IMG/VR virus record: IMGVR_UViG_3300031669_008154
Location: 1 to 50,299 of that record
Source of the DNA: a virus
Length of the DNA stretch: 50,299 nucleotides
Reading direction: 5' to 3' (one strand)
A program made the position numbers and the translations under genes. The notes beneath the pieces were generated by a model. It had not been told where the DNA came from. It saw only the letters and a list, made by a program, of their open reading frames with translations, and did not search any database. Of this stretch, positions 1 through 50,299 are shown piece by piece; the stretch's first letter is position 1; each line of letters begins with the position of its first letter.

Positions 1-219
1 TTACCTATTTAACCAATCCGGGTCAAACTTCCCCCAGCCAGACTCCAGTGTGCAATCCTCAGGGGTAAAGGATCCCGAGATAGGGTACCACTTAATAGAT
101 AGTGGAGACTTGACCATGTCGGTCTGCTTTATCCCTCCGTCGGCGATAAGAAGCATGATCCCGATTGCAAGTACCAAACCGATTAGCAGTAAAGTCTCAA
201 TCTTTCTCATCTTTCTCAT
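1..219 (-). CDS. Small membrane-anchored protein, 72 aa
   Basis: One hydrophobic segment follows a basic N terminus (about residues 8-27), then a soluble tail of about 45 residues, so it is probably a signal-anchored protein with its tail outside the cell. Its ATG overlaps the TGA of the winged-helix gene upstream (ATGA), and AGGAG lies about 7 nt before the start. It sits at the end of the ATPase operon, next to other small membrane proteins. No family recognised. Confidence 0.6.
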   Translation of the reverse strand: MRKMRKIETLLLIGLVLAIGIMLLIADGGIKQTDMVKSPLSIKWYPISGSFTPEDCTLESGWGKFDPDWLNR

Positions 220-497
220 AGGTCGTCTCCTGCTCCCGACGTAACAAATCTCACGTACCCGCTCCTGAGCAACCCTGGTATGGTTCGCTCTATCTGACCT
301 CTGGTCAGTCCCGATGCCTCGCTTATCTTCATCACGTCGCTGGACCCTCTCGTCTCCAGAGCCAGCAGTACCCGTCCTTTGACATCTCCTCCATACTCCT
401 GTAGGGCATCCTTACCCGATTCGGTGATGATTATAGCAGCATCGGACGGTATCTGCGCTCTCCCCTTGCCTCTGAACATCCTGTCGAAAAATCCCAT
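216..497 (-). CDS. Winged-helix DNA-binding protein
   Basis: 93 aa. Residues about 40-90 have the layout of a MarR/ArsR-like winged helix: a leading helix (RVLLALETRG), a helix-turn-helix (ISEASGLTRGQIERTIPGLL) and a wing (GYVRFV). The N-terminal part may be a separate small strand segment. The start has a strong AAGGAGG. It follows the packaging-type ATPase and overlaps the next membrane gene by 4 nt, so it is probably a regulator or DNA-binding factor of the structural operon. Fold assignment is by pattern only. Confidence 0.65.
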   Translation of the reverse strand: MGFFDRMFRGKGRAQIPSDAAIIITESGKDALQEYGGDVKGRVLLALETRGSSDVMKISEASGLTRGQIERTIPGLLRSGYVRFVTSGAGDDL

Positions 498-513
498 AAT
501 TGGTTCCTCCTTG

Positions 514-1605
514 TCAATTATCTCCTATTTTCAGTGACGACTTAATATTCGGCGCCGACTTGCTGTTGAACAACCCGAAATCGCAGGGGTAATCTATCAC
601 CCTCTTGTTTTTCTTGAACTTCAAGTCTTTCAATGTCGCCAGTGTCTCCCACTCGGACATATCTCCATCCTTCTCCAGTAGGTTGACGATGTCCTCGTAT
701 ACGTCCACTCCTGCCATCAGCACGTCCAGCACTATTCTCTCTTCCTCGGTCTCGGGAGCGTAGAGCAGTTCACCCTCGTCGCTCAAACAGTCAGGCCTAA
801 TGATAATCTTGCCGTCTCCCAGATAACTTCTTGGCTTGCCAGCGTCTATCGAGATGGAGAATGGCTTGCTTATTGCCACCAAGATGTCCACCCTCTTGTC
901 ATACCTGACCTTTTCGATGAAGTATGTGAACCGTGTCTTGTTGATTCTCGACCTAACGCAGGTAATCCGCCAGTCTACCCAAGGCAGGCAGGTTTTCTTG
1001 TCAAGCTCCGATACTAGCTGTGTTGTGCCTATAGTCAGAGAGTCTATGTGTCTTTTCTCCTTGAATATTCCACCCATAGTCTTGTTCATGGGGTTGTGGG
1101 GTTCACGGCTGTAGCAGTATCTCCAAAGTTCGGTGAGGTACAGTATGCTGTTCTTGAGCAGCACAACCCCTTTCTTGGTGACCCATGTATCAGCGGCTTT
1201 CTCTAGAGCCTTGTCGTGTTCCGTGGCCCTGAGACCGATGGCAACCTCCCGCATCTTAGCCAAGTCCTCGTGCAACACTTCCTCATTGAATAAGCCAGCG
1301 TAGAGACCGAACAGTTCTCTCGGTCGCTCGTCACGCAGGAGGCGTTTCCACGGGAAGTAGGTCCCCATGCGGTTTGTTATGTAATTACCAAAAGTGTCCT
1401 TGCCACTTCCCGGCTCTCCGACCGTAATGGCTACACCCCACAGCCCATTGAACAGGTTGTAGAGCTGCCTGGCCCGGTACGCGTCCTCGGGTGACAGAGT
1501 GCTGGGTAGCTTTACACCGACCTCTTCGTCATAACCGGGCGTGGTGTCAAACAGATCCTCGGTCGACTGGGTCGGTTGCTCCCTAATCCTCGTATCCTCT
1601 ACCAC
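514..1605 (-). CDS. FtsK/HerA/Zot-like P-loop ATPase, probable packaging or assembly ATPase
   Basis: 363 aa, probable GTG start. The Walker A loop GEPGSGKDT is at residues 63-71. The segment ILYLTEL (154-160) sits where the family has Walker B, with Thr in place of the usual Asp but Glu kept. It is followed by a run ending in SLTIGTTQ (189-196), the expected polar-Gln sensor strand. This order (P-loop, E-helix, TTQ) is that of the HerA/FtsK/A32/Zot group, which pumps DNA into virions or through membranes. No terminase is present, so this is the best packaging motor candidate. It overlaps the upstream gene by 23 nt. A conjugation-type ATPase is the alternative. Confidence 0.65.
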   Translation of the reverse strand: MVEDTRIREQPTQSTEDLFDTTPGYDEEVGVKLPSTLSPEDAYRARQLYNLFNGLWGVAITVGEPGSGKDTFGNYITNRMGTYFPWKRLLRDERPRELFGLYAGLFNEEVLHEDLAKMREVAIGLRATEHDKALEKAADTWVTKKGVVLLKNSILYLTELWRYCYSREPHNPMNKTMGGIFKEKRHIDSLTIGTTQLVSELDKKTCLPWVDWRITCVRSRINKTRFTYFIEKVRYDKRVDILVAISKPFSISIDAGKPRSYLGDGKIIIRPDCLSDEGELLYAPETEEERIVLDVLMAGVDVYEDIVNLLEKDGDMSEWETLATLKDLKFKKNKRVIDYPCDFGLFNSKSAPNIKSSLKIGDN

Positions 1606-2125
1606 TTGAGTATTGATCTTCTTCCTCCGTGCTTTTTTCCGTTTCAGCTAGGGCTATATCCGTTGCCCTCTCAAGGTTCTTGCCCGCTACCGACTTCTGC
1701 CACTGGGCTGCCCTCACCAGGTATTCGCCCATGACATCGAACACTATCGGCGGGTGCGTTTCCTCAAATATCCCCTCGTAGGTTTCAGGTGATTCTCTAT
1801 AGGCGGCTATCTTCACGCAGTCCAGAAACAGACCGTTCATGGTATCTATAAGCGGGAACATTCTGCCCTGCATACGGTCGATTATCGTGACTTCCCGCAA
1901 CTTGTCCCGCGACGGGTTGAATGCCAAGTCAATGACCTTATCCACGGCCCCGGCAGATACAGCCCCTTTCTCTCTCAGCCTCCGAAGTTCCTCCTCCGCT
2001 ATCGCCACCCGTCTAGACTCTATGCCGGGTCTGTGCAGGTCAACATTCTTCAGGTCAAGGTTCCGTCGCGACGCGCGACCCTTGCCGCCACCCCCTAGTG
2101 TCCGCTTGGTTATCTCTGTACCCAT
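1583..2125 (-). CDS. Hypothetical protein, 180 aa
   Basis: No family recognised. The N terminus is glycine-rich and basic, the middle is helical, and the last 25 residues are acidic. No membrane segment. The start has GGAGGC 6 nt upstream. Lying directly before the ATPase and overlapping it, it may be an accessory factor for that enzyme or a structural component, but nothing in the sequence shows which. Confidence 0.6.
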   Translation of the reverse strand: MGTEITKRTLGGGGKGRASRRNLDLKNVDLHRPGIESRRVAIAEEELRRLREKGAVSAGAVDKVIDLAFNPSRDKLREVTIIDRMQGRMFPLIDTMNGLFLDCVKIAAYRESPETYEGIFEETHPPIVFDVMGEYLVRAAQWQKSVAGKNLERATDIALAETEKSTEEEDQYSSGRGYED

Positions 2126-2152
2126 TACATTGCCTCCATCATGGCATTCTCA

Positions 2153-2917
2153 TCACGGCACCCCCAACGCAGCCTTAATAGCCGCAAGTGACGCTTGTAG
2201 CTCTGATACCGCCGACATTGCTGGTATCAGGTTAACAAGCGCTATGGCCACCAGTACTACGATGATTCCCAGTCCCACATATAGTATAAGCGGGTTAGGT
2301 AGCCTGTCAAGCTTTCTGGTGAACCCTTCCATTTTGTCGAATGTCTCGCGGCTGATTGTCACAGCCAGCTCACTTACTTTCTCTTTCATTATGTTGCCCA
2401 AGACGGCTGGCGATGCGACCATGTCCCTGGTCGGTGCCGTAGACAGACCATCGGCCAGTTCCATCAGGTCGCTCTTCGCGTCAGGATAGTCGTCGGCTAA
2501 ATCTCTAATGGTTGCGACAACATCCGGGCTTGCCACCCTGTGGGCGTATGATCCTCTGTTTAGCATGGGCTCCCAATCCTCCGAGTCCACTATCACCGTC
2601 TTGATTTTTTTCTGCAGGAATGTAGGAATGAAACCATCACCTGGGTAGAGCATCTCTACCGATGACAGCTTGTTGATTGGCCAGAGACGAACGGTGTTGC
2701 TCTCCGGCACTCTAAGCGCCACGTAATTGCCCGATTTGGGTGCGTACTCTGTCTTCGTGTCTCCGTCCGGTTGCACGACCAGCACTCTTACGCTGGTGGC
2801 GCAACGCTTGGACCATTGCCATTGATAGTAAATTATCATGGCAACGAAGATTATGACCAAGTACAGTATAAAGTGGAACGGTGAGAAATAGGTTGCTTGT
2901 ATGTCTGCTCCTGTCAT
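2153..2917 (-). CDS. Membrane protein with two TM segments, 254 aa
   Basis: A hydrophobic segment near the N terminus (about residues 13-30) and a second near the C terminus (about 213-235) enclose a soluble domain of about 180 residues; the end is an Ala-rich helix. No signal-peptidase site is obvious, so both ends may anchor the protein. GGAGGC precedes the ATG. Its position among membrane genes next to the ATPase suggests a virion-membrane or assembly role (inference). Confidence 0.65.
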   Translation of the reverse strand: MTGADIQATYFSPFHFILYLVIIFVAMIIYYQWQWSKRCATSVRVLVVQPDGDTKTEYAPKSGNYVALRVPESNTVRLWPINKLSSVEMLYPGDGFIPTFLQKKIKTVIVDSEDWEPMLNRGSYAHRVASPDVVATIRDLADDYPDAKSDLMELADGLSTAPTRDMVASPAVLGNIMKEKVSELAVTISRETFDKMEGFTRKLDRLPNPLILYVGLGIIVVLVAIALVNLIPAMSAVSELQASLAAIKAALGVP

Positions 2918-2933
2918 TAGAAGCCTCCTTCGC

Positions 2934-3392
2934 TTATATCTTGTTCGCCCATGCTTGCATCTTGCTCAAGGTTCCTGCTATTCGCGGGTGTTTCGTGTCA
3001 AAGTCTCGCCTCTCGGTGTCCAGTATAGCCTGTTCGTCGGGCGAGTACTTAGGTTTCCAGCTCAGCGGCAGCTTTACAATGATAGCTACCATCGTGCCGA
3101 GTGTTGCGATGGACAATAAAGCATTTAGCCAGTCAAGTATCTGAGGGTGATTGTCTGTCAATATAGTGGGAAGGTACGTCGCTAGTGCAACAGATGCGAA
3201 CACTATGGCGGTGAGTAGGGAAAAACACCAAACAAGTAGGCCAGTACTCACAAGACTGGCGAGCGACTCCTTGAGTGCCATCTTCCATCGGTGCTGTCTT
3301 AATCCTCTCCTGACCATAGTGTGGATTGGGAATCCTAGTGCTGTTGCCACGAAGGCAATCAGTAGAGCTGTGAGTTGTGTTTCGATAGCCAT
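2934..3392 (-). CDS. Polytopic membrane protein, 152 aa
   Basis: Three or four hydrophobic stretches (about 5-25, 45-70, 90-107) followed by a charged C-terminal tail of about 45 residues. The start has AAGGAGG. Size and topology resemble the small multi-TM matrix-type membrane proteins of lipid-containing viruses, but there is no sequence match I can name. It shares the operon with the ATPase and the surface proteins. Confidence 0.6.
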   Translation of the reverse strand: MAIETQLTALLIAFVATALGFPIHTMVRRGLRQHRWKMALKESLASLVSTGLLVWCFSLLTAIVFASVALATYLPTILTDNHPQILDWLNALLSIATLGTMVAIIVKLPLSWKPKYSPDEQAILDTERRDFDTKHPRIAGTLSKMQAWANKI

Positions 3393-3425
3393 GTCTTATC
3401 CTCCTTTGTAGTACATACTACTCTC

Positions 3426-3770
3426 CTAGAACCCTCCGTCTCCGAATCTGGGCTGCGTGCGATGCTCACGCTTTCTCAGCGATCTTCTCAGAGACCTGTT
3501 ATGTCCCAGCCGTTCGGTTGCCTTGTGTAATGATTGTGTCTTCTCCAGGCGGCGTCCCTTCAGCATGGCCGATGCCGTAGCCATGTTCATGGTAGGAAAC
3601 CTGCGGAGCTCGAAGTCGAGCCCGCCCAGCTGTTCCAGCCCTTTCTGCCGGGCTTCCTGTTCGGTCTTGCCACCAGGCAGCAAGTACGGTTTATTCGTGT
3701 CCGGATCTCTGGTAACTATCCAGTAGTACCAGTTCCGGCGATCTCTTCCGTTTCCACTTCCTGTGGTCAT
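3426..3770 (-). CDS. Basic hypothetical protein, 114 aa
   Basis: Very basic, especially in the last 50 residues, which are rich in Arg, Lys and His. The N-terminal part carries an aromatic NWYYWIV strand, recalling the WYY strands in the 1961-aa protein and in the 250-aa membrane HTH protein of this window. It may bind DNA inside the particle (inference). The ribosome binding site is weak. Confidence 0.55.
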   Translation of the reverse strand: MTTGSGNGRDRRNWYYWIVTRDPDTNKPYLLPGGKTEQEARQKGLEQLGGLDFELRRFPTMNMATASAMLKGRRLEKTQSLHKATERLGHNRSLRRSLRKREHRTQPRFGDGGF

Positions 3771-3808
3771 TCTGCCTTACCTTTTGCCTTTTCTACCTTT
3801 TGCCCTCT

Positions 3809-3913
3809 CTACTTTTTACCCCTTCGGCTCATGATTAAGAAGTAGCCGATAACGATTACCACAATCAGGATAATGTGCAGGGGAGATGAGAAGAAGTCAG
3901 TTAGTCCAGGCAT
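3809..3913 (-). CDS. Single-TM microprotein, 34 aa
   Basis: ATG at 3913 with a GAGGAGAG site about 10 nt upstream and TAG at 3809. A short polar N terminus (about 12 residues) is followed by a run of Leu, Ile, Val and Gly (about 13-28) and ends in SRRGKK. Short N terminus, one TM and a basic C-terminal tail is the design of small coat or pore proteins of extruded phages, but the match is architectural only. Confidence 0.5.
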   Translation of the reverse strand: MPGLTDFFSSPLHIILIVVIVIGYFLIMSRRGKK

Positions 3914-3967
3914 CTTTTACATCTCTCCTCTGTGCTTTGCTCTTTTATTGCTCTCCTCTTTTATTAG

Positions 3968-4014
3968 GAGGCAGGGGCACCCCCCTTTCGGAGATGGTGC
4001 CCCTCCTCGTTTTT
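3968..4014 (+). terminator. Hairpin with T-run, reads as a plus-strand terminator
   Basis: The arms AGGGGCACC (3973-3981) and GGTGCCCCT (3996-4004) pair perfectly. A T-run follows at 4010-4014 on the plus strand only. The neighbouring genes are all minus-strand, so it may stop antisense transcripts or act as an RNA structure upstream of the 34-aa gene. Confidence 0.35.
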
Positions 4015-4069
4015 CGTCATCGCTAGCTACACTAGACGATGTCATGATCCCCCTTCAACGGGACTGGGG

Positions 4070-4228
4070 CTAAGCCCCTTTCCGGCCGATAGACATCACG
4101 ACTCCGATAAGTATAGCCGCAGCCACGATCACGCGCAACAAGTTCTGGAGGATTACGGAACCCGTATCCGTGCCAGTTATAATGTTGCTGATTAGGCTGT
4201 CTATGACAACAAACGCAACTACTCCGAT
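4070..4228 (-). pseudogene. Start-less small membrane protein, remnant next to HNH gene
   Basis: The open frame encodes two hydrophobic stretches (near GVVAFVVIDSLI and VIVAAAILIGVVMSIG) and a basic end, very like the other membrane microproteins here. There is no ATG or GTG at its head: an in-frame TGA lies at 4229-4231, directly after the HNH stop codon. An ATG in another frame (4232) gives an implausible product. The HNH gene may have displaced its start, or a frameshift separates it from that ATG. Confidence 0.4.
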
Positions 4229-4235
4229 TCATTTG

Positions 4236-5078
4236 CTACACACCATTACTGGCGGATTGGACTATACCTTCAATCTGCTCAATGAGCCGATTGCTCAGCG
4301 TGTTATAGCATCGTAGATTCGGGATTGATTCGGGAATGCTATCTCGGACTTCCTGTAAAGCCGCCTTGAGAAGAAGGTTCTCTTTTTCCAAGTGCTGTAG
4401 CCTATCCTCATGGCTTATCAACTGTTCCTGCAGTGCTTGTAGCACCAAGGCCGAGTGGTGTTCATGTTCGTTTAGAAGCTGGAGGTTCTCGAGGCGGTTA
4501 TCATTTTTTACACCGTTGATGTGATGCACTACCTCGTACTTTGTGAGGGGTCTTCCAAGCGAGCGAGCAACAACCAACCTATGCTCGGCAATGACGGCGT
4601 TATTCTTATACCCACGCGTGGCCATTACAGCTAGTGGGTCGTCCTTTGGTATAAGGACGTAAGTGTAGCCGCGTGTTCTCTTGATGCCGTCCTTCCATCG
4701 TGGGTGTTCTGGCCCCGACTTGGAGTTGTGGATTTTGGCTGCACATGAAGGGCAGGGTGCGTCCTTGTACCGCATCCTCGTCCAGCGTGTTGCCCCACAT
4801 TCAGGGCAGACAGCATAGATATGAATGGATCTACCGGACATTCCGACCGTGCAGGCACGTGCTGTGTCCCCAGTCTCTGGCTTCCCTTGACCGGAGAACG
4901 TGAGTGGTTTACGCTGCCGCTCTCTGTGATTAGCTGAACATTTCCAACAGCGTGTTGTCTCGTTGTGTAGCGGTCTCCACCGCTCAACACCACAGTCAGG
5001 GCAAGCTACCCAAACAAACTTTGCTCGTCCCTTGTAGCCTATCTTTGGCGCTACTGTTATATCCCCAATGTTCGGCAT
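4236..5078 (-). CDS. HNH homing-type endonuclease with two zinc ribbons and coiled coil
   Basis: 280 aa. Two Cys4 zinc ribbons lie in the first half (CPDC...CWKC and CPECG...CPSC). The nuclease core contains EHRLVVARSLGRPL, then VVHHINGVKNDNRLENL and EHEHH, the usual HNH layout of free-standing phage homing endonucleases. A leucine-rich coiled coil follows (about 215-250). It cuts DNA to spread its own gene. It has a weak ribosome site and abuts a start-less membrane ORF downstream and two competing reading frames upstream, as expected of an inserted gene. Confidence 0.88.
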   Translation of the reverse strand: MPNIGDITVAPKIGYKGRAKFVWVACPDCGVERWRPLHNETTRCWKCSANHRERQRKPLTFSGQGKPETGDTARACTVGMSGRSIHIYAVCPECGATRWTRMRYKDAPCPSCAAKIHNSKSGPEHPRWKDGIKRTRGYTYVLIPKDDPLAVMATRGYKNNAVIAEHRLVVARSLGRPLTKYEVVHHINGVKNDNRLENLQLLNEHEHHSALVLQALQEQLISHEDRLQHLEKENLLLKAALQEVRDSIPESIPNLRCYNTLSNRLIEQIEGIVQSASNGV

Positions 5079-5117
5079 GCTAGCTTTACAGTTCGTCTTC
5101 AGTCTCTACGGGGTCAA

Positions 5118-5237
5118 TTACGACTTCCCTCGGTATTGCCCTCTTATCCCGTTGCGAAGGGAGTAGGGTTTCACCGATATGAGCTGAGTTACGTGGCGAT
5201 CATTACTCACCACGGTAACAAGACCTCTGACGCTCAC
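5118..5237 (-). CDS. Short ORF, 39 aa, possibly frameshifted
   Basis: GTG start at 5237 with GGAAGGTGAG upstream, about 50 nt downstream of a good promoter. The product begins MSVRGLVTVVSNDRHV. From about 5195 a second frame also reads like protein, ending in KRAIPREVVIDPVETEDEL just before the HNH gene (stop about 5085), but it has no start codon. The two may be halves of one gene joined by frameshift or broken by the HNH insertion. Confidence 0.4.
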   Translation of the reverse strand: MSVRGLVTVVSNDRHVTQLISVKPYSLRNGIRGQYRGKS

Positions 5238-5285
5238 TTTGCTCTCACCTTCCTTTTTGGGCAAGACAGCCCATCTAAAAAAGGA

Positions 5286-5314
5286 ATTGTATCATACTTC
5301 GTCATGCTTGTCAA
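5286..5314 (-). promoter_or_regulatory. Sigma-70 promoter
   Basis: On the minus strand TTGACA (5314-5309), 17 bp, TACAAT (5291-5286), preceded by GGGGAC. It reads into the short ORF and the HNH/membrane genes. Between it and the 175-aa gene lie two copies of GGCACTATATCTT (5342-5354 and 5372-5384), a possible operator pair. Confidence 0.75.
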
Positions 5315-5395
5315 GTCCCCCACCAGCCACACGAACAAAACGGCACTATATCTTGTGGTTTAGGGGTGTTTTGGCACTATATCTTCTTGCCGTCT

Positions 5396-5923
5396 TTATC
5401 TCCCGAACAGGTTCACTGCCAGCGCCACGACCATACCGATGGCCAGAATCATCCAGAGGTACGTGATTATAGCGAGGTTAGTCCCTAGAAACTCCAGATG
5501 AGGGTTGAAAAACGACCCAAGCAGTCGGAACAGTGCCAGAGGGGCTACTACAACAGCACGGGGTCCAGCTATGTCTGTCAGGGCGACCACGTTATAAGCC
5601 ATCGACATACCCATCATGGCTCCCGGTACCGTGGACACGAAAGTGCCGGCGGCGTGGCTTACAGCCTCGGTGCCCTCAGCTCCTCTCACGAGTGGTGCTG
5701 TGGCGCTACCGTAAATGGTGGTGCTGGTTTTGTGAGAGTAGCCTACGTGCTCGTCCTCCAGTACTACGACTCCAGTCTCAGGGAGGCCAGCTGTGCTGTA
5801 CACGGTAAGGACATTGTCGGTCTCGTCAATAGCCACTGTCAGAGTCGTAGTGGCAAAATCCATTTGTCCCGCGGCTACTCCGCCTGCTATGCTGATGCAC
5901 AGCCACATGAGAAGCATGAACAT
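5396..5923 (-). CDS. Secreted or surface protein with C-terminal TM, 175 aa
   Basis: An N-terminal signal peptide (MFMLLMWLCISIAGGVAAG) is followed by a beta-rich ectodomain of about 90 residues and two hydrophobic stretches, the last near the C terminus (about 148-172). It stands downstream of two similar, larger surface proteins and may form one membrane complex with them. No known domain recognised. Confidence 0.65.
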   Translation of the reverse strand: MFMLLMWLCISIAGGVAAGQMDFATTTLTVAIDETDNVLTVYSTAGLPETGVVVLEDEHVGYSHKTSTTIYGSATAPLVRGAEGTEAVSHAAGTFVSTVPGAMMGMSMAYNVVALTDIAGPRAVVVAPLALFRLLGSFFNPHLEFLGTNLAIITYLWMILAIGMVVALAVNLFGR

Positions 5924-6052
5924 AAAACCCTTCCCTACGCCTCTACCTCCTGGGTCCAGCGGTTTGTTTTACAGCTACAGTTGCAGTTAGCACATAGCAC
6001 CCTGTAGGTATCCGTAGGCCACTCTATCCTTATTATTGTCATTATATCCATT

Positions 6053-7324
6053 TTACACAGTTGACGGCTTAAAGAATATCAGGTACCCTATGAAGGCGTC
6101 GCAACCGAGGAATATCAGTATCGGTGCTAACAACGACACCATTCCTATAACGGCTCCCCCTAAGAACATACAGTTGAACATGAGAAAAGTCACCTTGCCC
6201 GCGCTCTGTGCGTTCCTCTCGCTGGCCTTCTTGTAGACGGCAGCACACACCAGCAGAGTGACTACGGACCACACTACCATGGACAGCCACATTCTGGACA
6301 TGCCGACCAAATTTGCTAGGTCAGTTAAATCCCACCCGGTGCCTATTATAGTGTCCGTTATCATGGTCTGCGTGGTGTTGAGTACGACATTGAATGTTAT
6401 GTTCCCCGCAGCGGTCACGGTCAGCGTGTTAGTTCCTGCGACGAGGCTTACCGGCGACCCGGTAATATTCCCCGTGCCATTGGTGGCAGTTCCGACTGTA
6501 CCGCTCGTCAACGTGGCTATGATTGTCCCCGTGCTGTTTGCCCCCACTATGTTCGTACCCTCCGTGAGCGTTACCGGCGATCCTGTCACGTTGCCTGTAC
6601 CACTGGTCACGATGGCGCCGAACTCTCGGGAGTAGTCCACATCGGGATACAGTGGGTCGTACGACGAGTAGACGAATATCGATGGGGCTATGGTTCTTAG
6701 TCCGAGTATCACGTTGACGAAGTACTCTTCACCTAGAGCGGTCAGCTTGTTGCCTTCCGCAGTGGTCTGCACTAGGTCAAATACCCAGAGAAGTTCCAGC
6801 AGGTCAGCGTAGTATAGTACGCGAATTCCCACCAGCGTACTGGTGGCGCCTGTCGTCTGCCAGTAGTCTATGCCTACCGACACGGAGGGTGGGTCTCCAG
6901 CCCAGCCGGATTCAACGGTCGGGTTACCTGAGAGGCGAATACTGTACAGAGCGGCATCGGCACTGGTCAGGTTAGCAACTACCGTCTCGGCAGCTGTGAA
7001 GTATATCCATGCCATCCCGTACCCGTAGCCACTATCGACGAACGTGTATGGGGCGACAGCCTTGAGCTGGGTGACACCATCTGTGTCCATGAATATGAAT
7101 AGGTAGGCTTCCGTAGCGGTCTCGCTCGGCAGGAAGCCGTAATCGATAAGGTAGTAGACAAGCACTCCAACGTCTCCCTCCTCTAGGCAGTCCTCATAGA
7201 CGTAGACTGCGAGCGCTTGCAAATCGTCAGGGTCGTCTATAGCCAGCACAGGCGACACAACGGTCATAAGCAGGAGAACCGCGAGCAAAACTGGCGTGAT
7301 CCACTTTATCAGTTTCTGTTTCAT
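6053..7324 (-). CDS. Secreted surface protein with C-terminal TM segments, 423 aa
   Basis: It starts with a clear signal peptide ending near VLA at residue 28. The ectodomain of about 300 residues holds two copies of a short beta repeat near residues 245-310, each with the core TGN(V/I)TGSPV(T/S)L followed by a GTN turn. The C terminus carries two or three hydrophobic helices. This plan is that of viral spike or attachment proteins and of bacterial envelope proteins. It lies 8 nt after the 573-aa surface gene, so the two are translated together. Confidence 0.65.
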   Translation of the reverse strand: MKQKLIKWITPVLLAVLLLMTVVSPVLAIDDPDDLQALAVYVYEDCLEEGDVGVLVYYLIDYGFLPSETATEAYLFIFMDTDGVTQLKAVAPYTFVDSGYGYGMAWIYFTAAETVVANLTSADAALYSIRLSGNPTVESGWAGDPPSVSVGIDYWQTTGATSTLVGIRVLYYADLLELLWVFDLVQTTAEGNKLTALGEEYFVNVILGLRTIAPSIFVYSSYDPLYPDVDYSREFGAIVTSGTGNVTGSPVTLTEGTNIVGANSTGTIIATLTSGTVGTATNGTGNITGSPVSLVAGTNTLTVTAAGNITFNVVLNTTQTMITDTIIGTGWDLTDLANLVGMSRMWLSMVVWSVVTLLVCAAVYKKASERNAQSAGKVTFLMFNCMFLGGAVIGMVSLLAPILIFLGCDAFIGYLIFFKPSTV

Positions 7325-7331
7325 GATTTCA

Positions 7332-9053
7332 CTACCCTATCGATGGTGTCCTTTCCGCCATCACCCCGGCTATTATGGTCGGTATTATAAACACCAGCGT
7401 CCAGCCGGGCCAGACGGTCTGCTGTACGAGTAGTGCGATGGTACCGCCACACGCCAGCCCCGCTATGAGCAGATGCCCACGCACTATTACGGCTGCAACC
7501 ACGGTTATCAGCAGCAGGAGTGCGAGTCCCAAGAACCTCCAAGCCTGTACCTCGGTCACCGTCGAGTTGTCCGACCATATGGTGACCAGCGGTCGCAATG
7601 GGTGGGCTGCTAACTTAGTGCCGACGTCTGGTTCTAGGAACCAGTCGGTAACCCCGACATTGTGCATAGCTCCTTGGTACCCTCCTTCTTCCTCTTCGGT
7701 GGTTACAGTCGATTCCGGGGCGGTAAGGCTGCCCAAGGTGACGTTTACCCCAGTGGGGTTAGTCCCCCAAGTGATAGTTCCGTCGTGGGAACCGGGTAGT
7801 AGTCGGTTGGGTAGTGTCGTACCAACGATGTAGGAGATAGGTTGATACCAAGCGATAAGAGTGCCATTGACTGAGTGCTTGTAGTAGTTGAAGTAGGGAA
7901 TAGAGGAGATTGCCCAGTCGGTTGCACAATCAGGAATGTTCACCTCGCCTAAGACTACGGAATCTTCAGTCACGCCGTCTACATCAAGCCCGAAGTGGGT
8001 AGTATTTCCCCAAGCCGTGACTATATGCTCATCGGCTGACACACCAGTAGCAGAAATCTCAAAGAGAAGTCCACTATCGGTGTAAACCCTATAGACACTC
8101 AACTCCCCTTTTTGTGCCGTAGCTAGGCTATAACGAGTATGGACTCTAATGTAGTAGTTCCCACTCGCCGCAGAAACATCCAGACTCTCCACTGTCCTAC
8201 CAAATATCGCGTCGGTGTGGCTCAATCGATAATTAAAAGTGTTATAATCAGCCATCTTATTCGTCGAAACTACAAGATAGTTCCGCCCCATCGTGAGGCT
8301 CTCCCAATCTATGTAGAGGGTATTGACATCTGTAAGGTTGACAACCGCATCAGTAACATATGTCCTTTCATCGCCATTCACCACGCCAGTAACGAGGTAT
8401 AGATGGTCAGCCATCTTACTCTGGGACCCAGCACCTGATACATAGCCTATTGTCCAATCATCCTCTAAAACACCTTCATTGTAGTAGTATTGAGTGTAGT
8501 TGAGCGTCGCCACTACAGAACCGACACCGTCGTCTGTCAACTGGAATGAGTCCGTCTGGTTGACGTAAGTGTTGCTCACCGAAGCGTCCACCCACCCCTC
8601 AAACTCAATGCTGAAGTTATTACCTAACTCCAAGTCAGCGTGGTCGGTCACCGTAATATATCCGTCATCGCCGACAATCACAGGAAAGTCAGCCAGCGCT
8701 GTGTTCCCCGTGGACAAGTACCAGTTAAGCTGGCTGTCGCTCTCCAATGATGGACAAAATGCCATGATTCTATCTTCAGCCATCATGTGTATCTGGTCTG
8801 TCCCTCCGAGTGTCTCTACCCTGGTATCTAACGCCGTGGCCGTTGTAATGAAGCCGTTAGCTATCAGAAAGTCTACATCCACAGGGGAACACGTAACGGG
8901 TAATGCCGTATAGTCCGTGCTACCATTATTGGAGACGGTGAATGTGGCTCGGTAGAGATAAGCGAGTACGGGAGACGTGGCGACCAACGACAGTGCAAAT
9001 ACCGCCAAAAGGAGGACACACAGCACTTTGCGAATTGATTTAGCGTTCAGCAT
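7332..9053 (-). CDS. Large surface protein, lectin-like domain and C-terminal TM bundle, 573 aa
   Basis: Signal peptide at residues 1-31, then a beta-rich ectodomain. The segment VTDHADLELGNNFSIEFEGW is typical of the first strands of a concanavalin-A-like (LamG) fold. The last 75 residues hold three hydrophobic helices. The start has AGGAGGAG. Its likely role is host contact or glycan binding at the particle or cell surface (inference from domain layout and its place between the giant protein and the other anchored proteins). Confidence 0.65.
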   Translation of the reverse strand: MLNAKSIRKVLCVLLLAVFALSLVATSPVLAYLYRATFTVSNNGSTDYTALPVTCSPVDVDFLIANGFITTATALDTRVETLGGTDQIHMMAEDRIMAFCPSLESDSQLNWYLSTGNTALADFPVIVGDDGYITVTDHADLELGNNFSIEFEGWVDASVSNTYVNQTDSFQLTDDGVGSVVATLNYTQYYYNEGVLEDDWTIGYVSGAGSQSKMADHLYLVTGVVNGDERTYVTDAVVNLTDVNTLYIDWESLTMGRNYLVVSTNKMADYNTFNYRLSHTDAIFGRTVESLDVSAASGNYYIRVHTRYSLATAQKGELSVYRVYTDSGLLFEISATGVSADEHIVTAWGNTTHFGLDVDGVTEDSVVLGEVNIPDCATDWAISSIPYFNYYKHSVNGTLIAWYQPISYIVGTTLPNRLLPGSHDGTITWGTNPTGVNVTLGSLTAPESTVTTEEEEGGYQGAMHNVGVTDWFLEPDVGTKLAAHPLRPLVTIWSDNSTVTEVQAWRFLGLALLLLITVVAAVIVRGHLLIAGLACGGTIALLVQQTVWPGWTLVFIIPTIIAGVMAERTPSIG

Positions 9054-9068
9054 ATACGGCTCCTCCTA

Positions 9069-9548
9069 TTACTGTACACCTGCTATCCCACTGGGCGGGG
9101 GGGTCGGTCGTGAGGAGCGTCGTACAGTTCGGCTGGGTACTGAGGCTCTCGGCTCGTAGCCTTCCGTGTTCTCTTCACCCATAAAATCCGCATCGTCCAC
9201 TTCCAGAAGGTCGCGCATTTCAGGGTCGCCGTCGCCCATAACATCTTCCTCCTCCACTGTTACCAGGTCTTTGACATAGACATCGTTGTCCCGCTCCATG
9301 TCGGGGCCCTCAAATAAATCAGATAGATCATCTCCGGGGGGAGCTGGCTCTTCCAACTTGGAACCTATACCGCCGAATAGACCGCGGGCGGCTCCGCCTA
9401 TTCTCTCACCCGCTGCGGCGGCTTTCATAGCCGCGACATCCGCGAAGGACGGTCTCCCCATCTCGGGGGTTTCTGCATTCTCTAGGTCGCCCTGCTCTTG
9501 CTCCTCGGTACCTGCTTCTTCCTGCGTGGTCTCTTCTTCTGGGTCCAT
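9069..9548 (-). CDS. Acidic hypothetical protein, 159 aa
   Basis: Glu- and Asp-rich at both the N terminus and the middle, with an Ala/Gly-rich helix (about 40-65), and probably largely disordered. The C terminus switches to Arg, Ser and Pro. The start overlaps the stop of the 47-aa TM gene (TAATG). It could be a scaffold or adaptor between the giant protein and the membrane proteins, but no family is recognised. Confidence 0.55.
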   Translation of the reverse strand: MDPEEETTQEEAGTEEQEQGDLENAETPEMGRPSFADVAAMKAAAAGERIGGAARGLFGGIGSKLEEPAPPGDDLSDLFEGPDMERDNDVYVKDLVTVEEEDVMGDGDPEMRDLLEVDDADFMGEENTEGYEPRASVPSRTVRRSSRPTPPPSGIAGVQ

Positions 9549-9691
9549 TATGCCTCCCTTGTCCCTTGGTCTGTTTCTTCTTGTTCCCGCAAACGTGCTT
9601 TTTGTGTTTTACGGCGTATTAAACGATATGTGCTGACAATCGCAACTATCGCGCATATCACGGTGAATACTAGACCGACGATTGGATTCAT
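9548..9691 (-). CDS. Single-TM microprotein, 47 aa
   Basis: ATG at 9691 with AGGAGGTG about 6 nt upstream. A hydrophobic N-terminal helix (IVGLVFTVICAIVAIVS) is followed by a basic then acidic cytoplasmic tail. The stop overlaps the next start as TAATG, which supports translation. It belongs to the set of membrane microproteins in this operon. Confidence 0.6.
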   Translation of the reverse strand: MNPIVGLVFTVICAIVAIVSTYRLIRRKTQKARLREQEETDQGTREA

Positions 9692-9725
9692 TGGTCACCT
9701 CCTACTCGTATGATTGATACCCACA

Positions 9726-12700
9726 TTATAATCCCTCCCCTGTGTACATATTGAAACCTCGCAGCGTGGTTATGCGATCCCACTCCGATAGAGCTTTGCG
9801 CCTGGGCTTGGTTTTCGGCAATCCCACCCTCGTCTTTGGTTCTGGTGGTGGCAACGGCTCCACGAGGGGTTCTTCCTCCATCTCCAGCGACAATCCATCA
9901 GCCTCAGTAGCCCCGGGTTCGACAACCTCTTGCTCAATAGCCTCAAGCTGGGCGGCTACTTCGGACTCGGACGGCTTCGGTTCAGGGATGCCCGGTCGTG
10001 ATGTAGTTCCGCTCGGAGTGCTCTCGGTGGGCGTTCCTTTGTAGTCAACCTCGACACCACCTTTGCGTATCTTGACGGTTGCCCAGTCGAGGTTTACATC
10101 CGCATCCCGTAGACCTTTCCTTGACCGACCGAGAACCTGCAGCGTCTCGTAAGGGTCAACACTGTCGATGTTCTTTGCTCCATGCGGCGGACCCGATAAC
10201 GGTATCGGCTCTCCCGTATAGGGCGAAGGTAGATAATACCAACGTACCCTTTGTACACGAGATATGCCCTTGCCTGTCGTTCCCTCAGCCCACGTCAATG
10301 AGCCTTGCGGTATAGCGCTACCAGCAGGAGAAGCAGCAACCACACGGCTCTTTGGTGCGACTACCCCACCACCGGGCTTCATAGACATACCGAGAGTAGT
10401 TGACGGATCCCGTGTGCCAACATCCGTCTTCAGCCCACCCGATGCAAACTCTATCCTTGACCCATCAATAATTCTTAGGTCGACCCAGCCCATGTCCTTG
10501 GTCACCAGACGAGGCACTACAGCCTTTGCCTTACCGATTATCTGTACTGTCTCGCGAGGTACGACACTGTGAGTATGCTTTGCCCCCGTAGGCGGCCCCT
10601 GCAGATGGATAGCGTCCGACTGGTTGTATGGCGGTGGTATGTAATACCATTGAGGAACTAACTTACTCCCTCTACGGAGCGACCCTTGCGCCCACGCTAT
10701 AGACCCTGCTGGTACGCGTCCTCCAGAAACACCCCTCTTGCTTGGAAGCAGAAGTGGGGGAGGAGTTGGTCTCGCACTAGGCGGTATCGTTGGAGGGCTT
10801 GGACTTGGACTGGGCGAAGGACTAGGACTCGGACTCGGCGACGGTGATGGGCTTGGTGAAGGGCTAGGACTGGGAGACAGGCTAGGGCTGAGCGAGGGAC
10901 TAGGCGAAGGACTCGGTGATATCGATGGGCTTGGCGACTTGCTCTTGCTAGGCGATGGTGACACTCCCGAGACTGAAGGTGATATGCTGGGCGATGCACT
11001 GGGTGATGTACTAGGCGACACTGAAGGTGGCACCGATAGAGTGGGTGATGCCTTTCTGCTAGGCGATACGATACTAGCCCGACTGGCAGCCCTAGACAGC
11101 GACACACTTAAGCTGTCAGCGACCGCCCTAGCTTGGCTGGGCGATACTTTCAAAACAGATGATATAGTTGACGATAGGGACTGAACCTCGGAGGGCGATA
11201 CTCCATCAGGGGATACCTTCGACACAGACTTGGCCAGTTCTGGAGATGCCAGCAGAGTGCTAGCTAGGTACTGGCTTGCGCTCGGTGATATCTTCAGAGA
11301 CTCAGATATAGCGTCAACCAGTGACACTCTAACCGTTGACGGCCACACGATTGCTCCTGTCAGGCTCATGGAGGGGATAGTGAGCGACGGCAACGGGGCC
11401 ACGCCTGAGCTTGGCTCTACCATGTATATTGTTGTTCCCCATTCTCCTTTGTTTATGCTCTTCTCGACAGTCTTGCCGAGATCAACCATGTCCTGCTTGA
11501 ACTTGACCCAGTCCTTGGTGGGTATTAGCCCGGCATCTCGCAGTTCTTGTGCCTTATTTACCCTTGTCAGTAGGTACTGCTCGGCCGCTGCTTTCCCACG
11601 CAACTGGTACATTGCCCTGTAACCATCAGCTATGTCCTTCAATCTGGCCGTCCGCATGACAAGCTTGCCCGTGTTAAGGTTGAACTCCCACAACTCAAGG
11701 GCTTTGCGCTTACCGGATTCAGCCAAGGACATTACATAGACGTACCCGACTGGTCTATCCCCAATCTTCAGGTCGGAAAACAGACCTGCGTTCCGTAGCG
11801 GCTTACCCACCCTAACGGCCGATAAAACATCGGGCTCAGGATACGATACACCGAGACCCATGTTGCCCTCAGTTTTAGGCCAGTAGGAGAAGCCGTAGGG
11901 ATGTAAATCCAGTGCCGCTTCGCCGTTGATAGTGACAGCAGTCTTTAGGCCGGTGTTGCCGCTGACAGCCACCTTTACCGTTTTGCCCCTCTCGGTGGTC
12001 TTCCACATCTTGGCAATCTTTGCGGCCAGTGCTTCAGCTTGGGCGTTGCTAAGAAATGTGTCAACATCGAAGTCCCTGGCCTTCATCGCCTTCATCACCC
12101 TTATATCTTTCTTGGACAGCTTTCCGCCCTCTCTTAGCAACTTGGCCAGCTGCGGTCGCATACTGGCGGTGCCGTAGAGCCTAGTCACTCTACCACCACC
12201 CTCGCGGGCAAGCACGGCAAATAGGGCTTCCTCCCCCAGCGGACTGACATTTTCGGTGCCCATATACTTGAAATCACCTTTTATCTTGGATTTTAGGGCG
12301 GTAAGAGACTCGGCTTCCTTGATTAGTGTCTTCAGTAAAGCCCTGTCCTTAGGCTTCAGGAACTTTGACAGCATCTTGAGTTCCGTCGTAGTGAGAGGTT
12401 TGGCCCCTGCCAGCTTCCCCTTCGGTAACGTGACCCCGAGCGTGCCGATCGTGAGGCCGTTACCTGAAAATCCGATGATGGGATACTTCCCTATCTTCAG
12501 TCCTACAGCAACAACGCCTTCGGGCAATTCTACAGCGTACCAAGGCTTCATGTTCTCCAAGATGGTGGCGGAGCTATAAGGCGGGATCGGTCTTCCAGTC
12601 TTTTTGGCCACGGTTCTAACAAAGTTCGCCATCTTCGGTGTCAGCACGGGTTCCAGTCCGGGTAGAAGCGTGAACCCAACAACAGCAGTCTTTTCCAGAG

Positions 12701-15611
12701 GAGATAGCTGATCCCACATCAGTACTCCAGCCGCGGTTATCGCACCATAGTACGGAACCAAGGTCGCCAGTGCCTTCTTGCCGACTTCAGGGTATAGTTC
12801 ATGGGCGACGGTAGCAGGAGCCACTATCTGGTAAACGCCCGACGCAGGTATCCTTATGATGGCTGGCCAATTCTGCATTGATTTCAGAGGACCACCTAAC
12901 CAGTTAGCACCGATACCTAATGCACGGATGAAGGGGTCGGACGAGTACTCCATACTCCCCGCGTAGTAGTCTCTGAAGCTGGCTGCTAGGGCTTCGTCAA
13001 AGTTCTCGGCGTTGCCCCCAGAGTCCACGAAGTCTTGCTGGAGTTGATCGTATTGCCCCATGTCTCGGGTCGCCTGTATTTGCCTATTTACTTTTGTGTC
13101 GATGGTCTCTGGGTCGTGGTGTATCCCGTAACCCACTGCGGTCAGTGTTGTGGTAGTAGCAGGCGGCGTAGCAGAGACAAGGGCACGCTTCATCCCACTC
13201 AGGAACTTCGCAGTGGGCCTAGCAAATCTTCCCAGCTTACCAGAAACCTGCACAGGTGTCATCCCCCATTTCCATGTTTTCCCTAAAACCGTACCTACTC
13301 TGCCGAGAACACGAGCAGCGAGATTGGGAGCCAGCGAGCTGATACCAAGAGTGGCTAAAGCCGTCCCGTAACCTATAACATCCAGATTGGTGGGAGCGAT
13401 GTTCATCCAAAGTGCTCGCAACTGTGCCGCTTCCTCTGGTGTGGTTATCATTTTCTGGGTCTCGCGCGTAGCCCAAGGGGTCATGTAAGGTTGACCTACT
13501 TCGCACTCAGGCATGAATGGTTTGGACGGGGAGCCTAACCACTGCAAAACTCCCTGTAACTTACTTGGTTTCTCAGGTTCCGTTTCCTCGACAGGTGGAG
13601 GCTGACAGCATGACTGCACTACCTCCTCGGCGTTAGGAGTGCCGGTGTTGGACAATAGCTCAATGGCCCCTCCCTCTCCCTTGTCTGCCACGAGACTCGG
13701 AACATCTACATAGTCCTGGTACTGCCACGTGTTGACGTCGCCAAAGATACGACCCACGCTTACTTTTGCATCATAACCAGCGGCTATCGCCTTATCCTTT
13801 GCTGACTCGTCGCTCAAAGCCTGCACTATCACAATCGACCCATCTTTGTTCTTAACCTGATACATTCGAGGGGTGAAATGTGCCTCAATATCACCAGTGC
13901 AGTAGCCTTCAGCACAACCAGCGGCGGTTGCGTCGTCCACGGCCTTCCGTTCCTCGTCAGTGAGTCCGATGAAGGGAGCATCTACCGTTTCAGGTTCCGC
14001 TCCCGCTACCGGCTGTGAAAGACCAGCAAATAAACTCCCAAGTAGGTCGGTGACGGGTACAGTAACAAAGCTACGAGTATAATCAACTAAAACACCCAAC
14101 GCAGCCACCAAACCCTCGTATGTCGCGGCCAGCATGTTCCCCTGAGTGCCTTTAGCTGAACTGTAGGTCGGTAAGTTTTGCAGAGCCGCAACATCCTCTG
14201 GGGACAGGAATGCGACAATACCGTTGCTCAGCCGAATAGGAACACTGCCGGCAACAGGCGGTTGGTAGTCCTCACCAAACAGTAGTTGTGCTATCTTCGG
14301 ATTCGCTGCGTAGTTCATAACAGCCTCAGCGCCGAACAACGGACTATTAGCATAAGCGTTTCTGATTCGTTCAAGAGCTTGGGCTGTGGTGAGTTGCTCC
14401 GTCCCGGTCTGCTTGATACCCTTAACGGTCAACCCGTACATTTCCGCCAATCGTTCAGCCTGAGCTTGGTCGGCGGCGTTAAGTGTCTTGATACCGCGCT
14501 GGGTGTCCAGTTCCCACTGATTGATGGCGATTGTAGGCATCTTCTTATAAGTCACGGTTTCATCGCCTATCACCTTGGTAGCATGGGCAACGCTATATCC
14601 CGCAGCCTCCGCCTTTTGCTGGGCAATATCCTCGCCGTTAACATCGGCGGTGGGGTTATCAATGGCTTGGACCAAGACGTAAGAGCCATCCTTAAGTTTA
14701 ACTTTGAAAGTCTCTATGGTAGCGGGGCAACTCCGACCCGAAGCCTTCTCGGTTTCGGCTCGTGCTAACTCCTGCTCCGTAGCGGGTATGGATATATCGC
14801 TGACTTCCACGGTTTCAAGCATCGCCTGTCTGGCTTTATAGGCAGCTGTCTTCGCTTCATGGGCTAGTTTCCGTGGAAGCTCCTTCGCCTTTCTCTGATA
14901 CTGGTCGCTCCACTTGGGATAAGCGTTCTTGTATATGCGTATGATGTCTGATCTCTCGTAGTCTTTCCCACTCGCTTTGAGTTTTGCTATATTCTTTTGA
15001 ACTTGCTCCTTGGCCTCAGCCAACTCCGCGTCCATCTCGGCTATTTGCTGGTTGTACCACGCTGCGTCAACACCTTCAGGGGCGGTTTTGCCCGCAATGC
15101 TGGCTAAGATGTAGCCCAGCTCGCCCTCACTGGTACGCACCCCGCTCTCGCGGAGGAGTAGTACCAAATCGGCAGAGGAAAACCCCAATCCCTTGAGGTA
15201 ATGGGCTTTCGCCAGGGTGTCTCCGCTTAGTCCGCCACCTCTATCGCCACGGCCACGACCTGTTTCACGGGCAGGCCACAAAAGGGTCGCCACCTCGGAG
15301 GCAGGCATCTTGGTGATATCTACGGTTTCAACACCAGCAGACACTGGAGGGGCGGCAACCACAGTCGCCTCTTGCACAAGGGCAGTAGCTCTCCGCGCTG
15401 GGGTCGTGATACCAGCCCGCCTTCGTTGTGATATGGTAGTGGGGGCTGGTGCTACGACACTGGGAATAGTCGCTACAGTTTCAACGGTAGCAACGGTAGC
15501 GGCAGTAGTCCCGGGCGCTTGCTCTTCGGGAGGTGCTTCCGCCCCCTGTTGTGTCCTAGTGGGAATGTATGATTCCCTGCGACCACGTCTGCGTGAACTG
15601 GCTACAGACAT
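9726..15611 (-). CDS. Giant multidomain protein, 1961 aa, with Ser-Pro tract and internal repeats
   Basis: The first 130 residues are low-complexity and Arg/Thr/Pro-rich. Two copies of a module with the core KDGSxVxVQA lie near residues 305 and 590. Long Ala/Leu helices, possibly membrane-active, fill about 730-1030. An alpha/beta region contains YGTAS and RDFDVDTF (near 1150-1190), vaguely like a nucleotidyltransferase. A Ser-Pro repeat tract spans about 1524-1606. Two modules with WYY, GPPxGAK and SVxPxET follow (about 1640-1745 and 1775-1875). The start overlaps the upstream stop (TAATG). It could be a virion, tape-measure-like or injected protein. One gene takes 12% of the window. Confidence 0.7.
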   Translation of the reverse strand: MSVASSRRRGRRESYIPTRTQQGAEAPPEEQAPGTTAATVATVETVATIPSVVAPAPTTISQRRRAGITTPARRATALVQEATVVAAPPVSAGVETVDITKMPASEVATLLWPARETGRGRGDRGGGLSGDTLAKAHYLKGLGFSSADLVLLLRESGVRTSEGELGYILASIAGKTAPEGVDAAWYNQQIAEMDAELAEAKEQVQKNIAKLKASGKDYERSDIIRIYKNAYPKWSDQYQRKAKELPRKLAHEAKTAAYKARQAMLETVEVSDISIPATEQELARAETEKASGRSCPATIETFKVKLKDGSYVLVQAIDNPTADVNGEDIAQQKAEAAGYSVAHATKVIGDETVTYKKMPTIAINQWELDTQRGIKTLNAADQAQAERLAEMYGLTVKGIKQTGTEQLTTAQALERIRNAYANSPLFGAEAVMNYAANPKIAQLLFGEDYQPPVAGSVPIRLSNGIVAFLSPEDVAALQNLPTYSSAKGTQGNMLAATYEGLVAALGVLVDYTRSFVTVPVTDLLGSLFAGLSQPVAGAEPETVDAPFIGLTDEERKAVDDATAAGCAEGYCTGDIEAHFTPRMYQVKNKDGSIVIVQALSDESAKDKAIAAGYDAKVSVGRIFGDVNTWQYQDYVDVPSLVADKGEGGAIELLSNTGTPNAEEVVQSCCQPPPVEETEPEKPSKLQGVLQWLGSPSKPFMPECEVGQPYMTPWATRETQKMITTPEEAAQLRALWMNIAPTNLDVIGYGTALATLGISSLAPNLAARVLGRVGTVLGKTWKWGMTPVQVSGKLGRFARPTAKFLSGMKRALVSATPPATTTTLTAVGYGIHHDPETIDTKVNRQIQATRDMGQYDQLQQDFVDSGGNAENFDEALAASFRDYYAGSMEYSSDPFIRALGIGANWLGGPLKSMQNWPAIIRIPASGVYQIVAPATVAHELYPEVGKKALATLVPYYGAITAAGVLMWDQLSPLEKTAVVGFTLLPGLEPVLTPKMANFVRTVAKKTGRPIPPYSSATILENMKPWYAVELPEGVVAVGLKIGKYPIIGFSGNGLTIGTLGVTLPKGKLAGAKPLTTTELKMLSKFLKPKDRALLKTLIKEAESLTALKSKIKGDFKYMGTENVSPLGEEALFAVLAREGGGRVTRLYGTASMRPQLAKLLREGGKLSKKDIRVMKAMKARDFDVDTFLSNAQAEALAAKIAKMWKTTERGKTVKVAVSGNTGLKTAVTINGEAALDLHPYGFSYWPKTEGNMGLGVSYPEPDVLSAVRVGKPLRNAGLFSDLKIGDRPVGYVYVMSLAESGKRKALELWEFNLNTGKLVMRTARLKDIADGYRAMYQLRGKAAAEQYLLTRVNKAQELRDAGLIPTKDWVKFKQDMVDLGKTVEKSINKGEWGTTIYMVEPSSGVAPLPSLTIPSMSLTGAIVWPSTVRVSLVDAISESLKISPSASQYLASTLLASPELAKSVSKVSPDGVSPSEVQSLSSTISSVLKVSPSQARAVADSLSVSLSRAASRASIVSPSRKASPTLSVPPSVSPSTSPSASPSISPSVSGVSPSPSKSKSPSPSISPSPSPSPSLSPSLSPSPSPSPSPSPSPSPSPSPSPSPSPSPPTIPPSARPTPPPLLLPSKRGVSGGRVPAGSIAWAQGSLRRGSKLVPQWYYIPPPYNQSDAIHLQGPPTGAKHTHSVVPRETVQIIGKAKAVVPRLVTKDMGWVDLRIIDGSRIEFASGGLKTDVGTRDPSTTLGMSMKPGGGVVAPKSRVVAASPAGSAIPQGSLTWAEGTTGKGISRVQRVRWYYLPSPYTGEPIPLSGPPHGAKNIDSVDPYETLQVLGRSRKGLRDADVNLDWATVKIRKGGVEVDYKGTPTESTPSGTTSRPGIPEPKPSESEVAAQLEAIEQEVVEPGATEADGLSLEMEEEPLVEPLPPPEPKTRVGLPKTKPRRKALSEWDRITTLRGFNMYTGEGL
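10795..11042 (-). repeat. Ser-Pro coding repeat inside the giant gene
   Basis: Degenerate repeats of about 6 and 12 bp encode roughly 80 residues of Ser-Pro dipeptides with scattered Ala, Leu, Ile and Lys. The DNA codons vary (TCG, AGT, TCA, AGC), so selection acts on the peptide. It reads as an extended linker between the body and the WYY modules and is a likely site of length change. Confidence 0.8.
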
Positions 15612-15766
15612 TATGATGGCCCCCTACCGTCTTTGTGAGGGTATATGGTTCGGCGCAGGCAGTTCTGGCACAAGTAGCGCTGTACTCTCCTGCGGTGCGA
15701 TACTTGAGTGCCGTCCCTGGTCAATCGGACGGAGCGACACTCGGGGCATCTCAGTTTCGGTGTCAT
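15611..15766 (-). CDS. Zinc-ribbon microprotein, 51 aa
   Basis: ATG at 15766, stop overlapping the giant gene as TAATG. It carries CPEC near residue 7 and CQNC about 24 residues later, preceded by RVQRY. This is the same CPxC...QRYxCxxC pattern as the ribbons at 16773, 19483 and 44720. Such ribbons bind nucleic acid or form subunits of larger complexes. It is the first gene after two stacked promoters. Confidence 0.65.
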   Translation of the reverse strand: MTPKLRCPECRSVRLTRDGTQVSHRRRVQRYLCQNCLRRTIYPHKDGRGPS

Positions 15767-15788
15767 TTCATGCTACCTACCTATTTAT

Positions 15789-15817
15789 AAAATAACATAA
15801 AAAAGAGGAGTTGTCAA
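15789..15817 (-). promoter_or_regulatory. Sigma-70 promoter before zinc ribbon and giant gene
   Basis: TTGACA (15817-15812), 17 bp, TATTTT (15794-15789) on the minus strand, with GGGGAC directly upstream. It is the nearest promoter for the giant-protein operon. Confidence 0.65.
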
Positions 15818-15838
15818 GTCCCCGCCACAAAATGCGAA

Positions 15839-15864
15839 TGCACCAACCTGAGTCGGTGCATCCA
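15839..15864 (-). terminator. Hairpin between two tandem promoters
   Basis: ATGCACC and GGTGCAT form a 7-bp stem with a loop of about 10 nt, followed on the minus strand by TCGCATTTTG. It could partly terminate transcripts from the promoter at 15931 or structure their leader. Confidence 0.35.
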
Positions 15865-15902
15865 CGCTCGTACGGCCAAAGCCTCAGAGGCAATCAACTT
15901 TA

Positions 15903-15931
15903 AGAATAACATAATGGTTGTGTTTTGTCAA
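15903..15931 (-). promoter_or_regulatory. Sigma-70 promoter, upstream member of a tandem pair
   Basis: TTGACA (15931-15926), 17 bp, TATTCT (15908-15903) on the minus strand. Its transcript would run through the hairpin at 15839-15864 and the second promoter before reaching the zinc-ribbon gene. Confidence 0.65.
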
Positions 15932-15950
15932 GAGCCATCCTAGTAGGGTT

Positions 15951-16163
15951 CTATTTCTTCCTTTTCCAGACATACCACAGGTTCATGAGCGGGTACCCAC
16001 CAGCCTTGCTCTTAGGTCTGAGGGTAATCCTCACGTTGTAGCCTTGTGCCTTCAGGTTCTTCGCGGCAACACTAGCCACAAACTTACTGGTGTACCATTC
16101 ATGTAGCCTGTAGGTTTTCCCACCAAACTTGCCAAACTTGCGTGTTTTCTTTACACTTTTCAT
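15951..16163 (-). CDS. Small basic protein, 70 aa
   Basis: About one third Lys and Arg, with conserved-looking aromatic positions (YRLHEWY, YNVRITLRP, LWYVWKRKK). Strong AGGAGGTA before the ATG. No known motif; the charge suggests nucleic-acid binding. It is followed only by promoters, so it ends its operon. Confidence 0.6.
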   Translation of the reverse strand: MKSVKKTRKFGKFGGKTYRLHEWYTSKFVASVAAKNLKAQGYNVRITLRPKSKAGGYPLMNLWYVWKRKK

Positions 16164-16173
16164 GCTCTACCTC

Positions 16174-16374
16174 CTAAATATAAATCCTCCGACCTCTCTT
16201 GATAATGTACCTTCCACCGCGGGGACCCCTGTATATCTTGGGTAGTCTGCCCTTCGCCCTGCGTTTCGCCACAGCACGCCTTCCGCGAGGGGTTAGTGCC
16301 ACCTCTGCGGTGCGGGAGACAACTCCCATCCCGACGATTGTTGGTAAAGTGTTTGTGATCATCCCATTACTCAT
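16174..16374 (-). CDS. Small basic protein with hydrophobic N terminus, 66 aa
   Basis: The N-terminal half (ITNTLPTIVGMGVV) is apolar. The second half is Arg, Lys and Gly-rich and ends in GGRYIIKRGRRIYI. Small viral proteins with an apolar LPTIVGMGVV-type head and basic tail are familiar from several virus groups, but I cannot name the family. CAAGGAGG precedes the start. It may be a membrane-associated nucleoprotein (inference). Confidence 0.6.
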   Translation of the reverse strand: MSNGMITNTLPTIVGMGVVSRTAEVALTPRGRRAVAKRRAKGRLPKIYRGPRGGRYIIKRGRRIYI

Positions 16375-16399
16375 GTTGCTACCTCCTTGTTGCTATCAA

Positions 16400-16744
16400 T
16401 CAACTCTTTGTCCAAACCATAGGAGCAACATTGTGTCGCTTCCTAATTCTCGCTACGATATCTTTATAGTGTATCCCGGTTCCTCTCACCGGGACATACA
16501 TTCTCCAGCCGGTGTGGCGATATACGCTCGACCCGATCGCGTTGTCGGCTTCCAGTATCGGGATCGTGATAAAAGCTATGTTCCATTTACCACGCAGGTA
16601 TTCCCTGTCGGCGATGGTCTTACCAGCCTGCTTCGCCTCGGCCAAGGTGTCAGCATAAGCATGAAGGCTGCCTTGGCCACCGATTAGATACTTCTTTCGT
16701 GGCACAGAGCCTACTCTCGACCTACGGACTAAAATGGCGGTCAT
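16400..16744 (-). CDS. Hypothetical protein, 114 aa
   Basis: Mixed alpha/beta, basic ends, no TM and no motif recognised. It belongs to the run of small basic genes from 17557 to 15951. The ribosome site is GAGGAG, somewhat far from the ATG, so the start is less certain than its neighbours. Confidence 0.55.
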   Translation of the reverse strand: MTAILVRRSRVGSVPRKKYLIGGQGSLHAYADTLAEAKQAGKTIADREYLRGKWNIAFITIPILEADNAIGSSVYRHTGWRMYVPVRGTGIHYKDIVARIRKRHNVAPMVWTKS

Positions 16745-16772
16745 TCTATCTCTCTTCTATCCTCCTCTCCTA

Positions 16773-16940
16773 TCATCTCTTCCTCGGCTTCACGGGCTTG
16801 GCGCCGGGCAGGTAGAACGTTCTACCGCACTTGAAGCATACATAGCGCTGCTTTTCACCCTGACGAGTGGGAGTCATGCCTTTTCGCCAAATTCGCGTTG
16901 AGCCACACTTTCTGTTGGGACATTTTATTCCTGTTGCCAT
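16773..16940 (-). CDS. Zinc-ribbon microprotein, 55 aa
   Basis: ATG at 16940 after AAGGAGGA. CPNRKCGS and CFKCGRTF form a four-Cys ribbon, with EKQRYVCFKC matching the family at 15611, 19483 and 44720. The C terminus is basic (KPVKPRKR). This resembles the detached zinc ribbons of transposase or transcription-factor type, but no transposase is present. Confidence 0.7.
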   Translation of the reverse strand: MATGIKCPNRKCGSTRIWRKGMTPTRQGEKQRYVCFKCGRTFYLPGAKPVKPRKR

Positions 16941-16953
16941 ATCTCTATCCTCC

Positions 16954-17382
16954 TTATCTCAATCCCCTGACACTCAGTCGGGGGGACGATTTCTTTCTCG
17001 CTGTTTTCTTCTTAGCCGCCTTCTTCTGATACTTCTTCGGAGTGTAATGGTCATAGTTGCCAAGTTCATACTCATCCTCAAACCTATCCCGCAATTCCTC
17101 TGCCACAGCATCTCGCACCTTCTTGGGGAAGTATGAAGGTATTCTCTCCACACCATCACCTACCTGTTTGTTGTAGGACTTAGCACCCGACTCAGCCAGA
17201 TAACCGAACAACTTTGCCGCCTTCGTGGAGTCGTAAACACCCCTTGCTTTCTTGGCAACGAGGTTCTTGATTATCGGTGTATACTGCCGTCTGTAGAGGT
17301 CTCCATCATTTTCTATCCAGAGGAACAGCTCTTTGGCAGAGTGCTCGTCCAGCCCTTTGTTTTCCCATGCGTAATTAGCCAT
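16954..17382 (-). CDS. Conserved phage-type hypothetical protein, 142 aa
   Basis: Start chosen at 17382, where GGAGGT lies 7 nt upstream. The first 80 residues (DEHSAKELFLWIENDGDLYR, then IIKNLVAKKARGVYD and KLFGYL) follow a pattern I know from many phage and plasmid hypothetical proteins of unknown function. The C-terminal tail is strongly Lys-rich and probably binds nucleic acid. It lies 1 nt after the 57-aa gene. Confidence 0.65.
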   Translation of the reverse strand: MANYAWENKGLDEHSAKELFLWIENDGDLYRRQYTPIIKNLVAKKARGVYDSTKAAKLFGYLAESGAKSYNKQVGDGVERIPSYFPKKVRDAVAEELRDRFEDEYELGNYDHYTPKKYQKKAAKKKTARKKSSPRLSVRGLR

Positions 17383-17383
17383 T

Positions 17384-17557
17384 CTATTTACCTCCCACCC
17401 AAACACGGTAGTTGCCCCGTGCGACCTTCTCGATACGAGCAGAATCTCCGCCACGCCGTTGCCAGTTAGCCGATCTAATGGCTTCGGCTTTGGTGATGCC
17501 TTGCTTAAGCAGGTGGTATCTCTTGCCGTCTATAAGTTTCGTGTCTCCGATTTCCAT
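17384..17557 (-). CDS. Small hypothetical protein, 57 aa
   Basis: Start chosen at 17557 (GGAGGT 7 nt upstream); longer frames lack a site. Compact alpha/beta with RYHLLKQGITKAEAIRSA and YRVWVGGK, like small phage proteins that carry one short repeat domain. First gene of the operon driven by the promoter at 17777. Confidence 0.6.
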   Translation of the reverse strand: MEIGDTKLIDGKRYHLLKQGITKAEAIRSANWQRRGGDSARIEKVARGNYRVWVGGK

Positions 17558-17748
17558 TTCCTTACCTCCTTCACAAAAATGAAAAGCTAGACCCGGTACC
17601 TGCGTTAGCCCCAACCCGAGCTTGTCAGCCCCATAACTTTTATTATTGAGAACTCAAGTCTGCAGCTGAAGCGTTGATCGAAAGCACCAGCATCTAGCTC
17701 GTATGAAAACCTTGTTGGTCGTGCTGTACGTCCACCCATACAAGAGGT
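17558..17748 (-). promoter_or_regulatory. Untranslated leader of about 185 nt
   Basis: No ORF on either strand that I can support. Weak self-complementary segments are present (AAGCT/AGCTT with CGG/CCG inside, near 17630-17590), followed by a short T-rich stretch, so an attenuator is possible. No known riboswitch or tRNA could be recognised. Confidence 0.25.
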
Positions 17749-17777
17749 ATTATACATTAGTAGGAAAAATTTGTCAA
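17749..17777 (-). promoter_or_regulatory. Perfect sigma-70 consensus promoter
   Basis: TTGACA (17777-17772), exactly 17 bp, TATAAT (17754-17749) on the minus strand, with GGGGGGC directly upstream. It drives the operon of small basic proteins from 17557 downward. Confidence 0.9.
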
Positions 17778-17793
17778 GCCCCCCTTGGATAAT

Positions 17794-18081
17794 CTAGACG
17801 GAACAGATTTTCTTGATTTTTCGGAACCTTCTTAAGGCTTCCAGAGCTATGTCTAGGTTGGTAAGCAGTTCATCTTCGTACTCTGCTTCGCCTTGTTCCC
17901 TGTATGGCACAGGGAAATAGTGCATGGGTTCGTACTTGCGACGGTCAATCATGATTATCTCAATTACTGGGTCACCGTCGCAGTCAACGGGAGTTATCTC
18001 AGCTTTCAGTTGGGAGATCCTTCCCCAGATGACCTCAATCTCCTTATCTGTAACCTCTGACCAACTATTAACCTGTTTCAT
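17794..18081 (-). CDS. Hypothetical protein, 95 aa
   Basis: Acidic, mixed alpha/beta, no TM. GAAGGAG before the ATG. It follows the LuxR-type HTH gene and ends just upstream of the consensus promoter at 17777. No family recognised. Confidence 0.6.
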   Translation of the reverse strand: MKQVNSWSEVTDKEIEVIWGRISQLKAEITPVDCDGDPVIEIIMIDRRKYEPMHYFPVPYREQGEAEYEDELLTNLDIALEALRRFRKIKKICSV

Positions 18082-18131
18082 TATCAGCTCCTTCTATGCA
18101 AAGTATCAGCTCTTTAAGGTACATTCTCTTT

Positions 18132-18362
18132 TCAGATTAGACCACGATCCTTGGCGATTGCGACCGCATGAGCAGTGGTACGCGCGTTAAGCTTTCCCCT
18201 AACTACGGCTAGGCAGTTCTTCACCGTCTGTGGGCTTATGCCCATAACCTCCGCGACCTCGCGATACACGTACCCTGAGGACATCAGTCGGAGAGTCTCA
18301 AGTTCTCTAGAACCTAGTGTATCCACAAGTTCGCCTCTCTTTCTGTCTTCTCTAACTTCCAT
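18132..18362 (-). CDS. LuxR/GerE-type HTH transcriptional regulator, 76 aa
   Basis: Residues about 15-70 are a complete GerE domain: LGSRELETLRLMSSGYVYRE, then VAEVMGISPQTVKNCLAVV and ARTTAHAVAIA. There is no receiver or ligand domain, so it is a free-standing DNA-binding protein like many phage and plasmid regulators. GerE domains are mainly bacterial, which supports a bacterial host. It lies 350 bp upstream of a consensus promoter it might control (inference). Confidence 0.88.
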   Translation of the reverse strand: MEVREDRKRGELVDTLGSRELETLRLMSSGYVYREVAEVMGISPQTVKNCLAVVRGKLNARTTAHAVAIAKDRGLI

Positions 18363-18389
18363 CGCAAGAATCCTATTCAGGTCGCTTGA

Positions 18390-18710
18390 TCATGACGCTT
18401 TATTTGCCTTTGGTTTACCGGTCAAGTAGCGAAAGTACTTGGTGGTCTTCGTGGCATAAGCAATCACATCGGGCGCTACACCACGCTCCAGTAGCAGGTC
18501 GCCCTTGATGGTTCTGCTCACCCCAGAACTTCGGCTGAACTGGATATCGCCTACCACGATAGGTGCGTCGGGAAGCTTGTCAAATTTCGGGTCCACCAAG
18601 GGCTTTAACGCCTCCAGTATCGCCTTCTCCAGCTCGCCCAGTTCCGCTTTCTTCTGCCGGGTCTCGTATAACTCGGCAATCATGTTATTGATTCTATTGT
18701 CTATTGGCAT
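18390..18710 (-). CDS. Hypothetical protein with N-terminal coiled coil, 106 aa
   Basis: Start chosen at 18710 (GAGGAGG, about 7 nt upstream). Helical first 45 residues, then a beta-rich part with QFSRSSGVSRTIKGDLL. Such small coiled-coil plus beta proteins occur next to phage replication genes. It overlaps the preceding 47-aa gene by 17 nt. Confidence 0.6.
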   Translation of the reverse strand: MPIDNRINNMIAELYETRQKKAELGELEKAILEALKPLVDPKFDKLPDAPIVVGDIQFSRSSGVSRTIKGDLLLERGVAPDVIAYATKTTKYFRYLTGKPKANKAS

Positions 18711-18837
18711 TTTGTTCCTCCTCGCCTGCATCCAGCAAGCATTTCAGCATTAGCTTTTTGAGTTCTTCTTTACCCCAACCTGTTTTTTGTTCTAATCGCT
18801 CCAATAATAACTTCCATGCTTTTAAGTAAATATTCAT
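18694..18837 (-). CDS. Duplicated 47-aa helical microprotein, copy A
   Basis: ATG at 18837 directly after a TAA (TAAATG). The product contains NIYLKAWKLLLERLEQKTGW and KKLMLKCLLDAGEE. It is nearly identical in protein to the 44-aa gene at 38069-38203, although the DNA differs at most third positions. This copy is AT-rich (TTA, AAA codons), the other is not. Function unknown; amphipathic helices suggest a small protein-binding factor. Confidence 0.7.
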   Translation of the reverse strand: MNIYLKAWKLLLERLEQKTGWGKEELKKLMLKCLLDAGEEEQNANRQ

Positions 18838-19047
18838 TTATTCCTCCGTTTCGCTGGGTAATCTGCCCAACAAACCCTTTTCTATCGCTTTATCTATTTT
18901 CATTTTCCTACCATATTCAAAATCATCATTTAGGGCATAACCACACGCACAAACATAATCCCAATACTCATCTTTTGGAATAGAATCAACTCCTCCGCAA
19001 GCTCTATCTTCCATTTCGGCTCGTTGCCATTCTTCTACAAATCCCAA
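18838..19047 (-). CDS. Hypothetical protein, 69 aa, AT-rich
   Basis: Probable TTG start with AGGAG a few nt upstream; an ATG at codon 12 is the alternative. Acidic, with one CxC (VCACGY). Ends in LPSETEE, like the next gene upstream, which contains LPSETIEQE: the two C termini share a motif and may derive from duplication. AT-rich codons unlike the flanking genes. Confidence 0.5.
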   Translation of the reverse strand: MGFVEEWQRAEMEDRACGGVDSIPKDEYWDYVCACGYALNDDFEYGRKMKIDKAIEKGLLGRLPSETEE

Positions 19048-19048
19048 T

Positions 19049-19249
19049 TTACTCCTGTTCTATCGTTTCGCTGGGTAATTTATTCATACAGGTTTGCAGG
19101 AAAGGCACTTTACGACATTGAATTATCTGTTCCAATGCCTCAATGCCTAATTGCTCAGCCCTCAGCAATTCAGGCATATATTGTGATGTTGGATGCTGCG
19201 TATCTTCTTTCAATTTTTCAATCGCTTCTTCTATTTCTTTTTTGCTCAT
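19049..19249 (-). CDS. Hypothetical helical protein, 66 aa, AT-rich
   Basis: Two amphipathic helices (KKEIEEAIEKLKED, MPELLRAEQLGIEALEQIIQ) and the C-terminal motif NKLPSETIEQE shared with the next gene. This pattern is seen in small phage proteins of unknown role. AAGGGGGA precedes the start. Confidence 0.55.
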   Translation of the reverse strand: MSKKEIEEAIEKLKEDTQHPTSQYMPELLRAEQLGIEALEQIIQCRKVPFLQTCMNKLPSETIEQE

Positions 19250-19261
19250 TGATTCCCCCTT

Positions 19262-19483
19262 CTAGCATTTCGTGTACCCGCAGAGACACTTGACGCATCC
19301 TTCCTCATGGAAGAGCGTCCCCCCACATTCCGGACAGGACCCGTTAGCCTGTCCTCGCCTACTAGGCATATTCTGTCCGTCATGCGATATCCCATGAAAA
19401 TACTTCTTGTGAACCTCCAGCTCCCTTTGAGTGGATAGGTCCCTCGTTATCCCTTTAGATTTACATATATCACAAACAAACAT
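19262..19483 (-). CDS. Zinc-finger protein, 73 aa
   Basis: Two possible metal sites: CDICKSKG with a later HKKYFHG (C2H2-like), and CPECGG...CVKCLCGY at the C terminus. A small nucleic-acid-binding protein is likely. It overlaps the next zinc-ribbon gene by 1 nt and uses AAGGAAGG. Confidence 0.65.
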   Translation of the reverse strand: MFVCDICKSKGITRDLSTQRELEVHKKYFHGISHDGQNMPSRRGQANGSCPECGGTLFHEEGCVKCLCGYTKC

Positions 19484-19650
19484 CAGCCTTCCTTTTGCCT
19501 GTCAACAGGAGCGTAAGTCCTACCGCACTTCGGGCATCGGTAGCGCTGAACCTGCTTCCTGCCCGACCAGGTCTTGCCCATCCTGTGCATTTTAGAGCCA
19601 CATTCGGGGCAGAGGACGATAGTAATACCCTCGCTACCCATGCTAGACAT
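19483..19650 (-). CDS. Zinc-ribbon microprotein, 55 aa
   Basis: Start chosen at 19650, with GGAGGC upstream and an 8-nt overlap with the restriction gene. CPECGSKMHRMG and QVQRYRCPKCGRTYAP give a Cys4 ribbon of the family seen at 15611, 16773 and 44720. A longer frame upstream of this ATG only shadows the restriction gene. Confidence 0.7.
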   Translation of the reverse strand: MSSMGSEGITIVLCPECGSKMHRMGKTWSGRKQVQRYRCPKCGRTYAPVDRQKEG

Positions 19651-20362
19651 CGCTGCTGCCTCCAACAATATCGACACGCCATCTTCGCAAGTCCGCAGGT
19701 AAGTCATCAATGGGACGAACACTGCGACAATACTGCGTATGGTTCGGTATCTTAGGATTATCGAATACAGGATAAACAGAAGCACCACGCTTAGCTGTGA
19801 CAATACAAGCTGACAACGCTGGGTCATCCTCACCCCTGAACTTGCTAACAAGATACACTCTATCCGAAAAGCTTTCCAATATGCGTCTAGTTGCTGTAGA
19901 TTCACTACACGACCGACCTAGTTCGCTGGACTTGGGCTTGTATATGTCCCGATCCTCTGTGACTACCACAAAGGGTATATTAGATGTGAGTCGCGTGAGA
20001 AGCCCCCAGAAGGCCGTCTCAGTATGTCTAGCGTGGAAGGAAACTTTGCAGTTGATAATTGCCAATAGTCGGTAGGAGAAACCAGCACGTCCGTAGCTCC
20101 GGCAAAGAGCAAACAAGTCTAGGTCTGGATAATCAGGCAGTTGGGACTGGTCGCATATCCTCTTCATCGGGATACGGGTAAAGTCCATTATGCTATATAG
20201 GTCAGCATCGCTGACCGATAACTCCTTTAGGGATGAGCCTTTTGCTCGAACCACACAGATGTCATCGTCCGCAAGTAGCTCGTTCAGTACCCTAGCAACT
20301 ATCACCTCAAAGGTGCGGCCTTCCGTGGTTCTCAGCGCCTGTGCATCCCTATCTGACGGCAT
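19643..20362 (-). CDS. Probable type II restriction endonuclease, 239 aa
   Basis: Directly downstream of the methyltransferase, overlapping it by 14 nt. It has a PD-(D/E)xK-like core: YPDLDLFAL (residues 78-86), then a strand ending INCK with SFHARHTETAFW (103-119). The spacing and the CKxS..R...AFW run resemble type II enzymes in which the usual Glu is replaced. It should cleave the sequence that the methylase protects. The recognition site cannot be read from sequence. Confidence 0.7.
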   Translation of the reverse strand: MPSDRDAQALRTTEGRTFEVIVARVLNELLADDDICVVRAKGSSLKELSVSDADLYSIMDFTRIPMKRICDQSQLPDYPDLDLFALCRSYGRAGFSYRLLAIINCKVSFHARHTETAFWGLLTRLTSNIPFVVVTEDRDIYKPKSSELGRSCSESTATRRILESFSDRVYLVSKFRGEDDPALSACIVTAKRGASVYPVFDNPKIPNHTQYCRSVRPIDDLPADLRRWRVDIVGGSSDV

Positions 20363-21116
20363 TGGCTACCTCCTTGACCAATCGGTCTTTTGCCAATTCA
20401 CAATATGTGGTGTCTATGTCGACTCCGATGCCATTGCGATTAGTGCGATGGCAAGCCACTAAGGTGGAGCCACTACCTACGAAAGGGTCAACGACAAGGT
20501 CGTCCACATAGCTGAACAACTTTATACAGCGCAGGGGGAGTTCAACGGGGAAGGGAGCAGGGTGACCAATCCTTTTCTTTGACTCGCCGCCAAAGCTCCA
20601 CACCCCATTCGTCCAAGATATAAACTCATCTCTAGCAATGTCAGACACCCCGCGATGTAGCCGTTTCCATTGTCTTTTGTATAGAACGGCAACCATTTCC
20701 ACGGGCGCTATCACGCAAGGGGCAGAGGCACTAAGCCAAGACCCCCAAGCCGTCCTCCGCGATATGTTCTGCTCGTTCCACACAATGGACGAATAGTAGC
20801 CAAAGCCCACAGATTTAGCAATAGTAATAATGTCGGCAAAGACGCTCTGCTGCCCCCCACGGTTCTTGTCCAGCGGGATATTCAGGCATAACCTTCCATC
20901 ATCCCGCAGAATTGTGTAAACCCTCTCCAACCAATTCCTCGTGAACCGCAGATACTGGTCATATCCAGTGGCATCGTTATGTGAGTTGTATTGAATGTCA
21001 ACATTATAGGGTGGCGATGTCACGACCAAGTTGACAGAATCACTTGGCAGGATATTGTCTTTCACGAAGTCGGCAAGGTAGATCGCCTGTTTTCCAAGTT
21101 GCACAAATACGCTCAT
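20349..21116 (-). CDS. DNA methyltransferase of a type II RM system, beta-class N4-C/N6-A
   Basis: 255 aa from the ATG at 21116, chosen because the -10 box of its promoter (21150-21155) overlaps the longer frame and AAGGGGAG precedes this ATG. Catalytic motif IV TSPPYN is at residues 33-38 and the SAM-binding motif DPFVGSGST comes near 205, so the order is that of beta-class amino-methyltransferases. The last 30 residues (GIGVDIDTTYCELAKDRL) complete the SAM site. It protects element DNA from the paired nuclease; it could also help evade host restriction. Confidence 0.9.
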   Translation of the reverse strand: MSVFVQLGKQAIYLADFVKDNILPSDSVNLVVTSPPYNVDIQYNSHNDATGYDQYLRFTRNWLERVYTILRDDGRLCLNIPLDKNRGGQQSVFADIITIAKSVGFGYYSSIVWNEQNISRRTAWGSWLSASAPCVIAPVEMVAVLYKRQWKRLHRGVSDIARDEFISWTNGVWSFGGESKKRIGHPAPFPVELPLRCIKLFSYVDDLVVDPFVGSGSTLVACHRTNRNGIGVDIDTTYCELAKDRLVKEVANAVR

Positions 21117-21149
21117 TGCTTTACACTCCCCTTCTTTCATCTTTCTCCC

Positions 21150-21178
21150 ATTATACAGCACAGCACATTATTTGTCAA
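21150..21178 (-). promoter_or_regulatory. Perfect sigma-70 consensus promoter for RM genes
   Basis: TTGACA (21178-21173), 17 bp, TATAAT (21155-21150). The -35 box sits on the stop codon of a polA 3'-end remnant, just as the promoter at 22637 sits at the 3' end of intact polA. Confidence 0.9.
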
Positions 21179-21294
21179 GCCCCCACAGGAAATTTCTCCA
21201 TCTCGCCCCACGCTTTCCCTATCTTAAAATCTACCTCAATCGGCACTGCAAGTTTAGCCACGCCAGTCATAACCTTTTTCACAGACACCCATCA
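21175..21294 (-). pseudogene. Remnant of a second polA 3' end
   Basis: Read in the right frame it gives VMTGVAKLAVPIEVDFKIGK and then AWGEMEK, closely matching the end of the intact polymerase (IMTGVAHLSVPIEVDFKVGR, then RWGEM): 21 of 28 residues agree. It has no start, an in-frame stop before it, and ends at the promoter. It is best read as the original 3' end of polA, displaced when the RHH/HNH cassette arrived with its own 3' end. Confidence 0.8.
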
Positions 21295-21644
21295 AAGCCT
21301 ACTGAGAGAGCGGTAGTGAAGTCGCTTTTACCTTCGTCAAAAACTAACATGGTGGTCATGCCACCGTAGAGGAGGCACTGTGTCTCAAAGAATCCACGAG
21401 ATCTCCGCGTGGGGATAACAACTGGTATGAAGCTGAGGTGTCCTCCCGCCCCACGTAGGGACAGCAATAGATCCTCCTCAGGCAACCAGAAGTAACCACC
21501 TTCAAATTTTCCCTCTTGGATCCTGATGATAAAGCCGTCCCTCCCACTTAGAATCGCAGACTGATACACAACGCACTTCACGTATCCGGGTATCCCGACT
21601 CTCGACAGGTTCATTGACAACTTGTCTCCAACACCAACGTGCAT
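21279..21644 (-). CDS. Hypothetical protein, 121 aa
   Basis: Start chosen at 21644, where TGATG couples it to the gene upstream and GGAGGGAG precedes. Beta-rich, no TM, no motif recognised. It is the last gene of the cassette inserted at the polA 3' end and ends just inside the polA remnant. Confidence 0.6.
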   Translation of the reverse strand: MHVGVGDKLSMNLSRVGIPGYVKCVVYQSAILSGRDGFIIRIQEGKFEGGYFWLPEEDLLLSLRGAGGHLSFIPVVIPTRRSRGFFETQCLLYGGMTTMLVFDEGKSDFTTALSVGFDGCL

Positions 21645-21892
21645 CACGGCTCCCTCCACCCCATAAGGTTCCCCCAACGGGATTGCAGTTCCCGCCTCAC
21701 CTTCAGGAACCAAGCGGCATCCTTGACCTGACGTGGCTCGTCGCCTCCTTCAATGAACTCCAGTTGTGCGTCGCTATCTCCTCTCGTGTAACTGACTACA
21801 GCGACCGTGTTACCGCTCTCGCTGCCCAGTATCCTCACCTGTGCACTAATCTTCTCAAATGCTAGGCCACTGACCCTCTCTGCACTACCCAC
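21644..21892 (-). CDS. Hypothetical protein, 82 aa
   Basis: Probable GTG start with GAGG upstream, overlapping the HNH gene by 8 nt. Small alpha/beta protein with a strand-rich N-terminal half and a basic helix near the end. It belongs to the polA-associated cassette. No family recognised. Confidence 0.55.
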   Translation of the reverse strand: MGSAERVSGLAFEKISAQVRILGSESGNTVAVVSYTRGDSDAQLEFIEGGDEPRQVKDAAWFLKVRRELQSRWGNLMGWREP

Positions 21893-22466
21893 TTTCCGCC
21901 TCGCTATTCAGCATCCCTGTCGGCAATGACCAAGCTCTACCACGCTTGTGCAACCCAAGCTCCTCCAGTTGCCTCTTCCAATCAAACCGACTCCGCCAGT
22001 CATCGCCAATAAAGCTATTGCTACCGTACTCGTTCTCCTCCCGTGCTTTGATGGCATTGCAGTTGGCACAAAGAATCTGGTATCCGGGAGGGAACCCGTG
22101 CCTAGCCAGCCAAAGCCAGACATTGGTCCCTGCTTTCATAGTCCTCCTGTGCTCGGTACCCCCGCCGTTAATGTGGTCAAGAACCAGTGCCCGTATATCG
22201 GGGAAGCCACACCGAACACATGTCATAGCCCCACCGCTATAGTACCACAGTACAGCCATTCTCTGCTTCCGCCTAAGCACTTTGCCTGTACGGACTGCAT
22301 CAGCCTTAATCTTATCTTTGTGACGCTGATAATACTCCCTAGCACGCCTGCGGAATTGCTCCTTATTGTCCAAGTAATAGGTGTGCTGCTTCTCTTTCAG
22401 TCTCTCTCTATCTCTAGCTCGATACTCCCTCTGGTACCGTTTCTTCCTCTCTGACATCGGTGACAT
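21885..22466 (-). CDS. HNH endonuclease, 193 aa
   Basis: A long basic N-terminal helix (about 1-70) precedes the nuclease: CVRCGF, then VLDHINGGGTEHRR, and ILCANCNAIK. The HNH type with two CxxC pairs and LDHxNGGG is common in phage homing endonucleases. GAGGAG lies before the ATG. It overlaps the RHH gene by 53 nt. It probably mobilises the cassette between the two polA ends. Confidence 0.88.
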   Translation of the reverse strand: MSPMSERKKRYQREYRARDRERLKEKQHTYYLDNKEQFRRRAREYYQRHKDKIKADAVRTGKVLRRKQRMAVLWYYSGGAMTCVRCGFPDIRALVLDHINGGGTEHRRTMKAGTNVWLWLARHGFPPGYQILCANCNAIKAREENEYGSNSFIGDDWRSRFDWKRQLEELGLHKRGRAWSLPTGMLNSEAESG

Positions 22467-22590
22467 TTAACTTCTCCTCAAGAGCTTGAGTCACCCACTC
22501 GCGTAACTCAATGTCTTGGTCAATAGCAGCCTTCTTCACCAGCTTCCAAAGACCAGCGTCAATGTCCATATTTACTCTCTTAACTGCCAT
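22414..22590 (-). CDS. Small RHH-like DNA-binding protein, 58 aa
   Basis: ATG at 22590 with AAGGAGAG 7 nt upstream, directly after the promoter at the polA 3' end. The pattern is that of a ribbon-helix-helix repressor: a short strand (VKRVNMDID), helix one (LWKLVKKAAIDQ) and helix two (LREWVTQALEEKL). It probably controls its own promoter and the HNH gene behind it (inference). Confidence 0.6.
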   Translation of the reverse strand: MAVKRVNMDIDAGLWKLVKKAAIDQDIELREWVTQALEEKLNVTDVREEETVPEGVSS

Positions 22591-22605
22591 GTCCGTCTCT
22601 CCTTT

Positions 22606-25600
22606 CTATGTTAGCATAGACGACATAGACTTGTCAACGCCTTGCAGGGCAATCTTTCTCATCTCTCCCCACCGTCTACCTACTTTGAAGTCTACCTCAA
22701 TCGGGACAGACAAGTGAGCAACACCTGTCATGATGTGCTTGACCCAGAGCAGGAACCCGCCAAGATACTCCGTGTCATCTGAAACCTCAAACAGGAGACT
22801 GTCGTGTATCTGGAGTAGCGTCTTAACATCTCGCCAGGGGGTGTTCGGCAATCCCTGCCATATCTCGACCATTGCTGCCTTAATTATACCCTGTGCCGAA
22901 TTCTTGGAGATGAGACCCTCGGAAGCAAAGGCGTGGCGATCATCGTCCACAGAAAGCGTGTACATTTCCTCTGGGGACAGCACTTCGCTTCGGAGTATGG
23001 TGAGAGGGCGATGGTTCTTTAGAATGTAACAAGGCCAAAGTGTGGACGGCTTGCCATGCCAGTAGGTTCTCGTCTTTCCCTCACCGATCCAAGCGCAAAG
23101 CCCGAGGCTCTCAGCCAATCTAACTGTATCTTCTAGCAGCTCACGTGAGGCACTCGTTATCTGCCATCTATGATTGTCCGTAACCCCGTCGGCACTAGTG
23201 TAGCCGTCTAGAAAGGCTCGTCGTCGCTCACGATTTAGTGTGAACACAAGGAAGGGAATACGCTTTTCCTTAGCCCGCCTCCGTTCCATGCCCAAAGACA
23301 GCCACAGATCCTGACCAGCCTTGGTGCCACCCCCGATATTGAAATTGCCTTTTTCACCGTAGTAGTACCAGTGATAGCCTTGTGGTCTAGCCCTATTCCG
23401 TCCACCAATCCTTTTAGAATCCAGCCACTCACAGAATCGTAGCCCGTCTTCCGCCTCCTTGTACCCGAATGCAATACTCCAGCAACACTGATAGCGGCTG
23501 CCGTGACCAGACAGCCAGCCGTCGCCTACGAATCTGCCAGCCCAAAACCAGTCCTCTGGATCGCCAATAGCCTGACCCCAGTCCGTGGAGAAGTCCTGCG
23601 ATAGGGGTTCATCATCTCTCATCTCAAGTACGTTCTTCCAGACAGGCCAAGGCCCTGTTTGCACTAGCAACTTGTGATTAGTGTCGCAGTCAAACGCACG
23701 ACCATCGCTCAAGTGCAGCCTAACTCTAGGGTGGACACCCATAGACAGCCTTGTCGCCTTCGCCCACTTCTCACCCGTCCACACCTCTGTACCGCTCTTA
23801 AACTCCCCGATAGGCAACCAACCACCCCTGGTCGTGACCCTAGTATCCGTAGGCAAGCATGCTGTAACCGCAAAATTTGCCGCCATCCTCGCTCCTGCTT
23901 CCTGAACAGACCTTATCGGGCAGCTCACCTCGGGAATGTAGCGTATCCTCCCGAACATGTCCTGCACATACCCATGCCGACGAGCCTGTGCCAGTTGCGT
24001 TCGTTGATACATCCTGATCTCCGGGTACAGCTTATAGTATTCCTCGATGAACTGGCCACATCGCTCCTCGTCCCAAGGCTCAATGTCCACAGGTTCGCCC
24101 TCCATTTTGAGGTCGGCGATATATTCGTTGATTTGGGTAGATAGACCATAAGCACCAATCATGTAGATAATTCCAAAACCAGCTCTTTTACACGGGTAAC
24201 GATATTTGTCCTTACCAGCCTCTTCGTAGGAGACATTGAACAGCCTAGACGCTGTGGTAGTGTGCGGGTCTCTACCAGACAAGAATAGCTCTATCAACCC
24301 CTTGCAGTTAGCCAAATGTGCCTGTGTTCTTAGCTCAATTTGTTTCAGATCTCCCTCAAGCAGCAGCTTGCCACCGGGGGCAATAAACCCGTTCTTAATC
24401 GCTTTAGCTTCCTTGCTCCGGGTAGGTATATTTTGCAAATTAGCACCAGTCCCGTCCTCCGCCTTAGCCGAACTCAATCTCCCGGTCTCTACCCTGGTCG
24501 TCTTCAACACCGTATGGATACGAGGTACGCCATCCTGGTTCGGGCGAGCGGAATAAATCATATTGTCAGCATATGTTGACTTGAGCTTCTGAATTCCACG
24601 ATACCGTATTACACCCTCAGCCACGAGGTGTCCAGTCTTCTTCAATTCGGCATCGTCGGTGGAGATTAGCCCAGTGGTCGTGAACTTGGTAGGCTTGAAA
24701 CCTAACTCTTCATAAACTACCGTCGCCACTTGCTGCGAACTGGCGGGGTTGAACGAATGCCCTACCATTGCGGCCAACTCCGCGGCTCTTAAGCGCATAC
24801 GGTGATCGTAGTCCTCGGACAGTCGGCGGTAGTGGTCGAGGTCTACAGCCATGCCGTTAGCCATCATAGCATTCACCATCGGCAAGATACCGAGGTCGAT
24901 GTACTGGACGAAGTTGATACCAAGCTTGTCAATAATCTTCATGAGTTTGTGGTGGACACGAAGCGTGACATCCGAGTCGCGAATTGAGTATTCTATAGCT
25001 TGGTCTCTAGGAATGTCCGCTAGCGAAGACTCAGGCATGGCTCCCAGCACGGATTCCACCACAGCCCTCTCCTCGGCGGGGATGCTATGCCAGCGAGCCC
25101 ATAGATCAAGGTCGTAGTTGCTCTCCATGTCGTTGAGCATTTTGTTCATCTTCCGTGATATGGGCCATGGTTTCCTCTGCCGAGTGATAATCTCACCTTT
25201 CTTGTTGTCCCATTTAGTTTCCTCTATCAGTGGCGGGTCTGGCCACTCCTGTTTGAGGGCTTTGAATAGATACTCCATTGATAGCTTTTGCTGGCCGGGG
25301 CGGACTATCTCACGATAGGACTGCATCGGGACTCCGCATAGTCGCCGCCCCAGTTCCTTCAAACCCTGTACTTCGCCCACCAGATAAGCTAAAGTCATTG
25401 AGTCTGAAAATCCATCGTCCCGTAGCTTGATAAACTGTATGTCATATAGGTAGTTATGAACGATCGCCGTCGCAGGCCAGTCTGTAAAGTCAATGCGACC
25501 GTTATGGTTTTCAGGTATCGGAACAAACCATCCGGTGCCGGGATAAGTGCTCACCTGATAGCTCCAAGGTTTACCTCGGCACTGCTCGGTGTCCAGTCCG

Positions 25601-26328
25601 AACTCTCTGCTATCACGGGCTTCATCCCTCATTCGCTTTAGCAGTTGAGGGGTATCGGCAACACGGTATTCCGGATCGGGGTACTCGTCCCTGACATGGT
25701 AAGCCCGCCAAGTGGAACCGCCGACCAGTCCCTGTAGAGTTTGAAACGCCTCGCTGCATTGTCGCAGTTTGGAGGTATCGTGTAAAGCAGCAGCAGGGTG
25801 GTACATGGGTAGGATGATACGGCCATTCAGCCAGATGGGCTTTCCGTTGAGCAGCTCCATAGAACCGCAGTCGGGCCCTAGGAAGTGTTCAGTGGCAGGT
25901 TTTCCCATTGCCACTATAATGTAAGGGTCAACGGCATCCACTTCCAAGTCCAGCCACTTGGAACACGCTCGTATTTCGGCGGGTGATGGCTGGCGATTGC
26001 TTGGGGTTAAGCACTTTACGAGATTGGTGATTGCCACGCTGTCGCGGGGAACACGAGCCTGAAACAAGAGGGAATCGAGATATTCTCCCGCTGCCCCGAT
26101 GAAGGGGTGGCCTCGTTGATCCTCGGCTTTACCAGGATTCTGACCGACCAACATTATGTCAACACTAGGGTCGATATTCTCCCCGGGAACGGGAGCTCTA
26201 CACTTCTCGCCCAAGTTGCAGTCCTTACACTGTCGGACTAAGGCGCCGGGGAATGGTAAAGTCTCAAGGTCGGGCAAGGCTGGTGGTGGCCCGTAGTAGG
26301 ATCGGTATCTTCCCGTTCCGATTGGCAT
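22606..26328 (-). CDS. polA: Uracil-DNA glycosylase / DNA polymerase I fusion with intein
   Basis: 1240 aa from the ATG at 26328, chosen because it overlaps the upstream TAA as TAATG. Residues about 30-215 are a family-4-type UDG: Fe-S cysteines 34, 37, 106 and 122, motif GQNPGKAEDQRGHPFIG, and HPAAAL. A DnaQ-like exonuclease follows with DTE, HNYLYD and YSIRDSD intact. The polymerase keeps DLKQIELR, KRAGFGIIYMIG and IHDSLLFEV (HDS where most have HDE). A 320-residue intein interrupts it before SAQGIIK. After splicing, about 920 residues would form a replicative or repair polymerase with built-in uracil sensing or removal. Confidence 0.93.
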   Translation of the reverse strand: MPIGTGRYRSYYGPPPALPDLETLPFPGALVRQCKDCNLGEKCRAPVPGENIDPSVDIMLVGQNPGKAEDQRGHPFIGAAGEYLDSLLFQARVPRDSVAITNLVKCLTPSNRQPSPAEIRACSKWLDLEVDAVDPYIIVAMGKPATEHFLGPDCGSMELLNGKPIWLNGRIILPMYHPAAALHDTSKLRQCSEAFQTLQGLVGGSTWRAYHVRDEYPDPEYRVADTPQLLKRMRDEARDSREFGLDTEQCRGKPWSYQVSTYPGTGWFVPIPENHNGRIDFTDWPATAIVHNYLYDIQFIKLRDDGFSDSMTLAYLVGEVQGLKELGRRLCGVPMQSYREIVRPGQQKLSMEYLFKALKQEWPDPPLIEETKWDNKKGEIITRQRKPWPISRKMNKMLNDMESNYDLDLWARWHSIPAEERAVVESVLGAMPESSLADIPRDQAIEYSIRDSDVTLRVHHKLMKIIDKLGINFVQYIDLGILPMVNAMMANGMAVDLDHYRRLSEDYDHRMRLRAAELAAMVGHSFNPASSQQVATVVYEELGFKPTKFTTTGLISTDDAELKKTGHLVAEGVIRYRGIQKLKSTYADNMIYSARPNQDGVPRIHTVLKTTRVETGRLSSAKAEDGTGANLQNIPTRSKEAKAIKNGFIAPGGKLLLEGDLKQIELRTQAHLANCKGLIELFLSGRDPHTTTASRLFNVSYEEAGKDKYRYPCKRAGFGIIYMIGAYGLSTQINEYIADLKMEGEPVDIEPWDEERCGQFIEEYYKLYPEIRMYQRTQLAQARRHGYVQDMFGRIRYIPEVSCPIRSVQEAGARMAANFAVTACLPTDTRVTTRGGWLPIGEFKSGTEVWTGEKWAKATRLSMGVHPRVRLHLSDGRAFDCDTNHKLLVQTGPWPVWKNVLEMRDDEPLSQDFSTDWGQAIGDPEDWFWAGRFVGDGWLSGHGSRYQCCWSIAFGYKEAEDGLRFCEWLDSKRIGGRNRARPQGYHWYYYGEKGNFNIGGGTKAGQDLWLSLGMERRRAKEKRIPFLVFTLNRERRRAFLDGYTSADGVTDNHRWQITSASRELLEDTVRLAESLGLCAWIGEGKTRTYWHGKPSTLWPCYILKNHRPLTILRSEVLSPEEMYTLSVDDDRHAFASEGLISKNSAQGIIKAAMVEIWQGLPNTPWRDVKTLLQIHDSLLFEVSDDTEYLGGFLLWVKHIMTGVAHLSVPIEVDFKVGRRWGEMRKIALQGVDKSMSSMLT
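22608..22637 (-). promoter_or_regulatory. Extended -10 promoter inside polA 3' end
   Basis: TTGACA (22637-22632), 18 bp, TAACAT (22613-22608), preceded by TGC (extended -10). It overlaps the last codons of polA and fires into the RHH/HNH cassette. Confidence 0.6.
22900..23859 (-). other. Intein in DNA polymerase I, 320 aa, LAGLIDADG type
   Basis: It starts at Cys (TGC, 23859-23857) in the context VTA/CLPTDTRV and ends at Asn (AAT, 22902-22900) before Ser (SKN/SAQ). Two dodecapeptide endonuclease motifs are visible: WAGRFVGDGWL and FLDGYTSADGV. Splicing would give NFAVTA-SAQGIIKAAM, matching the conserved motif that is usually NTPIQGSAADIIK. Block B has DTNH rather than TxxH, and the penultimate residue is Lys, not His. 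It sits in the most conserved part of the polymerase, as expected of a homing intein. Confidence 0.92.
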
Positions 26329-26570
26329 TATGAGACTACCCTTCCCTGCAAAGGACAACCATTGTGGCACTGCACATAGATGCGGTCTAAATCTCCGTCG
26401 CTCGGGCGACAGAAAATCATCGGACACAGGACAGATAGTTCATGCACAGCAACCCAATCAACGGAAGAGGACGGATCATCCTCGTCGGGCAATTCGCCCT
26501 CACCGCCCCTCTCCTCCAAGGGCAAATTGATGCCAGCTTTGAAGTGTTCCCTGTTGCGCTTATCGCTCAT
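26328..26570 (-). CDS. Hypothetical protein, 80 aa
   Basis: Acidic middle (EERGGEGELPDEDDPSSS) and a C-terminal part with three Cys that may bind metal (CPMIFC, CHNGCP). It ends in the TAA that overlaps the polA ATG, so it is translated with polA. GGAAGGAGG precedes the start. No family recognised. Confidence 0.6.
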   Translation of the reverse strand: MSDKRNREHFKAGINLPLEERGGEGELPDEDDPSSSVDWVAVHELSVLCPMIFCRPSDGDLDRIYVQCHNGCPLQGRVVS

Positions 26571-26589
26571 TGTGCTCCTCCTTCCGACG

Positions 26590-27342
26590 CTATAACACTT
26601 TCTCGATTTTCTCGCGTCGCATCTTGTTTCTTATATAGGCCGGTATATCGCCCCAGCCGGTGTACTTATAATCCAGACCCAGAACCCGCAATGCCTCCCT
26701 TATGCTGACCAGTGGCTTATCGTGACCAGCCACGTAGTACCAGTAGGATTGATTGGGACCAGGCTTGAGTTTCGTTGTCTCGGTAGGCTCCTCGGCGAGT
26801 TCCCCACCCTTGGTAGACTCCTTATCATCGGTGAGCTCCTTAGCAAATTGTCCAATCGGCTCCCTACGCTCAAGTGGCTCCGCCAAAGGTCGCACGGTCT
26901 CTTCTTGACTAATCCTCGTCGACGACGTCTTCGCCGCCAAAGCGACCTCCCGACGGTCTATCACATCAAGGACGGAAACGGCCGACACAAGCCGACCACC
27001 ACCAGGAGTAGGTATCCCCATTAAGACGTTATCGTCCAGCAATCGCCTGATCCTGCGCGGGGACACGTCGAGGCATTTCGCCGCCTCGTCTACCGTTATG
27101 TTTCTCTTATTAGCTACACGGTTCTTGAGAAACGATGCCACCTTATCACGCCTGGTTGCCGCCGCAACTAAAGCCGCTGTTGGGTCGGGACCCTTGTCGC
27201 TGACTACACCGCCTGTTTGGGGAGTTGGTAGCAATCCGGTAGCCTGCTTCCCCCGTGTGAAGGATAATACTGCAACAACCGCTCCCAAGGCAACACCGGC
27301 TAAGATGTAGAGTACCAGTTGCCATACTGCAACATTTATCAT
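26590..27342 (-). CDS. Membrane-anchored HTH protein, 250 aa
   Basis: An N-terminal TM helix (about 6-28) is followed by a cytoplasmic HTH resembling MerR/excisionase (VDEAAKCLDVSPRRIRRLLD with a GGRLVS wing). A charged linker follows, and a C-terminal module beginning SYWYYVAGHDKPLVSIREAL recalls the WYY modules of the giant protein. Membrane-tethered HTH proteins can anchor DNA or couple envelope state to transcription. First gene of the polA operon, behind a TATAAT promoter. Confidence 0.7.
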   Translation of the reverse strand: MINVAVWQLVLYILAGVALGAVVAVLSFTRGKQATGLLPTPQTGGVVSDKGPDPTAALVAAATRRDKVASFLKNRVANKRNITVDEAAKCLDVSPRRIRRLLDDNVLMGIPTPGGGRLVSAVSVLDVIDRREVALAAKTSSTRISQEETVRPLAEPLERREPIGQFAKELTDDKESTKGGELAEEPTETTKLKPGPNQSYWYYVAGHDKPLVSIREALRVLGLDYKYTGWGDIPAYIRNKMRREKIEKVL

Positions 27343-27360
27343 GCTAATACCTCCCTCTTA

Positions 27361-27388
27361 ATTATACACTATCTTGTCGTTGTTCCAA
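27361..27388 (-). promoter_or_regulatory. Sigma-70 promoter of the polA operon
   Basis: TTGGAA (27388-27383), 16 bp, TATAAT (27366-27361), followed 8 nt later by GAGGGAGG and the ATG of the membrane HTH gene. Confidence 0.6.
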
Positions 27389-27402
27389 TCAGTACTCACC
27401 GC

Positions 27403-28080
27403 TTAGGCCTTGACTCTCTGCTTACCACCGACCACTACAGCCTTAATACACCCAGCGTCCTCGGCACAAGGCTCATAATCCCCGTAGAGGAGAGTGTCCT
27501 CGCTACATTTGGACACACTCATTGTCCCTACGAAGACTCCAGACTCATAGCCTCCGCCGCAAGCCTCCACCAGTACAGGCGCACCGAAATCGTACCAAGA
27601 CAAAGCGTAAATTAAGTTTCGTACTGTCATACCGTCCCAGCTCCTTCCCGCCTCAAGCTTCGTGCGTGCCTTGGAAGGGCGTACACGCTTGGTCAGTAGC
27701 TGGTGTACACGCTGCCTAGTCACTCCGAGTCGTTTTGCGATGGCCTGGTAGGTTAAGCCATCAGCCCTAAGCGATAATGCGGCCTCAGTACGAGCTATAT
27801 TAATTAGGCCAACCGCAGGTCCCGAGATTCTGCGCCTATCAGTTACTGTACTCTTTTCCGTCACGCTGGTCGCCTCCTGCTCGGCATCAAACACGTTCTC
27901 ATGCACCTCCAGCTCTTGGTTCCCGCCTAGTATCCCAGCAACAGACTCTCGGGGAATACGCCAGAGCCCCCCGACACGTGTCGCCCGTAAACGCTTACTG
28001 CGACAGAGCCTGTAGACTGATTCGTCCGACACACGTAGCAGGATTGCTACTTCTTTTACGGTTAAAAGTCCGTCACTCAT
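27403..28080 (-). CDS. Two-HTH regulator with excisionase-type N terminus, 225 aa
   Basis: Start chosen at 28080: AAGGAG lies upstream and the ATG overlaps the previous TGA (ATGA). Residues about 4-52 form an excisionase/MerR-like HTH (LTVKEVAILLRVSDESVYRL, then GGLWRIPRESV). A second HTH near 110-135 (GLTYQAIAKRLGVTRQRVHQ) is of sigma-4/LuxR style. The last 60 residues are Cys-rich. It probably regulates transcription of the replication operon; there is no integrase to pair with as excisionase. Confidence 0.75.
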   Translation of the reverse strand: MSDGLLTVKEVAILLRVSDESVYRLCRSKRLRATRVGGLWRIPRESVAGILGGNQELEVHENVFDAEQEATSVTEKSTVTDRRRISGPAVGLINIARTEAALSLRADGLTYQAIAKRLGVTRQRVHQLLTKRVRPSKARTKLEAGRSWDGMTVRNLIYALSWYDFGAPVLVEACGGGYESGVFVGTMSVSKCSEDTLLYGDYEPCAEDAGCIKAVVVGGKQRVKA

Positions 28081-28430
28081 GTGGTCTCCTTTATCTCTAT
28101 AGTCGGGAACGTTCTCCGCAACAACTTCAGCACAGGACATCGGCACGCCTCGCAGATAGGCAGGTTAGGTCTATCTGGAACGTGAAGTGAAATGGACGTA
28201 TAGTCCAGCACGCGAAACCCCTTCTTGCCGTTGGGCGAGTTCAGCTCCAACCTTGCCACCTCCCGTAGCAAGTTGTACGCCTTCCAGACATCAGGAAGTT
28301 CTTCACCTATGGCTTCCGACACGCGACAGAGCATGGGGTATGTTTGCCGACAGGTTGCCACGCTATGTCCCTTGAAATATGCCAACATCTTGTCTGCTAT
28401 CATCCTCTTGCGCGCTAAAGGTGTTCTCAC
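28077..28430 (-). CDS. Hypothetical protein, 117 aa
   Basis: Basic N-terminal helices with CRQTYPMLCRV, and a C-terminal CEACRCP that may hold a metal. It overlaps both neighbours by 4 nt, so it is translated with the HTH gene. No family recognised; DNA binding is plausible from charge. Confidence 0.6.
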   Translation of the reverse strand: MRTPLARKRMIADKMLAYFKGHSVATCRQTYPMLCRVSEAIGEELPDVWKAYNLLREVARLELNSPNGKKGFRVLDYTSISLHVPDRPNLPICEACRCPVLKLLRRTFPTIEIKETT

Positions 28431-28633
28431 GACTTTCCACTCCCTTTGTTGTTGCTATCTGCATACTCCAGCAGGACACGCCCGAGACGCTTATGCCCAG
28501 CGCCGATGTGATCCCGCCAACAGTTGGCTAGTTCCCGTAGGAGATTGTCGTCAATCTCCCGGTCCACCAGTGCGTTTTGGAAATCCGCCGCCAAGTTGTC
28601 CATCTTCTGTCTATCTGCTTCTGTAAGTGCCAT
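28427..28633 (-). CDS. Small helical protein, 68 aa
   Basis: Start chosen at 28633 after GGAGGGG. All-helical, acidic-basic mix (ADRQKMDNLAADFQNALVDR). Ends with an ATGA overlap. No motif; the size suggests a small regulatory or anti-host protein. Confidence 0.55.
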   Translation of the reverse strand: MALTEADRQKMDNLAADFQNALVDREIDDNLLRELANCWRDHIGAGHKRLGRVLLEYADSNNKGSGKS

Positions 28634-28637
28634 ATCG

Positions 28638-29039
28638 TTATGCCCCTCCTTTCCTATCCAGCCTCCGCCTGGATTCTCTCTCCAGAAACTTGATAGTCCT
28701 CTCGGCACCCTCCAGCCCTTCCAATGTCTTACGCTTCAGGTAGCCGATAATGTTGCCCAAGTAACGATCGTCAATATCCGACAGCCTATGCTCGTCCCCA
28801 TCTATATCAACCCAGATGAACCCTCTCCTGGTGAGCAGTGGCTCCTCAAACCCATACTCCCTCTCTGAGTCCATATCCTCCATTGGAGGGTCGAAATTGT
28901 CACCCAAATCGCAACCGAACCGCCCCGCATCCCTTGAGTTGTGATGCTCTCTACAGAAGGCAGGACTTCCAGCGAGTAGAGGGTACAGTACCCCTGCTTC
29001 CCTACCGCATCCCCTTATCGAACACTTACCTAGACTCAT
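28638..29039 (-). CDS. Zinc-binding hypothetical protein, 133 aa
   Basis: An N-terminal knuckle CSIRGCGREA with CREHH about 20 residues later is like the metal-binding CxxxxC...CxxH(H) seen at the start of many small phage proteins. The middle is acidic and the end is a basic helix. It is preceded by a 43-nt hairpin and AAGGGGG. Confidence 0.6.
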   Translation of the reverse strand: MSLGKCSIRGCGREAGVLYPLLAGSPAFCREHHNSRDAGRFGCDLGDNFDPPMEDMDSEREYGFEEPLLTRRGFIWVDIDGDEHRLSDIDDRYLGNIIGYLKRKTLEGLEGAERTIKFLERESRRRLDRKGGA

Positions 29040-29059
29040 CTTTCTTTACCCCCTTGCGG

Positions 29060-29102
29060 CCTCCGGGGACCGGGTTCGTATACCCGGTCTCATAGCCAGA
29101 GG
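29060..29102 (-). promoter_or_regulatory. Long two-part hairpin upstream of 133-aa gene
   Basis: The outer arms CCTCTGG/CCGGAGG (one G-T pair) enclose perfect inner arms GACCGGG/CCCGGTC with an 8-nt loop. It lies between genes of one operon, about 20 nt before the start at 29039. It may regulate translation or block nucleases. It is not a tRNA: loop size and arms do not fit. Confidence 0.5.
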
Positions 29103-29121
29103 ACTCTCGCCCTTTAACGGG

Positions 29122-29310
29122 CTACTCATCCTTCTTCGACTCATCCTGTTTGGCCTTCTCCTGCAGGCGGACACCCACGTATAACCCAAAGAAAAGGGCT
29201 ATACCGAGGATAACAGATCCCCACCAGTACGGGGTCTTGGCAGCGAGTACGATAAGTCCGTACAGGATGCCCACTGCGGAGACGATAGTTGCTAATAGAG
29301 CCATCTTCAT
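29122..29310 (-). CDS. Two-TM microprotein, 62 aa
   Basis: Two hydrophobic helices separated by AKTPYWWGS and a charged tail (EKAKQDESKKDE). It shares the TPYWW turn with the next gene upstream, so the two are tandem paralogues. Strong AAAGGAGGA. Overlaps its neighbour by 4 nt. Candidate holin-, channel- or envelope-type protein, but nothing proves this. Confidence 0.65.
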   Translation of the reverse strand: MKMALLATIVSAVGILYGLIVLAAKTPYWWGSVILGIALFFGLYVGVRLQEKAKQDESKKDE

Positions 29311-29492
29311 TTTTGTTCCTCCTTTCCCTTGTTGCTACTTCGATATGAAACGTACGCCCCTAGCGACACAAACACAATGAACAAGGGCAACATCCACCAG
29401 TAGGGTGTACCCTGCACCACTGTGTGTATCCCGTAGGACGCACCTCCCGCAAAGCACAAGCCAAATACGACCCGAAATAATGCCGTCTTCAT
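29307..29492 (-). CDS. Two-TM microprotein, 61 aa
   Basis: Same design as the 62-aa gene downstream: helix, QGTPYWWML turn, helix, then a polar tail SNKGKEEQK. It overlaps both neighbours by 4 nt. One of six two-TM microproteins in this window, the others lying at 30242-30711 and 36655-37130. Confidence 0.65.
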   Translation of the reverse strand: MKTALFRVVFGLCFAGGASYGIHTVVQGTPYWWMLPLFIVFVSLGAYVSYRSSNKGKEEQK

Positions 29493-29908
29493 TTTTGCTC
29501 CTCCTTTCTTATTTCATTGGCGTCTTCCAACGCTCTTTGCCAGTTGGCTCGCTTACTCATGATACGCTGTGCTACTCTCAAGTCTACAGGGCGACTGGCA
29601 CAGTCCAGGACATGGGCAACGATACTCTGTGCTACGACGCCACGATTAAGGTAATAGGCCACCGCAGAGGCAAAGTCGTGAAGGGAGCGGTCGCCGCGAA
29701 CCGAGTTACATTTTCGGCAACTGGTTACTAGGTTTCTGGATACGTTCTTGCCACCCTGGGACACGGGAACTATGTGGTCAAGAGATAGAGTGACCCCATC
29801 ATCCTCAAGGCTAGAGCCGCACCACACACAGGCAAGGCCATCACGCATGTAGATAGCAAGACGCCTCTCCCGTCTTATCCACTTTGCACCGTTCCAGTTC
29901 TTACTCAT
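29489..29908 (-). CDS. HNH endonuclease, 139 aa
   Basis: Start chosen at 29908 (GAGAGG upstream), since longer frames run into the promoter. The core is complete: CVWCGS, then LSLDHIVPVSQGGKNVSRNL and SCRKCNSVRGDRS. This compact HNH is close to the McrA-like stand-alone nucleases common in phages. It may be a homing or packaging-associated nuclease; there is no terminase to support packaging. Confidence 0.88.
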   Translation of the reverse strand: MSKNWNGAKWIRRERRLAIYMRDGLACVWCGSSLEDDGVTLSLDHIVPVSQGGKNVSRNLVTSCRKCNSVRGDRSLHDFASAVAYYLNRGVVAQSIVAHVLDCASRPVDLRVAQRIMSKRANWQRALEDANEIRKEEQK

Positions 29909-29945
29909 CTTGACCTCTCTTGCTCCTCCTTTTTCCTCATTTACC

Positions 29946-30245
29946 CTATAATAACACATATCCCACAACATTGTCAAGCGACCTTGGAACTTTCCCACTC
30001 GTGGGAAGACCAGACTCTGAAAAATTTTCTACCGGGAGATTGCCAACAACAGTCTCGTCATCCCCTCGAAGCAGACGATTATACGCATTGTGGGCCTCAC
30101 TCCTGCTCTTCTTTTCACTCTTGCCGATAGCCAGACTCAGCACCGTTGCCAGCATATCGGGGTCGCGACTGCATATCGCATGTAGTTTGGGAAAATCACA
30201 GGGGAAGGGTAGGTCTAAAGTTTTCAGTATCTCCTGTTTGTTCAT
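29946..30245 (-). CDS. Hypothetical protein, 99 aa
   Basis: Mostly helical in the first 60 residues; its last codons overlap the promoter at 29948-29977. It overlaps the previous gene by 4 nt. No motif recognised. Confidence 0.5.
   Translation of the reverse strand: MNKQEILKTLDLPFPCDFPKLHAICSRDPDMLATVLSLAIGKSEKKSRSEAHNAYNRLLRGDDETVVGNLPVENFSESGLPTSGKVPRSLDNVVGYVLL
29948..29977 (-). promoter_or_regulatory. Sigma-70 promoter with upstream palindrome
   Basis: TTGACA (29977-29972), 18 bp, TATTAT (29953-29948). The perfect palindrome TTCCCACTCGTGGGAA (29992-30007) sits just upstream, a likely operator. It drives the HNH gene and the TPYWW pair. Confidence 0.65.
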
Positions 30246-30469
30246 TGCTCCTCCTTAACTTCTCTAGCAACCCTCTCGCCCTTCACTCGTATCTCTATCA
30301 AGGTCATGTAGACGGCGAGGACGCCAAGTAGCACGCCAGCACACAGCAACATCGTGTCGTGCCACACTCCTACCACATAACCCGCGCCGATTATGAGACC
30401 CAAGGCGAGGGCGAAACTGATGATGGCTCTTCTGATTAGGCTCTTCAGTTTCCCTGTTAGCTCCTTCAT
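30242..30469 (-). CDS. Two-TM microprotein, 75 aa
   Basis: Basic N terminus, two hydrophobic helices (about 15-33 and 38-60) and a charged tail ending VKEEQ. Overlaps both neighbours by 4 nt. Same architecture as the other microproteins of this operon. Confidence 0.65.
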   Translation of the reverse strand: MKELTGKLKSLIRRAIISFALALGLIIGAGYVVGVWHDTMLLCAGVLLGVLAVYMTLIEIRVKGERVAREVKEEQ

Positions 30470-30711
30470 TTTGGCTCCTCCTTGCCGACCATCGACTCAT
30501 AGTACCGTTCCCTTTCAATATGTTTGTATCTGCTGACCAACAATGCGATTACCGTTATTTGGAACACTACACCGATAACGATAAATGCAACCAAGTTCGT
30601 CAGTCCAGGATAGCCAAAAGCGAGGTAAGACACCCCCCAACTAGCACAGGAAAGAGCCACAATTAACCAAGTAAGCGTTCGACGTTCAGTCTTTCTCTCC
30701 CATTTACTCAT
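30466..30711 (-). CDS. Two-TM microprotein, 81 aa
   Basis: Two hydrophobic helices (about 14-32 and 38-58) with a charged C-terminal tail ending EEPK. First gene after the promoter at 30784. No family recognised. Confidence 0.65.
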   Translation of the reverse strand: MSKWERKTERRTLTWLIVALSCASWGVSYLAFGYPGLTNLVAFIVIGVVFQITVIALLVSRYKHIERERYYESMVGKEEPK

Positions 30712-30754
30712 TTCTTTGCTCCTCCTTTTTCTCTTTTCTTGAACCTACAACCAC

Positions 30755-30784
30755 ACTTTACCACACCCCCCTCAATTTTGTCAA
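30755..30784 (-). promoter_or_regulatory. Sigma-70 promoter sharing an upstream box with 45.78 kb
   Basis: TTGACA (30784-30779), 18 bp, TAAAGT (30760-30755). CCAC-N6-GTGG (30788-30801) lies directly upstream. The region 30774-30825 is repeated in inverted orientation at 45729-45790. It drives the two-TM genes. Confidence 0.7.
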
Positions 30785-30825
30785 GTCCCACCCAATCGTG
30801 GCGTGAAAAATCGGGGGAGAAAATT
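30774..30825 (-). repeat. Promoter box, copy 1 of an inverted pair
   Basis: About 50 bp (the -35 region, CCAC-N6-GTGG palindrome, TGAAAAATC block and GAGAAAATTTT block) match the complement of 45729-45790 with few differences and one small gap. Confidence 0.75.
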
Positions 30826-30844
30826 TTTGAGAAAATGTGGAGGG

Positions 30845-31585
30845 CTACTCGCCGCGTAAGGCTTTCACTACAGCCTCGGCGGTCTTCTTACCGATACCGG
30901 GAATCGTGACCCACTCTTTGGCATCAGCATTCACCATCTCTCGGACGGATACGAAGACACCGGCAACATCCCCAGATTTGGTCCAGCCTACACCTTCCAG
31001 CTCTTTGGCCACACGCCTCAGCAAATTGGGCTTGGTTAGGGGGATCCGCGGCGGGGGAGCCACGTAGAACTGGTTGAGCGATTGGTGTCGGTCGGAGCGG
31101 GTCTGGTAGTTATCATAGAGTGTACGGATAACATCGGCAGTCCCCTTAACGTTCTCGGTGTGCTTAAAGATGATGCCAGCGTCTCGCTGCAACTCGGTAA
31201 GATATTGGTCAAATCTGCTGAATTGTGTCAAAGGAGCAACCGGCTCCCAGAACTCAGCTCTCTTGCCCGTGCGAGGATTCACTTTCCAGATCGGTATTTC
31301 CAGTACCCCATCATCGGGGTTGCGTCGGTAGCGACCCTCCAGAATCAACACTAGGACATCGGCGTTGTTCTCCCTGCAAGTAGCCATCTGGCTGAGGAAA
31401 CGCCCAGTCTGGACGCAACTTGCCATATCGCCTACCTTCTTACGTTCGCAGGCCACCACCAAACTCTCCACAGACGTGAAACAGCAGTCAGTGAACAGGG
31501 GCAGGGCAACAGCAACAGAGCCGAGAGCATACACAAGGTCGGTGTCATTTGGCTCGTCGGTACAGAGAAGATGCGGTATAATCAT
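30845..31585 (-). CDS. ERCC4-family structure-specific nuclease with HhH, 246 aa
   Basis: The nuclease signature ERKKVGD (residues 47-53) matches the XPF/Mus81 ERKxxxD motif. A helix-hairpin-helix (IPGIGKKTAEAVVKAL) closes the protein. Enzymes of this family cut flaps, forks or branched intermediates. The small size resembles viral and archaeal stand-alone ERCC4 nucleases without a helicase domain. Its leader contains a 10-bp hairpin. Confidence 0.88.
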   Translation of the reverse strand: MIIPHLLCTDEPNDTDLVYALGSVAVALPLFTDCCFTSVESLVVACERKKVGDMASCVQTGRFLSQMATCRENNADVLVLILEGRYRRNPDDGVLEIPIWKVNPRTGKRAEFWEPVAPLTQFSRFDQYLTELQRDAGIIFKHTENVKGTADVIRTLYDNYQTRSDRHQSLNQFYVAPPPRIPLTKPNLLRRVAKELEGVGWTKSGDVAGVFVSVREMVNADAKEWVTIPGIGKKTAEAVVKALRGE

Positions 31586-31664
31586 AAGCTTAGCTCAATT
31601 CAATGCAAAGCACGGCAATTCAACCTACAACAAGACAACAGAAGACACATGACATCAACCATCG

Positions 31665-31698
31665 CCCAAAAATCCCCCTCTGAGAAGCGATTTTCGGG
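31665..31698 (-). promoter_or_regulatory. Hairpin in leader of ERCC4 gene
   Basis: CCCGAAAATC and GATTTTTGGG pair over 10 bp (one G-T) across a 14-nt loop. A TATAAT box lies upstream at 31726-31721, but with no convincing -35 box. Leader of about 130 nt, otherwise no ORF. Confidence 0.4.
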
Positions 31699-31741
31699 GT
31701 GTGAAAAGGGTCGGGGGTACATTATACTACCTCTTCCATCG

Positions 31742-32038
31742 CTAGCTCGACTTTTTTGAGATGTCTTTATCCTCCATCTCCTCATGCCATTTTACCTTCC
31801 CGATGGCGACCCTGATGTGCTTGGCTCCAGCGAAGAGCCACTCTGTCAGCTTGCCAGCGATGATGCTCAGACCAGAGAATATCCAGGCCAAAGCGGTGGA
31901 CGCCAACCAGAGAATAGACAGGAGCAGGACACCCAGAGATTTTGCGAAATACAAAGCAACGTCGCGAGCAGCATTGTCCGCCAGCTTTTCACTGGACCCG
32001 AGAGAACTGGATGGGTCGGGTGTTTTTTCCGTACTCAT
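31742..32038 (-). CDS. Membrane protein, 98 aa
   Basis: Start chosen at the ATG at 32038; AAGGAG lies 9 nt upstream. A Ser-rich head is followed by two hydrophobic helices (about 35-70) and a basic-acidic tail ending ISKKSS. No family recognised. Confidence 0.6.
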   Translation of the reverse strand: MSTEKTPDPSSSLGSSEKLADNAARDVALYFAKSLGVLLLSILWLASTALAWIFSGLSIIAGKLTEWLFAGAKHIRVAIGKVKWHEEMEDKDISKKSS

Positions 32039-32079
32039 ATCAATCAACTCCTTACACTCTGATTACTAACTACCACTGT

Positions 32080-32115
32080 GTATAGCTTAGACGGCTTCCA
32101 GAGAAGTTGTAGGCA
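32080..32115 (+). repeat. 36-bp inverted repeat, left arm
   Basis: GTATAGCTTAGACGGC (first half) matches the reverse complement of 32465-32500 at 32 of 36 positions. It ends 7 bp from the stop codon of the enclosed secreted-protein gene. Confidence 0.85.
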
Positions 32116-32122
32116 CTTTCTC

Positions 32123-32440
32123 TTAGCTCCTGTTAAAATTTAGCGTTACGCTGTAGTCTCCTACTGGGGCATCTCCCTTTATCTTTAGCGAGGTCGTCCC
32201 AGACCATTCTGGATTACTATCGTCACCATCTGAGGCAGGGACGGTACCATCAGGGAAGCCGGTAAACGTAAACCAATATGTGTCCCCGACGAATCCTGTA
32301 GTGACTGTCAGCGCACTGTTAGCCCTGTTGTTTATACAGCTGAGGAAAGTGTAGCTAGCAGCTACAACTCCTACCAGGGCGAGTACGGCGATTATACCTA
32401 TCGGTATCCCATGCCACCTCTTCCTCAAAAAGTTCTTCAT
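32123..32440 (-). CDS. Small secreted/anchored protein in inverted-repeat cassette, 105 aa
   Basis: Basic N terminus, one hydrophobic helix (IPIGIIAVLALVGVVAASY) and a beta-rich ectodomain of about 70 residues. GGAGGAC precedes the start. The whole gene with its ribosome site, but no promoter, lies between two 36-bp inverted repeats, so inversion would switch it off. The head resembles the 177-aa secreted protein at 37215 (basic residues, IP, hydrophobic run, VAA). Confidence 0.65.
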   Translation of the reverse strand: MKNFLRKRWHGIPIGIIAVLALVGVVAASYTFLSCINNRANSALTVTTGFVGDTYWFTFTGFPDGTVPASDGDDSNPEWSGTTSLKIKGDAPVGDYSVTLNFNRS

Positions 32441-32464
32441 AAGAAAGTCCTCCTTTCTTATATT

Positions 32465-32500
32465 TGCCTACAGCTTCTCTGAAAGCCGCCTAAACTATAC
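32465..32500 (-). repeat. 36-bp inverted repeat, right arm
   Basis: Reverse complement starts GTATAGTTTAGGCGGC and pairs with 32080-32115 with four mismatches. It ends just upstream of the ribosome site of the enclosed gene. Confidence 0.85.
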
Positions 32501-32514
32501 GCATACCTGCCGCC

Positions 32515-33249
32515 CTAGTCACCGTGTATGAGACTCAACAAAAAATTGAAATCACACATTTCGCCCTTTAGCCACTCGCCATTCACGTTGGGGTTATGAC
32601 GACAGTCCTTGATGAAAGCCGAGAATTCGGTACCCTCGTCGGTGTCCTCACGGTGCATGGTGATGTTGACCTGTACATTGTACTCCATGTCGCTCATCCC
32701 CGAGGGTTCATATTCGCTGGTCCGCGCGTTCTGGATATACTTGGGCTTCATCTTGTGAATGAATACGGCATTCATCGGAGAGTCGTAGGCCAACCTGAGA
32801 ATCTCTCGGTATTCGTTGTTAACCTCGGTGTAGTGTTGAGGCATCACCTGGGTTAGCTTCCCGAACTTGGCCAAACGGGCTAGTTCGTAGGCCTCAGAAT
32901 CTGTGTCTGTAATAACGGTTCCGGCACCGACCTTGAACACCTTCTCATAGATCTTCTTAAGGTTCTCCCACATGGGGACATAGATTTCCTTGGACGCGGT
33001 TCTAGGTACGCGGACATCGTACAGATATATCCTCTTGCCCTCGGCTTGAAACTTGTCCACGACACCCTCCGTCCCGATATCGATGTTGACAAAGAATATC
33101 GGGTCCGGTGCAGTGAGTGCGAAGTGCGTCTTTCCCGTCTTGGGTAGACCGTTCACCGACGCAACTAGGCGGTAGGGGCGCTCCTGCACGTCATCGCTGA
33201 ACCCCATAGTCTCCAGCTCTTTTACTATTTGCTCATTGACTTTCGGCAT
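32515..33249 (-). CDS. Sak4-like P-loop ATPase (recombination), 244 aa
   Basis: Start chosen at 33249 with AAAGGAGG; an in-frame ATG at 33333 overlapping the previous stop is possible (272 aa). Walker A GLPKTGKT is at residues 34-41, with a Walker B-like strand GTVITDTDS. This is the AAA_24/Sak4 layout seen in phage single-strand annealing ATPases, which work with an SSB. A good candidate partner is the 250-aa SSB-like protein at 38520. RecA-core fold is inferred from the motifs. Confidence 0.8.
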   Translation of the reverse strand: MPKVNEQIVKELETMGFSDDVQERPYRLVASVNGLPKTGKTHFALTAPDPIFFVNIDIGTEGVVDKFQAEGKRIYLYDVRVPRTASKEIYVPMWENLKKIYEKVFKVGAGTVITDTDSEAYELARLAKFGKLTQVMPQHYTEVNNEYREILRLAYDSPMNAVFIHKMKPKYIQNARTSEYEPSGMSDMEYNVQVNITMHREDTDEGTEFSAFIKDCRHNPNVNGEWLKGEMCDFNFLLSLIHGD

Positions 33250-33329
33250 ATTGTTCCTCCTTTGCTCTTCAATTTCTGCGGTATGGGTCAGGTGCCAGTC
33301 CTCCAAAGCTTCCGCTTCGCTTACTTGGT

Positions 33330-33632
33330 TCATTTGTTGGCTAACTCCAGTAGCACGTCGGCGTGGCAGGGTAATGGGGCACACCAGCAAACCAAATCCT
33401 TTCCTCTAAGTTCGTTCAGGTCAAGAATAACCTTTCCATTCTCGTCCTTTGCTGTGAGCATCATCAGTAGCGCATTTCTATAGAATCTCACAACCTCTTC
33501 TCGTGTAAGGGAATGCTTATCTTCGGGATGTTGTTCTCCTACCCGCCAAGGATTTCCCCACTTGCTTGGTCTGCCCACGTAGACCGCGTCGGGCGGTATA
33601 GCATCTGTCCTTTTGTTCAACACCAGCGGCAT
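33330..33632 (-). CDS. DUF4326-type protein, 100 aa
   Basis: It has the DUF4326 signature: VYVGRPSKWGNPW near the N terminus and LRGKDLVCWCAPLPCHAD near the end. Members occur across phages and bacteria; the biochemical role is unknown. GGAGGAAC precedes the ATG and the stop overlaps a possible start of the ATPase gene. Confidence 0.85.
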   Translation of the reverse strand: MPLVLNKRTDAIPPDAVYVGRPSKWGNPWRVGEQHPEDKHSLTREEVVRFYRNALLMMLTAKDENGKVILDLNELRGKDLVCWCAPLPCHADVLLELANK

Positions 33633-33647
33633 ATTGTTCCTCCTTGT

Positions 33648-33974
33648 CTAATTCTGTCTCCCTCCCACGGAAGACTGTATCCTGATAAATTCCTCGGCAT
33701 ACTCGGTTGTCTTATTGACCAGCCTGTTCAGGAGTTCGTAGGTTCGTCTACGGTAGTACGCTATCTTGTCTCGATATTGCCGCACCTCCATGCTTACATC
33801 TTCCTCTAGCGTGGCTTCAGCGTACACCACCAAGGTGTACTCTAGACTGCAATGTCGGCACACCTTGGTTCTCGTGTTGAACCTTCCTCCCCAGCCTGAA
33901 ATCTCAGGGTGGTTGGTTTTCCCACAATGGGGACATTTAACCGCTGGCATGAAGTTGTGGTCGCTACTCGTCAT
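33648..33974 (-). CDS. Zinc-ribbon plus helical protein, 108 aa
   Basis: CPHCGK and CRHCSLEY form a Cys4 ribbon in the first half; the second half is a charged helix pair. It overlaps the nuclease gene upstream by 11 nt. Nucleic-acid binding is likely. Confidence 0.6.
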   Translation of the reverse strand: MTSSDHNFMPAVKCPHCGKTNHPEISGWGGRFNTRTKVCRHCSLEYTLVVYAEATLEEDVSMEVRQYRDKIAYYRRRTYELLNRLVNKTTEYAEEFIRIQSSVGGRQN

Positions 33975-34587
33975 CGCTCTCCCCTGTAGGGCTTATCCCC
34001 TGACTTTCTAGATATTTCTTTGTGTTCACAATCCCCTGCCAGTTCTCCTCGATGCTCGCCTTGGTAAGACGAAGCCACCGCATTGTGGCCTGTATCATCG
34101 GTGGAGCAGAGGATAAGTGACCAGACACATAGCATACGGTCTCAAGTCCAGCCAAGTGGCAATAGGCGCGGATTTGGCGCAGGTGGTCAAGCGGTATCTC
34201 CTGGTTTAGCGTGAACCGCAACTTACACTCGTACACCGCACCATCTTTGGCCAGCAATAACCCGTCCAGAGACCCGCAAATGTCGTCCTCGTCGAGTATG
34301 ACATCGGGCTGGAAATATCCTCCCAGCTCCCGCTTCGCATAGTCGGTCATATAGTTGTCCATAGCGGTTTCCCAGATGCGACCAAGTGCCGCGATGCTGG
34401 GCATGGACGCGGGTCCACTGTCGGAATACTCCACTTTACCCTTGATGATGGACTTTCCCGCTTTCAATAGACTGGATACATGCCATAAGGCTGTGCTACG
34501 CGGCTGGGGCGGATCGCGTTGAATGCCAATCTCGCACAGGTCGGCTACGCACTCCAAGTTGATGGATTTCTGGTAGAGTATCTCCAT
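33964..34587 (-). CDS. PD-(D/E)xK nuclease, RecB/Cas4-like core, 207 aa
   Basis: Active-site pattern: GSLDGLL (Asp108), YECK (Glu120, Lys122), then HLRQIRAY (Gln138, Tyr142). This is the RecB-type exonuclease core seen in phage exonucleases and Cas4. Unlike the Cas4-like protein at 46947 it lacks the C-terminal Cys cluster. With the Sak4-like ATPase it may form an exonuclease plus annealing recombination pair. Confidence 0.85.
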   Translation of the reverse strand: MEILYQKSINLECVADLCEIGIQRDPPQPRSTALWHVSSLLKAGKSIIKGKVEYSDSGPASMPSIAALGRIWETAMDNYMTDYAKRELGGYFQPDVILDEDDICGSLDGLLLAKDGAVYECKLRFTLNQEIPLDHLRQIRAYCHLAGLETVCYVSGHLSSAPPMIQATMRWLRLTKASIEENWQGIVNTKKYLESQGISPTGESDDE

Positions 34588-34593
34588 TGTCGG

Positions 34594-34983
34594 CTAACCC
34601 TCTCCCTTTCTTGTTTTATCGATTGCCCAAAAGAGAGCATCTTGAATAGATATTGGCGCAGGTCTCGGAGTCCAAAATTCCTTTAACCACAAGCCAAAAA
34701 GTAGTGTCATAGCCTCTTCATTAGTTCGTTGGCTTGTATTACCAATTAACTCAACGGCCTCTGGCACAGCCCACTTAAAGAGATTGCCAAGAGCCTCTAT
34801 GCCTGTTAGCTTCGGCAGTTCCTTATGCCTACTACCATCAGGATATATCCAGTGGTCATAAACTGCCCAGTAATCTTGTTCCCCTCCAAAGCGAGGGCTT
34901 TCTTTTCTAGGAACAAATTGAAATCCAAGCTTCTCCCAGAATTCCTTTGTTTGTTCTGGTGTCAGTTCCACTCTATCTCCCAT
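34594..34983 (-). CDS. Hypothetical protein, 129 aa, AT-rich
   Basis: First part contains FWEKLGFQFV and DYWAVYDHWIYPDGSRH, a pattern I know from small phage proteins of unknown function. AT-rich codon use differs from the flanking genes. It overlaps the next gene by 11 nt. Confidence 0.6.
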   Translation of the reverse strand: MGDRVELTPEQTKEFWEKLGFQFVPRKESPRFGGEQDYWAVYDHWIYPDGSRHKELPKLTGIEALGNLFKWAVPEAVELIGNTSQRTNEEAMTLLFGLWLKEFWTPRPAPISIQDALFWAIDKTRKGEG

Positions 34984-35371
34984 TCTCCAAGCTGGACTTA
35001 CTACTGGACCTTACTGCTTGTCTTGTTTCATTCCTAAACTCAAGCAATTCAATAATGTCATTTATCCCCCAATCGGGATGGACTCGCTTGGCATCCTTAA
35101 TACATTTAAGAATATTCTCGGCCTCCTCATCCATGCGGAGTTTCCCTTTTTCGTAAAGCTCAATCCATTCCTTTAGTGTCTTGCTCCCTACTTTAAGAGA
35201 CAGGATTTGACCAACAACTTCATTCATCGCCTTAGCATGTAAGTCTGTTGTTTCCATGAACTTAGGATTACCGAGTTCCCGCTGTTTGTCCTCTACTAAT
35301 TCAGCAAATCGGTGGTCGTAATAATCTATGGCTTCTTCTATCCCTTTCCCTACTCCTTCACATTCGTTCAT
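34973..35371 (-). CDS. Hypothetical helical protein, 132 aa, AT-rich
   Basis: Start chosen at 35371, close behind GGAGGG. All-helical and charged, no motif recognised. Same AT-rich codon pattern as the gene downstream, so the pair may have arrived together. Confidence 0.55.
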   Translation of the reverse strand: MNECEGVGKGIEEAIDYYDHRFAELVEDKQRELGNPKFMETTDLHAKAMNEVVGQILSLKVGSKTLKEWIELYEKGKLRMDEEAENILKCIKDAKRVHPDWGINDIIELLEFRNETRQAVRSSSKSSLENGR

Positions 35372-35381
35372 ATTCCCTCCG

Positions 35382-36614
35382 TCAATCCAAATCCAACGCG
35401 TCGCCACCGCCCTCAAGGCCAAGGTCTCCCCCAGCTCTGGCTAGTATGTCCACTCCCTCTCGTTTTGCTCTCCAGCGCTTGTAGAAAATGTATCCACCAA
35501 AACCACCACCGATGATGAGTATCCCGATAAGGAATACCTTCCAGGCGGGTTGACCACGGGATTTCCCAGTACCGGAAACGGTGAAAGATACACTGGGCGT
35601 GTCGGAATCGTTGCTGGTGACGGTAAACGTGGCGCTCACCTCACCGACGGCTGTAGGGGCAAACCGCACCGTGATTATAGCCGAACTCGCAGAGCCGATG
35701 GTGAATGGTGCCGTGGGACCGACACAGGTAAAGTCCGCACTGCCGAAGCCACGCACTACGCTACTGACTACTAGGGGAGCATCGCCGTCATTGTAAATGG
35801 CAATAGTTTTGTCTAGAGTGCTATCAACAAGTATCTCACCGAAAGCGATGGCACCAATAGGCTGGCGGATATTGGGGGCAGTGGTATCACCACCATTGTC
35901 ATCGTCGTCTTCAACCCAGGTAAGTCCAAGAACGCCAGACACGTCCATGTTCCCTACTTTACAACGTACCTCGGACGTACCAGCGTTGATGCAGGTCGCC
36001 GTAGCGTGAGCCTGACCACTTATGTCGGTGGTAAAGCCGAGCGAGGAAAGTGTAGCAGTTCCGCTCAACACGGACCAGGTAACCGAGATATCAGGCAAGG
36101 GCGTGTTCACGGAATCGTACACAGTGGCAGTCAGGTCGTACGAATCGCCAACTACCAGTCCTGATTGGGCGGAGACCAATGTCACATGGTGCGGAATCCC
36201 GGTCTCCGGCGGCTCAGGCTCTATCTCACTCGCTGATATCGTCATATTGACGGAGAACACGCCCGGTGGAGCAGCACCACTTGCCGTGATAGTCAGGTCA
36301 AATACACAGGTGGCGTTTGAGGCCAGCACAGCCTCGTTAGGGCAGAAGCAAGCCGTGATGTCGGCACCTGAGACGCAGTCCGGTACGACCTCGGCCTCAA
36401 CGTCAAGCCCAACATCCAAGTTGTTGTGAGTGCTGACCTCAAAACATTTTGCCTCGCCGGGAAACAGAGACACGGACAGGATCCCGTCCGACCACGTGCC
36501 GTTGCCACTAACAGACACGGTTATGGCGTCGCTCGGCAAGTCGGCCAGAACACCCACCGGGGTGACCAGCGTGGCGAGCAGCACAACCGCAATTAAAACC
36601 GCTAATTTCCTCAT
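35382..36614 (-). CDS. Secreted surface protein with choice-of-anchor-D-like Ig domains, 410 aa
   Basis: Signal peptide (1-25), two or three Ig-like beta domains, then a domain typical of choice-of-anchor D/HYDIN-like folds (DKTIAIYNDGDAPLVVSSV and FTVTSNDSDTPSVSFTVSG). A single TM helix follows near 365-385, with a basic then acidic cytoplasmic tail. Type I membrane topology. Bacterial surface and virus-encoded adhesins share this design. It stands apart from the main surface module at 5-9 kb. Confidence 0.75.
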   Translation of the reverse strand: MRKLAVLIAVVLLATLVTPVGVLADLPSDAITVSVSGNGTWSDGILSVSLFPGEAKCFEVSTHNNLDVGLDVEAEVVPDCVSGADITACFCPNEAVLASNATCVFDLTITASGAAPPGVFSVNMTISASEIEPEPPETGIPHHVTLVSAQSGLVVGDSYDLTATVYDSVNTPLPDISVTWSVLSGTATLSSLGFTTDISGQAHATATCINAGTSEVRCKVGNMDVSGVLGLTWVEDDDDNGGDTTAPNIRQPIGAIAFGEILVDSTLDKTIAIYNDGDAPLVVSSVVRGFGSADFTCVGPTAPFTIGSASSAIITVRFAPTAVGEVSATFTVTSNDSDTPSVSFTVSGTGKSRGQPAWKVFLIGILIIGGGFGGYIFYKRWRAKREGVDILARAGGDLGLEGGGDALDLD

Positions 36615-36654
36615 AGCAATCTACTCCTTCCTTTGTCGTTCTTCTTCCATGTTA

Positions 36655-36852
36655 TCACTCATCAGTTCCCCTATATCTGCAGATTAGATATCCGCACCCA
36701 GACAGCAACAGCATGAGTACAATAACACCGAAAGCGGACAGTATAATCGTCGTATTTGCGACAATAGCCGCCAGGGCAAGCAGGACGATAACCGTCCAAC
36801 TTACCCAATCTGGGGTGTAACGAAACTGCTTTTGTTGTTCTTGCTCGGTCAT
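36655..36852 (-). CDS. Two-TM microprotein, 65 aa
   Basis: Polar head (TEQEQQKQFRY), two hydrophobic helices and a short basic end. Overlaps the next gene by 4 nt. Same design as the microproteins at 29-31 kb. Confidence 0.6.
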   Translation of the reverse strand: MTEQEQQKQFRYTPDWVSWTVIVLLALAAIVANTTIILSAFGVIVLMLLLSGCGYLICRYRGTDE

Positions 36853-37130
36853 TGTTTTGTCTCCTTTGTTTTGTCCTCTGTTCGCTCTTCCTCTACCTTT
36901 CTCTTGTCCTCACCGTACTTTAGGAGTCGATCCCCTGCTATAAATGCTCCTATAGCACCGGCCCAAACAAGCAACCCGGGCTTGGCTGAGCCATAATACG
37001 GATAGTGAATTACAAAGAGACCAACCACACCAAAGATCAAGAGCCCAATCGAGACCCAGAAGCACACGAGATTTACCTTATGCCAAAAGGGGTTCGGCAT
37101 CACGTGTTTCTGCTCACCTCGCTCGCTCAT
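36849..37130 (-). CDS. Two-TM microprotein with long charged tail, 93 aa
   Basis: Two hydrophobic helices joined by HYPYYGSAKPG, then about 30 Lys/Glu residues. Paired with the 65-aa gene, as the TPYWW genes are paired. The aromatic turn is again between the helices. Confidence 0.6.
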   Translation of the reverse strand: MSERGEQKHVMPNPFWHKVNLVCFWVSIGLLIFGVVGLFVIHYPYYGSAKPGLLVWAGAIGAFIAGDRLLKYGEDKRKVEEERTEDKTKETKQ

Positions 37131-37214
37131 TTGTCATAACCTCCTATAATCCTTCTCCCGTATAAGCGTTAAATCCCCGTATTGCCAAGGGTGACGGATA
37201 TCCCTCTCACGACA

Positions 37215-37748
37215 CTAGGGTGCCAGTGGTGGCGGTGATTCCCGTGTAAACCCTGTAGCCACCACAGTGTAGTCATCAGGATCAGCGGCACCGTCGACAC
37301 AGATAGTACGGACGATATACAATGGGGTGGCACTGTTAACCACTGCACCAACAGTATCGAGGTCGGCAACGTCGTAGGTCACCGTAACAGGTGCGTCGCC
37401 AGTCACAGAGCTAACAACCTTAATCAACAAGTCGGCAGATGTGGCGCTAGTAATCTTGAAATAGGTACTCCCGCACATACCAGGGTACATCCCAATAGAG
37501 GCTCCTAGTGGGTCATCGGCACCTAGCACTAGCATATGGGGATAGACTTCAGGCTCTGTGATGTACTCTGATTCCGAGGCATATCGGATAAGGATTGCCT
37601 CGTCGACCGTGATATCAGCCACCCCCTCCCACAGGACGTAGCCAGTTGTGGCGGCGACCACCCCGCCTGCAGCTATGACGGCGAGTAGCGAAATTGCCAA
37701 TACCGCCATCGGTATCCTCCCAATCCTTCCACTAAACAGCTTTTTCAT
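37215..37748 (-). CDS. Secreted protein, 177 aa
   Basis: Signal peptide with basic head and VVAA end (about 1-33), then a beta-rich domain with two Cys (MCGSTYF, TICVDG) that could form a disulfide, and a Pro-rich end. No C-terminal TM, so it may be released or assembled in a surface layer. The start has AAGGAGGAAC. Confidence 0.65.
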   Translation of the reverse strand: MKKLFSGRIGRIPMAVLAISLLAVIAAGGVVAATTGYVLWEGVADITVDEAILIRYASESEYITEPEVYPHMLVLGADDPLGASIGMYPGMCGSTYFKITSATSADLLIKVVSSVTGDAPVTVTYDVADLDTVGAVVNSATPLYIVRTICVDGAADPDDYTVVATGFTRESPPPLAP

Positions 37749-37915
37749 AAATGTTCCTCCTTATTATATATTGAGCCACTAATATTTTGGCCCTATCGAC
37801 AACCTTAAGTCAAGTTGTACTTTTCACTACTACCCGGTGCAGGCAGGGGAGACTTGACTTGCTCCCCCGCCCACAAAAGGAAGAAAGGAGGTAGAATAGT
37901 GAAAAAGGTCAGTAG

Positions 37916-38065
37916 TCATTTTATCAGCGGTCCCTTCACAGGCTCTGGGTTGCATACTATAACGACCTTGCAGCTTGGGTTGGTACACCGCTGTTTTTTA
38001 GGGGTACCGATTTGGTGCAAAGGTGCTCCACACTCCGGGCACCGGTACATCTTCTTGTCCTTCAT
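37916..38065 (-). CDS. Zinc-ribbon microprotein, 49 aa
   Basis: ATG at 38065 two codons before the 44-aa gene's end. CPECGAPLHQIGTPKKQRC with CTNPSCK completes a Cys4 ribbon. Coding on this strand is favoured over the plus-strand frame because of the ribbon and the operon spacing. Confidence 0.65.
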   Translation of the reverse strand: MKDKKMYRCPECGAPLHQIGTPKKQRCTNPSCKVVIVCNPEPVKGPLIK

Positions 38066-38068
38066 TTC

Positions 38069-38203
38069 TTATGCCACCTCCTCACCTGCGTCAAGCAGAC
38101 ACTTGAGCATCAGCTTCTTTATCTCCTCCTTACCCCATCCCGTTTTCTGCTCTAGACGCACCAGTAGTAGTTTCCAAGCAATCAGATATATGTTCTTACT
38201 CAT
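38069..38203 (-). CDS. Duplicated 44-aa helical microprotein, copy B
   Basis: ATG at 38203. It contains NIYLIAWKLLLVRLEQKTGW and KKLMLKCLLDAGEE, almost the same protein as 18694-18837. Many silent differences between the copies show that the peptide is under selection. Function unknown. Confidence 0.7.
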   Translation of the reverse strand: MSKNIYLIAWKLLLVRLEQKTGWGKEEIKKLMLKCLLDAGEEVA

Positions 38204-38215
38204 CGCTAATCTCCC

Positions 38216-38449
38216 CTAACCGTGGAGCGGAATATCAGGTTTCACTTTCAACAGAACCTGCACGAAACGACCCTCCGAGTCACGCTCCACCAGCAAGCCC
38301 TGCTTGAGTACAATCTCAGCCACCAAGTGAATAGGCACCGCAACAAAGTCTGCCAGTCCTGTATTCCGTGCCGAGAAAAGGACAGCACCACTCTCGGTAA
38401 TCCTTTCAACCTCCCAAGCGGGACTCTTAATCCTAATCTGATAGCTCAT
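38216..38449 (-). CDS. Small beta-rich hypothetical protein, 77 aa
   Basis: Beta-rich, acidic-basic mix (VLFSARNTGLADFVAVPIHL), no motif. Precedes the duplicated microprotein by 12 nt. Confidence 0.55.
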   Translation of the reverse strand: MSYQIRIKSPAWEVERITESGAVLFSARNTGLADFVAVPIHLVAEIVLKQGLLVERDSEGRFVQVLLKVKPDIPLHG

Positions 38450-38519
38450 TTCTTAGCCACCTCGTCTCTGCCCTCCAACCCACGCTGAAGGGCAGAATGA
38501 ACCGGTTAAGAGGCAGGTG

Positions 38520-39272
38520 CTACTCCGCAGCAGTAATCTTACCGGAGTCGTCTACCACGTAGCCGTACTCGGCAAGCTGCTCGGCGGTGAGCTTGAAGGC
38601 CAGGGTCGCAACCTTGGCTTTCTTCTGTTTGATGGCAGCAGAGGCAATAGCCTTACGCTCCACGCCATCAGGATTGTCCCCCAACAGTCCGGATAGTACC
38701 CCCATAGCCTCGGAGACCAGCTCCTCATCGGAAGCCTCGGCCTTTCTGCCAGCCGCCTTGCCGCCCTTGCCTGGCATCTTGATAATCTCGTCAGGGACAG
38801 CCAAGATGCGAGGGCCACGACCAGAAGCCTCCCGGGCAGCGGCGATACCAAGACCAGCACGCTTCGGCTCAGGAACGCCGATGTTGTGAGTGATCATCCC
38901 GTCCAGAACAGAGATGTCGTCGCCAAGGAAGTCATCGGGCAAGCCAGCGTCTTCCAGAGCCTTCATCAGGACAAAGAAGTTGGACGACTTGTTCAGGGCG
39001 GAGCCGTCGCCTACAAGGACAAGCGACTTGCCGTCCACCGACGGCGTTACGCGAGACGGGTCACCGACGCTGTAGTTCTGCGTGTACTCCTCGCCGCCTT
39101 CGCTCGCGAAGATAATGCGGGCAGCAGTGGTGGTAGCCACCTTCTCACCAGACTTCTTCACGTAGTCGAAGAAGGTGAAACGGCTCTCCTTCCAAGCATA
39201 GTTGCCGTCTATCGGCATGGGTAGTGCATCGACAAAGTCAGATGCTCTCAGTGATGCTCTTTTTTCAACCAT
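38520..39272 (-). CDS. Probable phage-type ssDNA-binding protein, 250 aa
   Basis: The first 125 residues follow a pattern common in phage proteins next to replication genes: WKESRFTFFDY, then EEYTQNYSVGDPSRVTPSVD, and ALNKSSNFFVLMKALEDAGL. The second part is a Lys/Ala-rich linker (GKGGKAAGRKAEA) and a helical domain. Its assignment as SSB is from context and pattern, not from a named domain. It fits as partner of the Sak4-like ATPase. Confidence 0.6.
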   Translation of the reverse strand: MVEKRASLRASDFVDALPMPIDGNYAWKESRFTFFDYVKKSGEKVATTTAARIIFASEGGEEYTQNYSVGDPSRVTPSVDGKSLVLVGDGSALNKSSNFFVLMKALEDAGLPDDFLGDDISVLDGMITHNIGVPEPKRAGLGIAAAREASGRGPRILAVPDEIIKMPGKGGKAAGRKAEASDEELVSEAMGVLSGLLGDNPDGVERKAIASAAIKQKKAKVATLAFKLTAEQLAEYGYVVDDSGKITAAE

Positions 39273-39296
39273 TGTTTTTTGTTTTCCTCCTTAAGT

Positions 39297-39482
39297 TTAT
39301 TTTGTTTTTGCGGACTTTTCTCCTCGACGCCCGTTGTCCGCTACGGGTTCACCAAACTGCTGGTTCAGGGAACCTTTCACAAGATCGGTAACGAAGCCCT
39401 TGACAGTTGTTCTCTTCTTCAAGGCTGTCATCTTGAGATCGGCTACCTCGTCAGCAGTCAGGTCGAGACTCACGTGGTACAC
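39297..39482 (-). CDS. Small RHH-like protein, 61 aa
   Basis: N-terminal strand (MYHVSLDLT) followed by two helices (DEVADLKMTALKKR, TVKGFVTDLVKGSL), the ribbon-helix-helix layout, and a basic tail. It could repress the promoter directly upstream at 39581. First gene of this short operon. Confidence 0.6.
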   Translation of the reverse strand: MYHVSLDLTADEVADLKMTALKKRTTVKGFVTDLVKGSLNQQFGEPVADNGRRGEKSAKTK

Positions 39483-39552
39483 ATTCCAAGCCCTCCTTTT
39501 TTATAAGATTTTTCCAAAATCGACCTGTTTCCCAACTCACACACGATAAACA

Positions 39553-39581
39553 AGTATATCATATCTTGAAGTATTTGTCAA
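39553..39581 (-). promoter_or_regulatory. Sigma-70 promoter
   Basis: TTGACA (39581-39576), 17 bp, TATACT (39558-39553) on the minus strand. Lacks the G-tract seen at most other promoters here. Drives the RHH and SSB-like genes. Confidence 0.8.
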
Positions 39582-39594
39582 ATTTCCTCTCAAA

Positions 39595-39858
39595 CTAACG
39601 GGTCAGCCCAGCCTTGACGGCACATTTTTTGCACAATGGATACTGCAGGTACTCGCCACAGACCGAGGATAGAGGCTGCGAGTGTAACTCCATCGGAAGC
39701 CACCACAGATTTGGGTCTACCTTCCAAATGCCACATAGGCTCACAACAGTCCCATCAGGCCCCCGAAGCAAGGTACCCCTGTCAGGTACAAAGTAATGCT
39801 GGGATCTACCCTTATGAGGGTGTCCCCAGCCACTGAGAAGCTTCTTCAATCTCGTCAT
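39595..39858 (-). CDS. Hypothetical protein with C-terminal Cys motif, 87 aa
   Basis: Basic head, then FVPDRGTLLRGPDGTVVSLC and a C-terminal CGEYLQYPLCKKCAVK that may bind zinc. It follows the helicase by 15 nt in the same operon. Confidence 0.55.
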   Translation of the reverse strand: MTRLKKLLSGWGHPHKGRSQHYFVPDRGTLLRGPDGTVVSLCGIWKVDPNLWWLPMELHSQPLSSVCGEYLQYPLCKKCAVKAGLTR

Positions 39859-39873
39859 TAGACAATCTCCTTT

Positions 39874-42603
39874 TCAAACTAACGGGTCAGGCACAGTGGC
39901 CAAACTTCCCCTATATCGGGCACGAAACCAGGCGGGGGCGAATGTGCCATAGCGCTTCATAAACCAGAGGATCGAATTGTCGACCACCAATACCTCGCTT
40001 TTGTCCTGTGCTGAGTTTCCCACAATGGCTGTGCAACCATTACGGCGCACAACGATAGTACCCAAGTCAGTAGATACACACCACGTCTTACCCTGATACG
40101 GGACAACCTTAACATTAGCTTTAGGAATATCAACAAACTGCTTGTCTGTGAACTGAACCTCATACTGACCTCGTCTTTCATTTATGCTGCTCCTGTAATC
40201 GGCCAACACAAGCAGATACTGCACCCTGTCGGCTAGTTCCCTATCCGATGTATAGTAGGCTCCCGAGGCTTCCGTCTTCCACGTGCCATCCCCTGCCATA
40301 AGACCTCGCAATAGAGCTCGCAACTCACGCTTACGACACTGTTGTAAGACCCATAGCGGTATAGTCTTCTCCGCCCCTCTGGTCCAGAAAGGCGTAAAGT
40401 GCCTCGTGGTAGGCTGACGCACTTGGGGTACACCTAAGAACAGCCTACGAATCCTGTCTGCGGCGTACCCACATATATCCCACCGAATGATGTCCCCATT
40501 GCGTGTGTATTGCTTGCCGCCATTACAAGACATGGTGGTTCCGTTGTAATCCCTGACGGACATTGACGCTGATATACCTAGATAATCCAACGTCTCAACT
40601 ATCTGCTTGCAAACGTCGGGTTTGGATGTACTCTGCATTATCATTATCCTGTTCTTGTTCCCAGCAATGCAGCCATCGCTAATTATCAGTCCCATAAGGA
40701 AGTACCATCTGTCCCTCACGTCCATCTTGCATGCGAGAGAGCCTAGACGCTCACGCTGACAATGGCCAGAGACCAGAACCTTAAATCTGACAGGCAAGCT
40801 ACTAGCTCGACACTTGCTCAATCCCGACAGCTTGATGCCCAAATTACGAACTTTGAGCTGTTCCACATCCCAGTTGCGGTATCTATATCTCAGACTCCTC
40901 CCCGCGTTATACGGATGAATGACCAACTCATGGTCCCCACTGACTAGCACGTCAAGCGATTTGCCGGTCACGCTGATCATGCTATGGTCAGTGTCCCACA
41001 CGTGGACACCCTCAACACGACTCAAGGAAAGACCACCAGCACGTGTACTCCCAGCCTTGAAGTTATGGGGCAATAATGAATACACCATGTCGCCCTGTCG
41101 CATCTCTTCTGGCCCCTTCCACCCGTCGAAGGTCAGTATCTGAGTGTCCCAGGACAAACATCTACTTGCGCGGCCACACGATTGCACCAACGTCTCCATA
41201 GCCATGTAGCTCGACCACTCCTTATCGTCCTCCTGACGGGCTCTCATGACTGGGTCACTCGTGTCTCCGTAGGGAATCTTCCCAATCACGATATACTGTG
41301 GCAGCTCGGGCATCGGAAAATCATACCCAGTCGTAACAGACGGAGACACCAGCACAATCGGTGGTGAAGAGTCCTTGAACATATTCACAGCGTCCACCAC
41401 GTCGCGGGTACTGTGAGTAATCATGATATCCTTGAAACGCGACCGTGACATGAGTAGCTTGGCACGCTCATAACTGACGGTGAAGATGAGACCTTTGCGG
41501 TCAAGGCGGCGTTGTATAATCTGGTCGATGCGTGATACCCACACCCTGGTCTCTGCGTCGCTGGTGCGGTAGTTAATACGGGCGGTGTCAACATGGACAA
41601 TGGGAGTATTCTCAGGTGGAAACGCACTTTCCGCCTCTATCCAGTAGCGTCCCTCCTCGGGTACGCCGAGATAGTCTAAAGTTCGGTGGGACAGGATCGC
41701 CGACATGAGGACGATTTTAGGGACTTCGGCGGGATGGAATAAATCGTCGGCGTGATGGGAGACCCACTTGGGGACGAAACGACAACCGTTCAAGGTCCAT
41801 TGCACAATCCACTGGTCGTCGAGGTTGGTGAGCAGGTTGAGTTTGGAAAGCAATCCGTTAGCACGACGGGCAGCACGAACTAAGGCAGAAGGTAAGACAC
41901 CACGTTCCCTGCGAATCGACCTAACCTCGGCACTCAACTTGGAAGCCTCCCCTTCGGCGGACTCTTTGGCCGACTCCGCCCATAGACGCCACCCTTGCCA
42001 TTGACTGGGACCAGGTGAGGGGAACATAACGCCGAGGGGCTGTATATCCTGTCGGGCTATATATACGGTGAGAAATCCTTCCATAGCTCCAAAGGCAAGA
42101 TGGGCTTCGTCACAAACGAGTAGCGATACCGGACCAAGGCCGTCGGCGTAGTTGGTCTGAGCCAGCCAGTAGGCGTAGTTGGTGATTACGAGGTTGGACT
42201 GACGGGCACGATCCAGTTGGATGCGGTAAGGACACTCGTCGCGGAGGTCGCAGACCAGGCCGAGGTTGCAGACGCCGTCTTCGGCTGTGGTGTTGGGTTC
42301 CAAAAGACAGGGGAAGTTGTTGCGGCCCTTAGCCTCAACCGCTCCGAGCACGGCGCTGTCTGCCATATATTGTCGCATCAATCCTTTCGTTGCGGTGAGG
42401 ATGACGGTTCGGGCGCCAGTCATTTTAGCTAATAGTAAGGCTACCAAGGACTTGCCGCCACCGGTTGGCAGGGACACGCCGAGGTACTGGGACTGAGAAT
42501 AATAAAATTCCAACCCCTCCAAAAGAAGGTCGCGTTGCCCCGGGTACCAGCCCGAGAATTTACCGGCCTCAAGAAGATCCGACGGTGATGCTCCAGTTGT
42601 CAT
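39874..42603 (-). CDS. XPD/DinG-like Fe-S superfamily 2 helicase with intein
   Basis: 909 aa. Walker A SLPTGGGKS (44-52), four cysteines that fit the Fe-S cluster domain (99, 112, 118, 124), DEAH box at 165-168 and motif VI QSCGRASR before the intein. Without the 382-residue intein, about 527 residues remain, the size of a small XPD/DinG. Such enzymes unwind 5'-3' and can clear R-loops or forks. No ribosome site precedes the ATG; the AT-rich tail with TATACT 7 nt before ATG suggests a leaderless message. Upstream lie four GTATAC palindromes. Confidence 0.9.
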   Translation of the reverse strand: MTTGASPSDLLEAGKFSGWYPGQRDLLLEGLEFYYSQSQYLGVSLPTGGGKSLVALLLAKMTGARTVILTATKGLMRQYMADSAVLGAVEAKGRNNFPCLLEPNTTAEDGVCNLGLVCDLRDECPYRIQLDRARQSNLVITNYAYWLAQTNYADGLGPVSLLVCDEAHLAFGAMEGFLTVYIARQDIQPLGVMFPSPGPSQWQGWRLWAESAKESAEGEASKLSAEVRSIRRERGVLPSALVRAARRANGLLSKLNLLTNLDDQWIVQWTLNGCRFVPKWVSHHADDLFHPAEVPKIVLMSAILSHRTLDYLGVPEEGRYWIEAESAFPPENTPIVHVDTARINYRTSDAETRVWVSRIDQIIQRRLDRKGLIFTVSYERAKLLMSRSRFKDIMITHSTRDVVDAVNMFKDSSPPIVLVSPSVTTGYDFPMPELPQYIVIGKIPYGDTSDPVMRARQEDDKEWSSYMAMETLVQSCGRASRCLSWDTQILTFDGWKGPEEMRQGDMVYSLLPHNFKAGSTRAGGLSLSRVEGVHVWDTDHSMISVTGKSLDVLVSGDHELVIHPYNAGRSLRYRYRNWDVEQLKVRNLGIKLSGLSKCRASSLPVRFKVLVSGHCQRERLGSLACKMDVRDRWYFLMGLIISDGCIAGNKNRIMIMQSTSKPDVCKQIVETLDYLGISASMSVRDYNGTTMSCNGGKQYTRNGDIIRWDICGYAADRIRRLFLGVPQVRQPTTRHFTPFWTRGAEKTIPLWVLQQCRKRELRALLRGLMAGDGTWKTEASGAYYTSDRELADRVQYLLVLADYRSSINERRGQYEVQFTDKQFVDIPKANVKVVPYQGKTWCVSTDLGTIVVRRNGCTAIVGNSAQDKSEVLVVDNSILWFMKRYGTFAPAWFRARYRGSLATVPDPLV
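40015..41160 (-). other. Intein in helicase, 382 aa, LAGLIDADG type
   Basis: It begins at Cys (TGT, 41160-41158) after ASR and ends at Asn (AAC, 40017-40015) before Ser (VGN/SAQ). Endonuclease motifs FLMGLIISDGCI and LLRGLMAGDGTW are present. Block B is SGDH. The penultimate residue is Gly, not His. Splicing would restore QSCGRASR-SAQDKSEVLVVD, the normal helicase motif VI. The insertion is in an ATPase motif, as homing inteins favour. Confidence 0.92.
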
Positions 42604-42607
42604 CTAT

Positions 42608-42740
42608 TTAAGTATAAGGTATAAGGTATATTATATATTATATATATGATACGCGTATACTTGTATACATACCCCTTTAACTAGTTCTACTTCCACAATT
42701 ACGAACGCTTGTATACACGCATACAGCGTATACATGTATG
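42608..42740 (-). promoter_or_regulatory. AT-rich control region with four GTATAC sites
   Basis: Exact GTATAC palindromes at 42655-42660, 42663-42668, 42711-42716 and 42728-42733; two are in GCGTATAC and two in TTGTATACA-like context. Two TATAAT boxes lie between the first pair and the helicase start, and a CTTATAC repeat follows. Candidate operator for the helicase operon or replication start region. Confidence 0.55.
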
Positions 42741-43385
42741 TCAACTCTCCCCGGAACACCCATTGACCAGACCCTCCAAGGTGACAGATCGAAACCTCAT
42801 CCACTTATCCCAACGGGACACTTCTTCAATTAAGCGTACGCCCAAATCCCCCAATTTTTCAGCCTCCCCCGTCAATATGGATTTGACAATATGTATCTGG
42901 GTCGCCTGGTATATGTACACGCCGCAAGCCTCCGCCACCTCCTCGAAGGATGAAGCCACCGAGCTATCGTAGAGAATAAGGTGAGACAACTCCCCCTCGG
43001 CTATCACGCGGGGAGAGTAGGGTGTCCGGCTGTTCATCATGTCTAGTGTGTCGGTATCATCCTTCGGTATGCTGGTACTGCGTATCACAGACATCACCTT
43101 GACCATGCTGGCTATCGTCTGGTCATCGGAGGCTATAGCCCTACCGTGATACGACAACCAAGAGCACATACGGCTCCGGGACACGCCGTACTCGGCAGAC
43201 AGGAGCTTCATAACGTTCCTCAAGGACCGCACAGTAGACCGACAACAGAGACGAATAGATTGGGGCGCTCCGCCTGCTTCCTTCTCCCTCCTGCGCAGAA
43301 CCTCCACTACTTTGCCTAAAGGCCAGTCGGACATGGAGTCTACCATGCTGCTGGTGTGCAGACGGACGGTTCTGCCCTCTGTCAC
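42741..43385 (-). CDS. Hypothetical protein, 214 aa, possible DNA-binding
   Basis: The basic first half contains a helix-turn-helix-like stretch (LRNVMKLLSAEYGVSRSRMC). The second half is helical and acidic. It overlaps the AbrB-like gene by 4 nt and lies beside the GTATAC cluster, so a regulator of that region is possible (inference). No family recognised. Confidence 0.55.
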   Translation of the reverse strand: MTEGRTVRLHTSSMVDSMSDWPLGKVVEVLRRREKEAGGAPQSIRLCCRSTVRSLRNVMKLLSAEYGVSRSRMCSWLSYHGRAIASDDQTIASMVKVMSVIRSTSIPKDDTDTLDMMNSRTPYSPRVIAEGELSHLILYDSSVASSFEEVAEACGVYIYQATQIHIVKSILTGEAEKLGDLGVRLIEEVSRWDKWMRFRSVTLEGLVNGCSGES

Positions 43386-43600
43386 CGTGACCCCTCTTTA
43401 CTCTCTTTCTTCTCAGGCTTCGGGGACATTGTAAGGATAGAGTTAGCAGTTAAAGCGAGAACATCACCCTGCTCTATGCCGTGCTCCTTCGCCCATTCCA
43501 CAGGCAGACTTACGGTTAAGCTGTGACCGCTCTTCACTACCCGCCTATAGCTGTGTAAGATACCGTCCCTAGAGACTGTTTTCCTAACACGCTTCGCCAT
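43382..43600 (-). CDS. AbrB/SpoVT-like swapped-hairpin DNA-binding protein, 72 aa
   Basis: Residues 15-55 have the AbrB fold pattern: VKSGHSLTVSLPVEWAKEHG then IEQGDVLAL. A basic head precedes and a Lys-rich tail follows. This family acts as transition regulator or antitoxin. It is the first gene after the promoter at 43681 and overlaps the 214-aa gene. Confidence 0.85.
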   Translation of the reverse strand: MAKRVRKTVSRDGILHSYRRVVKSGHSLTVSLPVEWAKEHGIEQGDVLALTANSILTMSPKPEKKESKEGSR

Positions 43601-43652
43601 ACTACAATGCCCTTGTATATATTTTAGTTATAAGAGACAATACAATCAGTAT

Positions 43653-43681
43653 ATACTACCAAAAATAAGATAACTTGTCAA
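43653..43681 (-). promoter_or_regulatory. Sigma-70 promoter
   Basis: TTGACA (43681-43676), 17 bp, TAGTAT (43658-43653), with GGGGGGC upstream. Drives the AbrB-like gene, the 214-aa gene and perhaps the helicase. Confidence 0.75.
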
Positions 43682-43691
43682 GCCCCCCGGT

Positions 43692-44267
43692 CTACCCCCA
43701 CTGCTCCGCCATAGCTTCCGAGACACCCCTGAAATTTCGCGCCCTGTCGGTAGCCCTGTGCTCAGACGGGGCGCAACGCCACACACTCTGCCTGACTCCT
43801 TCAGGCTTGCGTATGATAAGGGGAACAAGCTTGGGCAGTCCCTTCAGCCATAAACAGATGGCCTTGCTCTCCATATCCCCGAACTGCCAAGGCTGGATAA
43901 TCTGGTCATAAGGACGAATATACTCCCGGGCAAAGTGATGCTGAATAGGATTCTCAACGACGATAAGAGGGATGGGGGCATTAAGGCAATCGTTGAACAG
44001 CTTAGCATCAACCCTAACCTGCTCCAGCCTACCTGATCTCTCATATATCCAACGAACACCTGACAGAGCCAACCGAGTGCAGACGGGGTGAAAAATCCCC
44101 ATGTCCCAACCATCATTCAAGTGATTTCGCACATCATCCCGTATATGCTTCTGAGACCCCTCGGCAGGCAATAGGTCGCACGTCCAAGCTTCCCAACCCC
44201 TACACTCAAACGCCTCGACTATAAAAGGAGACCTAGCACACCCATTCAGCAGTCGTCTCTTAACCAT
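43692..44267 (-). CDS. DNA (cytosine-5)-methyltransferase-like protein, 191 aa
   Basis: The start is either 44267 or 44285; longer frames cross the HNH-like gene. It shows SPFIVEAFECRGWEAWTCDL (SAM-binding start), HPVCTRLALSG in place of PPC motif IV with Cys kept, and VVENPIQHHFA for motif VI (ENP). The end RNFRGVSEAMAEQWG is typical of the short phage C5-MTase-like proteins. The variant motif IV (V for P) may change activity. It could protect element DNA or modify bases. Confidence 0.8.
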   Translation of the reverse strand: MVKRRLLNGCARSPFIVEAFECRGWEAWTCDLLPAEGSQKHIRDDVRNHLNDGWDMGIFHPVCTRLALSGVRWIYERSGRLEQVRVDAKLFNDCLNAPIPLIVVENPIQHHFAREYIRPYDQIIQPWQFGDMESKAICLWLKGLPKLVPLIIRKPEGVRQSVWRCAPSEHRATDRARNFRGVSEAMAEQWG

Positions 44268-44703
44268 CTCCGCAATCCTCGACATAAGGTCCACTGCCAA
44301 CAAGACAACCAAAACGGGAATCGTCCAGCTTGTACTTCTCCAGCCACTTGCCATAACCGCCACACTCGCGAATCTCCAGGCAAACGTCCTCCGCCAAATA
44401 GCTAGTATTCGGCTGAGTGTTAATAAAAGAGGATTGGTGGTAATGGTCGTCCACCAAGGCATGATGGAACACGCACAGTAGCATACGGATTTGGAACTTG
44501 GGATCGTTGCGCTTTCCGTTTTCACCAAAGCTCTCATGTAACTCTAGACCGTAGGTCTCGCCACAAACTTCCCCGCCATTAACCTTGGCTACGCATACTC
44601 CCATACAGTCAATATAAGTCTGTCTCCAGTTACCATGCCGGTAAGTGCGTACAGAACACCTGTGAGCCATCCTTCTGCGTTCGGGATTCTTGTATGCCGA
44701 CAC
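44260..44703 (-). CDS. HNH-like metal-binding protein, 147 aa
   Basis: Probable GTG start; an ATG at codon 12 is the alternative. Cys pairs CMGVC and CGETYG, then LELHESFG and LLCVFHHALVDDHYH, resembling the HNH zinc-beta-beta-alpha fold with the catalytic His region LELHE. It could be a nuclease or a methyltransferase partner. It overlaps the C5-MTase-like gene. Confidence 0.55.
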   Translation of the reverse strand: MSAYKNPERRRMAHRCSVRTYRHGNWRQTYIDCMGVCVAKVNGGEVCGETYGLELHESFGENGKRNDPKFQIRMLLCVFHHALVDDHYHQSSFINTQPNTSYLAEDVCLEIRECGGYGKWLEKYKLDDSRFGCLVGSGPYVEDCGDG

Positions 44704-44719
44704 TTAGTTCGCGGTTAAA

Positions 44720-44917
44720 TCACGCCGGTACAGCTGACGACGTAGACCTAAAATCATCAGGGTTACTCCTCTTCCTCAAGGGATTCAGCGTACGTCTACG
44801 ACAGACTGTACACTGCCATTGTTGCTTCATGCGACCGGATCGGTTAATGGTGACTCTGCCTGCCTTGACGACAGGATTGCCACACTCGGGGCAAAGATAT
44901 CGTGCACTACTCGCCAT
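44720..44917 (-). CDS. Zinc-ribbon microprotein, 65 aa
   Basis: CPECGNPVVKAGR and MKQQWQCTVCRRRT give a Cys4 ribbon of the same family as 15611, 16773 and 19483. Basic. It overlaps the upstream TM gene by 11 nt. Confidence 0.65.
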   Translation of the reverse strand: MASSARYLCPECGNPVVKAGRVTINRSGRMKQQWQCTVCRRRTLNPLRKRSNPDDFRSTSSAVPA

Positions 44918-45410
44918 TAGCTTGTCCCAAAGCCAGAGGTGCCTCCGATTTCTCTTCTCTCCTATTCTCCAGTAACAACAATATCAGGACACCGATAAAA
45001 CCTAAGAGGAACCAGAACAAGTTCCATAGGCTTCGCCCTTTCTTCCTGAGATACCAAACACCCACGAAGAGGAATATGCCAACACTAACTATCCCAGCTG
45101 TAGGGTAGTAGATACCGTCCCACGTACTTGAGGCTTGAGCATACTGGTCAAAGGCATAACTGTATGCATCATAATCCATCAGGTACTCCTCGTACTGAGC
45201 ATCACTTCCCTCAAAGTAACCAGAGGCAACGTAAGATGACCACTCTTCTAGGTTCACCGTAGCAGTATCTAAGTTACTGGCAGGGGTATCTAGGACAGCC
45301 ATATTCAACAGGAAGGCAATAGAGAGACAAGCCGCAAAGCTCACCAACCAAGACCCTAATATGAAAGACCAGTTTAGGTGCCTGTCACGCCATCTTTTTC
45401 TAGCTACCAT
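44907..45410 (-). CDS. Membrane protein with external acidic loop, 167 aa
   Basis: N-terminal TM (about 15-37), a Tyr/Asp/Ser-rich acidic loop of about 60 residues (YEEYLMDYDAYSYAFDQYAQ), two more TM helices (about 103-150) and a charged tail. It is the first gene after the long structured leader at 45442-45660. No family recognised. A weak GGGGCG precedes the start, about 30 nt after the pseudoknotted RNA. Confidence 0.65.
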   Translation of the reverse strand: MVARKRWRDRHLNWSFILGSWLVSFAACLSIAFLLNMAVLDTPASNLDTATVNLEEWSSYVASGYFEGSDAQYEEYLMDYDAYSYAFDQYAQASSTWDGIYYPTAGIVSVGIFLFVGVWYLRKKGRSLWNLFWFLLGFIGVLILLLLENRREEKSEAPLALGQANGE

Positions 45411-45441
45411 CTTAGTCGCCCCATGCGCGTTTCAGTATATA

Positions 45442-45550
45442 GGGCAAGGTGTGACCCGAATTCCGCACAGGGCCAAGCACATCGGACGGGAGGAGATAGT
45501 GGCTGAAAAAAATTAAAAGACCACAGCCCTGTTCTCCCGACACCTTGCCC
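45442..45550 (-). ncRNA. Predicted pseudoknotted structured RNA
   Basis: On the minus strand, outer arms GGGCAAGGTGT/ACACCTTGCCC (11 perfect pairs) enclose CGGGAG/CTCCCG (6) and ACAGGGC/GCCCTGT (7), which cross each other and so form an H-type pseudoknot. A smaller GTGG/CCAC hairpin with an A/U-rich loop sits inside. All arms are exact. It lies in the long leader of the 167-aa membrane gene, downstream of a TTGACA/TATGAT promoter. It could be a riboswitch-like leader or a separate RNA. No known class was recognised. Confidence 0.55.
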
Positions 45551-45621
45551 GCAAATCTTCTTTCTCTCATTCGCTGTTTTTAGCTTTTTTGCTTACGAGT
45601 AGCCTTTATTAAAACTTTGTC

Positions 45622-45662
45622 GGAAGCACCCCAGCGGAGGAGCACTCAACCAGGGTGCTTCC
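45622..45662 (-). promoter_or_regulatory. 10-bp perfect hairpin at start of leader transcript
   Basis: GGAAGCACCC and GGGTGCTTCC pair perfectly around a 21-nt loop. It begins about 20 nt after the predicted start of the minus transcript. It may cap the same structured RNA as 45442-45550. Confidence 0.6.
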
Positions 45663-45687
45663 AATTGCGAGAGTTATAGTAGCTTAT

Positions 45688-45716
45688 ATCATATCATATC
45701 AAGAGCCGTTTGTCAA
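45688..45716 (-). promoter_or_regulatory. Sigma-70 promoter for the leader and membrane gene
   Basis: TTGACA (45716-45711), 17 bp, TATGAT (45693-45688) on the minus strand. Three ATATC repeats lie at 45686-45700. It is divergent from the plus promoter at 45778. Confidence 0.7.
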
Positions 45717-45728
45717 TAGCCCCCGGGG

Positions 45729-45790
45729 CAGACTAAAATTTTCTCCAGGGGGATTTTTCACCACGATTGCGTGGGACTTGACAAGATTTT
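45729..45790 (+). repeat. Promoter box, copy 2 of an inverted pair
   Basis: Inverted copy of 30774-30825, sharing AAAATTTTCTCC, GATTTTTCA, CCAC-N6-GTGG (45761-45774) and the TTGACAA box. Confidence 0.75.
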
Positions 45791-45806
45791 AGGGGGGTGC
45801 TATACT
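45778..45806 (+). promoter_or_regulatory. Sigma-70 promoter of the plus-strand operon
   Basis: TTGACA (45778-45783), 17 bp, TATACT (45801-45806), followed by AAGGAGGAG and the first ATG of the operon at 45847. Confidence 0.85.
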
Positions 45807-45846
45807 AATATACTATGATAAGTAAGTTAGGAAAAGGAGGAGCAAA

Positions 45847-46044
45847 ATGGGATATAGCTGTGATCAAGGAATCACCAAAGGAAAGTGTTCCCGGTGTAAG
45901 GTAGTGTGGTACTGGAAGACCGGTAAGCGAAAACTCAAGGATGCGCGGTGTCCAACATGCGGGGGGAGACTGACAGCGACCACACACCTGATGAAAAGGT
46001 TCCCCTGGAAGAAGTATGATCCGAAGGAGGTACCCAAGGCATGA
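45847..46044 (+). CDS. Zinc-binding protein, 65 aa
   Basis: CSRCKVVWYW and CPTCGGRL form a Cys4 ribbon; ends in basic MKRFPWKKYD. Strong AAAAGGAGGAG. First gene of the only plus-strand operon. It overlaps the next gene by 4 nt (ATGA). Confidence 0.7.
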   Translation: MGYSCDQGITKGKCSRCKVVWYWKTGKRKLKDARCPTCGGRLTATTHLMKRFPWKKYDPKEVPKA

Positions 46045-46247
46045 AAACACAAACACTGAGAACCGAACAGGTCGAGGAGATAGCCCTAGAAAGAGCCATG
46101 CCAGAAGCACGAAGACAAGCCCAAGAGCAACTCTGCCAGGACTGTCGGGATAGGCGCTGTCTTAAGGGCTCCGTCTGCAAAACATTTGCCCTGATATCAA
46201 AAGCCATAGCCTGGGAGATTGTAGCTGCCAAAGCGGAGTTGAACTGA
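46041..46247 (+). CDS. Cys-rich helical protein, 68 aa
   Basis: Helical, with CQDCRDRRCLKGSVC, a compact four-Cys cluster that may hold zinc. ATGA overlap with the previous gene. No family recognised. Confidence 0.65.
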   Translation: MKTQTLRTEQVEEIALERAMPEARRQAQEQLCQDCRDRRCLKGSVCKTFALISKAIAWEIVAAKAELN

Positions 46248-46258
46248 AGGAGAGTGAA

Positions 46259-46687
46259 ATGAAAAAACCATGGGAAACAGAAGACTGGAAGAAAGCACCT
46301 GGAATCATCCAGGACCCAACGCAGACCAATAGCGCACTTGCGGAGAGAGACTACACGGTTGAGTGCGATGCCCCAAGCGAGAACCTGATACAAATAGTGA
46401 AGGGGTACTGGATATGGTGGTGTTCAGCACATCACCAGCCTGCAATGTGGTGTGAAAAGGCCAAGACAGTAGCGGCCTACACCAACGCCTACCTGACCGC
46501 ACAGACCCTACGTGAAGCATTGGTGGAGATCTCGAAAGGAAAAGGTGCGTATAGCATGGACAGGCTCACCCACGCCGAGAACACCATCAGGGACATGATA
46601 GGGTTGGCCACTGACGTCCTCGCCAAGACAGCACCCCTCAACGACGTAGCCGAAGTCGTGGCTGAGAAAAAGGAGATTACACCATGA
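46259..46687 (+). CDS. Hypothetical protein, 142 aa
   Basis: Trp-rich first part (WETEDWKKAP, GYWIWWCSAHHQPAMWC), then two helices. No motif. GAAGGAGAG precedes the ATG. It ends with ATGA overlapping the zinc-ribbon gene. Confidence 0.65.
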   Translation: MKKPWETEDWKKAPGIIQDPTQTNSALAERDYTVECDAPSENLIQIVKGYWIWWCSAHHQPAMWCEKAKTVAAYTNAYLTAQTLREALVEISKGKGAYSMDRLTHAENTIRDMIGLATDVLAKTAPLNDVAEVVAEKKEITP

Positions 46688-46833
46688 CCGAAGTACAAAT
46701 ACCACCAACACTGAAATGTAAGCGTTGCCAATGGGAGTGGACACCGAGAGTCAAAGACGTTAAGGTCTGCCCCAAGTGTAAGTCGCCGTACTGGAACGAG
46801 GAGCCGAAGAAAAACAACAAGGGAAAGGATTGA
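46684..46833 (+). CDS. Zinc-ribbon microprotein, 49 aa
   Basis: CKRCQWEWTPRVKDVKVCPK with CKSPYWN is the widespread small ribbon (CxxCxxxWxxR...CPxCkSxYW) often found in phages and bacteria. Basic tail. Last gene of the plus operon, 38 bp before the terminator. Confidence 0.75.
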   Translation: MTEVQIPPTLKCKRCQWEWTPRVKDVKVCPKCKSPYWNEEPKKNNKGKD

Positions 46834-46871
46834 AACAACGGCCTCCGCGTCAGCGGGGGACTTAAACCCCG

Positions 46872-46904
46872 CCGCCTCGGGTTAAACCCCCGGGGCGGTC
46901 TTTT
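46872..46904 (+). terminator. Intrinsic terminator of plus operon
   Basis: CCGCCTCGGG and CCCGGGGCGG pair over 10 positions (one G-T), followed by TCTTTT. It closes the plus-strand operon. Confidence 0.88.
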
Positions 46905-46946
46905 ATCATAGCCACTATTTCACATTTCCATCGTACTAAAACGCAC

Positions 46947-47723
46947 TCACTCCAAACTCTTATCTCTATCGCAGACCCCTGATCCAACACAATGACCATA
47001 GCCACAACCCTTACACTTTCCTGCCTTTGAGGTATCTCTGGCTAATTCGTACCCAGGACTTCGCAACATATCTCTCACCCAATCAACAACTTCAAGAATC
47101 CTGCGGACATCGTCCACGGTCAGGGCTTTCTCCCACAACCAACCCTTGCACAAATCATGCTTCGGAAGAGTGCCTCTATCCCGAATCACAGCCACAATAG
47201 ACCCGCTCACAAGATAGATGGGATACATCGCCGACCAGGCAACCGCATACCCCAAAACCTGCCGTTGCTGACCATAGAAGGGTTCCATTCCTACAGTCCT
47301 AGGGCGAGGTTTGTGGTCCACAAGCCAAGCAGTATCCCGACCCGAACCATCATGACCTAGAACCAACCCGTCCACTTGCCCCACCAAACCATACCCAGCA
47401 ACATAGGACTCGGAATATGACGCAACCTCCCCCAGCCCGATAGCACGGGTGACAGCGTCCTCCACAGGCACCTCACCGAGTGCTAAAGCGTCATGCGCCT
47501 CCTTTATACCCCTATGATCAGGAAGACCCTCGCTAACGGCCTCTGTATCGGGTTCCATATCGCCTCGGTGGAGCAAGCACAGCTTGTACTCACAGAACCC
47601 CTGCGTTTCCAACCAAGAAATCCAAAACCCCGCATCAGGGTCACCCGAGGCAAACCGCCGCAGCGTCTCACGCTCCCTCTCCTTCATCTCTCTCCTCCCG
47701 TAGTCATCAACCGATGAAGTCAT
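46947..47723 (-). CDS. Cas4-like PD-(D/E)xK Fe-S exonuclease, 258 aa
   Basis: The core is VGQVDGL (Asp118), VDHK (Asp136, Lys138) and YGQQRQVLGYA. Cysteines at 44 and 49 (CEYKLC) and a C-terminal CKGCGYGHCVGSGVC supply the Fe-S site of Cas4/AddB-type nucleases. There is no CRISPR locus, so a role in recombination or end processing is likely. AAGGAGGG precedes the start. Confidence 0.85.
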   Translation of the reverse strand: MTSSVDDYGRREMKERERETLRRFASGDPDAGFWISWLETQGFCEYKLCLLHRGDMEPDTEAVSEGLPDHRGIKEAHDALALGEVPVEDAVTRAIGLGEVASYSESYVAGYGLVGQVDGLVLGHDGSGRDTAWLVDHKPRPRTVGMEPFYGQQRQVLGYAVAWSAMYPIYLVSGSIVAVIRDRGTLPKHDLCKGWLWEKALTVDDVRRILEVVDWVRDMLRSPGYELARDTSKAGKCKGCGYGHCVGSGVCDRDKSLE

Positions 47724-47759
47724 TATGAATCCCTCCTTTTAGCTCCAATTCTACCACGA

Positions 47760-47855
47760 TTACCCCGTTGCGACTGGAAACCTATCAAGGCGTCCAGACA
47801 CTAAACACGTTCCCACCCTCCTATCGAACATATCTCCACCACCTTCGCCGAACAT
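47760..47855 (-). CDS. Short ORF, 31 aa
   Basis: ATG at 47855, 8 nt after the polymerase stop, with AAGGGGGAT upstream. Product begins MFGEGGGDMFDRRVG. GATATGTTCG occurs twice in this region. Coding is uncertain; the 139-bp gap otherwise holds only the next ribosome site. Confidence 0.3.
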   Translation of the reverse strand: MFGEGGGDMFDRRVGTCLVSGRLDRFPVATG

Positions 47856-47862
47856 ATCCCCC

Positions 47863-49458
47863 TTAATCAAACACTACAGGCCCAGACACATACCTTCCAC
47901 TCAACAGTTGCCTACCCGTCTTAGGCAATTTCGGAAACACCCGGCACTGCTCCTTTACCAGTCCCATCAAATCAAACCTGGCGGGGACAACCGCATACTC
48001 TCCTACCCTGTAAATGTCCCCCATAGACTTCGCTTGGGCAAGGGTGATGTGTCGGTCTACCTTCTTGGCATACCGCTCCGATTGAGGGTGGTCGTTGGTC
48101 ATCGCCACGATATCGGAATACGATACCCGATAAGGCTTCTTATCCTGGCAATACACCTTTCGCGGGGACACTACGATAGTCGGGTAGTCTCCATTACAAC
48201 GCCACGCTCCCAGCCCGTTGGTAGAGGGTAAGGGTAGGAGCTTGGTAATACGGACACCATCAGTTTGAATGGCTATAACCTCGTCCGCTCCGATACCCTT
48301 CTCCACCAAAAACCTCGTTATCTCGCAACGGGCTTCGCAGGTTATCACAGAATGGTAAACCTCGTTTCTTATGCTCTTATCGCTGTCCCGCTTCTGTATC
48401 AACTTTCCTACGATTTGGTTGCCAATGCCTTTGGCGATGGATGAGGCTAATGGCGATATCAGGCGGCTCTCATACAGATGCTCCATAATATCACCGAAGG
48501 GGTATCGCGGGACAACTCCGTCTTTCAACTCAACGAACCAGCCGTCTATGAAGTCAAACTTGCCTATGCCGTATCGCTCCACTACCTCAATCTCGGCTAA
48601 ACTGTAAGTGTCCTCGGGTAGCCTACCCACTGGATTTCCCTGTAGGTCGTTGACTACAACAGCCACTACAGGCGAGCAATGGGCGTGGTCTCCGTCAGGG
48701 TCAATGTAGAATGTCCCCCGAACAAAGCCGTAGATTGCCTCTCGCTCCCGTTTACCGAGGGTATCGGACTTCCATATCTCACAATCACGCAGGTCAATAA
48801 GGTCGGACGCTATGGACATATAGCAGGACGATTTATCCCAGTCATATAGCCCCTTCTCCCAGTGTCCTACTTGGCGGGCTTCCACCCAGTCCTTATGGTC
48901 GGCTTTGTCAGCGTAGTCCAGTATCTCGTAGCAATCTTCGGGTATCTCCCAGCCTTTAGGTATATTGGCGTAGGTCTCTCTCCCTAACTTGGACGCCTCA
49001 AAACAGGCTACAGCCGAGGTCAGTAGGTTAGTGTCGCCTATGCCCAACTCGTCCAGCGTAGCCATAACCTCGTCAGCCATCCGTTGAACCTCATTGAGAG
49101 AGGCGTCAGGGGCATATTCAGGGTAGCCGTAGAATGTCTTTAGCCCGAAGTAGCGGGTCCAGCCTACTTGAAGCACCCTATCGTGGTAGTAGTAGAAGTG
49201 GTTGCCCTTAATGTTGAGGGCTGGGTTATGCTCGGCTACCTGTTCCAAGTCCCCTTTGGACAACTTGCGGAGAAGCGGTGCTACAGCCTCGTCAAGGTCA
49301 AGGAACACCCGAATGGTGTCTTTGCTGTTATAGCGTAGGAAGTTGAGCAGCTCGCCAAGATCATCGGACACCACGGACTTGCCGTTGGTGGCCTGAATAG
49401 ACAGGTAGCCTTCACCAAGGTCGGTTAGCTCGTATGCTGTTATCCTCATGCCTTCCAC
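47863..49458 (-). CDS. Divergent family-B-type DNA polymerase, 531 aa
   Basis: Probable GTG start. Motif A DKSSCYMSI (208-216) matches DxxSxYxSI; motif B KGIGNQIVG (343-351) matches Kx3Nx3G; motif C is IQTDG (397-401), with Gln where the first Asp of DTD usually stands but the catalytic second Asp kept. No exonuclease motifs are clear before it. Compact size and lack of exonuclease suggest a protein-primed (pPolB-like) lineage, but that is inference. It is the second polymerase of the element. Confidence 0.7.
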   Translation of the reverse strand: MEGMRITAYELTDLGEGYLSIQATNGKSVVSDDLGELLNFLRYNSKDTIRVFLDLDEAVAPLLRKLSKGDLEQVAEHNPALNIKGNHFYYYHDRVLQVGWTRYFGLKTFYGYPEYAPDASLNEVQRMADEVMATLDELGIGDTNLLTSAVACFEASKLGRETYANIPKGWEIPEDCYEILDYADKADHKDWVEARQVGHWEKGLYDWDKSSCYMSIASDLIDLRDCEIWKSDTLGKREREAIYGFVRGTFYIDPDGDHAHCSPVVAVVVNDLQGNPVGRLPEDTYSLAEIEVVERYGIGKFDFIDGWFVELKDGVVPRYPFGDIMEHLYESRLISPLASSIAKGIGNQIVGKLIQKRDSDKSIRNEVYHSVITCEARCEITRFLVEKGIGADEVIAIQTDGVRITKLLPLPSTNGLGAWRCNGDYPTIVVSPRKVYCQDKKPYRVSYSDIVAMTNDHPQSERYAKKVDRHITLAQAKSMGDIYRVGEYAVVPARFDLMGLVKEQCRVFPKLPKTGRQLLSGRYVSGPVVFD

Positions 49459-49467
49459 ATTACCCCT

Positions 49468-49725
49468 TTACGTCAAGTGCTTCGGCAACGCACCATAAAA
49501 GGCAACATGCCCTGTCTCCCTATGGCAATTCAAGGTCTTTACCCTCCAGAAGTTCTCCTTCTTGTCCTGCGGGGTGTTTATCCCTATGCAGAACATTGTG
49601 CCAACCTTAGCATCCTTGTAGTGCCAGCACTCTTTGATCCCCAGTGTGTTGTTGCCATTATAGAAGTTCTCGTCACACCCCACGCAATACTTTTTATCCT
49701 TCATAGCCCTTATCTTTGTTGTCAT
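49468..49725 (-). CDS. Small Cys-rich protein, 85 aa
   Basis: CVGCDENFYN, CWHYKD and CIGIN give four Cys that could bind zinc. It lies 9 nt before the polymerase and shares its operon. GGAGAAAGGAG precedes the start. Confidence 0.6.
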   Translation of the reverse strand: MTTKIRAMKDKKYCVGCDENFYNGNNTLGIKECWHYKDAKVGTMFCIGINTPQDKKENFWRVKTLNCHRETGHVAFYGALPKHLT

Positions 49726-49747
49726 TGTAAACTCCTTTCTCCAATAA

Positions 49748-50299
49748 TCACTCTATACCAGCCTTTCTCCGCCACTGGGTAGAGACTTTGCCCCCCAGCC
49801 TCATTATCCGCGGGACTAACTCACGGGCACGGTCGGGGTGCTTATCCAGCGTCGCTTTGAGTTGATGTATCCAGCGTTGCTTATGTGCTCTTACCGATGG
49901 CGTCTCCTTATCGCCGATACCGCGTACATTCTGACGTCTATGCGACTTAGTGTACCTCATCTCCTCTGGTAGCTTATAGGACACCTCATCAAACCAAGTC
50001 CACGGACTCACTACCCGCTTCATATGGACGTTGTAGGTGTCCAGCCGATGGCTCACATACCAGTCCTTGACATGCTCCCTCCATCGCTGATGGAACTCCG
50101 CAGTTCCTCTCCTTAACCTAGGATTATGACGAACAAACCTGTTCCATAGAAGTTGCCTACTGGCGGTCATTCTACGGAACTCGTCATATTTCAGTGTCCG
50201 CACTACAGCAAACTGTGCCGCCTCCTCATAGACAAAGTGCCGTCTGCGCAGCTCGGCGTAGTGCTTGCGATACCTGGACCCCTTCTTATGGCTAGCCAT
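49748..50299 (-). CDS. Basic protein, 183 aa or longer, window edge
   Basis: ATG at the last bases of the window; it may begin further upstream. Very rich in Arg, Lys and His throughout (YRKHYAELRRRHF, HRRQNVRGIG). Helical. Its place directly upstream of the family-B polymerase is where terminal-protein or priming genes often stand, but no motif supports that. Confidence 0.45.
   Translation of the reverse strand: MASHKKGSRYRKHYAELRRRHFVYEEAAQFAVVRTLKYDEFRRMTASRQLLWNRFVRHNPRLRRGTAEFHQRWREHVKDWYVSHRLDTYNVHMKRVVSPWTWFDEVSYKLPEEMRYTKSHRRQNVRGIGDKETPSVRAHKQRWIHQLKATLDKHPDRARELVPRIMRLGGKVSTQWRRKAGIE

Follow-up and report, generated by a model that had tools for sequence, protein, structure and literature searches.

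A conserved leader hairpin in an uncultured phage whose loop complements Shine-Dalgarno sequences of the same phage

We analyzed a virus record of the IMG/VR type with a length of 50,299 bases, referred to here as the window, around a gap of 436 bp (45411-45846) that is flanked by ORFs at 44907-45410 on the minus strand and 45847-46044 on the plus strand. Two divergent promoters lie within the gap. The leftward promoter is of the sigma-70 type, TTGACA-17-TATGAT (45716-45688, minus strand), and agrees with the consensus at 11 of 12 positions, while the rightward promoter at 45778 (TTGACA-17-TATACT, plus strand) is also a strong consensus match. Both the gap and the leftward promoter were found exactly where a preliminary description of this locus had placed them. 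Based on the promoter, transcription of the leftward operon is predicted to start near 45681. The first long gene after the leader (44907-45410, minus strand) encodes a predicted membrane protein of 167 aa with hydrophobic segments near residues 14-43 and 100-150. Its Shine-Dalgarno sequence is weak (-4.7 kcal/mol), and homologues of the protein were found neither in IMG/VR nor in phage records nor among the records for the relatives described below. A zinc-ribbon gene (44720-44917) is located on the same strand.

The gap contains no terminator-like site, and no G+C-rich stem within it is immediately followed by a U run as in intrinsic terminators or attenuators. An independent RNA, one of two options raised earlier, is thus unlikely because nothing resembling a terminator precedes the membrane-protein gene. 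The other option, a structured 5' leader transcribed from the leftward promoter, is supported, its hairpin showing compensatory changes in a homologue. Our results therefore support the gap as the folded 5' leader of the leftward-operon mRNA and not as a free-standing RNA. A promoter module is duplicated in this genome, with copies at 45754-45806 (plus strand) and 30810-30756 (minus strand), and is also found in the relative L011 around 9192. The module (TTTTTCAC[G]CCACGATTG[C/G]GTGGGACTTGACA; 67 bp at 84% identity), which has GGAGGAGCA ribosome sites downstream, carries a small inverted repeat, CCAC..GTGG, just 5' of the -35 box and is perhaps an operator of co-regulated genes. Distant parts of the genome additionally share a 103-bp direct repeat of 75% identity (38077-38179 and 18717-18819).

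About 20 nt past the predicted transcription start, the leader forms a hairpin (45622-45662, minus strand). Its 10 exact pairs (45622-45631 with 45653-45662), extended further by wobble pairs, are those reported before. The minimum free energy is -30.8 kcal/mol (z -6.0), and 10-bp hairpins this tight occur twice in the window and in 1 of 200 shuffled gaps. Stable hairpins near predicted starts are also seen in the leaders after the minus-strand promoters at 15931 and 5314, e.g. GATGCACCGACTCAGGTTGGTGCATTC, with loops unrelated to that of the leader hairpin.

Relatives were sought by scanning with the helicase that is encoded 3 kb downstream of the leader. For L003/L011 the helicase identity to the window is 90%, but the contig stops short of the leader region and was of no use for comparison. 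For L012/L013 it is 69%, and L013, an uncultured phage contig, covers the leader region and was the only informative relative found. When the helicase was compared with GTDB genomes, only distant archaeal helicases were recovered. LAGLIDADG homing-endonuclease domains are located inside the window helicase (39874-42603, minus strand) and on the C-terminal side of a polymerase ORF (22606-26427, minus strand) which encodes a uracil-DNA glycosylase (UDG) domain fused N-terminally to a family A DNA polymerase. Both insertions are probable inteins, and the helicases of L003 and L013 are without the helicase insert.

In L013, a homologous hairpin (905-946, plus strand) comes after a promoter (TTGACAAACCGC...TTGATATGATAT), and a homologue of the zinc-ribbon gene (66% protein identity over 47 residues, E 1e-20) adjoins the hairpin on its downstream side. 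The promoter common to both genomes reads TTGACAAAC[G/C]GC..TTGATATGATAT. Comparing the arms of the window hairpin (GGAAGCACCC/GGGTGCTTCC) with those of L013 (CAAGACACCC/GGGTGTCTTG), 4 of the 10 pairs are changed on both sides in a compensatory manner and none is broken, whereas control registers slid by 1-3 columns yield at most one double change. The check for compensatory changes in a homologue, as proposed earlier, thus came out in favor of the hairpin. In the loop, 10 of the 12 letters of the segment UGCUCCYYCGCU are kept between the two genomes. A covariance model of the hairpin, searched against the window and six related loci, recovered the two copies with E values near 1e-11 to 1e-10 and a next-best match at E 4.4. 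The reverse strands of the copies match the model weakly since the hairpin is an inverted repeat. Judged from this comparison, the 10-bp hairpin is a real conserved RNA element and the best-supported element of the leader, its conservation being known from two genomes and well supported.

A start codon with a Shine-Dalgarno sequence on the opposite strand of the hairpin was considered and rejected, as that strand has no promoter ahead of it in the window and the spacing is poor; in L013, the frame of the equivalent reading overlaps a better gene. The divergent gene adjoining the hairpin in L013 (500-811, minus strand) is unlike the divergent gene of the window, and its product resembles, by eye, an ADP-ribosyltransferase or 2'-phosphotransferase.

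No further contigs with the leader region were found in IMG/VR using the loop motif, the promoter plus stem core, the zinc-ribbon protein or the UDG-polymerase protein for scanning. In IMG/VR, DNA patterns made from the arms of the pseudoknot, from the loop of the hairpin and from the promoter together with the stem core returned chance matches except for L013's contig, nearly all of them within genes of unrelated phages. Searching phages and plasmids with the 280-nt leader likewise gave short chance matches only. In Rfam 15, the window had no match at the gathering threshold and a permissive search of the region produced only chance-level matches, so the earlier statement that the structure belongs to no known class holds for Rfam.

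The second structured portion of the leader is a folded domain of 109 nt (45442-45550, minus strand) closed by an 11-bp stem (45442-45452 with 45540-45550). It holds stems of 6 bp (45487-45492 with 45534-45539) and 7 bp (45467-45473 with 45526-45532) whose arms cross, and all three stems are exact, in line with the preliminary description. The minimum free energy of the domain is -44.9 kcal/mol versus -33.7 kcal/mol for shuffles (z -3.3), with none of 200 shuffles being as stable. The arrangement had been called rare by chance. This is true for the 11-bp stem, which is the only exact stem of at least 11 bp with a span of up to 110 nt in the window and has a counterpart in 1 of 200 gap shuffles, for the tight 10-bp hairpin and for crossing within the 87-nt loop of the outer stem (5 of 1000 shuffles). 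It is not true for crossing stems alone, since the window contains 170 pairs of crossing 6/7-bp stems, which amounts to about 1.5 in every 436 nt, and at least one such pair is seen in 125 of 200 shuffled gaps. Further, the minimum-energy fold predicted for the domain lacks the 7-bp crossing stem, and forcing a nested fold to hold it costs about 7 kcal/mol compared with 1.7 kcal/mol for the 6-bp stem. As a stable fold is reached without the 7-bp stem, modeling points to a strongly structured domain in which a pseudoknot is possible but unproven.

Neither the domain nor the membrane-protein gene is present in the corresponding gap of L013. Based on this comparison, the whole segment therefore appears to have been inserted or lost between the two phages. 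Aligning the insert junction globally added no information. No homologue of the domain was found in the records of the relatives, in phages or in plasmids. Absence from L013, together with the abundance of crossing stems and the fold that forms without one of them, means that the H-type pseudoknot proposed earlier was not borne out. An HDV-like ribozyme topology was also considered and rejected; there is no Rfam match, and inspection by eye showed no C-N-R-A ahead of the second crossing arm.

The domain may be read as a pseudoknotted cis-regulator of the membrane-protein gene, either riboswitch-like or bound by a protein. Its unusual stability, its unique closing stem and the infrequency of crossing arms inside that loop are all consistent with such a role, as are the weak Shine-Dalgarno sequence of the gene and the short distance to its start codon, which lies 31 nt past the outer stem. 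Pseudoknotted translational operators do exist in phages, T4 gene 32 being an example with a pseudoknot in the leader, as proposed here (PMC535899). However, the T4 pseudoknot comprises about 28 nt, is followed by UUAAA repeats and is controlled by the product of the downstream gene, a single-stranded DNA-binding protein (PMC535899), whereas the downstream gene here encodes a membrane protein. The energetic penalty of the 7-bp stem, the lack of any homologue and the lack of a described family for such a regulator, even in the permissive Rfam search, argue against this reading. In addition, a switch in which the 7-bp stem would alternate with the ribosome site of the membrane-protein gene was tried and performed no better than chance (70 of 500 shuffles). 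We thus regard a pseudoknotted cis-regulator as doubtful. A coding role of the domain has even less in its favor. A 52-aa ORF (45412-45570, minus strand) spans the domain in full, its stop codon lying 1 nt ahead of the next ATG (TAA-G-ATG), a junction that would suit translational coupling of a small gene with the membrane-protein gene. Its presence qualifies the earlier claim that the gap is free of genes, although no coding signal was detected. The codon score of -2.75 bits resembles off-frame sequence (off-frame tiles: mean -4.8, 39% as high; real tiles: mean +6.0, 4.8% as low), a Shine-Dalgarno sequence is absent (-0.1 kcal/mol) in contrast to the strong ones on most genes here, and phage records hold no relative. 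Given the low codon score and the missing Shine-Dalgarno sequence, the ORF is probably not a gene, and we consider translational coupling of this kind very unlikely.

The most telling feature of the gap was missing from the preliminary description. The loop segment UGCUCCUCC of the conserved hairpin (45636-45644, minus strand) is the exact complement of an extended Shine-Dalgarno sequence, GGAGGAGCA, which occurs six times as a ribosome-binding sequence ahead of five or six phage genes. Candidate targets are found on the minus strand at 26573-26581 (gene 26328-26570, just upstream of the UDG-polymerase gene, with a match of 10 nt to the loop complement), 29496-29504 (gene 29307-29492), 30246-30254 (gene 29946-30245) and 30717-30725 (gene 30466-30711), and on the plus strand at 45836-45844 (divergent gene 45847-46044). 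The remaining occurrence at 29921-29929 (minus strand) lies upstream of an HNH endonuclease gene starting at about 29908, with long spacing to the start. On the minus strand, UGCUCCUCC itself is present only in the hairpin loop and opposite the Shine-Dalgarno sequence of gene 45847, the latter copy being located upstream of the leftward promoter. With the hairpin's own opposite strand excluded, a 9-nt match to at least 5 genes was obtained for 0.10% of shuffled loops and 0.14% of natural 21-mers from the transcribed strand, for a complementarity that was noticed post hoc and from two genomes. Only two hairpins on that strand with stems of at least 7 bp, including the leader hairpin, show a 9-nt match to any initiation region. 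As a general GGAGGARCA style is common to the ribosome sites of this phage, the match of one loop to one variant is less remarkable than a match of nine free letters would be.

A comparable match exists in L013, where gene 13806 has the ribosome site GAGGGAGCA, to which the loop UGCUCCCUC is exactly complementary (2.2% for any match by shuffling). Window gene 26570 has its orthologue in this gene (13806-14000; 34% identity, E 2e-8), and both are located just before the UDG-polymerase gene. Loops and orthologous ribosome sites each differ at two letters between the genomes, with each site matching its own genome's loop at both positions. For these orthologous targets, calculated pairing with the own loop is stronger than cross pairing (-23.2 vs -13.9 and -19.0 vs -16.2 kcal/mol). 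The co-change concerns both differing positions in one orthologous target from two genomes, and a second GGAGCA gene of L013 (11949) deviates from it, showing no own-loop advantage (-16.1 kcal/mol with its own loop vs -17.2 kcal/mol with the other). In a simplified calculation, pairing with matching targets (-18.7 to -23.2 kcal/mol) outweighs the 5.3 to 7.4 kcal/mol estimated for opening the inner loop. Thus, a C-rich loop complementary to ribosome sites of putative targets, as expected of an anti-Shine-Dalgarno element, is found in both the window and L013.

Other explanations of the hairpin need to be weighed against trans pairing. The hairpin is highly stable and lies near the 5' end, and it could be a plain stabilizer that protects the operon mRNA against end-dependent decay, the loop match being coincidental. 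In Bacillus subtilis and E. coli, 5' hairpins are able to stabilize long stretches of mRNA downstream of them, with bla carrying an added 5' hairpin and aprE as examples (PMC3997798), and some other leaders of this phage, namely those of promoters 15931 and 5314, also start with hairpins. However, a stabilizer has no need of a conserved loop sequence, yet the leader-hairpin loop has been kept while the stem changed, and the roughly 15-20 unpaired nucleotides ahead of the hairpin would weaken protection of the 5' end. Taken together, we see a pure stabilizer as possible but somewhat unlikely. The hairpin, placed right behind a phage promoter and heading a long operon, also recalls putL of HK022, which lies just past an early phage promoter and whose nascent RNA binds RNA polymerase and acts over at least 10 kb (PMC9378689), so an antiterminator of the put type, modifying RNA polymerase for this long operon, might be envisaged. 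Put RNAs are about 70 nt long and consist of two stem-loops (PMC9378689), whereas one conserved hairpin and no adjacent pair of stem-loops was found in the roughly 70 nt after the promoter here, which makes this reading quite improbable. That the inverted repeats function as DNA, in the form of an operator or a cruciform, seems the least credible explanation. Although the space between divergent promoters, where these repeats are found, is a usual place for regulator sites, the conserved loop is asymmetric, the repeat has a 21-nt spacer and is itself transcribed, and the match between loop and Shine-Dalgarno sequences is sensible only in RNA.

An anti-Shine-Dalgarno leader hairpin acting in trans is the best lead that the sequence data offer, albeit an unproven one. 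We tentatively propose a leader of two parts, a reading that we hold to be plausible though short of probable. The first part would be the conserved hairpin about 20 nt into the leftward-operon transcript, whose stem keeps its pairing while bases change and whose pyrimidine-rich loop is retained. This loop most likely acts through base pairing of UGCUCCUCC with GGAGGAGCA of other phage genes. Because the two are exactly complementary, leader RNA made from the strong leftward promoter would block ribosome binding in trans on mRNAs carrying GGAGGAGCA. The second part would be the lineage-specific folded segment closed by the 11-bp stem, which accompanies the membrane-protein gene in that gene's 5' UTR and is probably a local element for translation or stability, possibly with a pseudoknot. 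Pairing in trans in the cell, repression as its outcome and any function of the folded part are what we infer from these features.

The trans-pairing idea is plausible since Shine-Dalgarno blocking by C-rich loops is an established mechanism of Gram-positive small RNAs, with UCCC-motif loops acting in this way in RNAIII, RsaE, SprD, FsrA and LhrC (PMC4132741), and since phage-derived regulatory RNAs are known (PMC12197685). As in these small RNAs, the pyrimidine-rich loop described here is complementary to the ribosome sites of several mRNAs, and the L013 loop itself contains UCCC. Unlike them, the loop belongs to a phage mRNA, in whose 5' leader it lies, and is predicted to target genes of the phage itself. 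A more far-reaching version, in which the leader doubles as a trans regulator of a regulon of the phage's own genes, turns down their translation as the leftward operon starts and has a loop that co-evolves with the Shine-Dalgarno sequences, is more speculative and, in our estimation, rather unlikely as stated. The candidate regulon would include the gene just before the DNA polymerase and divergent gene 45847.

Independent of mechanism, our analysis describes a leader hairpin that is conserved in uncultured phages of a little-known group and leaves the pseudoknot advertised for this locus without support. If the trans-pairing proposal is true, a single hairpin in an mRNA leader would allow a phage to time its gene expression by silencing a set of its own genes via a shared extended ribosome-binding sequence.
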